Below, in pieces: positions 1 to 64,000 of a stretch of DNA of 64,000 nucleotides. The notes below the pieces were generated by a model, which was given only the letters and a program-made list of their open reading frames with translations, had not been told where the DNA came from and searched no databases. The DNA is from Agelas oroides. Its lineage: Eukaryota > Porifera > Demospongiae > Agelasida > Agelasidae. The stretch's first letter is position 1, and every line of letters starts with the position of its first letter. Both the position numbers and the translations under genes were made by a program. The stretch lies in NCBI GenBank assembly GCA_949130485.1, contig OX422204.1:558001-622000 (forward strand), in the 5' to 3' direction.

Positions 1-160
1 GGTTGCAACTTAAAAGAGAAAATGTCAACCAGTTTTCATTTTGTGAGAAAGAAGAAAGCCAGTGTCAATTAACAGACCTGGGTACTCAAAACCACCGGAA
101 AATGTGTGCAACATACACAAAATCTGTGATCTAATTTGCATGGACTAGGAGTGTATTTAC

Positions 161-345
161 CTTTTGCTCAACGGAAGTTGTGCGTAAGAGTGTTCAGTCA
201 TGACTCGCTGAACAGCAGCGTCCAATAATACCCGGGACGGAAGCTCTGCACAATAGAATTTAATACTATCAGTGACATCTGATCTGTAAACATGGCTTAT
301 CGGCTGATATTGCCTCAACTTTCCCATAAAATCAACAGTCAATTT
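161..345 (-). CDS. Internal exon of an unrecognised gene (partial)
   Basis: An open exon of about 185 bp on the minus strand lies between an AG acceptor (after 345) and a good GTAAAT donor (at 160-155). It encodes about 61 residues, including the stretches FMGKLRQYQPISHVYRSD and PSRVLLDAAVQRVMTEHS. I do not recognise the family. The rest of the gene must lie to the left of the window, or the exon belongs to the fragmentary genes at 500-4400. The balanced amino-acid composition and clean splice signals favour a real exon over a chance reading frame. Confidence 0.4.
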
Positions 346-500
346 CTCCAGCCCACGTCATGCCCTTACTACACAACAACCAACCAATTAAAGTTATGTA
401 CAGATTAGCCACAACCCACCGCAATGCCAATACTGACAGTAGCATACACAAATGTGCTAATATGCAGTTACACACACTGTCATCTGCTGTGTGGGTCCCT

Positions 501-957
501 TCACTGGAAGTGGTCGCTAGCGAAGCATGTCTCTGACAATCCACTCTTGGAATGAAGAAATGCATCGTCTAATGCTCCATCAACTTGGATAGGCAGGTCA
601 CAATCAATCATTTCTACATCCACAAGACTCTCTGTGGTACACACAGATGTGAGTGAACGACTTCCACTAGACTTTCGTCTCCTTGGCAACGGACTATATT
701 GTGTAGGGTCACATTCTAGCTGCTTTTTTGCATGGTTATGTACAACACTCAACTGGCGCTCACGAAGCTTCCGTTGTAACAAGGCAAGACGCAACTCCAC
801 TTGACACTGATTGGACGCTAACTGATCTGCTCGGTTTGAAACCAGCGAACCAGTGTAACCAATGGCCAGCTCCAGGCACACCATTCGGCTGCGAGTAGAT
901 CCAAGATTGGTAATGGCAGTTTGGAATTTCTTATCAGTGGGGTCACAGGCTTGGCTA
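501..957 (-). CDS. C-terminal exon of an unrecognised coiled-coil protein
   Basis: This minus-strand reading frame runs from a CAG acceptor near 958 to a stop at 501-503, about 150 residues. It holds a likely helical segment (core QCQVELRLALLQRKLRERQ), then a basic Ser/Arg-rich patch (PRRRKSSGSRS) and an acidic tail. The helix suggests a short coiled coil, but I cannot assign a family. Its 5' part overlaps, in another frame, the end of the SMARCC-like frame at 818-1342. At most one of the two frames is coding in the overlap, so either SMARCC ends by splicing near 974 or there is an indel in the assembly. Confidence 0.35.
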
Positions 958-1671
958 CTGGAGCAGGGTCTACCTCAGGCGTTTCTTTGGTGGACAGGTC
1001 AGACTGAACTATTGCAGGTGAACCTTCCTTCTTTTCCCCCTCCTTCTCCGCTGGTTTTACACCTGCCTCTGACTTCACTTCACCTGTCTCAGCCGGCTTG
1101 CTCTCACCCTCCCCACCTCTGCTATCCTTGCTTTCTGGTTTAGTCTCCGTCTGTGTTGGCACTGGTACAGCTGTCTTGCTACCATGGGGAGGGAAGCAGT
1201 GAGGGGGGCGAACTGGAGGGAGCTGGAGGGGAGTCTGGGGCTGCAGGGTAGGGGACTGAAGGGATCTCATCTCAGCTGCTTTCAGCTGGTCTCGTTGAAA
1301 CTGCTGCCTGTCAGCCAATAGCTGCTGACGCTGGAGCTCCAGCTTAAAGAGGGGGAGGAGGAGGAGGCGGAGGAGGAGGAGGAGGAGGGAGGGGAGGGAG
1401 AGGAGGAGGGAGAGGAAGAGAAAGGCATTATAATTAACACACACCCTAGCACATTTGTAGTCGATGATAACATGCAACTTCCCCTCCTACAATTGCTCCT
1501 CTCCTCCCTCCCTCCCCCCTTCCTCCCTCCACTCACAGATTCCCTCTCTCTGTCCATGATTGCCTCTAGTTTCTCAAAATGTCTTAGTTTTATCTCCAAC
1601 TTCTTCATCTGTGTCTCCACCAGCAGCGCTACAAGTGACTTGATCTTGCGTTCCTCCACATTCGCAAGATG
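818..1671 (-). CDS. SMARCC: SWI/SNF subunit SMARCC1/2, C-terminal exons only
   Basis: Two minus-strand exons encode the conserved C-terminal coiled coil of the BAF155/BAF170 subunit of SWI/SNF chromatin remodellers. Exon 1537-1671 contains [20 protein letters not shown] and [16 protein letters not shown]. Exon (818 or 974)-1342 continues with [17 protein letters not shown] and a Pro/Lys/Glu-rich tail. Both match the human proteins closely and join in phase. The intron between them holds a GGA array, CCT on the sense strand, next to the acceptor. The SWIRM, SANT and chromo-like N-terminal regions are not found upstream, where VPS41-like exons occur instead. The gene is therefore incomplete: rearranged, very distantly spliced, or mis-assembled. 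The true 3' end is uncertain. Confidence 0.7.
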
Positions 1672-1697
1672 CTAGCAAGAAACAAGTTACATGTAAT

Positions 1698-2036
1698 GTG
1701 TGTGGGGCAGTTTACTAGGACTTTACACAGCCCATGTGTGGGGCAGTTTACTGGGACTTTACACACCCCACGTGTGGGGCAGTTTACTGGGACTTTACAC
1801 AGCCCACGTGTGGGGCAGTTTACTGGGACTTTACACAGCCCACGTGTGGGGCAGTTTACTGGGACTTTACAAAGCCCACGTGTGGGGCAGTTTACTGGGA
1901 CTTTACACAGCCCACGTGTGGGGCAGTTTACTGGGACTTTACACAGCCCACGTGTGGGGCAGTTTACTGGGACTTTACACAGCCCACGTGTGGGACAGTT
2001 TACTGGGACTTTACACAGCCCACGTGCGGGGCGGTG
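1698..2036. repeat. 36-bp minisatellite, about 9.4 copies
   Basis: Unit: CCCACGTGTGGGGCAGTTTA followed by CTGGGACTTTACACAG, with few substitutions. The 36-bp period is a multiple of three, so long frames stay open on both strands. Those frames are artefacts. It lies just upstream, in sense orientation, of the SMARCC-like exon at 1537-1671. Confidence 0.9.
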
Positions 2037-2486
2037 ATTTACAAACCTTACTGTTGGCAGACTCCATGCACTCTTGCGACTAAGAACCGGGGACATGCAC
2101 AGTGGATGTTACTGTACATTCAAAAGTTCAGATGTTACACACTCTTCCTACCCCGCCCATTTTTATATGCTCTTGCCCCTGGGAACACAGCTTACCAGTA
2201 TGTCTGCTCTGCAGTCAATGAGTAGCTTTACAGTTTGCTGTGGAAGAGTAAGTCCGACATTTTAACCGTACATGTTACTCTGTGCACTGATGGGCATTTG
2301 GTTAAATAGTTCAGTGTTCACACAGAGGGGCTGGCCATGTTAGTGTTCAGTACTTTGCTAACATATCAGTACTGAAGCATACATTAACTGTTACACATGA
2401 ACTATGCATTGAATTCTATGAGTGGGGTAGACTATATAGAGAGGAGATAGGGGCTGTCAGACATAAGTATCTAGCACTAAAAAGCT

Positions 2487-2546
2487 AGTCTCATTCCCAG
2501 GCTCTCCCCACAATAAGCTAGGAGGGGAAGGTTTGGGAATGAGGCT
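2487..2546. mobile_element. Small hairpin element of the CCTCGTTCCCAGGC family
   Basis: Inverted ends CTCATTCCCAGGCTCTCCCC and a diverged GGGAATGAGGCT face each other over about 60 bp. The same end sequence recurs at 2686-2737, 5855, 22194-22711 and 23541-23602. Confidence 0.55.
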
Positions 2547-2685
2547 CCAAAAAGCATCTTAAATAAGTGCAGTGGTTTCATAGACCACTAGGATTACTCA
2601 CCTCACTTCACTACTTGGCATTCATACACACTAGCCAACTCTGATAACCTGGCGACCAACAACAATACTTTACCAGCTATTAGCT

Positions 2686-2737
2686 GCTCATTCCCAGACT
2701 CTCAGAGGAGCATGAGAGTCTGGGAATGAGGATAGAC
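2686..2737. mobile_element. Second small hairpin of the same family
   Basis: CTCATTCCCAGACTCTC and GAGAGTCTGGGAATGAG form a near-perfect inverted repeat with a short AGAGGAGCAT loop. Confidence 0.6.
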
Positions 2738-2814
2738 AGAGCCCTCATCATTTCATGTATGTTCAATAGGTGGCCATGGCGATCAATACATACTGTACTC
2801 TATTACATACTTAC

Positions 2815-4398
2815 GGGCAGCTGATTTTTATACATGAAGCTGATAACGACATCCTCCCAATGATTCTTGTCCTCAGGACCGAGCATCTCGTGGCACTTCC
2901 TGCAAGATGACACATTCTATCTCACACACAGGTGTTGACGTAGTCAGATGACATGTGCTAAAACACACTGGGCCACATTGGGCTTGCAGCAGTTTCTCGT
3001 ATGAGTATGTACCAGTTGATTTAAGATGAACAAGAAGCAAAAATGAAATAACTGCGAAAAAAAAAATTGAAGGCCTTTGGGATACAAATCTGAAATCTGT
3101 ACTTCTATTGAATGAGAACACACACATTGTAACATCTCACTTTGCAGCTTCTGTAAAGTTGGCGGTTTTAATCAGGTGGTGGACATACTTGATTCCTATG
3201 AGCTGCACAACAAGATAACATTGCCGAGAGCCAGGCAGAAATACACTCTGGAAATCTTCAACAGACATGCGTAATTGTATGCATTAAAGAATGTTGCAAG
3301 AGCAGCCCCGCCCTGCTCTGACTCATTCACGTGTGGGGAGAGCCTGGGAACAAAGCTACTGCAAGAGTGCACAAGAAACATCACGAAAAAAAAAAAACAT
3401 GACATGAACCATTTAACACAAAACATTGAGTTCATGTGGCAGATCATGTCCAACCTGTAACTTTCCTGGGTGTAGTACTTTGGCCACTTGTGGGTTTTCT
3501 ACAAATTTCATAGCTTCCTGAAAGTAAAGTGACAGTGCTGTTATTAGATGTCCACAGACCAAGAAAATATCAGGTGTTCAGAATATGCATCTACCGATGT
3601 TCCACGCCTCAAATTTGCCTTGTCTCAACAGCCAATCAATGTAGTCGTTGGCATCTCGCTTCTGCAAAGGTAGAAAGATTCAAAGTACGTCTTTAGTCCA
3701 AGAAATGCACCATAAGGGAAAGAATAGAAGACAAATTCATGGCAGGATGTTGTCGGAAAGAGTGACAGAGCTATGAATATAATGAGCATCTCGTACTGGT
3801 ACATGTACATAAAACTCATTACCTTCACACACGATATCATACGTCTAACTCACGCTAATGTATGGGAGTCAATGGGGAAGCCTTGCAGCTGCGTGCAGTA
3901 TATAAAAAGCCGTATTTTTTTACTGCAAGTCACGCGAGAATCCGTATCAGGTACTACAAGTCACGTGCGCTGCGTCTGAAGGTTCGTATGATAAAATCAT
4001 TATTACCATAATACCAAGCTATAGATAGTTTCCAAATGTCAATTAAGCGTCCTACTTCCGGAGGGCAAACGCGCGATCAAGAGGCAGCTGTACAGCGGAC
4101 CTTTCACCTTGAGAGAAACAGCTTCTTTTATCTTTCGGTACTAATGGTAAGGACTCGATGTAGCGCTTACTAGCCTGTATTTTGCACGCAGCTGCACTAA
4201 ACCCAGACACCGACTTTTGCCCTCTGGAAGTGAAGCCACGCCCCATGAAAACCATCTACATGTATACCGGAGAAAATATCACTCGTTTGTTGCCGTTGGC
4301 ATAACCTTGCAGTCCAGTACATGCAAAACTGTAACTAAGTCTGTACAACCTACCTCAGCCAGGAGGATATCAATGGGGCTGACGATATAGAACCTTGG
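2815..4398 (-). CDS. VPS41: VPS41 (HOPS complex), central exons only
   Basis: Five minus-strand exons match, in order, the central part of VPS41, a HOPS subunit that tethers endosomes and lysosomes. 4354-4398 has FYIVSPIDILLAE. 3595-3661 (or ending at GAG) has DANDYIDWLLRQGKFE. 3455-3517 has EAMKFVENPQVAK. 3141-3202 has GIKYVHHLIKTANFTEAAK. 2815-2899 has KCHEMLGPEDKNHWEDV. Human VPS41 has the same order (YIVSP, DHIDWLLEKKKYEEA, YINHL, AARKCQKILG). Phases agree if the exon at 3661 ends at a GC donor. Weak continuation exons may exist near 2600 and 2201-2243. The N-terminal beta-propeller and the C-terminal RING are missing: TSR2 begins 230 bp upstream on the other strand and SMARCC exons follow downstream. 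It is a gene fragment, a pseudogene or an assembly artefact. Confidence 0.65.
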
Positions 4399-4627
4399 CT
4401 ATGAAATTGTGACCTTCATGTGATATTCTGAGCTTGTCGTACCGCCCCACGTTTCAAGTTCCACGGGAAGCGAGAATAGAGGTTACAGATAATTTGAGGG
4501 TGAGAGATCGTCTAGCTGTCCTGTCCCTTTACAAATTATGATGGTTTTTCCTACAGCAGTAATTTTGCATGATACGTGGTTTAACATTTTGCACACACAT
4601 GCGCAGCATTATTTATCCAGGGTTATA

Positions 4628-6257
4628 ATGGCAAAACCAAGGACTAGGGATGCATTCAATCAGGCTGTCGTGGCAGTACTTTGCAACTGGAAAGCACTAC
4701 AGATTGCTGTTGACAATGAGTTTGGAGGACACTTCACCCGAGAAAAGGCCTCATGGCTGCAACAGGTGACAGCCGAATACTTCTGGAGCAATGGTGCGTG
4801 TGTTGTTTCCACTCGCACAGCCTCCCATGCTCTTTGGAGGCAAATGTCTCTTCCTTATTGCCTTCTTTCTCACTTGCACTCTTGCTGGAGACCATCTGAT
4901 TGGTTGACTAATGACACAAATTTTCAGCATATTAGTCTTTCTCAATGATTCATAGGACTGCCTGTCTCTCCCTCTCTCACACACACACACACACGCACGT
5001 GCGCGCACACACACACAATGCGCTGTAGCTGACCTGCACCCGGATGAAGTGGAAGAGTTTTTGGCCACTCTCCTGGATGCAGAATTTGACACCATTGTCG
5101 AAGACGGCAGCCTGCCTGAGGTTGGTTGATTGCTCTCCTGTCATGAAAATCTAACTCAAGTGTTTTGCTTTTGACCAGGTCTCGCAGCAGCTATGCACCC
5201 TTTACCAGCAGTGCTGCAGTGGGGACTTGCCAGCACCTCCGGAGCCACCGTGTGCCAGCTCTACAGATAGTCTTGTGTTTGCTAGTGTCAGAGATCACCC
5301 TGAGACACATTGTCAGGTGGGACTGTGACTTGTGTTTGCTAGTGTCAGAGATCACCCTGAGACACATTGTCAGGTGGGACTGTGACTTGTGTTTGCTAGT
5401 GTCAGAGATCACCCTGAGACACATTGTCAGGTGGGACTGTGACTTGTGTTTGCTAGTGTCAGAGATCACCCTGAGACACATTGTCAGGTGGGACTGTGAC
5501 TTGTGTTTGCTAGTGTCAGAGATCACCCTGAGACACATTGTCAGGTGGGACTGTGACTTGTGTTTGCTAGTGTCAGAGATCACCCTGAGACACACTGTCA
5601 GGTGGGACTGTGACTTGTGTTTGCTAGTGTCAGAGATCACCCTGAGACACACTATCAGGTGGGACTGTGACTTGTGTGCTATAAAGAAAACCAATTAAGA
5701 CTCATAGATAGATCCTTCACTCTGTTGTAGCCAGTCTTCCTCAAATAGAGAGCAAAACTTAGAACAGTAAAGCAGTACATTCCCATGCCTGCCCTGCCCA
5801 GCTTTTGATCACAAAGGGAAAGTGTCCGGTAGTTTGTAGTTGGTATGCATCGTTAGTAGCCTCGTTCCCAGGCCTACCCCGTTTTTTGTTCTTCGGTTTG
5901 CATTCAATATAATACAAGTGCCTATCAATGTTATGCCCCACCCCCTTCCCAAATCGGGCTATAGTTGGGCAAGGTGGGGATTTGAGTAATTAAAAACATT
6001 AATTGCGCCTATAGTGGGGCAGACCCTGTAATCAAATCCCCTGGAAAAGGATGGGAGATTACTGGGGATCAGTTAGCTATGTAGCACCCTCTTCAGTCAA
6101 ACCATATGATCCCCATCAACTGTCCAATAGTAGGGGGGAAGTGGGACATAACATTGACGCATATTAATGTATTCTTTCCTAGACTGCACCCAGTGAAGGC
6201 CAAACCTCTGAAGAAGGATGGCAAGTTGCCACTAACAGAAGACCGAGAAAGCACTAG
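4628..6257 (+). CDS. TSR2: TSR2 pre-rRNA processing protein (eS26 escort)
   Basis: Four exons (4628-4793, 5029-5120, 5179-5316, 6183-6257) give a complete 156-residue protein with all phases consistent. TSR2 chaperones ribosomal protein eS26 to pre-40S particles. Diagnostic segments are [15 protein letters not shown] near the N-terminus, then [31 protein letters not shown], and an acidic tail ending [15 protein letters not shown], as in human TSR2 (191 aa). The start is the first ATG in frame. Exon 3 ends inside the first copy of a 57-bp repeat, so its donor (CAG|GTGGGA) recurs seven times. Continuing past that donor in frame meets TGA at once, so splicing there is required. The 867-bp last intron also holds a half copy of a hairpin element. 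Confidence 0.92.
5272..5670. repeat. 57-bp minisatellite, 7 copies, carrying the TSR2 exon 3 splice donor
   Basis: Each unit contains CTTGTGTTTGCTAGTGTCAG, the exon 3 end GAGACACATTGTCAG and the donor GTGGGACTGTGA. The first copy overlaps TSR2 coding sequence; the others lie in the intron and each offers the same 5' splice site. The 57-bp period keeps all frames open, which explains the long repetitive frames on both strands. Confidence 0.92.
5855..5925. mobile_element. Half copy of the TAGCCTCG inverted-repeat element
   Basis: TAGCCTCGTTCCCAGGCCTA, then CCCCGTTTTTTG and a GGTTTGCATTC-like stretch, match the left end of the element at 22194-22711. No right end is visible nearby. Confidence 0.6.
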
Positions 6258-6774
6258 TTGACAGTGTATTTACATGTAGCTACTGAATGTATATGCAACT
6301 ATTGTGTATCAGTGCATAAGAAAATCTACTACGTATCAGTAGTACACAATAAAGGAATCTAGTCTGGGAGCGGGACGCTGAGAAGAGGGCACGTGTTATA
6401 CCACGCCCACATACGGCGGTCACGTGAGAAGCACGTACTTGTGAACTCGATAGAGAACACTCAGCTTTTATTAAGTATATGTAGACTCGCTGTGTGCACA
6501 TTTACAGGATTCATTGTCTTTTCTCGCGGTCCCTCTACTGTCAAACACAGGTGAGCGTTTGGTTAATGTGGTAGTGAAGTGACACTGTGCAAGCGATTGA
6601 GTGATGGTAATATTCCGTGTGTGTTGTGTGTGGAGAACGTAGCTAGCTGGTGATGAAGTGAGTGCATGGGACAGCTGATTCCTGTGTTGTGCGGTAGAGC
6701 GCATGATATTTGCTGATAGAATGGTGTGCATTATTTAGAGTAACCTTATTATTGCACGTTCGTTTCAGTGTTGA
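6258..6774 (+). promoter_or_regulatory. Intergenic region and probable UBAP2L promoter/5' UTR
   Basis: There is no coding sequence between the TSR2 stop and the UBAP2L start. The stretch 6390-6560 is richer in CpG (CACGTGTTATACCACGCC, CACGTGAGAAGCACG) and has two CACGTG E-box palindromes. I see no clear TATA box. Assigning this as the promoter rests on position only. Confidence 0.35.
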
Positions 6775-9700
6775 ATGGTAGGAATGAGTGGAAAGAGTAG
6801 TGAGCCACGTCGTGGCCCCTCTCATGGAAAGAAACAGTCAACCTCACATCCTGCTAGCAAACCACAGGTGACGCTCTGTGCAGACAAATTGTCTTGTACA
6901 ACCTCTTAACCCAAGGGGTGGTCATTCCCATAGGCGCCATAGTCACAGCTGCGACCGGGGTCAAGAAGCAGTCAAGAGGTCAAGGGCTGTTTTTGGTGTC
7001 GGTCAAGCGGTCAAGGACAATTTTCAAACTCAGTAACAGTTGTCAAGATGTTTACGTTTTGCGTGTGCGTATAGCACACAGTGTAGTCAAGTGTGTGCGG
7101 TCAAGCGGTCAAGGTTCCGTTTGCGATGTGGTCAAGTGGTCAAGCAACAAAAACGATGATCAAACTTTTTTGACCCCGGTCGCAGCTGTGACTATAGTGC
7201 CTATGGGAGTGACCACCCCTTGTAACCTTTATAATGGTCTGATCATGCAGCCGTCAATGGAAGCACTACAGATGGCTCGTATGCTCGGAGACACAGATCC
7301 TCCGGACTACTCAGACCTCATCCAGCAGGTGCAGACTGTCGTGCCCGGGAAAAGTGAAGATGCAATATTTGATTCCCTGCACTTCCATAACTTTGATGTT
7401 GAGAAGACCATTACTGCTCTTCTAGACTCTGACGAAGACCGCTCACAGGTATGCATGCATGCAGAGGTGCACATTTTGTTCGTGTATGCTGAGTGCACAG
7501 TGATATGTTTCTAGGGAGAATGGACACCAGCAAGGAAAGGGCGAAAGAAGATGCAGGGAGACCTTGACCTGATTGTGCCCCCTGGGGACAGATCAAAGCC
7601 AAACCCCAGGATGGGAGATAGCAAAGCAGGTGCTGGCTGTTTCGCTTCATCCAGTGCAGCCTCCATTGACCCTCTTCTGCTGATATGTTACACACACAGC
7701 CTCACAGGCAACCAGAGACAACTACGGTGGTTCTGTGACTGTAGGGAGGGGGAGAAGTGGCCGATCACAAAGCAGTCGCGGTAGTGGAAGGAGTACACGG
7801 CGCAGTGATCGTGCACGACCACCAGGGTAAGTCTCTCAAGCTACCCTTTGATATTTGGTCCCCGAGCCTGTTAAACTTTCCTCTGCAGGGTGGGTCGGAA
7901 CATGAAAGGCAGTGTCCCTAAGGAGAAGGGGAAGCCCCAGTCCAATGTGATGTCTGGTACAGCAGGTGAGCTGACAGCTTGCTGGCCATGACTGCACTGG
8001 CTAGCCCAAACTTAAGCTGACGCATACAAGAGTAGTAGAGGTGGCACTCGTAATACTGTGATCTTCTCCATCTGTCTTTCTCCCAGTCCCCAGTACCACG
8101 GTGCCACTATGGGACTCCCTCCCACCATCCCAACCTCCCGTGGAGCCCCTCCCCGTCATGGTAGGACCAGGGTTACAGAGCTGGGAACAGGAGGAACCCA
8201 GAATTGAAGAGGTACACACACCACACACACACGCCTGTAGCTGCCCCTCCCTTATCCACGGCTGCTTGCTTCTGTGATAGCTCGTCTCTGAGTTAAAGGA
8301 AGAGAGTCCTGTCTTTCCTGAGGCCCTTCCTATCACTCAGACCCTCCCAGGTGTGAACATAGTCTCCACTGCGGAGACAACTCACACTCCTTGCACCACT
8401 TCACACGAGAGAGTGCAACAGCAGCATCCCTCAGAGCAGAGGTACACCACTGGCACCACTAGGCTAGCCAGCTGCACCTGATGTCAGGCTTCTCTCTCTC
8501 CCCAGCAAACACACAGAGCGGCCACCCAGACAAAGACATAAGAGACTAGCGCGCTCCCAGATTCCAACCAAGCCGGTGGAGATGCCGGGTGGCATCGATA
8601 CCCTGGATGTGGAGGTAGGAACGTCTGTTCTACACGAGTCCCACTCTGACAATGCTTCTCTTCCCTTCCAGTTTGGAAACTTAGGGATCAATTTTCTTCC
8701 GGAGGAAACAGACGTACCGACTCCAACTCCTCCTCCCTCTGCTAGTCCACCCTTCCCTCCTACTAGCTCATCACCACCACCACAGACAACGCTGCTGGCC
8801 TATTCTGAGCAACAGTAAGTTGATGCAAGTCTGATGATGATACTGGTCTGTACCGGATGTACCTCCTTTTCAGCTTACCAGAGGACCCTGGTGTCATCAG
8901 CATCGCGCCAACCTCCACAGCAGACTACCCTCCTCTTGAAGACAGCAAGCGAGAGGCCCCCCCTGGCCTCCCACCTCCACCATCCTCACAAGTCTGCCTA
9001 ACATTGCTTGTTGAGTCAAAACACTGCTTGATGCTTCTTCCCTCCCACAGCAAACGCGGAGCGCAACACCCACCCAGCTGCTTCCACCAGAGCCCATATC
9101 ACTACCAACGTCTCACCCCTCACCTCCTCACACCACCACCGAAGACACGACCTTGGTGTTGCAGGAACCTAACAGGTAGCCACAGACATAAGTCTCCAGA
9201 CTAACTCTGACTTTGGCGTCTGCCATCCAGTAGCCCCAGCATGACACATTGTACATTACTTTTCCCAGTGAGCCCTCCACCCTTCCACTGTCCTCACATC
9301 CCTCCACCCTCCGCACCCTCACTACAAATACCTCCCTCCCTCCTCCCATCGACCTGCCGTCGTCTGTTCCCCTCACCACGGACCCAACCACACCCATTGA
9401 GCCACCAAGCTCCCAGCTCGCTGTAGGTGTTCCATGAGGCCATTCCTGGATAGAACTTCCTCGACCCTGACTCTGTCCTTCCTCCTCCAGCCTCACAGCT
9501 TCTCCACTGTCAGCAGCTCAACCACGGACCTGCTGCTGGCCAGGAGCATGCCCCATGCGCATCCCTCTACCCTCAGCACGACTTCTGCCTCTGCCAAAGC
9601 TACTCAGGCTCAGCACCTTGGGCCCCAGGGTTAGTTACATCTACAGTATCACTTGAAGCCCCTTTGCATCTTCACACTGCTGTTTTCGTTTGTCTGCAGG

Positions 9701-11485
9701 CAAACATGGCCAGCTCCCTCCTGGCATGGTATACCCGCCCATCATGCCTCAGTACCCTTTCAGCATGATGGTAAGAGAATATGGGCAAAGTGGTTGACTC
9801 CTGCATGAACTGCTCCCTTTTCTCTTGCAGCCGGTGTCTCCATACTATGGGGATCCCAATGACATGAGTCGTTACCAGGCTTCTGTCTCCATGGTGAGCC
9901 CCCTGTAGACCCTTGGCTGCTCTTCACACCTACTCCATTTGCACACGCACACATACACACACAACAGTACTACCAACATCCAACTTCGTCTGACCCAAGT
10001 GTGTCTGGGGGGATGTCCCGTGAGCACTCCTCTACATTCCCTGGAGAGGGGGGCAAGTTTGGCCGTAGCAATGATGTCATGTCTTCTGTGCCCTCCAGTC
10101 AGCATCAGACCCAACAGCAAGGTAGTACCAACTTCTTGACAGTTCAGTTCATTGTAGGTACACATCAGCTTTTAGTTGCTTCTAGTATGTAGAAGGGGTG
10201 AGTTATCACATCAGTGCGCAGCCCCAAGACTGCATAGTTAAAGCTTTTCCAGTAGTCTCGCAGGCCAGACTCCCACCCTGGAGGAGAGAGTCTGTTCAAA
10301 TTCCCATCAGGCTTTCAAGTTGCATACTCACCAGCAGGGTACCTACATGTAATGAAGTAGGTATGAACATAATTGGATGTGTTCTGAAAAGGCAGGACTT
10401 CTAAAATCCTGCGTTCTCCAAGTAACATGCTAACAAAGGCAACCATACCAACAAAGGCAACCGGCAGTTCCTCAATTCACCACTAAGCCAATTAACACCC
10501 CAAGAAATTCTTGGCATGTTAGGCACGAGATGATGGGAATTTGACCAGGCCTCTCTCCTCCCCATGTGAGAGTCCACGAGACTACTGTCTGGCCACTTTC
10601 AGTATGGAAGTGGAAATTGTCTGAGTGCTAATTGCTGGTGTGGGTACTCATGTGTGTGGCTCTGGTACAGAATAGGGAGGTGTGTCTTGCTAATGTCTGG
10701 CTTCACCTGGGTGTACCTTCTGGCAGCTGGCCTCCAACAGGGACAGCAGATGGGTCCCGCCTATGCCTACCATTATGGAAGCATGTTCTACCCCATGTAT
10801 CCTGTCCCAGGCTTCTCAGCTCCTTCAGTGAGTTAGGGTGAGTGGTTAGGTGTACCTAGCTGTCAGCACCCCCCTCTCTCACTGTAGATGCCTCCCAAGC
10901 CCTCAGGAGGAGCATTAAACTACCCTGGGGTAAGCACATACCAGGCCCCTGGCGCCACTGGCTTTGGAATGTCCAGCTATGAGGAAAGTGAATTTGGCAA
11001 GCCGTATGGTGCAGGGTCTGTCAAGGGTTCTGCCCTTCCTACATCAACCGGGACAGCTGACCTTGGCTCCCTCAAACACGACGGCAAGGGGGGCTATAAT
11101 TTGCAGCCCATGGGAGGCTCAGGAGGATACACATTCATGCAGGTGGGACACTCAAGATAGGTTAGCCTTATTTATGGGAGGGGGAAATTCCCTTTTCTCA
11201 CCCTGTGCTGTCTGGGAACAAGGCTATGTGACTTGTAATTTAGAAGAAGGTTCTGAGCAGCTAAATTGGTTTGTTAAGATTTCAAATCACGCACTACACC
11301 TTTCTTGAATACGCACTTGAGCCTGTCTCCTTTCCCTCTCCTCCCACATGGACACACAGATGCCCACAGTACCTATGCACCATTTGCCAGCCATGGTACC
11401 TGCTCATGACAGCTCACAGACACGTGGTCAACCGAAACACTCGGCCAAAACCTACCCTTTCTGGTCAGGAGCGCACGTGTCCTAA
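6775..11485 (+). CDS. UBAP2L: UBAP2L / lingerer, UBA and RGG protein
   Basis: Nineteen exons join in phase: 6775-6867, 7251-7448, 7515-7629, 7745-7826, 7889-7965, 8087-8211, 8281-8441, 8506-8614, 8672-8814, 8874-8991, 9051-9175, 9269-9422, 9491-9629, 9700-9770, 9831-9893, 9968-10121, 10727-10827, 10888-11142, 11360-11485. The family is cytoplasmic and RNA-binding, linked to stress granules and RNA polymerase II ubiquitination. Order of features: a UBA-like domain (VPGKSEDAIFDSLHFHNFDV), an EWTPARKGRK linker (human SWEMVGKKKG), an Arg/Gly/Ser-rich tract in exon 4, the signature SQIPTKPVEMPGG followed by FGNLGINF (human SKIPALAVEMPG and LQFGALQF), Pro/Ser/Thr-rich disorder, then Tyr/Pro/Met-rich low complexity and a C-terminus ending YPFWSGAHVS (human YNSYSWGAN). 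Introns 1 and 16 carry inverted-repeat elements. Confidence 0.93.
6912..7222. mobile_element. MITE in UBAP2L intron 1
   Basis: Terminal inverted repeats of about 53 bp (left CAAGGGGTGGTCATTCCCAT, right ATGGGAGTGACCACCCCTTG, each extending inward to ...GACCGGGGTCAA) enclose repeats of GTCAAGCGGTCAAGG. A 5-bp direct repeat, TAACC, flanks both ends (6907-6911 and 7223-7227) and may be the target-site duplication. It has no coding capacity. Confidence 0.85.
10251..10586. mobile_element. MITE-like inverted repeat in UBAP2L intron 16
   Basis: AGTAGTCTCG at the left and CGAGACTACT at the right are exact complements. Inner arms GGAGGAGAGAG / CTCTCTCC and TTCAAATTCCCATCA / TGATGGGAATTTGA continue the inverted repeat. 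No clear target-site duplication. Confidence 0.7.
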
Positions 11486-11855
11486 GTGTGGTTGTTTGGT
11501 GCTCGTGTTAATGTCAAATGTTGGATGGTTTCAATACCTTGCACCCTATCACTGGACACTGCACTGTCATATTACTGTATCCCTATTATTGTACACATGA
11601 ATAATAATGAGTATCAGTGAATCCCACTAATATACACCCTCACAGAACCTGATGTGTCTTTTGAGCCAGAGCTAAACTGGTCTAATAGTGCACATTGGAA
11701 AGGATAAGCTCTATCCATAGAACAGTGCCATAGGACATACAACATGATGGACAAGGATAGCTACATGATGATAACAGGGTGTGTGGTGTATATGCAAGTG
11801 ATACAGGGTTTGTCCACCGGATGGCCATAGGAAGCTGGGTGCTAGTAGACAGCTA
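11486..11855. other. Convergent 3' region between UBAP2L and creatine kinase
   Basis: 370 bp with no reading frame of merit. It is AT-rich (ATGAATAATAATGAGTATC) and probably holds the 3' UTRs of the two convergent genes. The AATAAT runs are the only poly(A)-signal-like sequences. Confidence 0.5.
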
Positions 11856-13921
11856 TCACTGTGGTATAAGGTGGTCAATGGACTGGCCCCTCTCCAGAGC
11901 CTTCTCCATCTTGATCACAAGGTTTACTCCGTCCACGACGACTTGCACCAGCTCCACCTGCCACACCAAGTGCACTGCCATGACTGCATATCCAAACTAC
12001 AGTAGTATAATTGTCGGCACATACCTCTGATTTGCCCAGACGGTCCATGTTGGAGATGTCGTACACCCCTCCCTCAGCTGCAGTGTCCACACCACCAGTC
12101 CCACGCTTTTGCAGCCGCAGTGTCCCCAGTATATCTGCAAAACAAGGGTGCTAGAGGGGAAGGGGGAGTTAGGATGATGTCAGAACAAGTTGTGTATGAA
12201 TGGTGTATACCATGCAGACTCTCCAGACTGAGCGTCTAGCTACATGAGACGACCCAGCAGTTGCAGGATTGCAGAGGAACTACCAGTGTCCACCTGTTGG
12301 AACCCACCTTACTCAGATGTGGTATCTTGATGTGTACACCAGCTCTCAGTCCTGTCCCGAGGTTGGAGGGGCAGGTGAGGATGAAGCCCAGATGCTCATT
12401 CCACATGAACTCATGGTTGTCCTTCTTGATCAGTTGCTCCACCTACACACACACACACACACACAGCCATCAGTCAAATGCATGGTGTTAATATCCAGCC
12501 AACACCCATGCACCTCTTTGAGTCCATTGCAGAATCGGGTGAAGACCTCCTGCATGTTACCTCCCTTCTGCATGGAGATGACCCTGGTGTGGTCCTCCTC
12601 ATTCACCCAGACCAGGAAGGTCTTGAGATGGTTGTGCCAGATGCCTCGAGCATCCGGCCAGTCCCGGGCCATCCCTGAAGCCAGCAGCAGGGGAGACACA
12701 GGCTTGTCAAACAGAAAGTGATCCTGTAAAAGAGGGGGACACACTAATATGATGGTAAAGGAGAAGGGGACACAAAAGTAATACTAAAGAAGGTCGATCC
12801 TCTGCTCCCTCCACATGACTTGCATTGATTAGCTGTTCCTGTTCTTGCTGTGTCATCCTGTCGAGAGGGTAGTACTTGCCAGCCATCTCCCCCTTCAATC
12901 CCGCAAGGGCCTTCGACACAATCTATGGAAGGACCAACAGAAGTTCACATACCACACTATGACTGGTGTTGTTTCCCTCTGACCTTCTCCACCTCTCTCC
13001 TCTCAGCCCTGGTACAGGCAGGAGGTAGACTGAAGCCTCGGACGCTGCGTCCAGTCCTCACTCGCGACGAAAGAACATACTTCTCATCAAAGTGTCCGTG
13101 TTGAAGTTTGGAGGCATCCAAGTCAGTTGGATGCTTTGCAGTCTTAGGGTAGCCGCTGTGTCTCTCATCAATCACAGGATCAAACAGCTCTGCAAACATC
13201 TGTGTACTAGCACCAGGTCACCACACATGCAATGAACACTGCAGGTTTCTGTACCTCGTAAGATTCCTCGTCTCCAGCTACCATGCCCACAGTCGTAATG
13301 AAAGGATGTCCTGGGTTGTCCACACCAGTCTGAATGCACTGGTCCAGGGTCCAGCCCCGAGGTGTCTTCCTGTCCCGCAGCTTATGGTACACCTGCAGGA
13401 GCATGCCATGCAGTATAACTGGACAAGGGCATACTGAGACAATGCACTGTAAGCCACAACAAGCAGGCAAGGTATGCACTATGCAAGTACGTAATCCAAG
13501 TCCTTTACACGGAAGCTACAAAATTCTGCACTTGCATGCCATCCAGCTAACCTCTCTAGAGAGATAATTGGCCATGATGTTGTTGTGCTGGGAGAGGTCG
13601 GGGTAGTCGGCGCTGGAAGGAAAGAGTTTGTAGGCTCCTGCAGGAGGTACGCAAGAGGTGAAACGACACACTGAATGCAACGAGTTGAGGGTCTAACCTC
13701 CAGGCCAGGTCACGTCGGATTGCATGTCTGGAAACACACAAATCATTACTAAGTTACAAAGTGTATGGCAGAGAACCCGTCGTGGAACACGGAGCTAGCT
13801 CACCGGGCGAGGCACCCGCCTCGAGACGACCGTTGTAATAGTAGAGTCCTGCCAGGGCAGCCCCACCCACCACCGCTGCAGTCAGCATCTGCGGAGAAGC
13901 CATACGAGCCAAGAAGGCCAT
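11856..13921 (-). CDS. CKMT: Mitochondrial creatine kinase
   Basis: Eleven exons (complement of 11856-11957, 12025-12134, 12211-12235, 12308-12442, 12514-12723, 12824-12922, 12984-13199, 13255-13392, 13552-13637, 13698-13727, 13804-13921) give a 422-residue protein. It moves phosphate between ATP and creatine in the intermembrane space. The N-terminus ([20 protein letters not shown]) is basic and hydrophobic, as expected for a transit peptide. Family motifs follow: [62 protein letters not shown] and [13 protein letters not shown]. The active Cys is about residue 323 ([17 protein letters not shown]), and [14 protein letters not shown] is near the end. One intron (12724-12823) fits only with a GC-AG donor (AAT|GCAAGT), which removes two extra residues. 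There is a 30-bp and a 25-bp micro-exon. A 5' non-coding exon probably lies at 13997-14120. Confidence 0.95.
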
Positions 13922-14239
13922 CTGCACAAGACAGACACATCTTTAGTCAACAGCATTAGACATTACATAGCAATGGTACTGTAATTCTGCACTCACCTCT
14001 GCAGGCGTTAGCAGGAGCGCCAGAGAATGGTCCCAATAGCGAGTCACGGTAGCGATGTATTGCACGCGCGGCAGATGCAGCTGAGTCGTTGCGTTGCGAG
14101 TCCATGGTGATCGCGCTGCAAGAGTGCGCATGCGCACAATATAGCCGTCATGTGACAATGTTGATATAGGTTCGCGAAGCTGGCTCGGGAGTTGGAGGTC
14201 GTGTGTGGAGCGCTTCAAGAACGAGGCTCGATTGAAGAG
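13922..14239. promoter_or_regulatory. Divergent promoter region, creatine kinase / RagC-D
   Basis: The two start codons are 318 bp apart, and the probable creatine kinase 5' exon (donor GTGAGTGCAG near 13996) lies inside. The stretch 14050-14230 is CpG-rich (GCATGCGCACAATA, GCGCACGCAAG), like a TATA-less promoter. The assignment rests on arrangement and composition. Confidence 0.45.
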
Positions 14240-16337
14240 ATGGTGAGTTCGCGCACGCAAGTGGGCCTGCAGTTTTGCGTGCCTGTGAGTGTTGGGTAGG
14301 GTGGGGGGGATTGTGTTGACTGGGGAATCTTCCATTCCGCAGTCTTCGTACCAGGAAGATAGCGACCCCCCTAGCTATACTGTAGTGGAGTCATTTCCGG
14401 AGGGATACGAGTGAGTTTTGCAACACCTTTAGCTTCTGGTGTATGTACTAAGTTCACGCTGCATGTGGCCGCAGCTATGGCCCGGGGGAGGACGAGGGTG
14501 CCACTGGAGGGATCACCCATGAGAACAAGCCTCGTATCCTCCTCATGGGACTGCGAAGGTAGGTGAGGAGACCATATGTGTCTTCACATGGGAAGTATCG
14601 TATCTTTGTGTACTTGCAGGGGCGGAAAGTCCTCCATTCAGAAGGTAGTGTTTCACAAGCTGTCCCCAAATGAAACACTCTTTCTGGAGAGCACAAGCAA
14701 GGTGGTGAAGGACGACATCAGTAACAGCTCCTTCGTACAGTTTCAGGTATCTGGTCGGTCTCAATGTATACATAGAATGGCGCTCATAACAGCGTTTCTG
14801 TTGCAGATTTGGGACTTTCCGGGACAGATAGATTTTTTTGACCCTACATTTGACTCAGAGCACATCTTTGGAGGCAGTGGGGCTCTGATCTTTGTCATTG
14901 ACGCACAGGCAAGTTGCTGTCAAACAACCATTTTGATTGGTCGATCTCACGCAGCATTTCCTTCCCACAGGATGACTATCGGGAGGCTCTGATAAGGCTC
15001 CACCAGACCGTAACGAGGGCCTACCAGGTCAACCAGAACATAAAGTTTGAGGTCTTCATCCACAAAGTGGATGGTCTTTCGGATGATAGGAAAATTGGTA
15101 CGTTGGTGGTTTATGTTGTGGAGCAGTACTGACCCTAACCATGCATACTTGTAGAGGCGCAGAGGGACATCCACCAGCGAGCGACAGATGATCTGGCAGA
15201 CGCAGGTCTGGAAGGTATCCACCTGAGCTTCTACCTCACCAGCATTTATGACCACTCCATATTTGAGGTGTGTGTGCGTGTGTTGGGGGGAAGGTGCCCC
15301 ACGGGCCGGTCTAATGTTTGTTCTACTGCAGGCCTTCAGCAGAGTAGTACAGAAACTGATCCCTCAGCTGCCGACTCTGGAGAACTTACTCAACATTCTG
15401 ATCTCGGTAAGCAGCTCTGGACGTGAGCTAGAATATAGTCACATGATGCTACCAATACCACACACAGAACTCTGGCATTGAGAAAGCTTTTCTGTTTGAT
15501 GTGGTGAGCAAGATCTACATTGCTACTGACAGGTGAGCACATCAGCATGACTTCGATCCCTCTAACTGTTCATACTCCTCCTCCTCCTCCTCCTCCTCCT
15601 CCTCCTCCCCCTCCCCCTCCCCCTCCCCCTCCCCCTCCCCCTCCCCCTCCCCCTCCCCCTCCCCCTCCTCCTCCTCCTCCTCCTCCTCCTCCTCCTCCTC
15701 CTCTCCTCCTCCTCCTGCCCTCCTCCTCTCCTCCTCCTCCTGTCCCTCCTCCTCCTCTTCCTCCTCCTGCCCCTCCTCCTCCTCCTCTTCCTCCTCCCAG
15801 CTCCCCTGTGGACATGCAGTCATACGAACTCTGCTGTGACATGATTGATGTTGTCATTGATGTCTCTTGCATATATGGGTAAAGGTTCTCCACACCCTGC
15901 ACTCGATTGTTACTGAACTAGTTTACTCCTTGCATACAGGATGCGTGACGATGGTGAGGGGTGTGCCTATGATCAACAGTCATCCTCCATCATTCGTCTG
16001 AACAACAGCACCGTGCTGTATCTCAGAGAAGTCAACAGGTAATCAATACCCCCCTCCCTTCTCCCCTGCACAATGTCACTGGTGCCGCTGGTCTGTAGGT
16101 TCTTGGCACTAGTCTGTCTGCTGAAGGAGGAGGTGTTTGACAGACAGGGCCTCATTGAGTACAACTTCCACTGCTTCAGAGAAGCTATACAAGAGGTACA
16201 ATAGATGGACTGCATGGCCTATCTTTGGCCTCTAACTAAAGCCCCCCTCCTCCCTGTGTGTGCAGGTGTTTGATATTAGACGAAAAGCTCTCCTGAGTCC
16301 AAACACAACTCCAGTTGGCGGAGAAGACCTGGCATAG
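14240..16337 (+). CDS. RRAGC: Rag GTPase C/D
   Basis: Thirteen exons (14240-14242, 14343-14410, 14475-14558, 14620-14746, 14807-14908, 14971-15097, 15155-15267, 15332-15406, 15468-15532, 15801-15878, 15940-16038, 16099-16195, 16266-16337) encode 369 residues. RagC/D pairs with RagA/B on the lysosome to signal amino acids to mTORC1. The P-loop is GLRRGGKSS (about 49-57). [16 protein letters not shown] is switch II, and [11 protein letters not shown] is the NKxD-equivalent [34 protein letters not shown] and [15 protein letters not shown] form the C-terminal roadblock domain. Identity to human RRAGC is very high. The start ATG is alone at the end of exon 1. Intron 5 (14909-14970) uses a GC donor (CAG|GCAAGT). 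Intron 9 holds a large CCT/CCCCT array. Confidence 0.96.
15572..15798. repeat. CCT/CCCCT array at a 3' splice site
   Basis: Runs of CCT and CCCCT, then CCTCCTCCTCTCC variants, fill RagC/D intron 9 up to the acceptor at 15800. The polypyrimidine tract is thus about 225 bp long. Confidence 0.9.
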
Positions 16338-16411
16338 AAGACTTCATACAAATTCACCATGCATTCACCAAATAAATTTTGTACTCAAAATATTTATGAT
16401 AATTTCATGTA

Positions 16412-18579
16412 TCAAGAACTGTTGTGGCTGAAAGCTTCATAAATGTTCTCTGAGAGTTTCTGGAGTTCATTAACTGTCAGTAGCATCTGTGAAGGAAGAA
16501 GGACAACCAGGACATAACACTGGAGGATGAGGCTTGGTAGGTTGGGGCTGACCTGAGCAAAGCTTCCAGGTGATTGTGTGCTGAACACAAGTTGAGCATG
16601 GTCTGTGATGAAGGGAATGATTCTGGCCAGTGGAAGGGTAGGGGAACTGTGGGGAGATTATACAAGTGATCCAGTGACGACAGCACGTTCTGTTGCACCG
16701 ACCTCTGAGCAGCTGAGTGGTAGGTCTCCACAAGCGTGCGACTAAGGTGGACAAAGGCACGATCTACTGTGCTCTCCAGCACAGAACTAAAATCAGGGCT
16801 GGAAGAGAAATGGGGAGGGAAGAAGAGGGAAATGATGTGTTCTTTTTTGGGGGAGGGGGGGAGGGGACACGGAGAGGAGGGCTACTACAGCACATCATAC
16901 CTCTCGATGATGTCTCTAGTAGCAGCCAGCAGCAGGTCTGTCTGACTGTCATTCACCTATGGAAAGGAACAAGCTATCACTCCAGTAGGAGGGTGGGATG
17001 GTTCCTCCTCTAATGTACCTTCTCGGCCATGTGTAGTAGGGACTCCTTAGGGAGCAAGTACTGTACCAGGAACGATGTGTGCTGTCTGTGGCGTCTGCAA
17101 AACAGAAATCTTGCAGTCTCATGTCTGGGTGGTCAGGGAATGAGACTGCCAGAGTATTGTGGCATACCCTGGAGAATGAGGAGGGTGTGATGCAGTTTGC
17201 AGACGAATGTCAGAGAGGAGCTGGAGCATACCCTCACAGGTGAGCTGGTGCTTGAGAGAGTACGTCAGGAGGATGCCCTCGGCAGCCTCCCGCACCACAC
17301 GCATCAGAGACACCAGCCCTGCAGTGACAAGATGTGCGACTAGAGGTAGGTCATTGACAAGGGAAACAGCAGCGCCACCTTCCTGCAGTAGGTACTGCAC
17401 CGTGGAGAGATACTGCTTCTGGACATCAGCCGGGGCTGACAGCTCTCCTGTAGACTAAGAGGGGAGGGGAGGGGAGGGGAGGGGAGGGGAGGGGAGGGGA
17501 GGGGAGGGGAGGGGAGGGGAGGGGAGGGGAGGGGAGGGGAGGGGAGGGGAGGGGAGGGGAGGGGAGGGGAGGGGAGGGGAGGGGAGGGGGAAGGAAGAGG
17601 GAGGTCACAGAAAGTGGAAGGTAGACACACAGCAAGGGGTATGTGTACCTTCTGCAGGTCCAGGAACATGCAACCTCCAAGCACACTGAGCTGGACCCTC
17701 AGGAACACTACTAGCAAGCTGCAGGCATACACCCCCACCACTAGCCGAGAAAAACTCACAATCTTGAGGTTTTCCCATAACGTGATCTTATTGTCAGGTC
17801 TGCAGGGAGGAAGGGAGGGAGGAGGGGAGGAAGGGAGGGAGGGAGGGAGGGAGGGAGGGAGGGAGGGAGGGAGGGAGGGAGGGAGGGAGGGAGGGAGGGA
17901 GGGAGGGAGGGAGGGAGGGAGGGAGGGGAGATAACACAAAGTGAAGATGCTGCTAGTGTGAGTGACCCACTTTGTCTTGAGTTGGGAGGTGAGGGTCTCA
18001 GCGTCCAGGTGCTGACTGACCACGCTCCTCACACTGGGTACCAGGCCCACCACTGCAGGGGGGTTCAGGTGGGTCACACATTACATACCCCTCACACTCA
18101 CACACACACCTGCTGAAAGGCACGTCTGTCGGTTGCTCTCATAATGTTCTTTCAACCTGCAGGAGAAAGTGAATATACACCAACTGCAGTATCCGCACCA
18201 GTTATGTACATGACCACTACCTCAAGGATCGCAGCTGTGCACTCTGCTGCCCGTCCTGTTGCTCAGAGAGCTTCCATACAAGGTAGCGTCCACCCACAAA
18301 CACACCTGTACAGATAGCCCTATGCATTCATTGCACGTTGCTATACCTATATCATAAATAGCAGCGTCCTACTCTACTATCTACGCACACGTCACCTTCG
18401 CCCACCATGCAGCCACCATGCAGCCAGACTGATGCAGCCGGACCCAACATGCGAGACCAGCTATTGTGACCCCAAAAGTGGTGAACATTGGGTTAAGCCT
18501 AACTTGCAAAACGTAGCTAGGTACCTGCGGCGGCTGCAGCAAGCAACACGACTTTGTTCCTGTGCACCAGTAGCCACAT
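16412..18579 (-). CDS. PEX3: Peroxin PEX3
   Basis: Twelve exons (complement of 16412-16486, 16553-16646, 16703-16798, 16901-16956, 17019-17094, 17168-17318, 17379-17454, 17649-17799, 17971-18052, 18110-18156, 18221-18305, 18525-18579) give 347 residues (human 373). PEX3 is the peroxisomal membrane anchor for PEX19. The N-terminus (HRNKVVLLAAAAAGVFVGGR) is the short membrane segment. Then come ESNRQTCLSA, NKITLWENLKIVSFSRL, FLRVQLSVLGG, APADVQKQYLSTVQYLL, SPDFSSVLESTVDRAF, LPLARIIPFITD and ELQKLSENIYEAFS. All match human PEX3. The introns at 17319-17378 and 16647-16702 had to be removed to restore the alignment, although both read through in frame or nearly so. Two introns hold G-rich arrays (sense CCCCT/CCCTC). 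Confidence 0.94.
17457..17591. repeat. GGGGA pentanucleotide array
   Basis: About 26 copies of GGGGA fill a PEX3 intron; on the coding strand this is TCCCC immediately before the acceptor at 17455. The G-rich strand could form quadruplexes. Confidence 0.92.
17806..17926. repeat. GGGA tetranucleotide array
   Basis: Almost uninterrupted GGGA (TCCC on the PEX3 sense strand) next to the acceptor at 17800. Confidence 0.9.
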
Positions 18580-18660
18580 ATTCTGCTTCTTGGTGCGCAC
18601 TATTTAGAACCACACTGGTGCACATCATTTAGAACAGCTCTCCTCGACCGGTCGTCCACC
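18580..18660. promoter_or_regulatory. 81-bp bidirectional promoter, PEX3 / NAA10
   Basis: Only 81 bp separate the divergent PEX3 and NAA10 start codons. Two related segments (GCGCACTATTTAGAACCACA and GCACATCATTTAGAAC) sit inside it and may be a duplicated initiation element. Confidence 0.6.
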
Positions 18661-19708
18661 ATGAACGTCAGGCAGGCCCAAGTGAGTTTGACCGTCTGCT
18701 TCCCTGATTGGAACATGCTAGGATTATCGTCCCTCCCCCTGCCCAGCCGGAAGACCTGCTGAACATGCAGCACTGTAACCTGCTCTGCCTGCCTGAGAAC
18801 TACCAGATGAAGTACTACTTCTATCATGCCCTCTCCTGGCCTCAGCTCTCCTATGTTGCTGAGGATGAGAAGGGACGTATCGTGGGATACGTGCTCGCCA
18901 AGATGTAAGCTTCGTTCTCAATGCTTGATTGTTTAATGATCGATGGTTGCCATTATAGTCTTCACCGTCTCTCCCTCCCTCACATAGGGAAGAAGATCCC
19001 GATGACGTGCCACACGGCCACATCACATCACTGGTAAAGTGCTGCTGATGTTCCCTGTGCCGGGTTTTGGGGTGATGTTCCCTGTGCCGGGTTTTGGTTC
19101 AACTCAATCACTCCTTTTCCCTCCTGATTTTCTGCTCATCTTGCAGGCAGTAAGGCGAACACACAGACGGTTGGGCCTGGCACAGAAACTGATGGACCAG
19201 GTATGTTGGCTCCTATCGTAGTCAACTGTCCCAGACTAGAGTCTCCGAAGTGAATCTGCTTCTGTTGTTTGATTTGCCAAGTCTTCAAGAGCAATGGTGG
19301 AGTGTTTTGGAGCCAAGTATGTCTCCCTACATGTGCGAGTGAGGTGAGACTGAGCATACCATTGATATTGGGAGGTTAAGATCTAGCAGAGCTGATAGTT
19401 GTCTCATTCTCCCTTTTTTCCAGCAATCGAGCTGCCCTACACCTCTATGAGAACACACTTCACTTCAAGTAAGTAGTCAACTTCACACTTTTACTAGTGA
19501 TTGTCCCTCACCCCTTTCCCCTTGATCCCTCCCTCATGCACACAGGAAAGAGGACATTGAAGCCAAATACTATGCAGATGGAGAGGATGCATATGCAATG
19601 AAGCGGAGTCTAACGAGTCTGGCAGAGCAGATCGAGAAAGAGAAGGAGGCCCAGAAACGACGGCTCATCAGTTCACAGGCCAGCAGCAAGCCCTCCACTG
19701 ACACATAG
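18661..19708 (+). CDS. NAA10: N-alpha-acetyltransferase 10, NatA catalytic subunit
   Basis: Seven exons (18661-18681, 18747-18904, 18988-19033, 19147-19200, 19282-19343, 19424-19468, 19546-19708) give 182 residues. NAA10 acetylates N-termini co-translationally as part of NatA at the ribosome. The GNAT fold is clear: [20 protein letters not shown], then [20 protein letters not shown] and YVLAKMEE. The acetyl-CoA motif RRLGLA is at about 82-87, followed by [34 protein letters not shown] and [13 protein letters not shown]. The C-terminal tail is Lys/Gln/Ser-rich, as in animals. A tandem GTTCCCTGTGCCGGGTTTTG duplication lies in the third intron. Confidence 0.96.
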
Positions 19709-19797
19709 ACAGTGTTTGTGTTTGCTTGCAGTTTGAAGGATTTGATCATATGACCAAACATTGTCATTGTTCCTGCAGTCACAAAGCTGTGCAGTGG

Positions 19798-20816
19798 TTA
19801 GCTGGCAGCCAGGGGACAGTGGAAGTGGGTGTGTATGGCCTCAGCACTTGCACGACCCACCACTGCTGAAAGGTCCTACATGTAGACAAAGAAAGGAATC
19901 AGTAATTTACCACTTCCCATAAACACAAGATGTGTGTCGATGTACCTCAACTGAAGCTTCTGATATCCTCCTTAAACCTGCAGCATCAAGAGCTTCCTCA
20001 CAAACAGGCACATTAATTTACTGTCCATCACACTCACTTTCAAACTTGCTGAGCAGCAGTTTCGCCTTTTTACTGCCCATCTTTGGCAGAGCCTGCACAG
20101 CCAACAGGAGTGCATTGTCCACAGAAGGAGGCTGGAGAGCCGGAAGTGCCCCTCCATCTGGACGACACTGCTGCCGCACCTGGGAAGGAAATATGTACCA
20201 TTGATCATTGGTCCATACTTAGCAGTGGTGCACATTAAAGGCTGACGATTTGAATGATGTGGTGTGCAGCTGAGGCTAGTGATTGCACAGGGATGGTGAC
20301 TAGAGTCAACTGGATGGTGGCCATCTCCTGCAATGAACCGAAGTACTGTCTGCTCAGTGCGGTGCACTCTGCCAGCACAATCCCCTGACAACGACACTGC
20401 AGGAGAACACACTCACATGAGATGACACAGTGTAACCCTGGAGTCCTCTAGCCAACCTTGCTAAGAGCGGTCAGCCTTTCTCTGATGGACGGCAAGAGAT
20501 TGATGACCTCTGACTCAGGCAGGAACACACAGGCAGCACCTGCAGTGTACACATCAGCACAGCCAGGCACCTCCTCAAGGTGCACTTTTAACGCACCTGG
20601 AGGGGACATTGCTGCAGTTCACACAATCAACAGGTGGGGGAGGGCCTTTCGTCTATAATTTTAATAAGCACACTTCCGCTATTGAGCCTATTCGCTTTCC
20701 TTGAGATCTGTAAGCTGATGTGGCTCACCCTTCAACGTTGTGTGTAGTTCAGTTCCGCGAAACTTGTCACTCAGCACCACTGTGCCAGTGGGGACTTGCA
20801 CAAGAGCAGACGACAT
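19798..20816 (-). CDS. FAAP24: FAAP24, Fanconi anemia core complex protein
   Basis: Six exons (complement of 19798-19875, 19946-19977, 20038-20179, 20247-20396, 20457-20596, 20729-20816) give 209 residues (human 215). FAAP24 pairs with FANCM and helps load it on branched or single-stranded DNA. The N-terminal nuclease-like pseudo-domain has VLSDKFRGTELHTTLKGALK (human IVANEKWRGSQLAQEMQG), followed by CRCQGIVLAECTALSRQYF and TLVTIPVQS. The C-terminal helix-hairpin-helix pair has VQALPKMGSKKAKLLLSKF and ISEASVEDLSAVVG. The family is modestly conserved, but the order and length fit well. It converges with NAA10 and diverges from the OTU gene. Confidence 0.88.
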
Positions 20817-20855
20817 CTTGCACTTTGACCCTTGAATGGAATATTGAACTGAAAA
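20817..20855. promoter_or_regulatory. 39-bp spacer between divergent start codons (FAAP24 / OTU gene)
   Basis: Only 39 bp separate the two ATGs. Either transcripts begin with almost no 5' UTR, or the transcription units overlap through each other's first exon. Confidence 0.6.
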
Positions 20856-23748
20856 ATGCTTCCCGGTAGCGGTGGTGGCGTACCTCAACTAAAAACGACC
20901 CTCTCGCACGTGTCGCCCGACAAGGCGGCGCAGATCCGGTCCGCTGTGACGGGTGCGCTGCAACGTCACCCGCAGACAGGTCTGTTTTGCTTCCAGCGGA
21001 CTGTTGAGACCACCTTCGTCCTCCCGTGGGACCTCAACCCCAAGGTATGTGCCACGCCCACTTTTGCAAATGGGACGTGGGTAGTTAACTTTCCAGTGGA
21101 GAAACTGATCTGCAACGTTTATGGAACTGAGATTAATGGTTCCATATGCTCTCGACAGGTGCAGCCAATGAAACTCAGTGCTGCAGTGCGTGATGGGGTT
21201 CGCACAGAGCTGCTGGACTCAGCCTCCTTGCAGCACTTGGAGGCGTGTAGAGCCATCAATTGGAGCAGCACAGTGCTGTGGCAGTGCAGGAAACGGGAGG
21301 CAGAGAAGGATCAGTGGATAGCGGCTAATGAAAGCATTTGTAGTCACTTAGAAGCAGGGTACTGTGAGGGGCCTGCCCAGCTCCGGAGCTTCATGGCTGG
21401 CTTCACAACATTCCAGGTAGACTACAACACTGGTAGACTACTCAAGATTGTCTCCAATGAACTGTTTGATATTCGAAGACTGGCACTGGCTCCACTCATG
21501 CCAATGAAGGTATTTACTTGTGTTTGTCAGTCATCAACCAAGTTGGCAACTTGAGAACAGAGTCCCCTCTTTCTTCCTCCTTCCTCTCAGACAGAGCATG
21601 ACAGCCACTCACTCTTCCATGCTGCCTCCCTTGGGTTCTGGGGTGTGCATGACCGCACGGCCCTTCTTTCCCAGGCAGTGAGCTGTACGCTGGCAGACCC
21701 TAAGGCTCAGTTCCTCGTCTACAAGCACTGGAGCACAGAGACTAACCGGAGCACACCTTCAGGGATACACCCGGTGAATGTACCAGCTGGATACATATAG
21801 ATTGTGGTGTGTGTACTTTGTGGGAGCAGGTGTGGCCACAGGGAGGGGGAGGGGCGTGAGTACTAATGCTTGTGTTGCTTCACAGGCATTTCCACAGTGG
21901 GAAGAGGCCAAGGCAAACCTCAGAGGGACACCTCAGCTCCACATCTTCACTCTTGCAAATGTCGTACAGCGGCCCATCATCGTCTATGCCCATCCAGAGT
22001 GCACTGTTGGGTAGGTGAAGAAACAATCGTCTGCTTGTGGAGACATAACCCTTTCTTATTCCTCCCACACAGTGGTGTCTATCTTCCCCTCCTGTGGGAG
22101 AGCCCCCCTGGACACTTTCCCTGCCACACCCACCCACACCTCAGGAGCCCCATTGCCCTTGGCTATGATGGTGAGCTCCATACAGCAAACTGTTAGCCTC
22201 GGTCCCAGGCCTCCCCCGTTTTACCTTCCGTTTGCGTTCACAATAATACACAGGAGCGGAAGACCGGCGTTATTGTGAATGCAAACAGTAGCCTCGTTCC
22301 CAGGCTCTCCGGAACGCAAATTGTACACGCGTGGAGAGCTAGCCTGGTATCTTTTCTACGTAGGCATGACGTAATCGAAATAGGACTAAAACAGAACGGC
22401 AACGTTTTGCACGTTATTCAACCAACTATGCGTTCAATGCTCGGTGTGTATGATATTCGCTCCCCGATAACTAGATACATGTAGTAAGTTGGCCGCTACC
22501 TTTGCTCTTTTTCCTATTCTGAGTCTCGGGTACGCCCACGCGCAATTAAGGTTGTTCTACCTCCGTTCTATCTTTGAGGGTTCTCACGTGAGAAAAAATA
22601 CCAGGCTCTCTCCGCATGCACAAGTTCAATTTCGCGTTCCGGAGCGGAGGAGCCTGGGAATGAGGCTACGCAAACAGAAGGTAAAACAGGGGAGGCCTGG
22701 GACCGAGGCTAGCAAACTGTGCTGAATTAATTATGTACCAGTGTGTGGTCGTCCCGTCCAGCTCCCCATAACCACTTCAGTCCACTGGTGACATTTAAGG
22801 TATGTTGCACACGCCTCTACACTCTTGCAAACTCCTTGCAGAATCCTAGACTCTTAGTCCCACAGTCTCCACAATATAGACTCCACAGGATTGAGCACTC
22901 TCTCTCCCTCTGCAGAGTCCAGACACGATCCTCCTTCCTCTCAGTTTCCCTAATGGACAGCTGCTCAAAATTCACTTCCTCTCTGAAGCTCAGGTGAAGA
23001 CCTATCCATCTGTACCACCATTGAGCTATTGAGCAGGTTATCCCCCCTCACACACACAAGGCACAAAGAGACCCTACGTCCCTCCTGTCACAGCTGATGT
23101 CGGTGGACCTTTTCCCTCCTCCAGCTCAATCCGCAGCCACACAACCAGCAAACAGTGCGTGTGCAATGGTATTACAGAGCTTGTTCCTCCACTTTATTCT
23201 CCACACCTCTCCACACACCTCTCCACACACACACTCTCCACACACCTCTCCACACACACACTCTCCACACACCTCTCCATACACACTCTCCACACACCTC
23301 TCCTCACACACACTCTCTTAGTGCTGGAGGCGCAGACAGCATTTGGAGGTGAGATCTTTCAGAGGGGTAGGAGCAAGTTGAGAAGAGGGGGGGGCGAGTT
23401 AAGAAGGGGGCGTGCGTAGCATGCCCCTTCTAGGGGGGTCTGGGGGCATGCTTTCAAAAGTGGGGGGGCAACTGCCCCCCCTGCCCCCCCTTCTCCTACC
23501 CCTCTGTCTTTGCATGTAACTTCTGCACTAGCCACCAGCTTAGCCTCGTACCCAGGCTCCTCCCAATTTTTCTACATGGGGAGGAGCCTGGGTACGAGGC
23601 TACACCAGCTATCATGTGACTCCCTCTCCCTGTAGGGAATGCAAGTGACACTACTCACCCTCCCACCATGGTGGCCATCTCAACTGCTTCAGAAATGCCA
23701 GAAGTCATGGACTTATTAGTTAAACGCTACCAAAGTATGTTTCTGTAG
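20856..23748 (+). CDS. A20/Cezanne/TRABID-like OTU protein lacking the catalytic Cys
   Basis: Ten exons (20856-21044, 21159-21509, 21591-21773, 21886-22010, 22073-22170, 22762-22799, 22916-22993, 23094-23168, 23330-23348, 23636-23748) give 422 residues in phase; the last three junctions are the least certain. An N-terminal segment (QRHPQTGLFCFQRTVETTF) precedes a helical region (KLSAAVRDGVRTELLDSASL) like that before the OTU fold of A20 and Cezanne. The OTU core has ASLGFWGVHDR, LHIFTLANVVQRPIIVY, GVYLPLLWE, SPIALGY and NHFSPLVTF. Where active members read GDGNCLxHA, this one reads HDSHSLFHA: Ser187 replaces the nucleophilic Cys, while Asp184 and His320 remain. It is predicted not to be a cysteine protease; ubiquitin binding may survive. 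No zinc fingers are seen. The 591-bp intron 5 holds two nested mobile elements. Confidence 0.85.
22194..22711. mobile_element. Inverted-repeat element (outer) in OTU gene intron 5
   Basis: Inverted ends of about 43 bp begin TAGCCTCGGTCCCAGGCCTC and end with the complement, GAGGCCTGGGACCGAGGCTA. The 9-bp flanks are identical, GCAAACTGT at 22185-22193 and 22712-22720: a clear target-site duplication. The interior has its own smaller palindrome around TTCACAATAA / TTATTGTGAA. It is interrupted by the inner element. Confidence 0.92.
22289..22668. mobile_element. Inner inverted-repeat element nested in the outer one
   Basis: The left end, TAGCCTCGTTCCCAGGCTCT followed by CCGGAACGC, pairs with the right end GCGTTCCGGAGCGGAGGAGC, which runs on to TGGGAATGAGGCTA. 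It is flanked by TGCAAACAG and CGCAAACAG (9 bp, one mismatch). It shares the TAGCCTCG end with its host, so it is the same family or superfamily. Confidence 0.9.
23195..23318. repeat. CTCCACACAC minisatellite
   Basis: Degenerate tandem units of about 30 bp built from CTCCACACACCTCTCCACAC, within OTU gene intron 8. Confidence 0.8.
23541..23602. mobile_element. 62-bp perfect hairpin, minimal TAGCCTCG element
   Basis: TAGCCTCGTACCCAGGCTCC facing GGAGCCTGGGTACGAGGCTA over a loop of about 20 bp. CACCAGCT (8 bp) is repeated directly on both sides. It is essentially two terminal repeats with nothing between. Confidence 0.9.
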
Positions 23749-24790
23749 CAATCTGTTCCTTTTATGTTCGGCAATTTGGAATATATTTTATACACTTCAA
23801 TTTCTGGTGCAAATAGTCTCGTCCCCAGACCCCACCCTCTCACGAGAAACGGTCTGGTGAATTGAACTAAGTCGAATTTCTTGGGCTAGCGCACGCTTTT
23901 ACAATGCATAGATTATTAACCTCACTTTTTTTTTATTAAAACTCAAACGTAACTTAAGTACAATCCCACAATCGCATGCACCATTGCGACGCATTTACGG
24001 CGTTATTTCTGTACATGAACAATCAACGAACCACATCTCCCTTATAAAACAGGCCTAGATGTTATCAGGAGCTTAAGAACCGCTATGCAAGAAGGAGCGC
24101 AGACTAGTGTACCCATCCTGTATTGAATCACACCTCAAAACGCGCCTTATATGGGTTTAACCTACTCGTGCTAATGAGCTTTGAGGTTACTACCGCGACT
24201 ACTAAGGATTCTCAAGAGCCCGCCTGCTGTGACAATAGCCACCTGCTTGGCTTCTTAACGAAGTAGGTGCAAACATACAGCTACCTTATAAGGCGCGTTT
24301 TGGAGGCGCCAAATTCGGGAGAGGATGGAACCAACCAATGTATGGTAGTTTTACGCTCCTTCGCGGCGCTCATAAGCTCCTGATGTTATGCAAAGTCACC
24401 CACTGCGCAGGACGCGTTTCGGCCAATACCAGGCCTCATCAGCTGCGCTGGGGTGACCGGGAGATGGGGGCTGCCATATCATGCACAGAATGCAGTCAGG
24501 TGGCTGGCCTTATTCAAAAGTCGGTAGAGACTCCGATCTTCGAAAGCACCGTCTCTTCGTGTAGCTGTTCTTCGTGAGAACGTGCAGCTGTCTTGTACAT
24601 GATTACAGCTTTCAAATTTGCGCATAGCGCATGCGTCCGACTTCTGGGCATGCGCACATGCACACTTGCTGTGTCCTTGGTAATACTGAGAGTGCAGTAG
24701 CTTCCGGCTTTGGTGACAAATTCGCTTCTCTGATTGGTCAAACCGCAGTAGGGACGGTACGGTACGGCCGTACGGCGCGGCGGTTCGGAG
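23749..24790. other. Intergenic region with a long imperfect inverted repeat
   Basis: No coding sequence is supported. A long imperfect inverted repeat spans about 24058-24386: TCAGGAGCTTAAGA / TCATAAGCTCCTGA, then AAGGAGCG / CGCTCCTT, CCATCCT / AGGATGG and AAAACGCGCCTTATA / TATAAGGCGCGTTTT in nested order. It looks like a foldback element. A solo TAGTCTCGTCCCCAGACCCC end lies at 23815. The stretch 24600-24790 before the next ATG is rich in CpG and palindromic CGTACGG and is the probable promoter of the secreted-protein gene. Confidence 0.65.
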
Positions 24791-25342
24791 ATGATGAAGG
24801 CGTTGTTGCTGCTCTCTTTGGTGGTAGGAATATGCCTTGCGAAACCCGTCGAAAGATTTCATAAGAAACATTGGAAAGGTGACTAAAATAAAATTAGACA
24901 ATGTGGGGCTGCAGTGTTGATACTGGTGGTACGTTTGGCGTGTAGGTTGGAGCGACCGCTTGGAGACGGAAGAGTTGAAGGATATTGGATCAGGCCGATA
25001 CTATGAGAATGGTGAGCTTGCTCAAGCATACTGTGTTTAGTGTGCTAGTACAGTACTGTACTCCCTGTGCAGATATTGGCGAGCCAATTGACAGTGAACC
25101 AGATGCTGACGTCGAGTATGAGGAGCTGCTTCCACGCCACGGTACGTAACTGCATGTTGCGTTACCGTCCAAAGTTTTTCCATGGTATGTATTTAGCTGG
25201 GGATTGTTTGCTATCTGTAGGTTCATGTGTACATCCGGAGACAAAGCATTCAATAGCCGTGGGCTCCTTTGACTTCAACTACGAATCCTGTCTCCTCTGC
25301 CAGTGTCCCAATGGCAAACTGAAGTGCTCTCACACTTGCTGA
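24791..25342 (+). CDS. Small secreted protein with a VWC-like cysteine motif
   Basis: Four exons (24791-24878, 24946-25011, 25073-25141, 25221-25342) give 114 residues in phase. The N-terminus (MMKALLLLSLVVGICLAKPV) is a textbook signal peptide with likely cleavage after GICLA. The mature protein is short and acidic in the middle (DSEPDADVEYEELL). It ends in a cysteine cluster, YESCLLCQCPNGKLKCSHTC, spaced like the core of a von Willebrand factor C domain (CxxCxC...C...C). There are six cysteines in all, the first in GSCVHPET. Known single-VWC proteins are secreted signalling or matrix factors, but the assignment here is only by motif. It is probably a lineage-specific secreted peptide. Confidence 0.75.
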
Positions 25343-25738
25343 ATGGAGTTGGTCATTGTACACTTACATGCAGGGCATTTATGTACTGTACCCCGATTTC
25401 AGCCATTGCTGCATTGGACATCTCATAACTTGGCAGAACATTTATTTAGTGTTTGCATAACTTAGTTTTGTTAGCCTCCAGATCTGCAAACAATGAAGGT
25501 ACATGTACATAGTGAGGGCTATTTATACAACTCCATGCTTGTCATATCTCTTATTGCTATGAATTTTTCATGTGCAACACCAGCCATACATGGTCACTGC
25601 TTCACAAGAGAGCACACACTGAACACTGTTGTGCTACATGGACTATATGCTCAACTAATGTACAAAAAAGAAACTGGTGTATGAGAACATATTGTCATTG
25701 TATGAACATCTGTACACTGTGCAGTCAATGAGGTGTAG
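25343..25738. other. Convergent 3' region
   Basis: About 400 bp with no supported coding sequence between the secreted-protein gene and the STPG gene. It is AT-rich and probably 3' UTR. I see no clear repeat. Confidence 0.45.
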
Positions 25739-26203
25739 CTATGTTGAAAAGGACTGCAGTCTAGCCATGTGGCTGCTGGGGAAGCCAGAGTACAGTGCAG
25801 GAGTCTGTCTACCTTTCATGCTAGCAACAGGACCAGTGAACTTTCCTCGACGTGTCTGTCCTTGCTCCACAGAGTAGCAGTTGGGAGCTGGGCTGGTAGA
25901 CACTAAGAGAGGGAGAATAACAGGATACTTAATCTTGTTAACCATTACCAACAAATGCACCCCCCTACCTTTCTTCCTTCCTCTTCTTGGTGTGATGGAG
26001 ACTGCAGTAGAGGAGCCAGGGCGGGGGAAGTAAGCAGAAGGACCTGGGCTTGTGCAACGAGACTTCTCAGCACCAGGGGGAGGGAGACGTGGGGCCATGG
26101 AGTGGCGTGGGGGGGAGGGGTAATTGGAACAGGTGTCATGATGAACAAAGTACTTGTTTGGTGCTGGAAATGTGTCTGTGTGTGTGTGTGTGAGGGGGGA
26201 GTG

Positions 26204-26239
<36 letters not shown>

Positions 26240-29068
26240 GGGAGGGGTAATTGGAACAGGTGTCATGATGAACAAAGTACTTGTTTGGTGCTGGAAATGT
26301 GTGAGTGTGAGGGGGGAGAGTGGAGTGTGTGTGTGTGAGGGGGGATTCTAGTTGGCACTATATATTCATGGCGAATAATCTGGGTAATCTTTGAGTGCAA
26401 AAAACCACTTACTTTTGCAACATTTCGACCCTTCGGCAATACAACACTTGGTGGCACACTTTACAAGTGTCTCTATATCTACGCCAAGAGCGCATAAGAA
26501 CGGGCGGCTAGAGTAAGAGCGTGTAACTACGTAAAATTCGAAACCAGGCGCAATTTACCGCCAGTACTAAAAATAGTAACACGCCCTGCGCACGCTGCGT
26601 TGACATAGGCCCTATGCATTGTTGCTAAGCACGCACGTGACCGGGTGTTCTATTTTTAGTACGGTTCAATAATTTTGCCCAGACTACGGGCTTCTATTGG
26701 AGTTACACGCTCTTACTCTAGCCGCCCGTTCTTATGCGCTCTTGCTACACATGATATACCATACAATCGTTAGCCCGAGAGACCGGTTGTTTGAGGGTTA
26801 GACTACTGGCACTGTTCTTACTTGGCTTCTGAGGGAGGGGCAGTCCAATAGAGTAGGCAGGGTTACTGTTCTCCTGAAAATCAGGGCCACATCTGTATTC
26901 AGCAGCACTGGGGGTCTGCAGAGGAGCTGTGATAGGTACATAAAAGTACTAGCAGCTACGTCCACCAGAAATAAGGCAACCATGAGAACACTGAGATCAA
27001 GCCAGGATTCAAACCTGTACTCTGACCATATATGGAGGTAATGGTGTACCATGTTCAGGGTAGTTGAGGATGTCAGGGAATGTGGGGAGACAGTGAGGTC
27101 GGCAGCTGTACTGTGGGGTGTGGAGAAGGTCAGCAGGAGTGGGTGTATACTGCGCTGACCCAGGGCGCTTCTCAGCTGGACAAAAAGACAAACTGATAAC
27201 TATGTAATGTACAGTACTTAATATTGTATTTACTTGGTGTGGGGAAAGCACGGTAGGTGATGCTGTGGGCCACTGCTGATTTGGTTGAGCGAGGATAGTA
27301 CCTACTAGGGCCTGGAGAGGCCACCTCTGCGAGGAGTAAGAGAGGGGAATAATGAAATATATTTGCAACACCTCTGGACGCTGCCTCACCATTCTGTCTC
27401 TCCGTCTTGATACCAAATGATTTAGCTGGGCCACTGCCCACCAGCCCTGGTATCCTGTATTCATTTGGGGCAGGATAATGTGGGTCCCAGTCCACAGACA
27501 GCCTCTCACCGCAGTAGGCCGATGGGAGTATGGGAATAGGAAGGGTGTACACAGCTGGGCCTGCAGTGCATGAGAGTCAAACTAACAGTTACCGATCCTA
27601 CCAGGTCCAACAGTTACCGATCCTACCAGGTCCAACAGTTACCGATCCTACCAGGTCCAACAGTTACCGATCCTACCAGGTCCAACAGTTACCGATCCTA
27701 CCAGGTCCAACAGTTACCGATCCTACCAGGTCCAACAGTTACCGATCCTACCAGGTCCAACAGTTACCGATCCTACCAGGTCCAACAGTTACCGATCCTA
27801 CCAGGTCCAACAGTTACCGATCCTACCAGGTCCAACAGTTACCGATCCTACCAGGTCCAACAGTTACCGATCCTACCAGGTCCAACAGTTACCGATCCTA
27901 CCAGGTCCAACAGTTACCGATCCTACCAGGTCCAACAGTTACCGATCCTACCAGGTCCAACAGTTACCGATCCTACCAGGTCCAACAGTTACCGATCCTA
28001 CCAGGTCCAACAGTTACCGATCCTACCAGGTCCAACAGTTACCGATCCTACCAGGTCCAACAGTTACTCCCTCCTCTTTCTTCATGGTGCTTGTGCCACA
28101 GCTGTATTCTGGTCCACGCACTGAAGCAGGGCAGTAGCTAGGACCTGGCGTAGCAAACCCTGCACAGGAACACACAACATTTTGCAATATAGTAACTGCA
28201 CATGCACACAATGAACACAAGTACAATGCCCCACCTACCATGAGTGTCCACAGGCTGCACAAGTGGATTTGGGTATCCAGCATGGATCCCCTCTTTATGT
28301 CGTGCACTGACGCTTTGTTTGACACCTTCCCCGGTGTCCTTGTCTGTACAGATGTAGTGGCCTGCTCCAGGACTGCATGTCAAGTGGGCATCCTCTACAG
28401 TGAACAGAGAGAAGACATCATCATCCTGCCATGAGTGGACACTGTGTCTACCAACTTCTTGTGTCATAGGGCCAAGTGACATCCTTCGGTCGCAGGGAGA
28501 AATTCCTGTCCTTCCAAACTAAACCCTTCTCCATGTCATACTCACTTGGTGCTGGTGTTTGAGGAGCTGCCAGGGAGACAGAAGTTGAGAGCAAGTGACA
28601 GGTCTGCAATGTACGTACACAGCTATGGCAGGGCAGCTTACTCTTGCGCGGGTAAGGTCTGCTCTGGATGGTGTACTGTGGGGAGCGTGGGTGGGTGAGC
28701 TGGGTGTTGGGACTGTAGTCCGCAGCAGAAGGGGAGGCAATGACTGGAGGGAGGGGGGAATAAGGAGGCTTAGATCTAGTATACCCTACAGCAGGATCCC
28801 AAGGAAACTGTCCTTACACTGGGCGGACAGGGGTCTCGTCCCCGGTGCGGGAATGTACTCGCCCATCGCAGAACGCCTGGGGCCTGCATGCAGAAGATCT
28901 GGCCATCACATCTGGATCATGCATGTGTGAACTCCCCGGCTGGCTACACTTCCCAGCCGTTATTGCCCCTGGAGTAAGCTCACCTCCGCTTGCCGTGCGG
29001 CAGCGGGTTATGGAACGCTTCCTTGCGCCCGAGTCCACTCTAACCATCGCAGCAATCTGCACTGCCAT
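25739..29068 (-). CDS. Sperm-tail PG-rich (SHIPPO/STPG/ODF3) repeat protein
   Basis: Twelve exons (complement of 25739-25902, 25969-26163, 26822-26873, 27027-27175, 27234-27326, 27390-27560, 28052-28159, 28239-28394, 28546-28566, 28642-28785, 28818-28883, 28984-29068) give about 467 residues. All exons contribute PG-rich repeats: APGTRPLSAQ, SPSAADYSPNTQ, SPGAGHYICTD, TPGPSYCPASVRGPEYS, DPHYPAPNEYRIPG, SPGPSRYYPRS, KRPGSAQYTPTP, TPNKYFVHHD, SPGPSAYFPRPGSS and SPAPNCYSV. The family is associated with axonemal microtubules of sperm tails and cilia. Length resembles STPG2, but orthology is not settled. The donor of exon 28052-28159 is the first copy of a 25-bp array. The start of exon 25969-26163 is duplicated at about 26248-26305. 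The donor near 27027 has alternatives in the same phase. Confidence 0.87.
26121..26306. repeat. Tandem duplication of an exon start with its acceptor (STPG gene)
   Basis: The segment TAATTGGAACAGGTGTCATG, on through GATGAACAAAGTACTTGTTTGG and TGCTGGAAATGTG, occurs at 26121-26175 and again at 26248-26302, separated by a GT array. Each copy holds the acceptor (sense CCAG) and the first 17 codons of the exon. The upstream copy has no nearby donor, so it can act only as an alternative acceptor or a relic. Confidence 0.85.
26484..26747. mobile_element. MITE in an STPG gene intron
   Basis: Terminal inverted repeats of about 43 bp: AAGAGCGCATAAGAACGGGC (left), continuing GGCTAGAGTAAGAGCGTGTAAC, against GCCCGTTCTTATGCGCTCTT (right). 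Inner arms GTACTAAAAATAG / CTATTTTTAGTAC extend the hairpin. No clear target-site duplication. Confidence 0.85.
27584..28067. repeat. 25-bp minisatellite, 19 perfect copies, carrying a splice donor
   Basis: Unit AACAGTTACCGATCCTACCA + GGTCC, repeated 19 times without a visible substitution, plus a partial copy that is the end of exon 28052-28159. On the sense (minus) strand each unit reads GTTGGACCTG|GTAGGATC, so the exon's own 5' splice site is present in every copy. There are no spacers. Confidence 0.95.
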
Positions 29069-29166
29069 CTAGGTCAATTATCATCGCGCAGCCTTTGCAT
29101 CAGCCCCACCCCCAACATTATTCGCATGCCTGCAATTCCTGCCATTAACTGTAATCATAGTGGTGC

Positions 29167-29255
29167 ATGCAGCTAGCTTGAGTCAGTAGTGGTGCATTGT
29201 ATATTGCAGCTTGAGTCAGTAGTGGTGCATTGTATATTGCAGCTTGAGTCAGTAG
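29167..29255. repeat. Short tandem repeat downstream of the SPAG8-like gene
   Basis: About 2.6 copies of a 34-bp unit containing AGTGGTGCATTGTATATTGC, in the 3' flank. Confidence 0.8.
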
Positions 29256-29260
29256 TGTAG

Positions 29261-30454
29261 CTATCCAATGCCGTGTGGTTTGGGTTGGTCGAGGTACTCC
29301 TCTATGGGGGTGCTGAATGCTGCATTCTTCTTGAAGGGTGAGGGGCGGGCCGGGTTCACTTGGGTCACCCCCGTCACTGTGTGCAGGTTCTCTGTCCAGT
29401 AGCTGACTGGCTGATCCTGGTATAGAGAATGCTCCTATGGAGGGGGAAGTCCCCAGAAATATTTTTATAATGAGATATTTAATGAGACTCTCCTCTTTCT
29501 TGTCACATGCTATATTTGCAGAATGCCGTCTCCACAGCCTGCTGAATGATTGACTCACTTTTGTTGGTGGGATCTTGCTTGGACTGAAGTCTACAGGCAA
29601 ACAGAAGAAGGACGGTGACTTACTGCCTATGTAACAATCTCCCGTTAAACATGGATAATTTACTGTAAATGTTCTCATTATTATCACTACCTTTGCCAAA
29701 GTCTTTCATGGTGGTGGAGGTGTAGTCAATGGGAATAGGGGGAGGGTGGAACTCCTCGTGAACTTCAGAGCTGTGGGAGAGGAACAGGATGGGTTGCACC
29801 CTACCCATAGTGGTGTGTGATAGCGGACATACCCACAGTGGTGTGTGATAGCGGACATACCCACAGTGGTGTATGATAGCGGACATACCTAACCATCTCA
29901 AACAGTTGCTGCTTTAGTTGCTCCTGTCTTTTGCCTAACGTGTGTGTGTGTGTGTGTGTGTTGTGTGTGTGTGTGTGATTTTCACTGCAGACTGACCAAG
30001 CATAGGCAGCCATCACCTGTGGTCCTAACGCGAAGTGGGGTTGGAGGAAGGTAGGAGTCCTTCACTGTCGTGCTGACCTCTGTAGGAGCGTCCAGCTCTG
30101 TGCTGAGAACTCCCTGTACAGTGAAGGTGGTGATGGAGACTGTAGTAAGTACATGGACCCTAATCATTAGCCCATGCCCTCCAGTACCTTGTGACCCTCT
30201 CTGTGTAGCTTAGTCATGAGAGTGCCATCCTTGTTCCTGTTGCCCTCCTCCAGGTGGGCACACTGCCTCTGAAGGAGGAGGGAGGAGGAGGAAGGAGGGA
30301 GGAGGAGGGAAGGGGAGGAAGGATGAGGAGGAAGGAGGGAGGAGGGGGAGGAAGGATGAGGAGGAGGAAGCTTCCACAACTTTTCCACACAAAGTACCCT
30401 CACATCTTCCACCCAGTTGGCTATTAGAGTCTTGCTGTTTAGATTTGTACTCAT
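29261..30454 (-). CDS. SPAG8: SPAG8-like sperm/axonemal protein
   Basis: Seven exons (complement of 29261-29434, 29559-29590, 29691-29770, 29889-29934, 30017-30113, 30188-30268, 30398-30454) give 188 residues that align along the C-terminal core of human SPAG8, a microtubule inner protein of sperm and cilia. Matches in order: IANWVEDV (human LFNWQEER), HREGHKGVLSTEL (RHGHRGLLTMQL), STTVKDSYLPP (STTQKDSYQPP), GKRQEQLKQQLFE (GKREAMLEMLLQH), YTSTTMKDFG, YQDQPVSYW (YRQEQPETFW), PARPSPFKKNAAFSTPI (DTPFRKNCSFSTPV). Vertebrate SPAG8 has a long N-terminal extension that is absent here. It lies head-to-tail with the STPG gene, 192 bp apart, which suits shared ciliary expression. Confidence 0.85.
29805..29888. 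repeat. 28-bp tandem repeat carrying a splice donor (SPAG8-like gene)
   Basis: Three copies of a 28-bp unit ending TGTGATAGCGGACATACC. On the sense strand each contains GGTATGTCCGC, the donor used by exon 29889-29934. Confidence 0.88.
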
Positions 30455-30802
30455 CTTGACTTGGCGGGTATTAATTAGAATTTGTTAGCGTACCTCGGTT
30501 ACCAAGGCAACTGGCCGATCTTCATTCTATTTGTAGAACTGCTGTCAGCTATGCGCTTTATTTGGGTAAAAGTGCTATTTTTAGATCAAAGCTAATAAAC
30601 ATCTGCATCTCCATCTGCTGTTTGTTGTTAGTAAGCTTTCGTACACGGATGAAGCAGGTCTCCTGAAGAACAGCGCAGTAAACGGAGGCGAGGTAACATA
30701 TTCACTGCTTGTGCATAGTCTGTCTGCTGGCTGGTAGACCCAGACGTAAGTATGACCCGTGGGAGTGACGTGGCTGTTCTTCCTCACATGCGCGGTGTAC
30801 AG
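30455..30802. promoter_or_regulatory. Divergent promoter region, SPAG8-like / ariadne-1
   Basis: About 350 bp between the two starts. It contains GTACCTCGGTTACCAAGGCAACTGG, of which GTTACCAAGGCAAC (30498-30511) is an imperfect palindrome like an X-box (RFX site, consensus GTNRCC-spacer-RGYAAC). RFX sites are typical of ciliary genes. An upstream in-frame ATG for ariadne-1 is at 30752. Confidence 0.6.
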
Positions 30803-33800
30803 ATGTCAGATGATGAATTTTATTTGGAGGACAGCAGTGAAGAAGAAGAAGAAGAGGATGGGGAAGAAGGATTTGAGATAGACGATGGTCTCCAGTTCTC
30901 TGGGGAGGAAGGGGTGGACAGTGTGGGGGGTATGCAGGTTGCCCCGCCTCCCACCTCCTATCAGACCCTCACACCAGACATGATCTCTAAGAAGATGTTT
31001 GACATTATTCACGAGGTCAATGCTGTGTTCCAGGTATGCACACACTCACTTGTGTCCTCTTCTTCCCTGGTGACGGTCTCCCTCCCCTCCACCCAGCTTC
31101 CCACTCCCCATGTGCGCATCCTCCTAACCACTTGCAAGTGGGACAAAGAGAAGTTACTGGAAAGGTAACTGCACACCACCGCACACCGCTGGACCACAAG
31201 TGCACAGTAGAGTTTGGTAGCAAGCTCACCTTGTTCCCAGGCCACTTCATCTCCCAACCGACTGAGAACTACCCCGCACATGTCCCTAACCCTTTAGGTA
31301 CTATGCTGGTGACCAGGAGGAACTGTTCCGACAGGCTCATTTGGTGCACCCTCAGAGAAGGAGACCGCAGCCAAACCCTCCCAACCTGAAGGTGAGCAGT
31401 GACTCACTCCTCACACACACGGTTACTACCACCGTTCTCACGCTCCAGGCACAGTTGACGGCTACGTGTGGTGCAGCCGCTAGTCCCGGTCAAGAGTACA
31501 TCTGTGATGTGTGCATGATGTCCTACCCCCTCTCAGTAAGACAACACCACGGTTGAATCATTGTTGGAAGCCACTTACTGTTTCCTGGACTGGTGCAAGT
31601 TTCTGGCACTAGATCGATTCCTAGAAACTTTGCTCTTGTCTGGGGAATGTGTGATAGTGTGTGACAGTGTGTGTGTGCTTCTGTAGGAAATGAGTGGCCT
31701 GGAGTGTGGACACTTGTTTTGCCGGCAGTGCTGGAACTCGTATCTCTGTGTCATGATAATGTGTGAGGGGAGAGGACAGGTAGGCGGAGGGAACTGGTGG
31801 AACTTGTCTCAGTGATGATCCTTCCTGTGTTCACCCTCCCAGACCATCTCCTGCCAAGCTACTTCCTGTGACATTGTGGTGGACGAGGCCACTGTCCTGT
31901 ACGTTGCCACACCTGACTGTCTCGTGTGTACCTGACTCTCCCCCCTTTCCTCCTGTCACCCTCACAGGGAGCTACTGTGCGATGCTGAAGTGAAACAAAA
32001 GTACCAGTTGCTGATCACAAACAGTTTTGTCCAGGACCATCCACACCTCAAGTGGTGCCCCTCCCCCGGGTGTCCCAACGCCGTCCTTACCACCACCATG
32101 GACCACTCCCCTGTCACTTGCTCCTGCGGACACTCCTTCTGGTACGATAGGTAGTGTCTAGACAGAGCGGCTCCACTCTCATGTTGTCTCTTCTTCCCTA
32201 GCTTCAAGTGCAGTCGTGACGCCCATGAACCAATCTTGTGTGAGGTGAGGGCACTCACATAACACCCTTACATCCTCATCCGCTCATATCCTCACACCCT
32301 CACACACTCCACACCTATGTAGTATCTGAAGCTATGGTTAAAAAAGTGTGATGATGACAGTGAAACCTCGAACTGGATTCATTGCAATACGAAGGTAAGG
32401 TAGGAGGGAGGAAGGAGGAGGGGAGGAGGGAGGAGGGGAGGAGGAGGAGGAGGGAGGAGGGGAGGAAGGAGGAGGGGAGGGAGATGGTACGCAGTAGCAA
32501 TGGTAGCAATGTGTATCTCTCACAGGAGTGTCCAAAGTGTCATGCTACCATTGAGAAGAATGGCGGCTGCAACCACATGCACTGCAGTACCTGCAAGGCG
32601 GAGTTCTGCTGGGTCTGTCTTGGACCCTGGGAGCCGCACGGCTCCAGCTGGTGAGGTGGTAGGAGGTGTGAGCATACTCTTGGTTAAAGGACTGGTGCAT
32701 GTGCTCCCTTCGTGCAGGTACCACTGCAACAGGTACAATGAGCACGATGCACTGGCTGCCAGAAGTGCACAGGCTGTGAGTCATAGGACATTACCTCGGC
32801 AGGACTCCTACCACCCCCCTCACTGCCCTCCACACACACACATACACCCTCCCTCTCCACACATGACACACATAGAGATCCCGGGAGGCACTGGAGAGGT
32901 ACCTATTCTACTGCAATCGTTACATGAACCATCTGAAGAGCTCTAGAATGGAACACAAGGTTATACAATACTCCTTCCTACCTCCAGCCCCTCCCTCACT
33001 CCCCCCTCCCTCACTTCCCTCCCTACCTCACAGTTGTATGAAACTGCCCACCAGAGGATGCAGGAAATGCAGCAACTGAACATGTCATGGATTGAAGTGC
33101 GCCTCCTCCTCACCCCTCCCTCTTCACCCCATCACTTCTCCTCTCTTTCCCTCCTCACCCCCTCCCTCTTCACCCCCATCACTTCTCCTCTCTTTCCCTC
33201 CTCGCCCCTCCTCACCCCCCATCACTACCCCTCTCTTCCCCTCCAGGCTCAGTTTCTAAAGCGTGCAGTAGATGTCCTCTGTCAGTGTAGACAAACACTC
33301 ATGTATACCTATGCCTTCGCCTACTACCTCAAAAAGAACAACCACACTTACATCTTTGAAGTAAAGGGATACTACCCCTTTCCGTTCTTCCCTTCCTCTC
33401 CTCCCTCTCTCCTCCCTCTCTCCTCCCTCTCCCCCTGATGTGTATCTACATTCCTCCCTTCCTCTCCCTCCCTCTACAGGACAACCAGAGGGACCTGGAG
33501 ATGGCGACAGAGATGCTATCAGAATACTTGGAGAGAGATCTGTCAAGAGACTCTCTCACAGACATGAAGATATTTGTCCAGGACAAGACCAAGTGAGAAG
33601 GGAGGAGGGGAGGGAGATGAGGGGTCATTAGTTTTCTGCAACTTCTTGTGTTCACATGTGTCTATAGTCCTTAGTGATCATTCCCCAGCTAATGGAACAA
33701 GAGCTAATTAGAGGGGCTTATATTTGCACACACACACATACTGATGCACACACACTGATACCAGGGTTGTAGTAATTGAATTCTGGCATGGTTTTATTAA

Positions 33801-34339
33801 TTACAATTACTTGAGCCTGAATCGTCAATTAATACCCATTACAATTACCAAGGTTGCTTACAAGTAATGATTACAATTACAGAAAAATGACAAAATTACA
33901 AATTACATTGTTTAATTACAGGTCAAAGTGGTTGTGATTTGGTTTTAATTAAATGTGCTGACAAAGCATGCTCTTGCCACATGTCTTGAACAGGATGTAG
34001 TCAGCTGAGTTTGCCAGTATTGTAATTGAACTTGTAATTGGTGTTTTACTATCCCCTGCAAACAATTACATGCCTTTTGTTCAGCATTACAAATTACATC
34101 AGTTGTTGTGAAGTGAAATTACAATTACAAATTACTGTGTTTGAAAACCTGTAATCATTACGTAGTCATTACATTTGGTTTTTCAATTACTACAACCCTG
34201 ACTGATACACACACACACACACACGCACACACACATTGATGCACACACGTGCAGGTACTGTGAGGCACGTAGGAAGGTTGTGTTGGACCATGTGTATGAG
34301 GGGTACGACCAGGACTTCTGGGAGTACGTGTTGAACTGA
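30803..34339 (+). CDS. ARIH1: Ariadne-1 RBR ubiquitin ligase
   Basis: Sixteen exons (30803-31033, 31097-31164, 31298-31391, 31449-31535, 31687-31779, 31843-31898, 31968-32141, 32202-32244, 32323-32394, 32526-32650, 32718-32775, 32876-32959, 33034-33096, 33247-33360, 33480-33592, 34255-34339) give 519 residues. ARIH1 works with neddylated cullins and UBE2L3. Order: acidic N-terminus ([18 protein letters not shown]), UBA-like region ([16 protein letters not shown]), RING1 ([25 protein letters not shown]), IBR ([31 protein letters not shown]), RING2 ([20 protein letters not shown]; catalytic Cys about 326), then the autoinhibitory Ariadne domain ([49 protein letters not shown]). An ATG at 30752 would add 17 residues; I chose 30803 because family members start with an acidic stretch. 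The last intron holds an hAT-type MITE. Confidence 0.96.
33762..34200. mobile_element. hAT-type MITE with an 8-bp target-site duplication
   Basis: Terminal inverted repeat CAGGGTTGTAGTAATTGAA (left) and TTCAATTACTACAACCCTG (right), flanked by identical ACTGATAC at 33754-33761 and 34201-34208. The interior is AT-rich with many ATTACAATTAC subterminal motifs and no coding capacity. The CAGGG start and 8-bp duplication are hallmarks of hAT transposons. Confidence 0.95.
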
Positions 34340-34546
34340 CCCATATTTCACCAGCCACTCACCAGCCATCTCGCTCATGTAGTCCTACTTTGTATAGAAA
34401 TTTATATTAAATGTGAATATGAGTATGTCCCAATATGGATGCATGATTGTACCTCCACCCACTGCCTAATGTAGTATAAATGATCCGTCATCTAACTCCA
34501 TAATAAGCTCGTGCGCAACTTGAACGCTCTCGAAGCCAACCGTGTG

Positions 34547-37500
34547 ATGGAGAAGCCACAGCCACCGCGCGCCAGCAGCAACCCGCGTCTAGTGGACACG
34601 CACAGCAGACAAGTCTACCGCCTGCAGCCAGGCAGACAGATCATTGGTTAGTTCGCGTGTAGCATGCATGAGCATAACGTGTGTGAATTGCTGTCAGTGG
34701 GACGAGCTGCATGACGGCGGCAGCCTGCAGTGAAAGTAGTGTACTGGTAAATTATGCACATTTCATGGATCTGTCCCTCAGCATCCCACGCCCACCTGGT
34801 CCCGGACACCCAGGCGCCGAACTCCCCCCCTCCCCTTCTCCTCCCTCCCACCACAGAAAGGGATCACTACTGCTGTGATGTGGAGATGGGGGGTGAGGAG
34901 GAGAGAGGGCTGGTGAGAGTGATCGAGGGTGTGTGTAGGGTGAATGGCGAGGTGGTGACACCGGGAGGGGAGCCGATGGCTATGCCAGCTGGAGCGTTTC
35001 TTGACCTTGGGGATAGTGTCCGACTACAGCTGGTGTGCAGGTGAGGGGGAGAAAGAGTGAAAGGGTGAGGGGGTGTGCAGGTGAGGGAGAAAGAGTGAAG
35101 GTGTGTAGGTGAGGGGGAAAGAGTGATGGACTCCCATACAGTGGTATTCTCAGCTGTTACTCATTCCAACAGTTCAGCGGACATGCCAGTCCGCCGCATG
35201 CTGCCCCAGACTCCAGGGAAGGTAGTCACGTCGGCACCGCCTGCCAAACCAAAGAGACACCAGCACAATGTGAGTTCTGGGTCAGTGGCGAGGATTTGAA
35301 ATGACCACTTCTCTCCTCTCCAGTCTCCCTGCCCTCCCCTCCTGGAGCGAAACAACACCCCATCCACTGTCTCCAGCCTCAGCATCTCCAACTGTTCTGT
35401 GGACCTAGAGGGGTCCCAGCTGGATTCAGGTGAGTGTGAGGAAGGTGAGTGTATGGAGAGGGGAGGAGGGGAGAGAGGGATGGGGTGGAGAGAAGGGAGA
35501 GAGGGCAGGAGGACATGTTTCAATGTTGAATGTGTGTTTTGTCTGTCCAGGTCTACGGAGCCGACTGCAGAGGATTGCTCAGGAGGTTGCTGCCAGGAGG
35601 ATCGGCTACAACAAGCAAAAACCTCCACCAGTAAGAAAGATTTGTAGTGGATCAGGTGTGAGGAGTAATGGGGTGTGTGAATTCCTGTGGGTTCTATACT
35701 CCATGTTTTGTGGGGGAGCAATCTCACCATAAATGGCTCAAATGTTTGTCAAATGTTTTCTCCCTCAGGGGATACCCCTGGCTGTATAAAGTGCTGTGCT
35801 TTCATACTGTAATCCAATAGAGTTACTACAAAGCTATTGTGCACTATATACACCAGGTTGATAGGTAGTCTCAGAACCAGACCCTTGCACACGGACTGGT
35901 TCCAAGACTAGTTGATAGGATGCTGAGCTATACTACCATGAAGAGTACACAGTGCGAAATTGAAGATTGTAGCAATGACCCTTTACATGTTTGTCCCCTC
36001 TCTCCCTCCCCTCTCTTCCCCTCCCCTCTCTTTCCCTCCCCTCTCTCCCTCCCCTCTCTCCCTCCCCTCTCCCCCTCCCCTCTCTTCCCCTCCCCCAGCC
36101 ATACGAGCAGGTTGGCAACAGTATCGGGTACCAGCTGCTCCACCAGGGCCACAGGGATGTGACCTCCACCCTCATCGACTCCCTCTACCCTGCCCTCAAG
36201 GTGAGCGCCTTATATGGCAATTGTCAACATGTGTTGACTTTTATTTTTCTCCTGTCCAGACGATGGAGCGAGAAGACCCCTCCTTACAGCAAACTTACAA
36301 GGAGTTCTTGGAGACGTATGGCAAGACGCAGAAGGAGGGGGCAAGGCCCGAATGCTTGCATCCTGCAGACGTTCCTTGCCTCCACTTTCTGGTTGACATC
36401 ACCGTACACCTCTGCTCCATACCTGTGAGAACAGTAAATATATGCCCATCTACTTTAGTTGCTGGTTAGTGCATGTCCCTCTCCTCCCTCTCCCTCTCTC
36501 CCTCTCCTCCCTCTCCTCCCTCTCCCTCTCTCCCTCTCCTCCCTCTCCCTCTCCCTCTCTCCCTCTCCTCCCTCTTCTCCCTCTCTCCCTCTCCTCCCTC
36601 TCCCTCTCTCCCTCTCTCCCTCTCCTCCCTCTCCCTCTCTCCCTCTCCTCCCTCTCCCTCTCTCCCTCTCCTCCCTCTCCTCCCTCTCCCTCTCTCCCTC
36701 TCCTCCCTCTCCTCCCTCTCCCTCTCTCCCTCTCCTCCCTCTCCTCCCTCTCCTCCCTCTCCTCCCTCTACTCCCTCTCCCTCTCTCCCTCTCCTCCCTC
36801 TCCTCCCTCTCCTCCCTCTCCTCCCTCTCCTCCCTCTCCTCCCTCTCCTCCCTCTCCTCCCTCTCCTCCCTCTCCTCCCTCTCCTCCCTCTCCTCCCTCT
36901 CCTCCCTCTCCTCCCTCTCCTCCCTCTCCTCCTTCTCTTCTCCCTCCCTCCCTTCCCTACACACACACATGCACGACCAGAAAATGAATGCTCTGGCAGT
37001 AAAGTTTGGTCCGCTCTGGCTGCACCTGGTGGCCATCCTGACCACCTCCTGCCAGAATCAGCACTCGCTAGTGGAGAGGCGTGGTGCCTCCCACATCCTC
37101 TCCTGCATGCACCTCTCCATCTTGTCCAACTCTCTGGACTTCCAGCACCACGGTTGGACCGCACTGGGGAACGTTGTGGGGACACCTGTACAACCAGGAC
37201 GGAAGGTGTGTAGACAGGAGGGGCAGAAAGTCCATGTGTACGTCACTCTCTTCCCTCTTTCCCGCAGCCAGCCCTGACTGAGCCCTCGCTGGTGCTGGCT
37301 CTTTCGCTGGTGGAGCAACAACTGGGGGCCCACCCCTCCCACGCCCCCCTTGCCACCTCCCTCCTCCATTTCCTCTCCTGCACAGCTACCACTGCCAAGA
37401 GCTGTCTGCAGACCTCCGACGAAAATCCCACATACACACCAGAACAGGTGAGGAGCTGAGTAATATCTTTGAGTGATTGGTGCTCCATGGCAACGGCAAA

Positions 37501-40500
37501 GAGATTTCTGTGCAGTATCTTGAATTGTACTAGCTTATAGGGACATACTCCTTCCTTCCTCCTTTTCTCTCCTACCTCTCCTCCCTCCTACCTCTCCCTA
37601 CCCCTCCTCCCTCCTACCCCTCCTCCCTCCTACCTCTCCCTCCCCCTCCTCTTCTCCCAGGCCAAGCGGATCCTCATCCTCTTTCAGGAGAGACGTGTTC
37701 TTCGACATGTCATGAAAGTCCCAGAAGAGCTACGCAGAAACAAATCATTTGACTCCAACTATTGTGCTCTTGTGAAGGCCCTCGTTCCAACCCGCTCTCA
37801 TTCAGGTGGGAGCCAGCCCCCTACCACGCCCACAGAGACCACGCCCACAGAGACCACACCCTCTTCAGCTGCTATACCACCTCGTAAACCACAGCGGAAG
37901 AACAGGCTCCGGAGGTCTACAGTTGCCAGTGGGGAATCTAGCAGTGCTCTGGAGGTGAGCAGTAGAGTGACAGGACTTAAGCAGACATTTACTGAGATAC
38001 CATTCTCTGCAGAGGGTGGCTTGTGGCTCCCACAAGAAGCAGCAAGTCGTGACCATGTCTCTGGACCAGACCACCACCGATAATCTTCATCTTACTTCCT
38101 CCTCCTCCCTCACCAGCCTCACCAGCCTCGATTCCTCTGAGTCGGTCGACTCTCCCCTCCCCTCCCACCAGCGCAGCAAGTCCCTGGACTTTGAGAGTGG
38201 CGGCAGACTGTCCCCCTCGGGGCAGAAGGGTGTCAGTCAATGTGAGGATGGTGCCACTGACAATGGAGTCTCTGTTTCTGGTGTGAAGGAAGCAGACCGC
38301 AGGAAGGACAAACAGAATGAAAGTGTTCCTCTTTCAGTGCCCTCCCTCCCCACCTCCACACAGTCACCCTCCTCCCTCCCCACCTCCAGACAGTCACCCT
38401 CCTCCCTCCCCAACTTCACACAAGCACCCTCCTCCCTCCCCAACTCCACACAAGCACCCTCCTCCCTCCCCAACTCCACACAAGCACCCTCCTCCCTTCC
38501 CACCTCCACACAGCCAACATCTTCCCTTCCCACCTCCACACAGTCACCCTCCTCCCTTCCCACCTCCACACAGCCAACATCTTCCCTTCCCACTTCCACA
38601 CTGTCACCCCCCTCCCTCCCCACTTCTCCCCTGTCACTCCCCACCTCCCCGCAGTATGTCAGTAGTCCAGACTCACTTGCTAACGACGTCCAGTCTCTAC
38701 TGAACGAACTCAGAAAGCCAGTGAGCAGTGATGCTGTGGGAGAGAGAGGAGGGAACAGCACATGGGATGACATGCCAGAGAAAGCGGATGGTGCCACTGG
38801 AGTAATGGCAGAAGGGGGTGGGGGGAGGCCTGACTGGGACAGTGAACAGGTGGGTACCTTTCCTCTGGGAGGTGAGGAGGGTGACTCTGTGTGTCCTGTG
38901 CAGGTGGTGGTGGTTCCTCGTGTCTCCCGAGACAGCCACTACTACCGCCACTCCAGGAAGAGGAGGCGTGGCATGTTGATCAAGACGGCACCGGAAGAGG
39001 AGGCTGAAGATGAGGTGTGTGCCCCCCCACCTATGTTTGCTGATCAGGGTCAACTCTCTCTCTCTCTCTCTCTCTCTGTAGCTCGCAGAGGGACGGTGTC
39101 ATCGCATGTCCTGGAACCCTACCATGCCCCCTCAGTCTCTTGCAGGATTGGGAGAATTACAGTTGTTTGAAAAGTCTGGGGAATTCCTGTCAACAGTAAG
39201 AATGATGTGTGTTACTGTGTGTACATGTATCTCACTCTGTGACCATCTTCTCTCCAGCAACATGCGGCAATCGAGGAGGTCTGTTCTGGCCACTCTGATG
39301 TCATGGAGATAATGAGGGAGAGGGCTGAGGTGGTGGTGGAGCATCTAACTCTCTACGTAGCTGGTATGACTGTCTCTCTGTTCGCTCTCACAGCTGCTGG
39401 AGAGTGTGCTACAGCTGTGGCAGCGGGACAAGGGGCTGCAGGCCTCGACCAATACACTGCAGGGCTGCTTCTCACCTGGCAACGCAGACGTATCCCTCTT
39501 CATTGACATTGTGGACTGCTTCATAGCAGTGCAGTGAGTGTGGACTGTAGCAGCCCTGCGTAATGGGTGCCAGTGAGTGTGGGCTGTAGCAGCCCTGCGT
39601 AATGGGTGCCAGTGAGTGTGGACTGTAGCAGCCCTGCGTAATGGGTGCCAGTGAGTGTAGACTGTAGCAGCCTTGTGTAATGAGTGCCAGTTAGGCCTTG
39701 ATAGATTATGCTCAAGCACCTGCCTATTATTCTATTCTCTGATTCCCAAAATTTTGACCCATTATGCTTTATAATTCACCTATTATGCTTTTCGATTCAC
39801 CACAGAAATTTTATATACCACAGTTGAAAACATGAACAGACAACTTAAAACATGAGTTACAAGACACATATAGCAAAAAAAAACCAGAAATTTCAATCAA
39901 CCATGTGGTTTTCCCAGTTAATGCACACTTAATTAACTTAACCCGTTCTAGCCTGTATGTAATTGTGGACTCTTGACCTAGAACTGTATCACTGCAGACT
40001 GAAGGAACAGCCTGGCAGTTGTAATAAAACAGTTGAGACTACAGGTACTGAGAGTGAGAGTCAATCATTCAAGAAATCAGCCTATTATGCCTGGATCATC
40101 ATGAAAACCAGCCTATTATGCCAGCATAATTCTTGATGCTCAAGAGCACCTATTATGCTCAAAATTATGCCAGCATAATCTATCAAGGCCTAGTGCCAGT
40201 GAGTGTGCCTGGTGTAGCTGGTTATGTATTGACCATGAGGCTGTGTTGCACAGGGGACCGTGGACACTGGCAGTGTGTGTGGTGCTGCTTCCAGCTCTCA
40301 GACAGCTCATTGGCAGTCAACAGGAGCAGAGGTTAGAGAGGAGGGGGGGGGGGAGCAGAGGGGGGATGGAGAGGGAGGATGGAGGAGGGGGGATGGAGGG
40401 ACAGATTGCATCGATCTTTATCTTGCGTGCAGACATTTGGAGACGCTGAGTGCAGCAGTTGCAATGATAGTGCACAGGTTCTCCGACTCCATTCAAACTT

Positions 40501-40767
40501 GCAAATGTGAGTTTCAGGGTACCCATTGCAGCTGACGTGTTTTTCATGCTACAGTTTCTAATCCTCACAGCTCCCCACCGCTCCAAAAGATTGTCGGCTG
40601 CGGGTGACAGACAACAGAGGACAGCCTGCTATCATGAGCTGCAAGCAACACATGTGACTGTGGAAGAACGTCTGGGACAGAAGTGCGACTCCGAGAGCAC
40701 AACCCAGACACTTCAGAATTTGCTGGAGACACTAAACCCCTACAAAACTGAACTGAGTGATAGCTAG
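34547..40767 (+). CDS. FHA-like plus katanin-p80 (con80)-like protein, unrecognised family
   Basis: Seventeen exons (34547-34646, 34782-35040, 35173-35269, 35324-35429, 35551-35630, 36099-36200, 36260-36424, 36981-37205, 37268-37447, 37661-37954, 38013-39014, 39082-39195, 39258-39356, 39394-39533, 40254-40331, 40433-40506, 40571-40767) join in phase to 1103 residues. The N-terminus resembles an FHA fold at both ends (VYRLQPGRQIIG at the start; VCRVNGEVV and FLDLGDSVRLQLV near 105-120). A helical, possibly armadillo-like region follows (KFGPLWLHLVAILTT, GWTALGNVVG, LVLALSLVEQQLG), then about 330 residues of Ser/Pro/Thr-rich sequence with a coding minisatellite. The C-terminus from about residue 909 (IEEVCSGHSDVMEIM, LLESVLQLWQRDKGLQ, LAVCVVLLPALRQLIGSQ) resembles the katanin p80 C-terminal domain that binds katanin p60. 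Function is unknown; a microtubule link is an inference. A short optional intron may exist at about 38849-38903. Confidence 0.75.
36475..36955. repeat. 480-bp CTCCCT/CTCTCC pyrimidine array
   Basis: Nearly pure CTCCCTCTCC and TCTCCCTC units fill the intron upstream of exon 36981-37205. On the coding strand it is a giant polypyrimidine tract. Long frames through it on either strand (Ser/Pro/Leu or Arg/Glu/Gly) are artefacts. Confidence 0.93.
38335..38650 (+). repeat. Coding minisatellite, about 30 bp period
   Basis: Tandem units encoding SLPTSTQSPS-like decapeptides (variants SLPNSTQAPS and SLPTSTQPTS), about ten copies, inside exon 38013-39014 of the FHA/con80 gene. The 30-bp period keeps the frame, so copy number can vary without a frameshift. 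Confidence 0.88.
39534..39691. repeat. 39-bp minisatellite starting exactly at a splice donor
   Basis: Unit GTGAGTGTGGACTGTAGCAG + CCCTGCGTAATGGGTGCCA, four copies, beginning at the donor of exon 39394-39533 (GCA|GTGAGTG). Every copy regenerates CCA|GTGAGTGT. A remnant continues at 40193 after the inserted element. Confidence 0.92.
39692..40192. mobile_element. hAT-type MITE inserted into the splice-donor minisatellite
   Basis: Ends TAGGCCTTGATAGATTATGC and GCATAATCTATCAAGGCCTA are exact complements (20 bp). GTGCCAGT (8 bp) is repeated at 39684-39691 and 40193-40200. CCTATTATGC-type subterminal motifs recur inside. No coding capacity. Confidence 0.94.
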
Positions 40768-41023
40768 CGCAGCTTGAATATACCATGAATATCATTGGTT
40801 GATTATATTTTTATTCATCATACATTCATTCGTGGATGTCCCCGCCCCCTCATTGCACTCACAAATTACGTCATTTGTTTTGGAATGTTTTCGGACGTTT
40901 TTGTTGACGTCCGTTTACTATAACGCGTGTAGACACATGGGACGAGGCTGTCCGTTTATGTCCGTCCACTCATATGATCATCCACTGTACACGTGGTGTG
41001 CTAGATACTCTGCAGACGTCCCC
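40768..41023. other. Short intergenic region before APEH
   Basis: 256 bp, AT-rich (GATTATATTTTTATTCATCA), then CpG-containing (GTTTTCGGACGTTTTTGTTG). Probably the 3' end of the previous gene and the APEH promoter. An in-frame upstream ATG at 40937 exists. Confidence 0.4.
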
Positions 41024-48035
<7,012 letters not shown>

Positions 48036-48371
48036 TAACAGGCTCTAGGAATGTAGGGTGTGTTGAGAACAGGTGCACTTTAGGAATGAGAAATGTTTGT
48101 GATCTATTAACTGTTGTATGCCTCAAGTGCCACAGTTGTCCACATATTGAGTCGCCATCTGTGCTTGTGTGTGTACCTCATACAACAAATGCTTGCAACA
48201 TGGGGGGTAACATTCTAGCGTGTGCGCGTGCGCATGTTGAATGAATAATTATTTCCTGCAAACGAATATTTAAACCGTTTCCGGATTTAGACCACACGGA
48301 GTGTGAACCAGCAGGGCTGTCGCAAGCGAGCTAATTTAGACGACGTTTTTTTGTAGGTTTGAAGTAATTCG
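48036..48371. promoter_or_regulatory. APEH 3' end and Bcl-2 gene promoter
   Basis: 336 bp without coding sequence. GTGTGCGCGTGCGCATGTTG at 48218-48237 and the CpG-bearing stretch to 48350 are the likely start region. By position only. Confidence 0.35.
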
Positions 48372-49857
48372 ATGGCAACAACGGAGTATATACCGGTATC
48401 ATTCTTTCCGCAAGGTAGTGGGCCCCCGCCAGCTGACAGAACTCAGCCGAAGACACACAGACAGTCGAACAAGAAGCAAGTGAATCATGAACTCGCGACC
48501 CAGAACGCGTACATGGCTCGTCATATGATGTGCTATACCCTGAGACAAGAGAGCATTCGAGTGAGCGGACTCACAGACGGGTACGACAGCACCAGCCCGG
48601 CCTTGAACGAGGCCAGTTTCGTGGAGTCGCGGCTGATAATAGAGAGAATGTGTACCCGCCTTTTAGCAGACCATGGAGATGAGGTGTTAGATATGATTCG
48701 CGGCCTGGATATCTCGGACGCGCGACTCTGTGGGGAGTTTCATAAGGGAGCTATCCAAATAGTGAAGAGTGGAGTTAACCCTGGGAGAATAGCAGGTCTA
48801 TTTTTGTTCGCCGGCTTGCTGGCTGTACGATTGCACGAAGAGGGGCAGCAACACAAAAAGATACGCAGTCTCGTAGAGTGGCTGAACGATATCCTGAACG
48901 AGTACCTCACGGACTGGCTCCAGGGCATTAATGGCTGGGTAAGCACTTGTACTAGCTGTACTAAACTGGGGTATGTTACTATGGTGACGGAGGTGGGCCA
49001 TATTTTGCTGAAAGTGTTAAGAGTATGTGCATATCACTGGCACTGAGGGGCTGATCACTGGGAAAATTTGAGCGTTCTCGTGTAGTCCATTGAAGAAGCT
49101 TACTGGCACTGAGGGGCTGATCACTGGGAAAATTTGAGCGTTCTCGTGTAGTCCATTGAAGAAGCTTACTGACAAAAGGTGTTGGAAACGAAACAGATTT
49201 TGGTGAAGATTTCAGTTTCATGTCATCTGTTACTGGAAGGATGTTGTGGGCATAATATTTGAGTCAGCCTTCTTTTGTGTTCCTTTTCTACCCTGGAAGC
49301 TTGCTAGGTGCCCACTATTCAAAGCAGTTAGCCACAATATTGTGGGTTCCCACTGTCCACATGTGTTAGTTGTGGGCCCAACACATGAGCAACAGCTGAC
49401 CTCACCAGCAGCTGTGTGCTGACACTGGGAACAGATGGGAACAGACCATGTTACACCTGACGGAGCCCCATGTGGTTCCCCATTCCTTCCCTTTTCTGGA
49501 ACTCATTCCCACGGGATGTGTATGGCCCCTTGGCAACCTAAATGGAAACATTTGTGGGCCTGCCTTTCCAAATTTGACGAGAAAACATCATTCACCATTT
49601 TGAATACTATTTTTATCATCACACCTGCTATGACACGGTTGTTTATCATCAACTATGAATGATCTGTTTTTTGTTTGTTTTTTTCCCCTCAACAGGGTGG
49701 AATTAAAACATGCATGCCGGAGGCTGCTGCAAACAGACTGTCACAAAAACAGTCATCACTTACACCAGCACAGCCGGTGGAAGATAGACACAAGTGGATG
49801 GCATGGGCTGCTGTTGGTGTCGGTGCCTTTGTTGTCGGAGCATTATTGAGCAGATAG
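48372..49857 (+). CDS. Bcl-2 family apoptosis regulator, BAK/BAX-like
   Basis: Two exons (48372-48938, 49696-49857) give 242 residues. A Bcl-2 fold is supported by a BH3-like segment at about 94-105 (CTRLLADHGDEV, compare BAK GRQLAIIGDDI), BH1 at about 132-151 (SGVNPGRIAGLFLFAGLLAV, compare VNWGR...LFxF), and BH2 at about 181 (DWLQGINGW, compare WIxxNGGW). A C-terminal membrane anchor (WAAVGVGAFVVGALLSR, about 226-242) would target mitochondria or ER. The intron inside BH2, after the GW codons, is the ancestral Bcl-2 intron position. BH3 plus the multi-domain layout resembles BAK/BAX or sponge BHP proteins; whether it promotes or blocks death cannot be told from sequence. The intron has a 66-bp tandem duplication (49036-49167). 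Confidence 0.9.
49036..49167. repeat. 66-bp tandem duplication in the Bcl-2 gene intron
   Basis: Two essentially identical copies of a unit starting ACTGGCACTGAGGGGCTGAT and ending TTGAAGAAGCTT. Confidence 0.92.
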
Positions 49858-50437
49858 TATTAGGAATCAATTCAATTTCCCTGAACTTGCACACTCCTTC
49901 CAAGGAGTGTACCAAACCTGTGTGTTCAACCATACTCTCTCTCTCCTCGTATTCACTCCTTTGTGTTCTATTTGAGATGTGTACTCTAACCAAATGTTGT
50001 ATTTTTAAATGTGTGAAACAAACTCTTTGTGATGCTGTTGAACAACAGCAGTGAATGATAACCCAAGGTGTGCTTGTTTGACAAGTTATAACACTGTATG
50101 GTAACTCTAATGATGCATTGTGTTACATGTGTGTGTGTGTGTGTTAAATGTGATAGTTCTGCCTGATTGTGTCCAAATGCGAGTGTTTTGTAAATTTTGA
50201 GGGCAGAAGGCTTCCCCCTTTTGTCCTCCTGTAAGTGGATCGGGTTGCCGTGTCTCTTGTAGGCACTGGAGGAACCAAGAAACAACGTAATTTACAACCA
50301 TTCACAAAATGAAGGCATGCAGTTCTGTTCCCATGCACTCCTTCATGGCTACCAGACAAGCGTCTCTACATTCCAACGTTTGGAATGAAGGAATAAAAGG
50401 TATATGGATCAGATCTCAGCACTCCCCCAAATTATAC
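49858..50437. other. Convergent 3' region, Bcl-2 gene / coiled-coil gene
   Basis: 580 bp with no supported coding sequence. It includes GGAATGAAGGAATAAAAGGT near 50381, with an AATAAA signal that could end the Bcl-2 transcript. Confidence 0.45.
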
Positions 50438-53400
50438 TCAGTGGTGTAGAGGCGGAGGCCTGCCTGGCATGTCAACATCAATAACCTAAATATGTTAACT
50501 TGCGTACCATACATTGTGACCATAATAATTGCTGACAGGTAAACAAAACTGCTGCCAAGAGGTATGAGAAACTATGCACAGAAAGTTACTTTCACTTACC
50601 TGAGTCAAGATGTCTAGCTATGGACTTGTCCAACTCTGACCTAACTGAGGTCAAAAGGTCATCAGCAGGAGATGGGTCCTAGGGACAGATGACATCATGA
50701 AAGAGTTCAATGAACCACTTCCCCCCCATCTTCCTATTGGCTTCCTGGTACAGTTTCCATTGAGTGGCTTTGTGTAATACATTTTGACAGTGAAATGTGT
50801 GGTCCATTGGTTGTCCATGTTCATGTGTGTACCCATGTGCATCAACAAACCACATCTCATTGTTGAAAGGTAGTTTCTGATACTGTACAGAGTTACCCAC
50901 TGGGCAAGGCTCATCTGCGGTACAAGGCCTTGGGACAAAGCTCACTTTCTACATTAGAACTGGTGGTGGGAACATACCCCTGGCAGGTTGAGCTTCATAG
51001 GAGTGGAGGTAGTGAAGGAGTGAGGGGAGGAGGAGGAGAGGCGGGCAGCTGCATTCTGGGTGGTGTTTAGTAGATGCTGGGTCCTGTTCTTTTCCAGACT
51101 GTGTGTGTGTGTGTGAGGGGGGTAAGAACTGGTGGTACGTGACTACACTCTCCAAACACTCTCCTCTTTAGGTGACATGAGCAGTCATGTGTGTCCAGTA
51201 AAGACCCGAAACACAATGAGATTACAACTTTAGAGGAAAGTTAATGCATCCCTTGGGAGTTCGGAGTTTGTACTATACTTACTAAGATAAGTTGACCCAT
51301 TACCTCAAACCACACTTGTTAGTCTGGTTCATGTTGTGTAAACACGATTGGCCCGGGATACATCCATTAAGTGGGCAAACAACGCCAACTTTGACCAAAC
51401 AAGGCAACGGCCCAACACACACACATCTCACGTCAGATCTCGAATCGTACACTTTCACAATAAACAACTAGTGGTTCGATAACTAATTCACATGGGTTGT
51501 TTCCCTACCTTATAAGGAAACACATGTGACTGCTATGCTCCCTATTCAAGCGAGGGACTACACAACTGTGTTTGTGACTGGAGCATGTTTATAGTTGGAG
51601 GCAAGCTGCACATATTATGACTCACCCAGTTTCCCAACTAAGCACCAGTTCACCCCACAACACCAGACTGACTCACACAAACTGTGTCACCTTAATCTTG
51701 TTTTGGAGTCGGCTGCCTCCTCCTTGGCTCTCTGCAGTCGTCTGTTTAACTGCTCCGACCGCTGCAGCTCACTTTCATATAGCTCCTGGGTGGGGGGAGG
51801 GGGAGGGGAGGGGAGGGGGAGGGGGGAGGGGAAGGGAAAATATGTGAGTATGTGTGTGTGGGAGGGGGTTACCCTCTCTCCATCCACTTCCCTCTTAAAG
51901 TTGTGTACAGTGCTACAGACCTTTTCAGGTTGGTTGAGGATGCTGCAGAGTAGCAAATCACTCAAGCATGCCTAATTTAATAATGGCAAGCGGTACATCA
52001 AACACAACACTTGTCATTATTTAATTAGCCACGCATGAGTGATTTGCTACTCTGCAGCTATGCTACCTCAACCAACCTGAAAAGGTCTGTACCCATTTGA
52101 GACAGTGCACACAATCACAACTTTCATGACATCACTCACTATAGTTGATGCCCTCTGAACTGATATCAAAACAATGATTTTAAATGATGTGTGCTCTAAC
52201 TGGAGGAGGAAATCTCAGCTATTTCAAGGATGTTTTGTTGATAAACAAAGCTACAGAAATCCCATACTCATGACTTATTATTGTTTATAAATACAACATT
52301 CCGTGCATCCTCTTTGGCAGACATACAGTAAACAATACATATCCCCTGATCAGTGTGGTATGTGATGTAAGTGGGCGAGATATCCCTGAGGGGAAATAAT
52401 GTGGGGGCTGGGAAACCTAAGGGGCAGGGCCCATTGTGAGGGGAGCCCTCACTAAGGCTATATATAGGCCATATATGAGGAAATACACTGTAGGGAATGT
52501 TATGAAGGAAACCTTCACAAGGGAGCAGGGGAAGGAGAGGGACAGGGGCCCATCGTGAGGGGGATGTACCTTGAATCTCTTCCCCTCTGCAGCCAGAGAC
52601 TGTCTGTCTGCCAGTGCTTGGCTGAGCTGCATCCGGAGCTCCTCAGAGCTGCGCTCAAACATCTGACGGTACTCAGACTCGGAGCTGGCTCTCAGTCTCT
52701 CTAGGGCCTCCTGGGCCTGTGACTGAGGAGAGAGAAGGGGGAGGAGGGGGGAAGATTGGGAGAAGGGGGAAGAAATAAGGGTTTGTCAATGAACATATAC
52801 AAGTGTGGCAGAACTCATACCTGCTGCTCCAAGTGAGTGTTAACCTCCTCCAGTTTCCCGTTCAGTTCTTGTCGAGCCTGTGGTAGGATGGAATGGACAG
52901 TCATATGACCCAAGAACACGTGGTAGGATGGAGTGGACAGTCATAGACCCAAGAACACGTGGTAGGATGGAGTGGACAGTCATAGACCCACTTGCAGTAG
53001 TTTGTTTGAAGAGGCTTAGAAATGAGTTTAGGCTATTCATTCAGAAAAAGTGAGGCACATGTAACATACCCTCTCCTCCACTGCCTTCCGATATGTCTCC
53101 ATTTCCCCCTTGTCCACCATGTTTGCAGCTATGTGGTCCTTAGGAGAAAATCACACATCACATAATTATACACTTCCACACAAGGCTGAGGAGAGGGAGG
53201 GGAGGGGAGGGAGGGGGAGGAGAGGGAGGAAGAGGGGAGGGAGGGAGAGGGGAGAGGGGAGGGAGGGAGGGAGAGGGAGGATAGGGAGGGGAGGGAAGGA
53301 GGGAGAGGGGAGGGGAGGGAAAACTGACATACCTGCAAAGCCTTCAGCTCTTCCCTGAGTTTCCTGTTCTGTCGCTCCGTCTTTTGCACCTCCTGCAGCA

Positions 53401-54441
53401 AGACAATCAGAGGTCATGTCATTGTATACCAACCAGATGGACCATTGGTCATCACCTTCTGTTTGGAAAGCACCTCCGAGTGACCCAGAGACGCTCGTGT
53501 GTTGGTTGACTCCAGTTCTGCAGAGAAAACATTCACACAACTCATCAAACACAACCTTCCTCCCTCCCTCCCTTCCTTCCTTCCTTCCCTCCCTTCCCTC
53601 CCTTCCCTCCCCTCCCTCCCTTCCCTTCCCTTCCCTCCCTCCCTCCCTCCCTCCCTTCCCTCCCTCCCTCCCTCCCTCCCTCCCTCCCTCCCTCCCTCCC
53701 TCCCTCCCTCCCTCCCTCCCCTCCCCTCCCCTCCCCTCCCCTCCCCTCCCCTCCCTCCCTCCCTCCCTCCCTCCCTCCCCTCCCTCCCTCCCCTCCCTCC
53801 CTCCCTCCCTCCCACTCTTTGCTCACCCTGTCTTGCCCTTGAAGTGGCCTGGTCTGCCTTCATCCGTAGCTCAGACTCTCGTCTCAACTGGTCCTGGGTT
53901 TCCTCCAGCTGTCTTCGCAGAGCCGACAGCTCCCCCTGCATGGAGGACTGCTCTCGGTCAAATTCTGCACGCAGGGTTGGGATCTGAGACTCATTCAACT
54001 CCAGCTCCCTCGCCCGTCTCTTCACTGTCTTCAACTGTGAGCGCAGGGACCCTAGCTCTCGTTGCACAAGGGCATTCTGCTCATGAAGGGAGTCACTCTT
54101 CAGTTCTGCTGCCTTCCGCAGTTCAAGAGCCTTACGTGTCTTCTTCCTCTCCTATGTGAGAGTGCGAGGAGGTGACAAAGGGAGGGTGTGAAGGTGTGAG
54201 GAGGGTGAGGTTAACTCACAGCTTCCACAAGCATGTTCACATCGCCCTTTGAGCGTTCCATCTCCAGGACCCTCATGCCCAGCTTGGACCGAGACTTGAC
54301 CTCAGTCTCCCAGAGTCCCCGTGCCTCCTCTGCCTCCCTCTCTGCTCGCTCAAGGGCTGTCTTTGTCTTCTCCAGTTCCTCCCGCACTACCACTGCCTCC
54401 TCCTTCAGCTGGGAGGCAGTGGACTCAAGACTAAAGCGAAT
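50438..54441 (-). CDS. ANKRD26-like coiled-coil protein, C-terminal part
   Basis: Minus-strand exons 50438-50463, 50600-50678, 50978-51098, 51691-51785, 52570-52722, 52821-52877, 53070-53138, 53333-53392, 53456-53517, 53827-54151 and 54220-54441 join in phase to about 355 residues with a stop at the end. Almost all is coiled coil (EELEKTKTALERAEREAEEA, REESELRMKAD-like heptads, KTERQNRKLREELKALQ). The segment ARQELNGKLEEVNTHLEQQ, then SQAQEALERLRASSES, ELYESELQRSEQLNRRLQ and VRSELDKSIARHL, resembles the C-terminal coiled coil of ANKRD26/CCDC144 proteins (human QELNEKLxEVNLFLQ..., YKELYxEELKxRKSL...), which act at centriole distal appendages. The 5' part, including any ankyrin repeats, is lost at the gap (54469-54668). 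Family assignment is moderate because coiled coils can mislead. Confidence 0.65.
51915..52090. mobile_element. MITE with inverted repeats of about 55 bp
   Basis: ACAGACCTTTTCAGGTTGGT (left) and ACCAACCTGAAAAGGTCTGT (right) are exact complements. The arms continue to GCTGCAGAGTAGCAAATCAC / GTGATTTGCTACTCTGCAGC. Total about 176 bp, no coding capacity. A diverged copy lies at 47095-47310. Confidence 0.9.
52878..52998. repeat. Minisatellite abutting a splice acceptor
   Basis: About three copies of a unit of 38-41 bp with GTGGTAGGATGGAGTGGACA and GACCCAAGAACAC. On the sense (minus) strand CCATCCTACCAC directly precedes the AG acceptor of exon 52821-52877, so each copy duplicates the acceptor's pyrimidine tract. 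Confidence 0.85.
53183..53320. repeat. GGGAGG purine array (sense CCTCCC)
   Basis: GAGGGAGGGGAGGGGAGGGA-type repeats in the intron between exons 53333-53392 and 53070-53138. Pyrimidine-rich on the coding strand. Confidence 0.88.
53559..53814. repeat. CCCTCC/CCTTCC array
   Basis: A run of about 255 bp of CCCTCC, CCTTCC and CCCCTCC in the intron downstream (minus sense) of exon 53827-54151. Here the coding strand is purine-rich, unlike most arrays in the window. Confidence 0.9.
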
Positions 54442-54468
54442 CTGCAGGACAAGGGCCCACCTATAAAC

Positions 54469-54668
54469 NNNNNNNNNNNNNNNNNNNNNNNNNNNNNNNN
54501 NNNNNNNNNNNNNNNNNNNNNNNNNNNNNNNNNNNNNNNNNNNNNNNNNNNNNNNNNNNNNNNNNNNNNNNNNNNNNNNNNNNNNNNNNNNNNNNNNNNN
54601 NNNNNNNNNNNNNNNNNNNNNNNNNNNNNNNNNNNNNNNNNNNNNNNNNNNNNNNNNNNNNNNNNNNN
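54469..54668. other. Assembly gap, 200 N
   Basis: Exactly 200 N, a conventional placeholder. True distance, order and orientation across it are not shown by the sequence. It cuts the 5' end of both neighbouring genes. Confidence 0.99.
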
Positions 54669-54669
54669 A

Positions 54670-57600
54670 GACTACCAGCTGTCAACCACGTTTGCCTCAG
54701 CGCACTGGTTCTTCCCTCCTGCCATAACTCAGCACCTCTCCCACTACCGGTGGGCCATTCTGCGAGCTGTGGGGGGTGACACCTCAAATCTTATCTTGGT
54801 GAGAGCATTTGAGAATGTTGGCCGACAGACGCTGGCTGCAGCCGGGGGCTTGGTGCTTAGGGAGGGCGAGCTCTACGTCTCTGCCGTACAGCCCTGCTAC
54901 GCTAGCTCCTGCCTCCCTCCAGTCTACTCAGATGGTTTCCAGGTAGCCACACGTCCCGGTTCCACATACATCAATGCCTCATACACACCTCTGGAATGGA
55001 ATGGGGACACTGGAACCAGTTCAGTAGGAACGCTCCAGATTTCCTGGCCACCATTCACTGACCCCCGACTGACCTATTACGAGTGGTCCCTTGGAACGGG
55101 AGACCTGGGATATGAATTACTGATTTACTGGAACCGGGTCGAGTGGTTTGAAAACCAGGTCTTGATACCAGTGAGTGAAACTGTATCCCTGCACACTCGT
55201 AATACGGTAACACTACGAGGGTACAACATGGCTGGTCTACACTCGAGTGTAAGTACCTCACTGTACTGGAACGTGAGTGGAGAGGTCTTGCCACAAGAGT
55301 CTGTTCCACGCTCCCCACGCGTGGTGCTAGACATTTCGGAGTCGCAGGCTGTGATACCGCGGACAGTCGACTGGAGGCAGCTGGAATATCAGGAGGGAGC
55401 TCCAAGAGACATTGAATACACCAACTCCACGTCCTCCCTCTCAGCAGCCTGGCCTCTTCTGCGGTACAAAAGATACCGCTATTCAATCTCCGCCACACCC
55501 ACCTTCAAACTATGCACACCCCCTAGTCCCACATGTGGGTCAACAATCGCTAATGCAGTCACAGTGAACAACCTTCAGCTCACTAACGGACAGATGTACT
55601 TTGTATGTGTGCAAGCCTTGGGAACAGACGCCATTCACCCGACCACCTCCACTCCTGCTGTTCTCACAGCCTGTAGTAACGGAGTGACGGTGGACCCCAC
55701 GCCACCCGAGGGAAGCTGTGTGCAGATTGTTCCCCCTCGGTTGAACGAGAGTGCCACCCTGGGCAGTGGCGGTGAGCCCAGTTCTCTGGGGCCCCTGCTA
55801 CCCACCTTGCACGAGTGTGCAATGAACAGCTCTCAGTTCCAAGTCTCTACGTCTGAAATTCACATAATTTGGAACCAGTTTCTGGACGTGGAGCAGTATG
55901 GAACTGCAGTTCATGCTACTGGAGTGGCTTATTATGAGTATGCAATAGGTGAGGAGGCGAATTGTAGCTTTGAAGGTTGTAATTTCATTCATTTTCACAT
56001 TTCAAATATGTCTAGGTACCTCACCCCGAGCTGTGGATGTGGTTGGGTTCACTTCAGTGGGCGTGGCCACAGAGGCTATTGCCAGGGGGCTGTCCCTGCA
56101 ATCAGGACACACTTATTATGCAACTGTCAGAGGTAAACAAAATACAAGAACAACAAACAACAATCAACAAATTACTTATACATAAAATGTTTCTGTTATG
56201 CGTACATCCACATCTACCGACTTTTAATGTGTCATTTGTCATCTTCTTCATAGCTTATGATTTTGTTGGTCAGTGGAGCGATGTCGTATCAAGCGGTGTC
56301 ACCGTTGACACCAGCCCACCTGCTGTCACACGTCCATGGCTGGAGGGCACCACAGATCGTACACAGCCCCTCAGACTGAGGTGGGAGCCGGTGAGGGAGT
56401 GGGAGAGTCAGGTGGAGAGTGTGGAGTGGGGGGTGGGGTCCCGGCCCGGCTCCAGTGACCTGCAGGGATGGACCGTGGCCAACACAGGGGAGATCTCTGG
56501 AGCTGCCAGTGTGGGGGAGAGACAGGATGGACGGCTGGTGTTCCTCTCTGTGAAGGTGAGCCATCACCAACTAGAGTAAGATGGAAGCATGTTAGTCACT
56601 CCCTCCCTCCCTCGCTCCCTCCCTGCCTCCCTCCCTGCCTCCCTCCCTCGCTCCCTGCCTCGCTCCCTCCCTGCCTCCCTCCCTGCCTCCCTCCCTCCCT
56701 CCCTCTCTTGCTCCCTGCCTCCCTCCCTCCCTCGCTCCCTCCCTGCCTCCCTCCCTCGCTCCCTCCCTGCCTCCCTCCCTCGCTCCCTCCATCCCTCTCT
56801 CTTTCTTTCTCACTCTTTAGGCTCAGAATGGTGCTCTCCTCTCCTCTCTTGCCGTCTCACCGGGCTACATCCTCGACTCCTCACCACCACTCAAAGGGAG
56901 TGTCTATGACGGCCCTCGACCTGGGGCAGGTGATATCCTGGACCTGGACTACACGACAATCCCTGGAGAACTCAGCGGCCACTGGGAAGGGTTCTCAGAC
57001 CCACACACTGGCGTGGCAGAGTACCTCTGGGCCATAGGCTCTTGTGCTGGGTGCAGTGACATGCAGACCTTTACAAGTGCAGGGATCGCTACTGGTAATG
57101 CCCCATGTTGTCTGCACAGTATATTATGGCTTAGTGTATTTAGCACTGTTCAGAGACCCTTGCCCATCGCTTGTAGTATACCCATCTCCTAATTTACCAT
57201 GCTGCAAGCGACAGAAAGCTGGCTGGGGGCTTGGAAACGAGGCCAAGGACGTTTTCATCCCATTGTTAATGTGTAAACGTGTGTTGCATGGTTACTGATG
57301 TGTTCTGTTCCATTCCTCAGAGGTGACACGGACCGGGCTCATGCTCACAAGCGGAAGGAGATACTACATCACTGTTCGAGGATGCAACTCTGTTGGCCTC
57401 TGTTCTGAGGCTTCGTCCAATGGGATCACAGTCGATGTGACTCCGCCTATTGCTGGCCGGGTCTGTGATGGTTACAGTGGGCCAGACCTCCAATTTCAAG
57501 CCTCAAGGTAAAGGAGTGTAGGATGTGAGGGTGTGAGGGTGTGAGGATGTGAGGGTGTGAGGGAGACCTTGTCAGGAGTGTAGGGTGTGAGGGAGACCTT

Positions 57601-60600
57601 GTCAGCAAAAACCTCACTCTCCACACATCCCACTCCTCACACACTCCCTCCTCATACATTCCACTTCACACACACCTTCCCTCCACACACACCTCCCTCC
57701 CCACACACACCCCCTCCCCACACACACCCCCTCCCCACACACACCCCCTCCCCACACCCTCTTCCCACCCAGGACTCTTATCTCTGCCCACTGGCACAGT
57801 TTCCATGACTCCCAGTCATCCCTGCAACACTATGTGTATTATGTTGGCCTGGTGCCCAACGACAGCTCAATCATTCGCCCAACCCTCCTCCCCCCTTCAG
57901 AATCCTCCCTCCTCCTCCCAGCTCCCATGCTACTGCCCATCAATCGCAGAGTGTACACAACACTCGTCGCCTACAACAGAGCCGGCCTGTCTACCACTGT
58001 CAGTTCAGATGGTGTGTACATTGATGACACGCCCCCTCAGTCCATCGGACCTGTTACCATAGACACACAGTGGGCGGGGTCAGCCAGTATGGCAACACAG
58101 TACAGCAGTTCTGTGGTGAGGGTGACATGGGGGTTCACAGACACGTTGACTGCCATTAACCAACACTTCTGGAGCCTTGTTTCTCGTGAGGGAGTGCGTG
58201 TACCCCTGCCAGGCAAGAATGCTGGCTCCCAGAACTATGGTACATGTGTTGGTCTACAGCTGGCAGACGGGGAGTCCTACTCGGCACGGGTAACAGCCTG
58301 CAACACAGCTGGACTCTGTCTTCAGCAGACCTCCGCCCCAGTGCTTGTAGATTCCTCGCCACCCATTGATGGTTACTTTGCAGTTCGAACCAATTCAGCA
58401 GCTGAGATTGACCGCACTGTCCCCGGAGGAATGACGTGGAGGAATCGTCCAGTACGAGGGTACGCTCAACTCAACATTGCCTTCCTGGGTTTCTCAGACC
58501 CCCACTCAGGCATCGCAGAGTACTGGGCGACAGTTGGCTCAAGCTACAGCGGGAGTGACCTCACGTCTGGGGCCATTCGTCTCCAGTCCTCCCTCGCCTC
58601 TCAGAGTGGCACCCGCCTAGCTCTGGTGATACTGACAAGGTTGTTGGACCTTCGAGAGCTGGTGTACGTCTCGATTTGGGCTGTAAATGGTGCCGGACTC
58701 AGGAGCCACATTGTGCAGGGTAGTTTTAGTTTGGACCCTCTCCCGCAGAACCCTAACAACGGCTCTCTGGTCCTTGTCCGTTCCTTCACATGCACGCCTG
58801 AATCCTGTCTTGGCCACTGTACATGTGCTGCAAGGGGCCAGCTCTGTAGTGCTACTCCAGCCTTACTGTCCTCCTGCCAGCCTCTCAATGCCGCTTCCCT
58901 CTCTTCAAACATGCTGCTTCGAGTTTATAATGTTGTTCCACAGTTGAGAGCAGGTGCTGACATGAGCGTACTGTTTACAGCTGTGACCGACAAGCTGGAG
59001 GGGCGCTGGGAGAGCGTGGAGCCGAGGTCAACTGCCTTCCAGCGACTAGAGTGGTCTGTTGGGGAGAAAGGCTTCACACCCGGTGCCGGACTGATTGACA
59101 CCATCAATGATGCAATATGGCGGGATGCTGGTACTAGTTTGACAGCTGTCTTCACCGTCTCTTCCTCCTACCCACTCCAGCACGGAGTGGCGTATGTCTT
59201 CCATGTGAGAGCCTGGTACAGTAACAGCACGTATGCTGTGTTCTCCTCGGAGGGTGTGACCGTAGACACTGCGGGGCCGGAGGTACCCCGTGGGCTGAGA
59301 GTGAGGGAGACTGATGAAGAGTTTGGCAGTCAAGTGGACATTGACTTCACTTCAAATGCGTCACAAGTCGCCACTTCGTGGGATGGTGTTTTCGTTCCGT
59401 TCTTAACTGGAAACTATTCAACGTTTGAGGTTGGGCTGGGAAATGTACCAGAAACAGGAAATGTCGTTTCCTTCAGTCCTGTCCCATCTGGTACCACCTC
59501 CACACTGCTGGCAGCCTCAAGCCTCCGCCAGGCACAGAGATACTACGCCACTGTTCGAGCTATCAGTCCTCTTGGGATCACGACGACCTCCATCTCTGAT
59601 GGTTTTGTCGTAGACCTAACTCCTCCTAATGTGGGAGTTGTCCTGGACGGCCTACGTTACCATGACGCAAGAGCTCAGAGCAACACAAGTTCCTATTCTG
59701 CCAGGTGGTTTGGCTTCAATGACCCGGAGTCGGGTATCCACCATTATGAAGTTGCTGTGACTCCGACCATCTCCCCACCAGACAAGTCCAGCTACCATGA
59801 CGTGGGGATCCGACTGAAGGCAACCCTGAATGGACTGAACTTAACTCAAGGACAAACGTACTATACTCACATAGTTGCTGTAAACATGGCAGGTCTTCGG
59901 TCACAGAACATTGTCTCCAGTGGTAGAGTCATTGATACGACTAAGCCCTCCGGTGTTCAGTGTGTAGCTTATGGTATGGAGAGCTTAGCAAACCCCTCCT
60001 TTGAGGGTGTCACAGGCCCTTCCATCCCCTGCAGTATGGTCACAGCTGACGCTGCTACCCAAGGATGGACACTGGGTGTGTCATATACAGCAGTTCTGTC
60101 CTCCAGTGCAAGCTTTGATCCATTTGGCGATGGCTGTACCAGTTTGTACTTTGTTGGAGCAGTTTCTCAGATGTTCTCCACGACCCCCGGTACCTCCTAT
60201 ACCCTCGGCTTTGCTCTCAGGAGATTCATTTCTGAGGACTCGGAACACACTGCAATCTTCCAGGCTAGGGTAACAGCACCTGGCTTGCAACACATTGTCA
60301 CCATATCAACAGTTGTTGATTCGTGGCAGAGATTTGAGTTTGTGTTTGAAGCAGTTGAACTGACATCTGAAATAGTTCTGAGCACACTGAATGATCAGTA
60401 TGGCCTAATTGTGGATGAGGTCAGTGTGCGGTCATGCATGGGTGAAGTTGAGCTTGTTTCATCTGATATTATTGCACAGCGGTGGTCTGGTGTAGTCAGC
60501 GTTTCAACAGAGTACATCTCCATGACTACCACTCGCTTGTACGCAAACTGGAACATACGAGACTCCGAGAGTGGGGTGAGGGAGTATTTGTGGGCCATTG

Positions 60601-62209
60601 GTACTGTCCCCGGGGGAGAACAGCTACAGCGGTACACGTCAACTGGCAACACCAGACACGGTGTCAGCGTCAACCTGTCTCTGACTCACGGCACTAGAGT
60701 GTATGTCTCTGTGTTGGGCTGGAACTATGCCAGCCTGGAGAGTGTGGTGTACTATGACCCCTATGTTGTGGACTTTACCCCACCTGCTGTTGGGGGAGGG
60801 GTGTTGGATGGTATGGGAGATGAGGACGTGCAGTATCAGAGCTCAGCCGTGGTGGCAGCCAGCTGGGAGGGGATCACAGACCCAGACAGTGGGATCTCCT
60901 CTTGCCGATGGGCCGTTGGTAGGTTGGGGTACAGTAAAGGTACTAATTGTGAGGGTCCACCCACAACCAAGTACTGGAAATTGTATACAATAAACAATAC
61001 ATGTTTATCCAATGAATGTCAGATCTTAAATGAATTCTTAAATTATTTGTATCAGCTTCTCTTTCATTTGGCTACTTGGCTCCGTGATTTTAACCCTCTG
61101 GTGCTTCTCTGCAGGAACCTCACGAGGGTCTTCTGACATCCAGTCGTTCATGCTGTCCAGCAACTCTAATGGGACCACATCTGACCTGCGACTGGCTCAC
61201 GGCGCTACCATCTACGCTACAGTTGTGTGCACAAACGGTGCTGGACTGCGCACCACGGCCTCCTCCAATGGGGTCACCATACTGACAGACCCTCCCCTCC
61301 ATGCTAACGCCTTTGGGCGTACCTCTAGTCCTGTCCTGACAGAGTACGAGCCACGCGGTGGGTACATCCCAACCAATGACACCATCCTAATGTGGGACGG
61401 GTTCGTAGAGGAGGCAGGGACCCCTCTCACGTACGAGGTACGAGTCATAGAGTCGGGTGTCCCGCAGCAGTGGAACAGTGTCGGCTTTGCTAAGATGCTG
61501 ACACTCAGTGACCTGCAGCTGCCGGAGAATGTCCCCCACACCATTGAGGTCCGGGCAGTCAACCTGGCTGGGCTGGCCAGCCAGCCGCTGACGATGAACG
61601 TCACCATTGGCTCCACCCCTCCCATAGATACAGGTATGGTGTGAGTAGCCTAGCCCCTCAAGCAGCTCTCGGTCAATTGCAAGAGTGGCGGAAAGCTGGT
61701 GAGGGCAACAGGTCGTCATTACCCAGTGTAAGAGAGTGGAAATGTAGTTGGGACATTTCGAAGTGTCCTGAATGTACAGGTGTTCTCATTTCAGGGTTTG
61801 GGAGTTCCACTGCGCGGTATAATGAAGGAGGTGGTTTTTGCAAAACATAATGCTAAGTTTTTAGGTCATGTGGGCCCCAAATCTACCATTTATGGTAATC
61901 ACTCTGTCTCTCTGTTCATTTGCAGGTGCCACAATCAATTCCTCCTGGACGTCTGGCAATACTCTGCTCCTAGACTGGGGAGACAAGTTCATCTCCTCCA
62001 CTCCCCTCTACTACGAGTTCTCCATAGGCACACAGGTGGGTAGTGGGAGTGTGACCCAGTGGCTCGAGACCGATCAGACCACGGTGGTCCTCACCAACGC
62101 TAGACTGAGTCATCAAAGAGACTTCTTCTTGACTCTCACTGCCATAGGTAGCTCAGGACTGCACACAAACACTAACACAATGGTACCGGGTATGCCGATC
62201 ACAGGGTAG
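54670..62209 (+). CDS. Giant extracellular beta-sandwich repeat protein, 5' end missing
   Basis: Eight exons (54670-55948, 56016-56132, 56254-56555, 56821-57094, 57321-57507, 57773-60918, 61115-61633, 61926-62209) join in phase to 2035 residues and a stop. The N-terminus is lost in the gap. About ten units of roughly 190-210 residues repeat the pattern WxGFxDPxSGIxEYxWAIG ... LxxGxxYYxTVRAxNxAGL ... SxGVxVDxTPP. Examples: DPHTGVAEYLWAIG, GRRYYITVRGCNSVGL, SNGITVDVTPPIAG, DPESGIHHYEVAV, SDGFVVDLTPPNVG, DPDSGISSCRWAVG. They look like paired fibronectin-III-type sandwiches. One stretch (codons at about 59976-60440, NPSFEGVTGP to YGLIVDEVSVRSC) resembles a DUF642-type galactose-binding module. 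N-glycosylation sequons are frequent. No transmembrane segment is seen at the C-terminus, so it is probably secreted. The donor at 60918 has an in-phase alternative at 60939. Confidence 0.85.
56597..56800. repeat. CCCTCCCTGCCT array
   Basis: About 200 bp of CTCCCTCCCTGCCTCCCTCC-like units in the intron just before the acceptor at 56820; pyrimidine-rich on the coding strand. Confidence 0.9.
57508..57771. repeat. GTGTGAGGGTGTGAGG and CACACACCCCCTCC tandem runs
   Basis: This intron begins with GTGTGAGGAT-type repeats and ends with four CCCTCCCCACACACACC units before the acceptor at 57772. Confidence 0.8.
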
Positions 62210-62432
62210 AACACAGGCGTATACTATAGTTGTCTGTACATTGTGTATGGTATAAACTATTTGGATCAGGATACAACATATCATGTGGAACTATGGTGCT
62301 ACCATAAATGATCAGGCTTCCCTTGATATAACATGAAACTACTGTGGGGTTTAAAAACATGGCGTGTATCTCAATATGACATGAATGTGTCATTGTGTGT
62401 GGGTTATTGGTTCACTGGGGGGGCGTGGCTGC
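62210..62432. other. Convergent 3' region
   Basis: 220 bp, AT-rich, with no coding sequence seen between the giant extracellular protein and the PH-domain gene. Confidence 0.4.
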
Positions 62433-64000
62433 CTAGGTGTTCAGGACCTTGAAGGAGAGAAACTTGACATTCAACTGGTTTTCCTCCGAGTCAAGGTCAG
62501 GTACGTCCACACCACTATAACTCGCCTCCCTCCCATTGTGTCGGCCAGAGTCCGACCCTTTCCTCACCGCCTTCTGCTTCGGGAGGCCTTTCAGCTCTGG
62601 CTGTGGTGGAGCCTCCTTCTTCTTCTTCTTTGTCTTCTTCGGAGTGTCTGACAAGGGTCTGAAGGAGAGCCCCTGAATGTTAGTATCCTCTCCTGTCTCC
62701 GCTTCCTTGGGGGATGGTATATCCTTGTTGCTGCTGTTTACAGGCGGAGCCGGGATGACTACTTGGGTACGCTCTGGCGGAAATATTGGACTACCTGGGT
62801 TTTTTCTCATGGCCTTTTGTTTGGGTAGCCCCTTTAGCCTGGCACGTGCAGACGTGTCCTTCAAATTGAGGGCGCTTTGAAGTACCGTCAGCCAAGGATC
62901 CAGGTCTTGGCTGCATGGAGACAAGTTGTCATGGAAACCAGTTTGTCATTAAAAAATGGTTTCTTAGTGTTTTACAAATTGAGGACAACAGTGTATGTCA
63001 TGGGAACTATACAACTGTCATGCCATGCTTACTTAAAACTGAAGGGGCACTTTGTTCGTAAATTAAATTCAACATCCAACTCCCCCCTTTCCTCCCTTCC
63101 TAATAAAGTATTTACTGAACTTCAGCAATATAATCTTTCCAGCTCTTGACTCCTCCTAGACATTCCACTCTCATATGCCAATTATATGGTGCCAGCTTTC
63201 CATTAACAGACGTTTGTTCCAACATGAGAAATTACCTGGTAGTAGTGGCTATTAGAATATCAAAAGCTACATCAAAAAGATTGATGAAATTTAAGTCCAT
63301 GGTCAGCATTTCCTACCGTGGCATATACGTATGCGATTAAATTTCAAACAACTAGACAGATAGATTGCCATCATGAAGGGAGCCTGCCCATCTCTCACCC
63401 TCCAGAGAGGAGGGTGAGAGATGGGCTGGCTTGATAGACTAAGCTTGCTCACACAGGACAAAACTGAACTAGCTACATGATTCCAGCCGTCTTACTCTCT
63501 GTCGGTGTAAAAATGGATTGTTCTGTTCGGGAACTCGATGGCAAACATGTTGCTGGACTTGGGGTGGTGGGGGATGGTGTACAGCTTGTTGCACTCCCTC
63601 ATGAGCACCACGCCACAGGGGGCCTCGCAGTTGGTGAAGCTGGACTGCTTGTTGTAATACAGGAGACTCACCCCCTCTGCCGTCTGTGAGAGAAGACACC
63701 AGCGCTTCTTCCAACTCTGGGGGGGTGGACAGAGGAACGTCTACACTCCACTGTACACAACCAGGTATTATTAGCTGGCTGTGTATGGTGAGTATGGATG
63801 TGAGCTGTTGTGTACTATGAAGAAATTAAGGCCGTTCGCCCACACCACATACTCTGGAATGTACCCACCTTCATGGACTGGTCCCTAGAGACGGTGCTAT
63901 GGGCAGGGGGTTTCCCCCCCACCACCTCGCCCTCCCCCTCAGCCTCTGCCATGTTGAGGTAGCCTTCCTTCAGAAACTGGAATTCACTCTCCTGAGCCGC
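62433..64000 (-). CDS. PH-domain protein, 3' part (gene continues beyond window)
   Basis: Three minus-strand exons in phase (63869-64000 partial, 63496-63716, 62433-62910). The first holds the start of a pleckstrin-homology fold (EFQFLKEGYLNMAEAEGEGE) with an acidic loop. The second continues it (SWKKRWCLLSQTAEGVSLLY, CNKLYTIPHHPKSSNMFAI, RTIHFYTDRD). The third supplies the closing helix (QDLDPWLTVLQSALN) with the invariant PH tryptophan. PH domains bind phosphoinositides or protein partners. After the PH domain the tail is Lys/Pro/Ser-rich and carries the motif KGLPKQKAMRK, repeated as KGLPKQKAVRK about 75 residues later, then VKFLSFKVLNT and stop. The family is not recognised; an adaptor role (DOK- or GAB-like) is only an analogy. 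Confidence 0.75.
63379..63434. repeat. Perfect short hairpin in a PH-gene intron
   Basis: GCCCATCTCTCACCCTCC and GGAGGGTGAGAGATGGGC, separated by about 6 bp (AGAGAG-type loop). No duplication is evident around it. Confidence 0.85.

Follow-up and report, generated by a model that had tools for sequence, protein, structure and literature searches.

The A20-like OTU subfamily is given in one source as A20, Cezanne, Cezanne2, TRABID and VCPIP (PMC3705208). Pseudo-OTUs are already known. OTULINL (FAM105A), whose human OTU domain has lost an intact triad and stands alongside an active relative, is described as a pseudo-OTU that supposedly mediates protein-protein interactions (PMC7862380; PMC3705208), and vertnin has been named as an inactive OTU-like homologue (PMC10318531). 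In addition, the exchange of the catalytic Cys for Ser in TRABID C443S is reported as an artificial mutant that traps chains via the NZF fingers (PMC7948964).

Here we describe a gene of the sponge Agelas oroides whose predicted product would share a broken OTU site with OTULINL, the same Cys-to-Ser exchange with TRABID C443S and inactivity with vertnin, in the last case a likeness by description. OTULINL is placed by its sources in the OTULIN subfamily, with triad positions Asp139/His350/His352 and a predicted membrane motif, whereas the sponge protein is A20-like, has Ser in place of Cys and carries an insert. Among the matches listed in our literature searches, as titles and abstract openings with few subscription journals, there was neither an A20-like pseudo-OTU nor an OTU with a WWE insert.

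Structure of the gene

The window, that is, the whole 64,000-nt stretch analysed, corresponds to C22:558001-622000 of a 259-Mb assembly of 141 contigs. Modelling from splice signals yielded an OTU gene of 11 exons on the plus strand (20856-24126), encoding 440 aa in one open frame. All its introns are GT-AG and measure 62-591 nt, and an in-frame TGA at 20850 lies immediately 5′ of the ATG at 20856. When the bases of the coding sequence were shuffled, none of 2000 shuffles remained open. The model is a splice prediction on one assembly, in which the PDB alignments span exons 3-7, the alignment of the relatives spans the beginning of exon 2 and, less firmly, exon 10, and exons 1, 8, 9 and 11 come from frame and splice signals alone. 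The sequence-only reading had delimited an OTU protein at 21591-22799; this span does contain exons 3 to 6 but is only a part of the gene, and the N-terminus, the C-terminal exons, the WWE-like insert of exon 2 and the loss of the loop Gly were absent from it. The features of the gene are:

20856..21044, +, exon 1, aa 1-63, N-terminal region without family match (frame and splice signals alone)
21159..21509, +, exon 2, aa 64-180, helix with Asp83, AINW, then the insert (model, relatives' alignment)
21264..21494, +, insert with the putative WWE-like domain, aa 99-175 (Pfam, HMM, hhalign, relatives' alignment)
21591..21773, +, exon 3, aa 181-241, catalytic loop TEHDSHSLFHA (model, PDB alignments)
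21603..21605, +, Ser185 (AGC), replaces the loop Gly (model, four-relative alignment)
21609..21611, +, Ser187 (TCA), replaces the catalytic Cys (model, PDB and relatives' alignments)
21886..22010, +, exon 4, from aa 242, LHIFTLANVVQRPIIVY core (model, PDB and relatives' alignments)
22073..22170, +, exon 5, GVYLPLLWE ... SPIALGYD (model, PDB and relatives' alignments)
22194..22711, +, MITE-like element in intron 5, not coding (inverted ends, target duplication)
22762..22799, +, exon 6, APHNHFSPLVTFK, holds the catalytic His320 (model, PDB and relatives' alignments)
22916..22993, +, exon 7, LLPLSFPNGQLLKIHFLSEAQ (model, PDB alignments)
23094..23154, +, exon 8 (splice signals only)
23322..23348, +, exon 9, 27 nt, the least certain exon (splice signals only)
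23636..23734, +, exon 10, PEVMDLLVKRYQ, weakly resembles the C-terminal helix of the relatives (model, relatives' alignment)
24053..24126, +, exon 11 including the stop codon TGA (splice signals only)

Intron 1 (21045-21158, 114 nt) is stop-free in frame, and its retention would insert 38 residues without breaking the frame. A gene on the minus strand (19970-20816), which we take to be FAAP24-like, is arranged head to head with it; 39 bases separate the ATG of this gene, read from 20816, from that of the OTU gene, and a common promoter is likely. Further upstream exons of the OTU gene are unlikely because the start of the antisense gene is so close. A Pfam search with two pieces of this antisense gene gave no match. 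Upstream of the OTU gene, a plus-strand gene at 18660-19710 presumably encodes a NAA10-like N-acetyltransferase.

A predicted member of the A20-like OTU subfamily

The assignment to the A20/Cezanne/TRABID group, already proposed from the sequence alone, was borne out by phmmer searches of the PDB, which matched the protein to OTUD7B (7.5e-16), A20 (6e-13), ZRANB1 (2.9e-11) and VCPIP1 (1.3e-4). This similarity goes far beyond chance and places the predicted protein, in fold and ancestry, within the A20-like OTU subfamily. The Pfam OTU model scored 22.9 bits on the whole protein and 23.6 bits on aa 64-440 without the insert, with a cut-off of 23.3 bits. In common with the subfamily, the protein has the OTU core, His320 and the motifs NW, HIF.LAN..RP, GVYLPLLWE and HFSPLV. 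Unlike the subfamily, it has Ser in place of the catalytic Cys and of the loop Gly, lacks two stretches of the core, bears an insert before the catalytic loop and shows no zinc finger, AnkUBD, UBA or VCIP135 N-terminal domain.

The domains that distinguish the single members of the group were each looked for. Pfam found no NZF, AnkUBD or zf-A20 in the 440-aa protein. Regarding TRABID, which has NZF and AnkUBD before the OTU, there was no Pfam match in aa 1-98 and a stop precedes the ATG; a TRABID ortholog was rejected, since no NZF or AnkUBD was seen while the TRABID-like locus of the same genome has both. With respect to A20/TNFAIP3, no zf-A20 match follows the OTU within the protein; a zf-A20 regular expression applied to 22800-24800 matched once, in a proline-rich stretch within intron 9. 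Pfam detected neither the UBA before and zf-A20 after the OTU typical of Cezanne/OTUD7, as present at L037, nor the VCIP135 N-terminal domain of VCPIP1, which L036 does have.

Replacement of the catalytic Cys

Exon 3 (TEHDSHSLFHAASLGFWGVHDR) encodes the catalytic loop through the codons GAC (21600-21602, D184), AGC (21603-21605, S185), CAC (21606-21608, H186) and TCA (21609-21611, S187). In five phmmer alignments, two with OTUD7B and three with A20 sequences, S187 is paired, with no gap, with the DGNC Cys, in agreement with the sequence-only reading, which had taken the protein for an OTU with the catalytic Cys replaced by Ser. It had the codons right and located the Cys-replacing Ser three bases too early. 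The ZRANB1 match begins only at residue 193 and so starts beyond S187. The nucleophile position of an active OTU cysteine protease is hence occupied by Ser187, and Ser185 stands in the column of the loop Gly, which is invariant in all four relatives of the same genome.

The catalytic His is retained as His320, in a column that does not vary among the four relatives. The third active-site residue of A20 is given as Asp70 or Thr97 (PMC10284599). In the PDB phmmer alignment Thr181 aligns with chain position 97. Asp83 lines up with an Asp in the A20-like protein of this genome, which we take to be the equivalent of human A20 Asp70. Both candidates, Thr181 and, with that equivalence, Asp83, are thus present. 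Of the two residues previously named as kept, His320 stood, whereas Asp184 corresponds to the Asp within the DGNC loop motif.

The TCA codon differs at two positions from TGC and TGT; therefore, a single miscalled base would not explain it, and the loss is probably old enough for a further change to have followed. We also considered that a Cys might be kept under another alignment, as had been raised earlier. This was rejected, TEHDSHSLFHA having no Cys and the alignment no gap; the sole Cys that the protein shares with all four relatives, C300, lies away from the loop.

Related OTU loci in the genome

A search of the genome with the protein, in which 10 candidates were scored and weaker relatives may be missed, gave 14 matches, nine to the gene's own exons and five at four distant loci with identities of at most 40%. 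Within this scope the gene is present once, and a recent duplicate was rejected, as all non-self matches lie at those four loci. The Cys-bearing paralogue that the earlier reading had suggested looking for was found four times over; the labels are taken from domains:

L038, A20-like: OTU, zf-A20
L037, Cezanne-like: UBA-like, OTU, zf-A20
L035, TRABID-like: NZF, AnkUBD, OTU in pieces scoring 17.0 and 19.8 bits
L036, VCPIP1-like: VCIP135 N-domain, OTU

The OTU pieces of L035 remain below the cut-off because they are split over exons, and the pieces at L035 and at L037 are assumed to be one gene each. The catalytic Cys is present in all four. With Pfam OTU as the query, the genome yielded 79 matches with E values of 0.001 or lower, the window gene not being among them; its own Pfam OTU match is split and weak. 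Scans of viral contigs with exon 2 (10 pattern matches) and of genome contigs with the whole protein (13 pattern matches) returned no relatives.

Over aligned residues, the protein is identical to the A20-like protein at 79/269, to the OTUD7-like at 81/285, to the TRABID-like at 76/237 and to the VCPIP1-like at 51/176. It appears about equally distant from all four, at ∼28-32% identity, which argues that the gene is old. Among the 34 residues that do not vary between the four active relatives, 24 are kept and 10 are changed or missing, and of the 63 invariant in A20, OTUD7 and TRABID the protein keeps 41; the earlier view that the core around the site is in large part conserved was thus upheld, and its corollary, that this conservation argues against decay, is plausible. 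The VCPIP1-like piece matches 34/63, a lower bound and no fair yardstick because the piece ends soon after its HFIPLV. Alignment with the active relatives showed that the protein is without the stretch after PQWEE, which in them carries an invariant Trp and Ala, and without most of the loop before GVYLP. From these comparisons, sequence loss appears not to be general, yet divergence exceeds that of A20 and OTUD7. In a five-taxon tree the branch of the window protein measured 1.32, compared with 1.28 for TRABID, 1.70 for VCPIP1, 0.82 for A20 and 0.46 for OTUD7. The tree grouped the window protein only tentatively with TRABID (split support 55) and united OTUD7 with VCPIP1 (support 93), a grouping that we distrust because the VCPIP1 and TRABID pieces are partial.

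Two further sets of OTU matches were observed. Ten of them (L004-L013), on eight contigs, share an identical motif region (ISGDGNCLFRALAFVLYGNE) and might represent either an OTU gene on a mobile element or a recent expansion. At L017 (1501-1758, minus strand), within a 177-aa open frame, the motif reads GDENFLFSS with Phe at the Cys position; this is a second OTU match without Cys in the genome and may be a decayed copy.

A long insert preceding the catalytic loop

An insert of 77 residues separates AINW (aa 95-98) from LMPMKTEHDSHS; the A20-, OTUD7- and TRABID-like proteins have only 6, 9 and 11 residues at this point, and the VCPIP1-like protein aligns poorly there. WWE was the only Pfam family matched in the region, with 14.0 bits (E 0.066) for the whole protein, 17.1 bits (0.0074) for exon 2 and 18.3 bits (0.0032) for the insert alone, scores that do not reach the curated cut-off of 21.1 bits. 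With an HMM built from six WWE domains of known structure, the insert scored 13.5 bits and the whole protein 9.6, and one of 20000 shuffles (17469 reported) reached the score of the insert. Two of the four relatives were reported by this HMM, at −1.2 and −1.3. Alignment of the insert with WWE by hhalign gave a probability of 50.3 over 28 columns; none of 500 shuffles reached its score, and the insert in reverse, like four segments from elsewhere in the protein, remained at probabilities under 1. Both sets of shuffles indicate a similarity to WWE beyond composition.

The insert and the WWE domains of RNF146, DTX1, Deltex, TRIP12 and HUWE1 have in common, in register, the core Trp, LE.aY.+G, AGF and IRR. 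The register extends by eye to the closing IRR, while the scored matches fall mainly in the first half. Compared with these domains the insert is far weaker, as true WWE domains left out of the same HMM scored 38-67 bits each. A PDB search with the insert alone gave one chance match (E 1.1). AF2 models made without alignment had a pLDDT too low to use, both for exon 2 (52.8), which showed a long helix where the WWE fold is expected to have strands, and for 21264-21509 (49.0), whose order of strands and helices could fit WWE. On balance, the insert is rather likely to be a diverged WWE-like domain.

The residues of RNF146 that bind ADP-ribose are reported to include Q153, Y107, R163 and Y144 (PMC8853533). 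At Q153, R163 and Y144 the insert has L, F and F in an alignment that is itself uncertain, and at Y107 it is not reliably aligned. Binding of PAR by the insert seems unlikely, and a dual reader of PAR and ubiquitin was rejected as the main reading because three ADP-ribose residues are not kept.

Possible role of the protein

We consider that the gene probably encodes a catalytically dead A20-like OTU that serves as an adaptor or binding scaffold. Without its Cys the protein would be unable to make the thioester and hence to cut ubiquitin chains. It would persist as a scaffold, in which the OTU fold and the WWE-like insert beside the dead site might offer surfaces for binding a partner, most probably a further protein of the ubiquitin pathway. 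Any ubiquitin binding via the OTU site would probably be weak because accessory domains and part of the relatives' surface are missing. Counted in favour are Ser187 together with Ser185, the kept core, the intact modelled frame and splice sites, the presence of the gene once, the Cys-bearing relatives, the WWE-like insert, a branch near that of TRABID and below that of VCPIP1, and the precedent of the pseudo-OTU OTULINL (PMC7862380). Counted against are the 10 of 34 core residues altered or missing, the greater branch length compared with A20 and OTUD7, the four exons drawn from frame and splice signals alone, an insert scoring far below true WWE domains and the chance that a Ser with intact His and Asp keeps slight activity.

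A Cys-to-Ser OTU could also act as a natural ubiquitin trap or decoy, holding chains and shielding them from the active relatives. The same exchange makes TRABID C443S a substrate trap (PMC7948964), and His320, Asp83 and Thr181 are kept here. This reading is weakened because trapping by TRABID C443S is reported to require functional NZF fingers (PMC7948964), of which none is seen in the window protein; moreover, OTULINL is reported without ubiquitin interaction (PMC7862380), and two core stretches are missing. For this gene a trap is rather unlikely, and we prefer a scaffold or regulator.

The losses of Cys, Gly and two stretches, the lack of accessory domains, a Pfam OTU score just under the cut-off and the branch exceeding those of A20 and OTUD7 would suit a decaying duplicate heading to a pseudogene. 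That is improbable for 440 codons without stop or frameshift and with good splice sites, in a gene that is old, judging by its distance from each relative, and yet still open; besides, the MITE is confined to an intron and the Ser codon, two changes away from Cys, speaks for a loss that is probably not brand new.

It is highly improbable that the protein is an active hydrolase with serine as nucleophile, despite the presence of His320, Asp83 and Thr181, as the loop Gly is also lost and we know of no OTU using Ser in this way. TRABID C443S, for its part, is reported to be catalytically inactive (PMC7948964). Finally, an assembly error or a mis-modelled exon, conceivable with one assembly and a predicted splice model, is hardly credible given the two changes separating TCA from TGC or TGT, the single finding of the exon in the 259-Mb, 141-contig assembly and the gap-free motif alignment.

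Going beyond the dead adaptor, it is possible, though doubtful, that the gene represents a fifth A20-like OTU lineage of long standing. Its product would be a pseudo-deubiquitinase that has a WWE-type domain set within the OTU fold next to the dead site and that takes part in ubiquitin-chain editing as a partner or allosteric regulator, not as an enzyme. All four human A20-like OTU types have a Cys-bearing counterpart in the genome, and the window gene is a fifth, Cys-less one. If conserved in related species, it would mean that the A20 branch has also yielded a pseudoenzyme and would let one test why an OTU fold persists after cutting has been lost. If a WWE-like domain does lie within an OTU, this would be a new joining of two ubiquitin-pathway protein modules.

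Other features of the window

The MITE-like element of intron 5 has inverted arms of 47 nt that are 94% complementary and is flanked on both sides by a ∼9-nt duplication, GCAAACTGT. A second inverted-repeat pair is nested within it. Its end motif occurred six times in the window and in none of 100 shuffles. Far downstream, 57591-61136 is an open frame of 1181 aa that by eye resembles repeated receptor-type segments; upstream of it, another open frame (54253-56136) includes a run of N.
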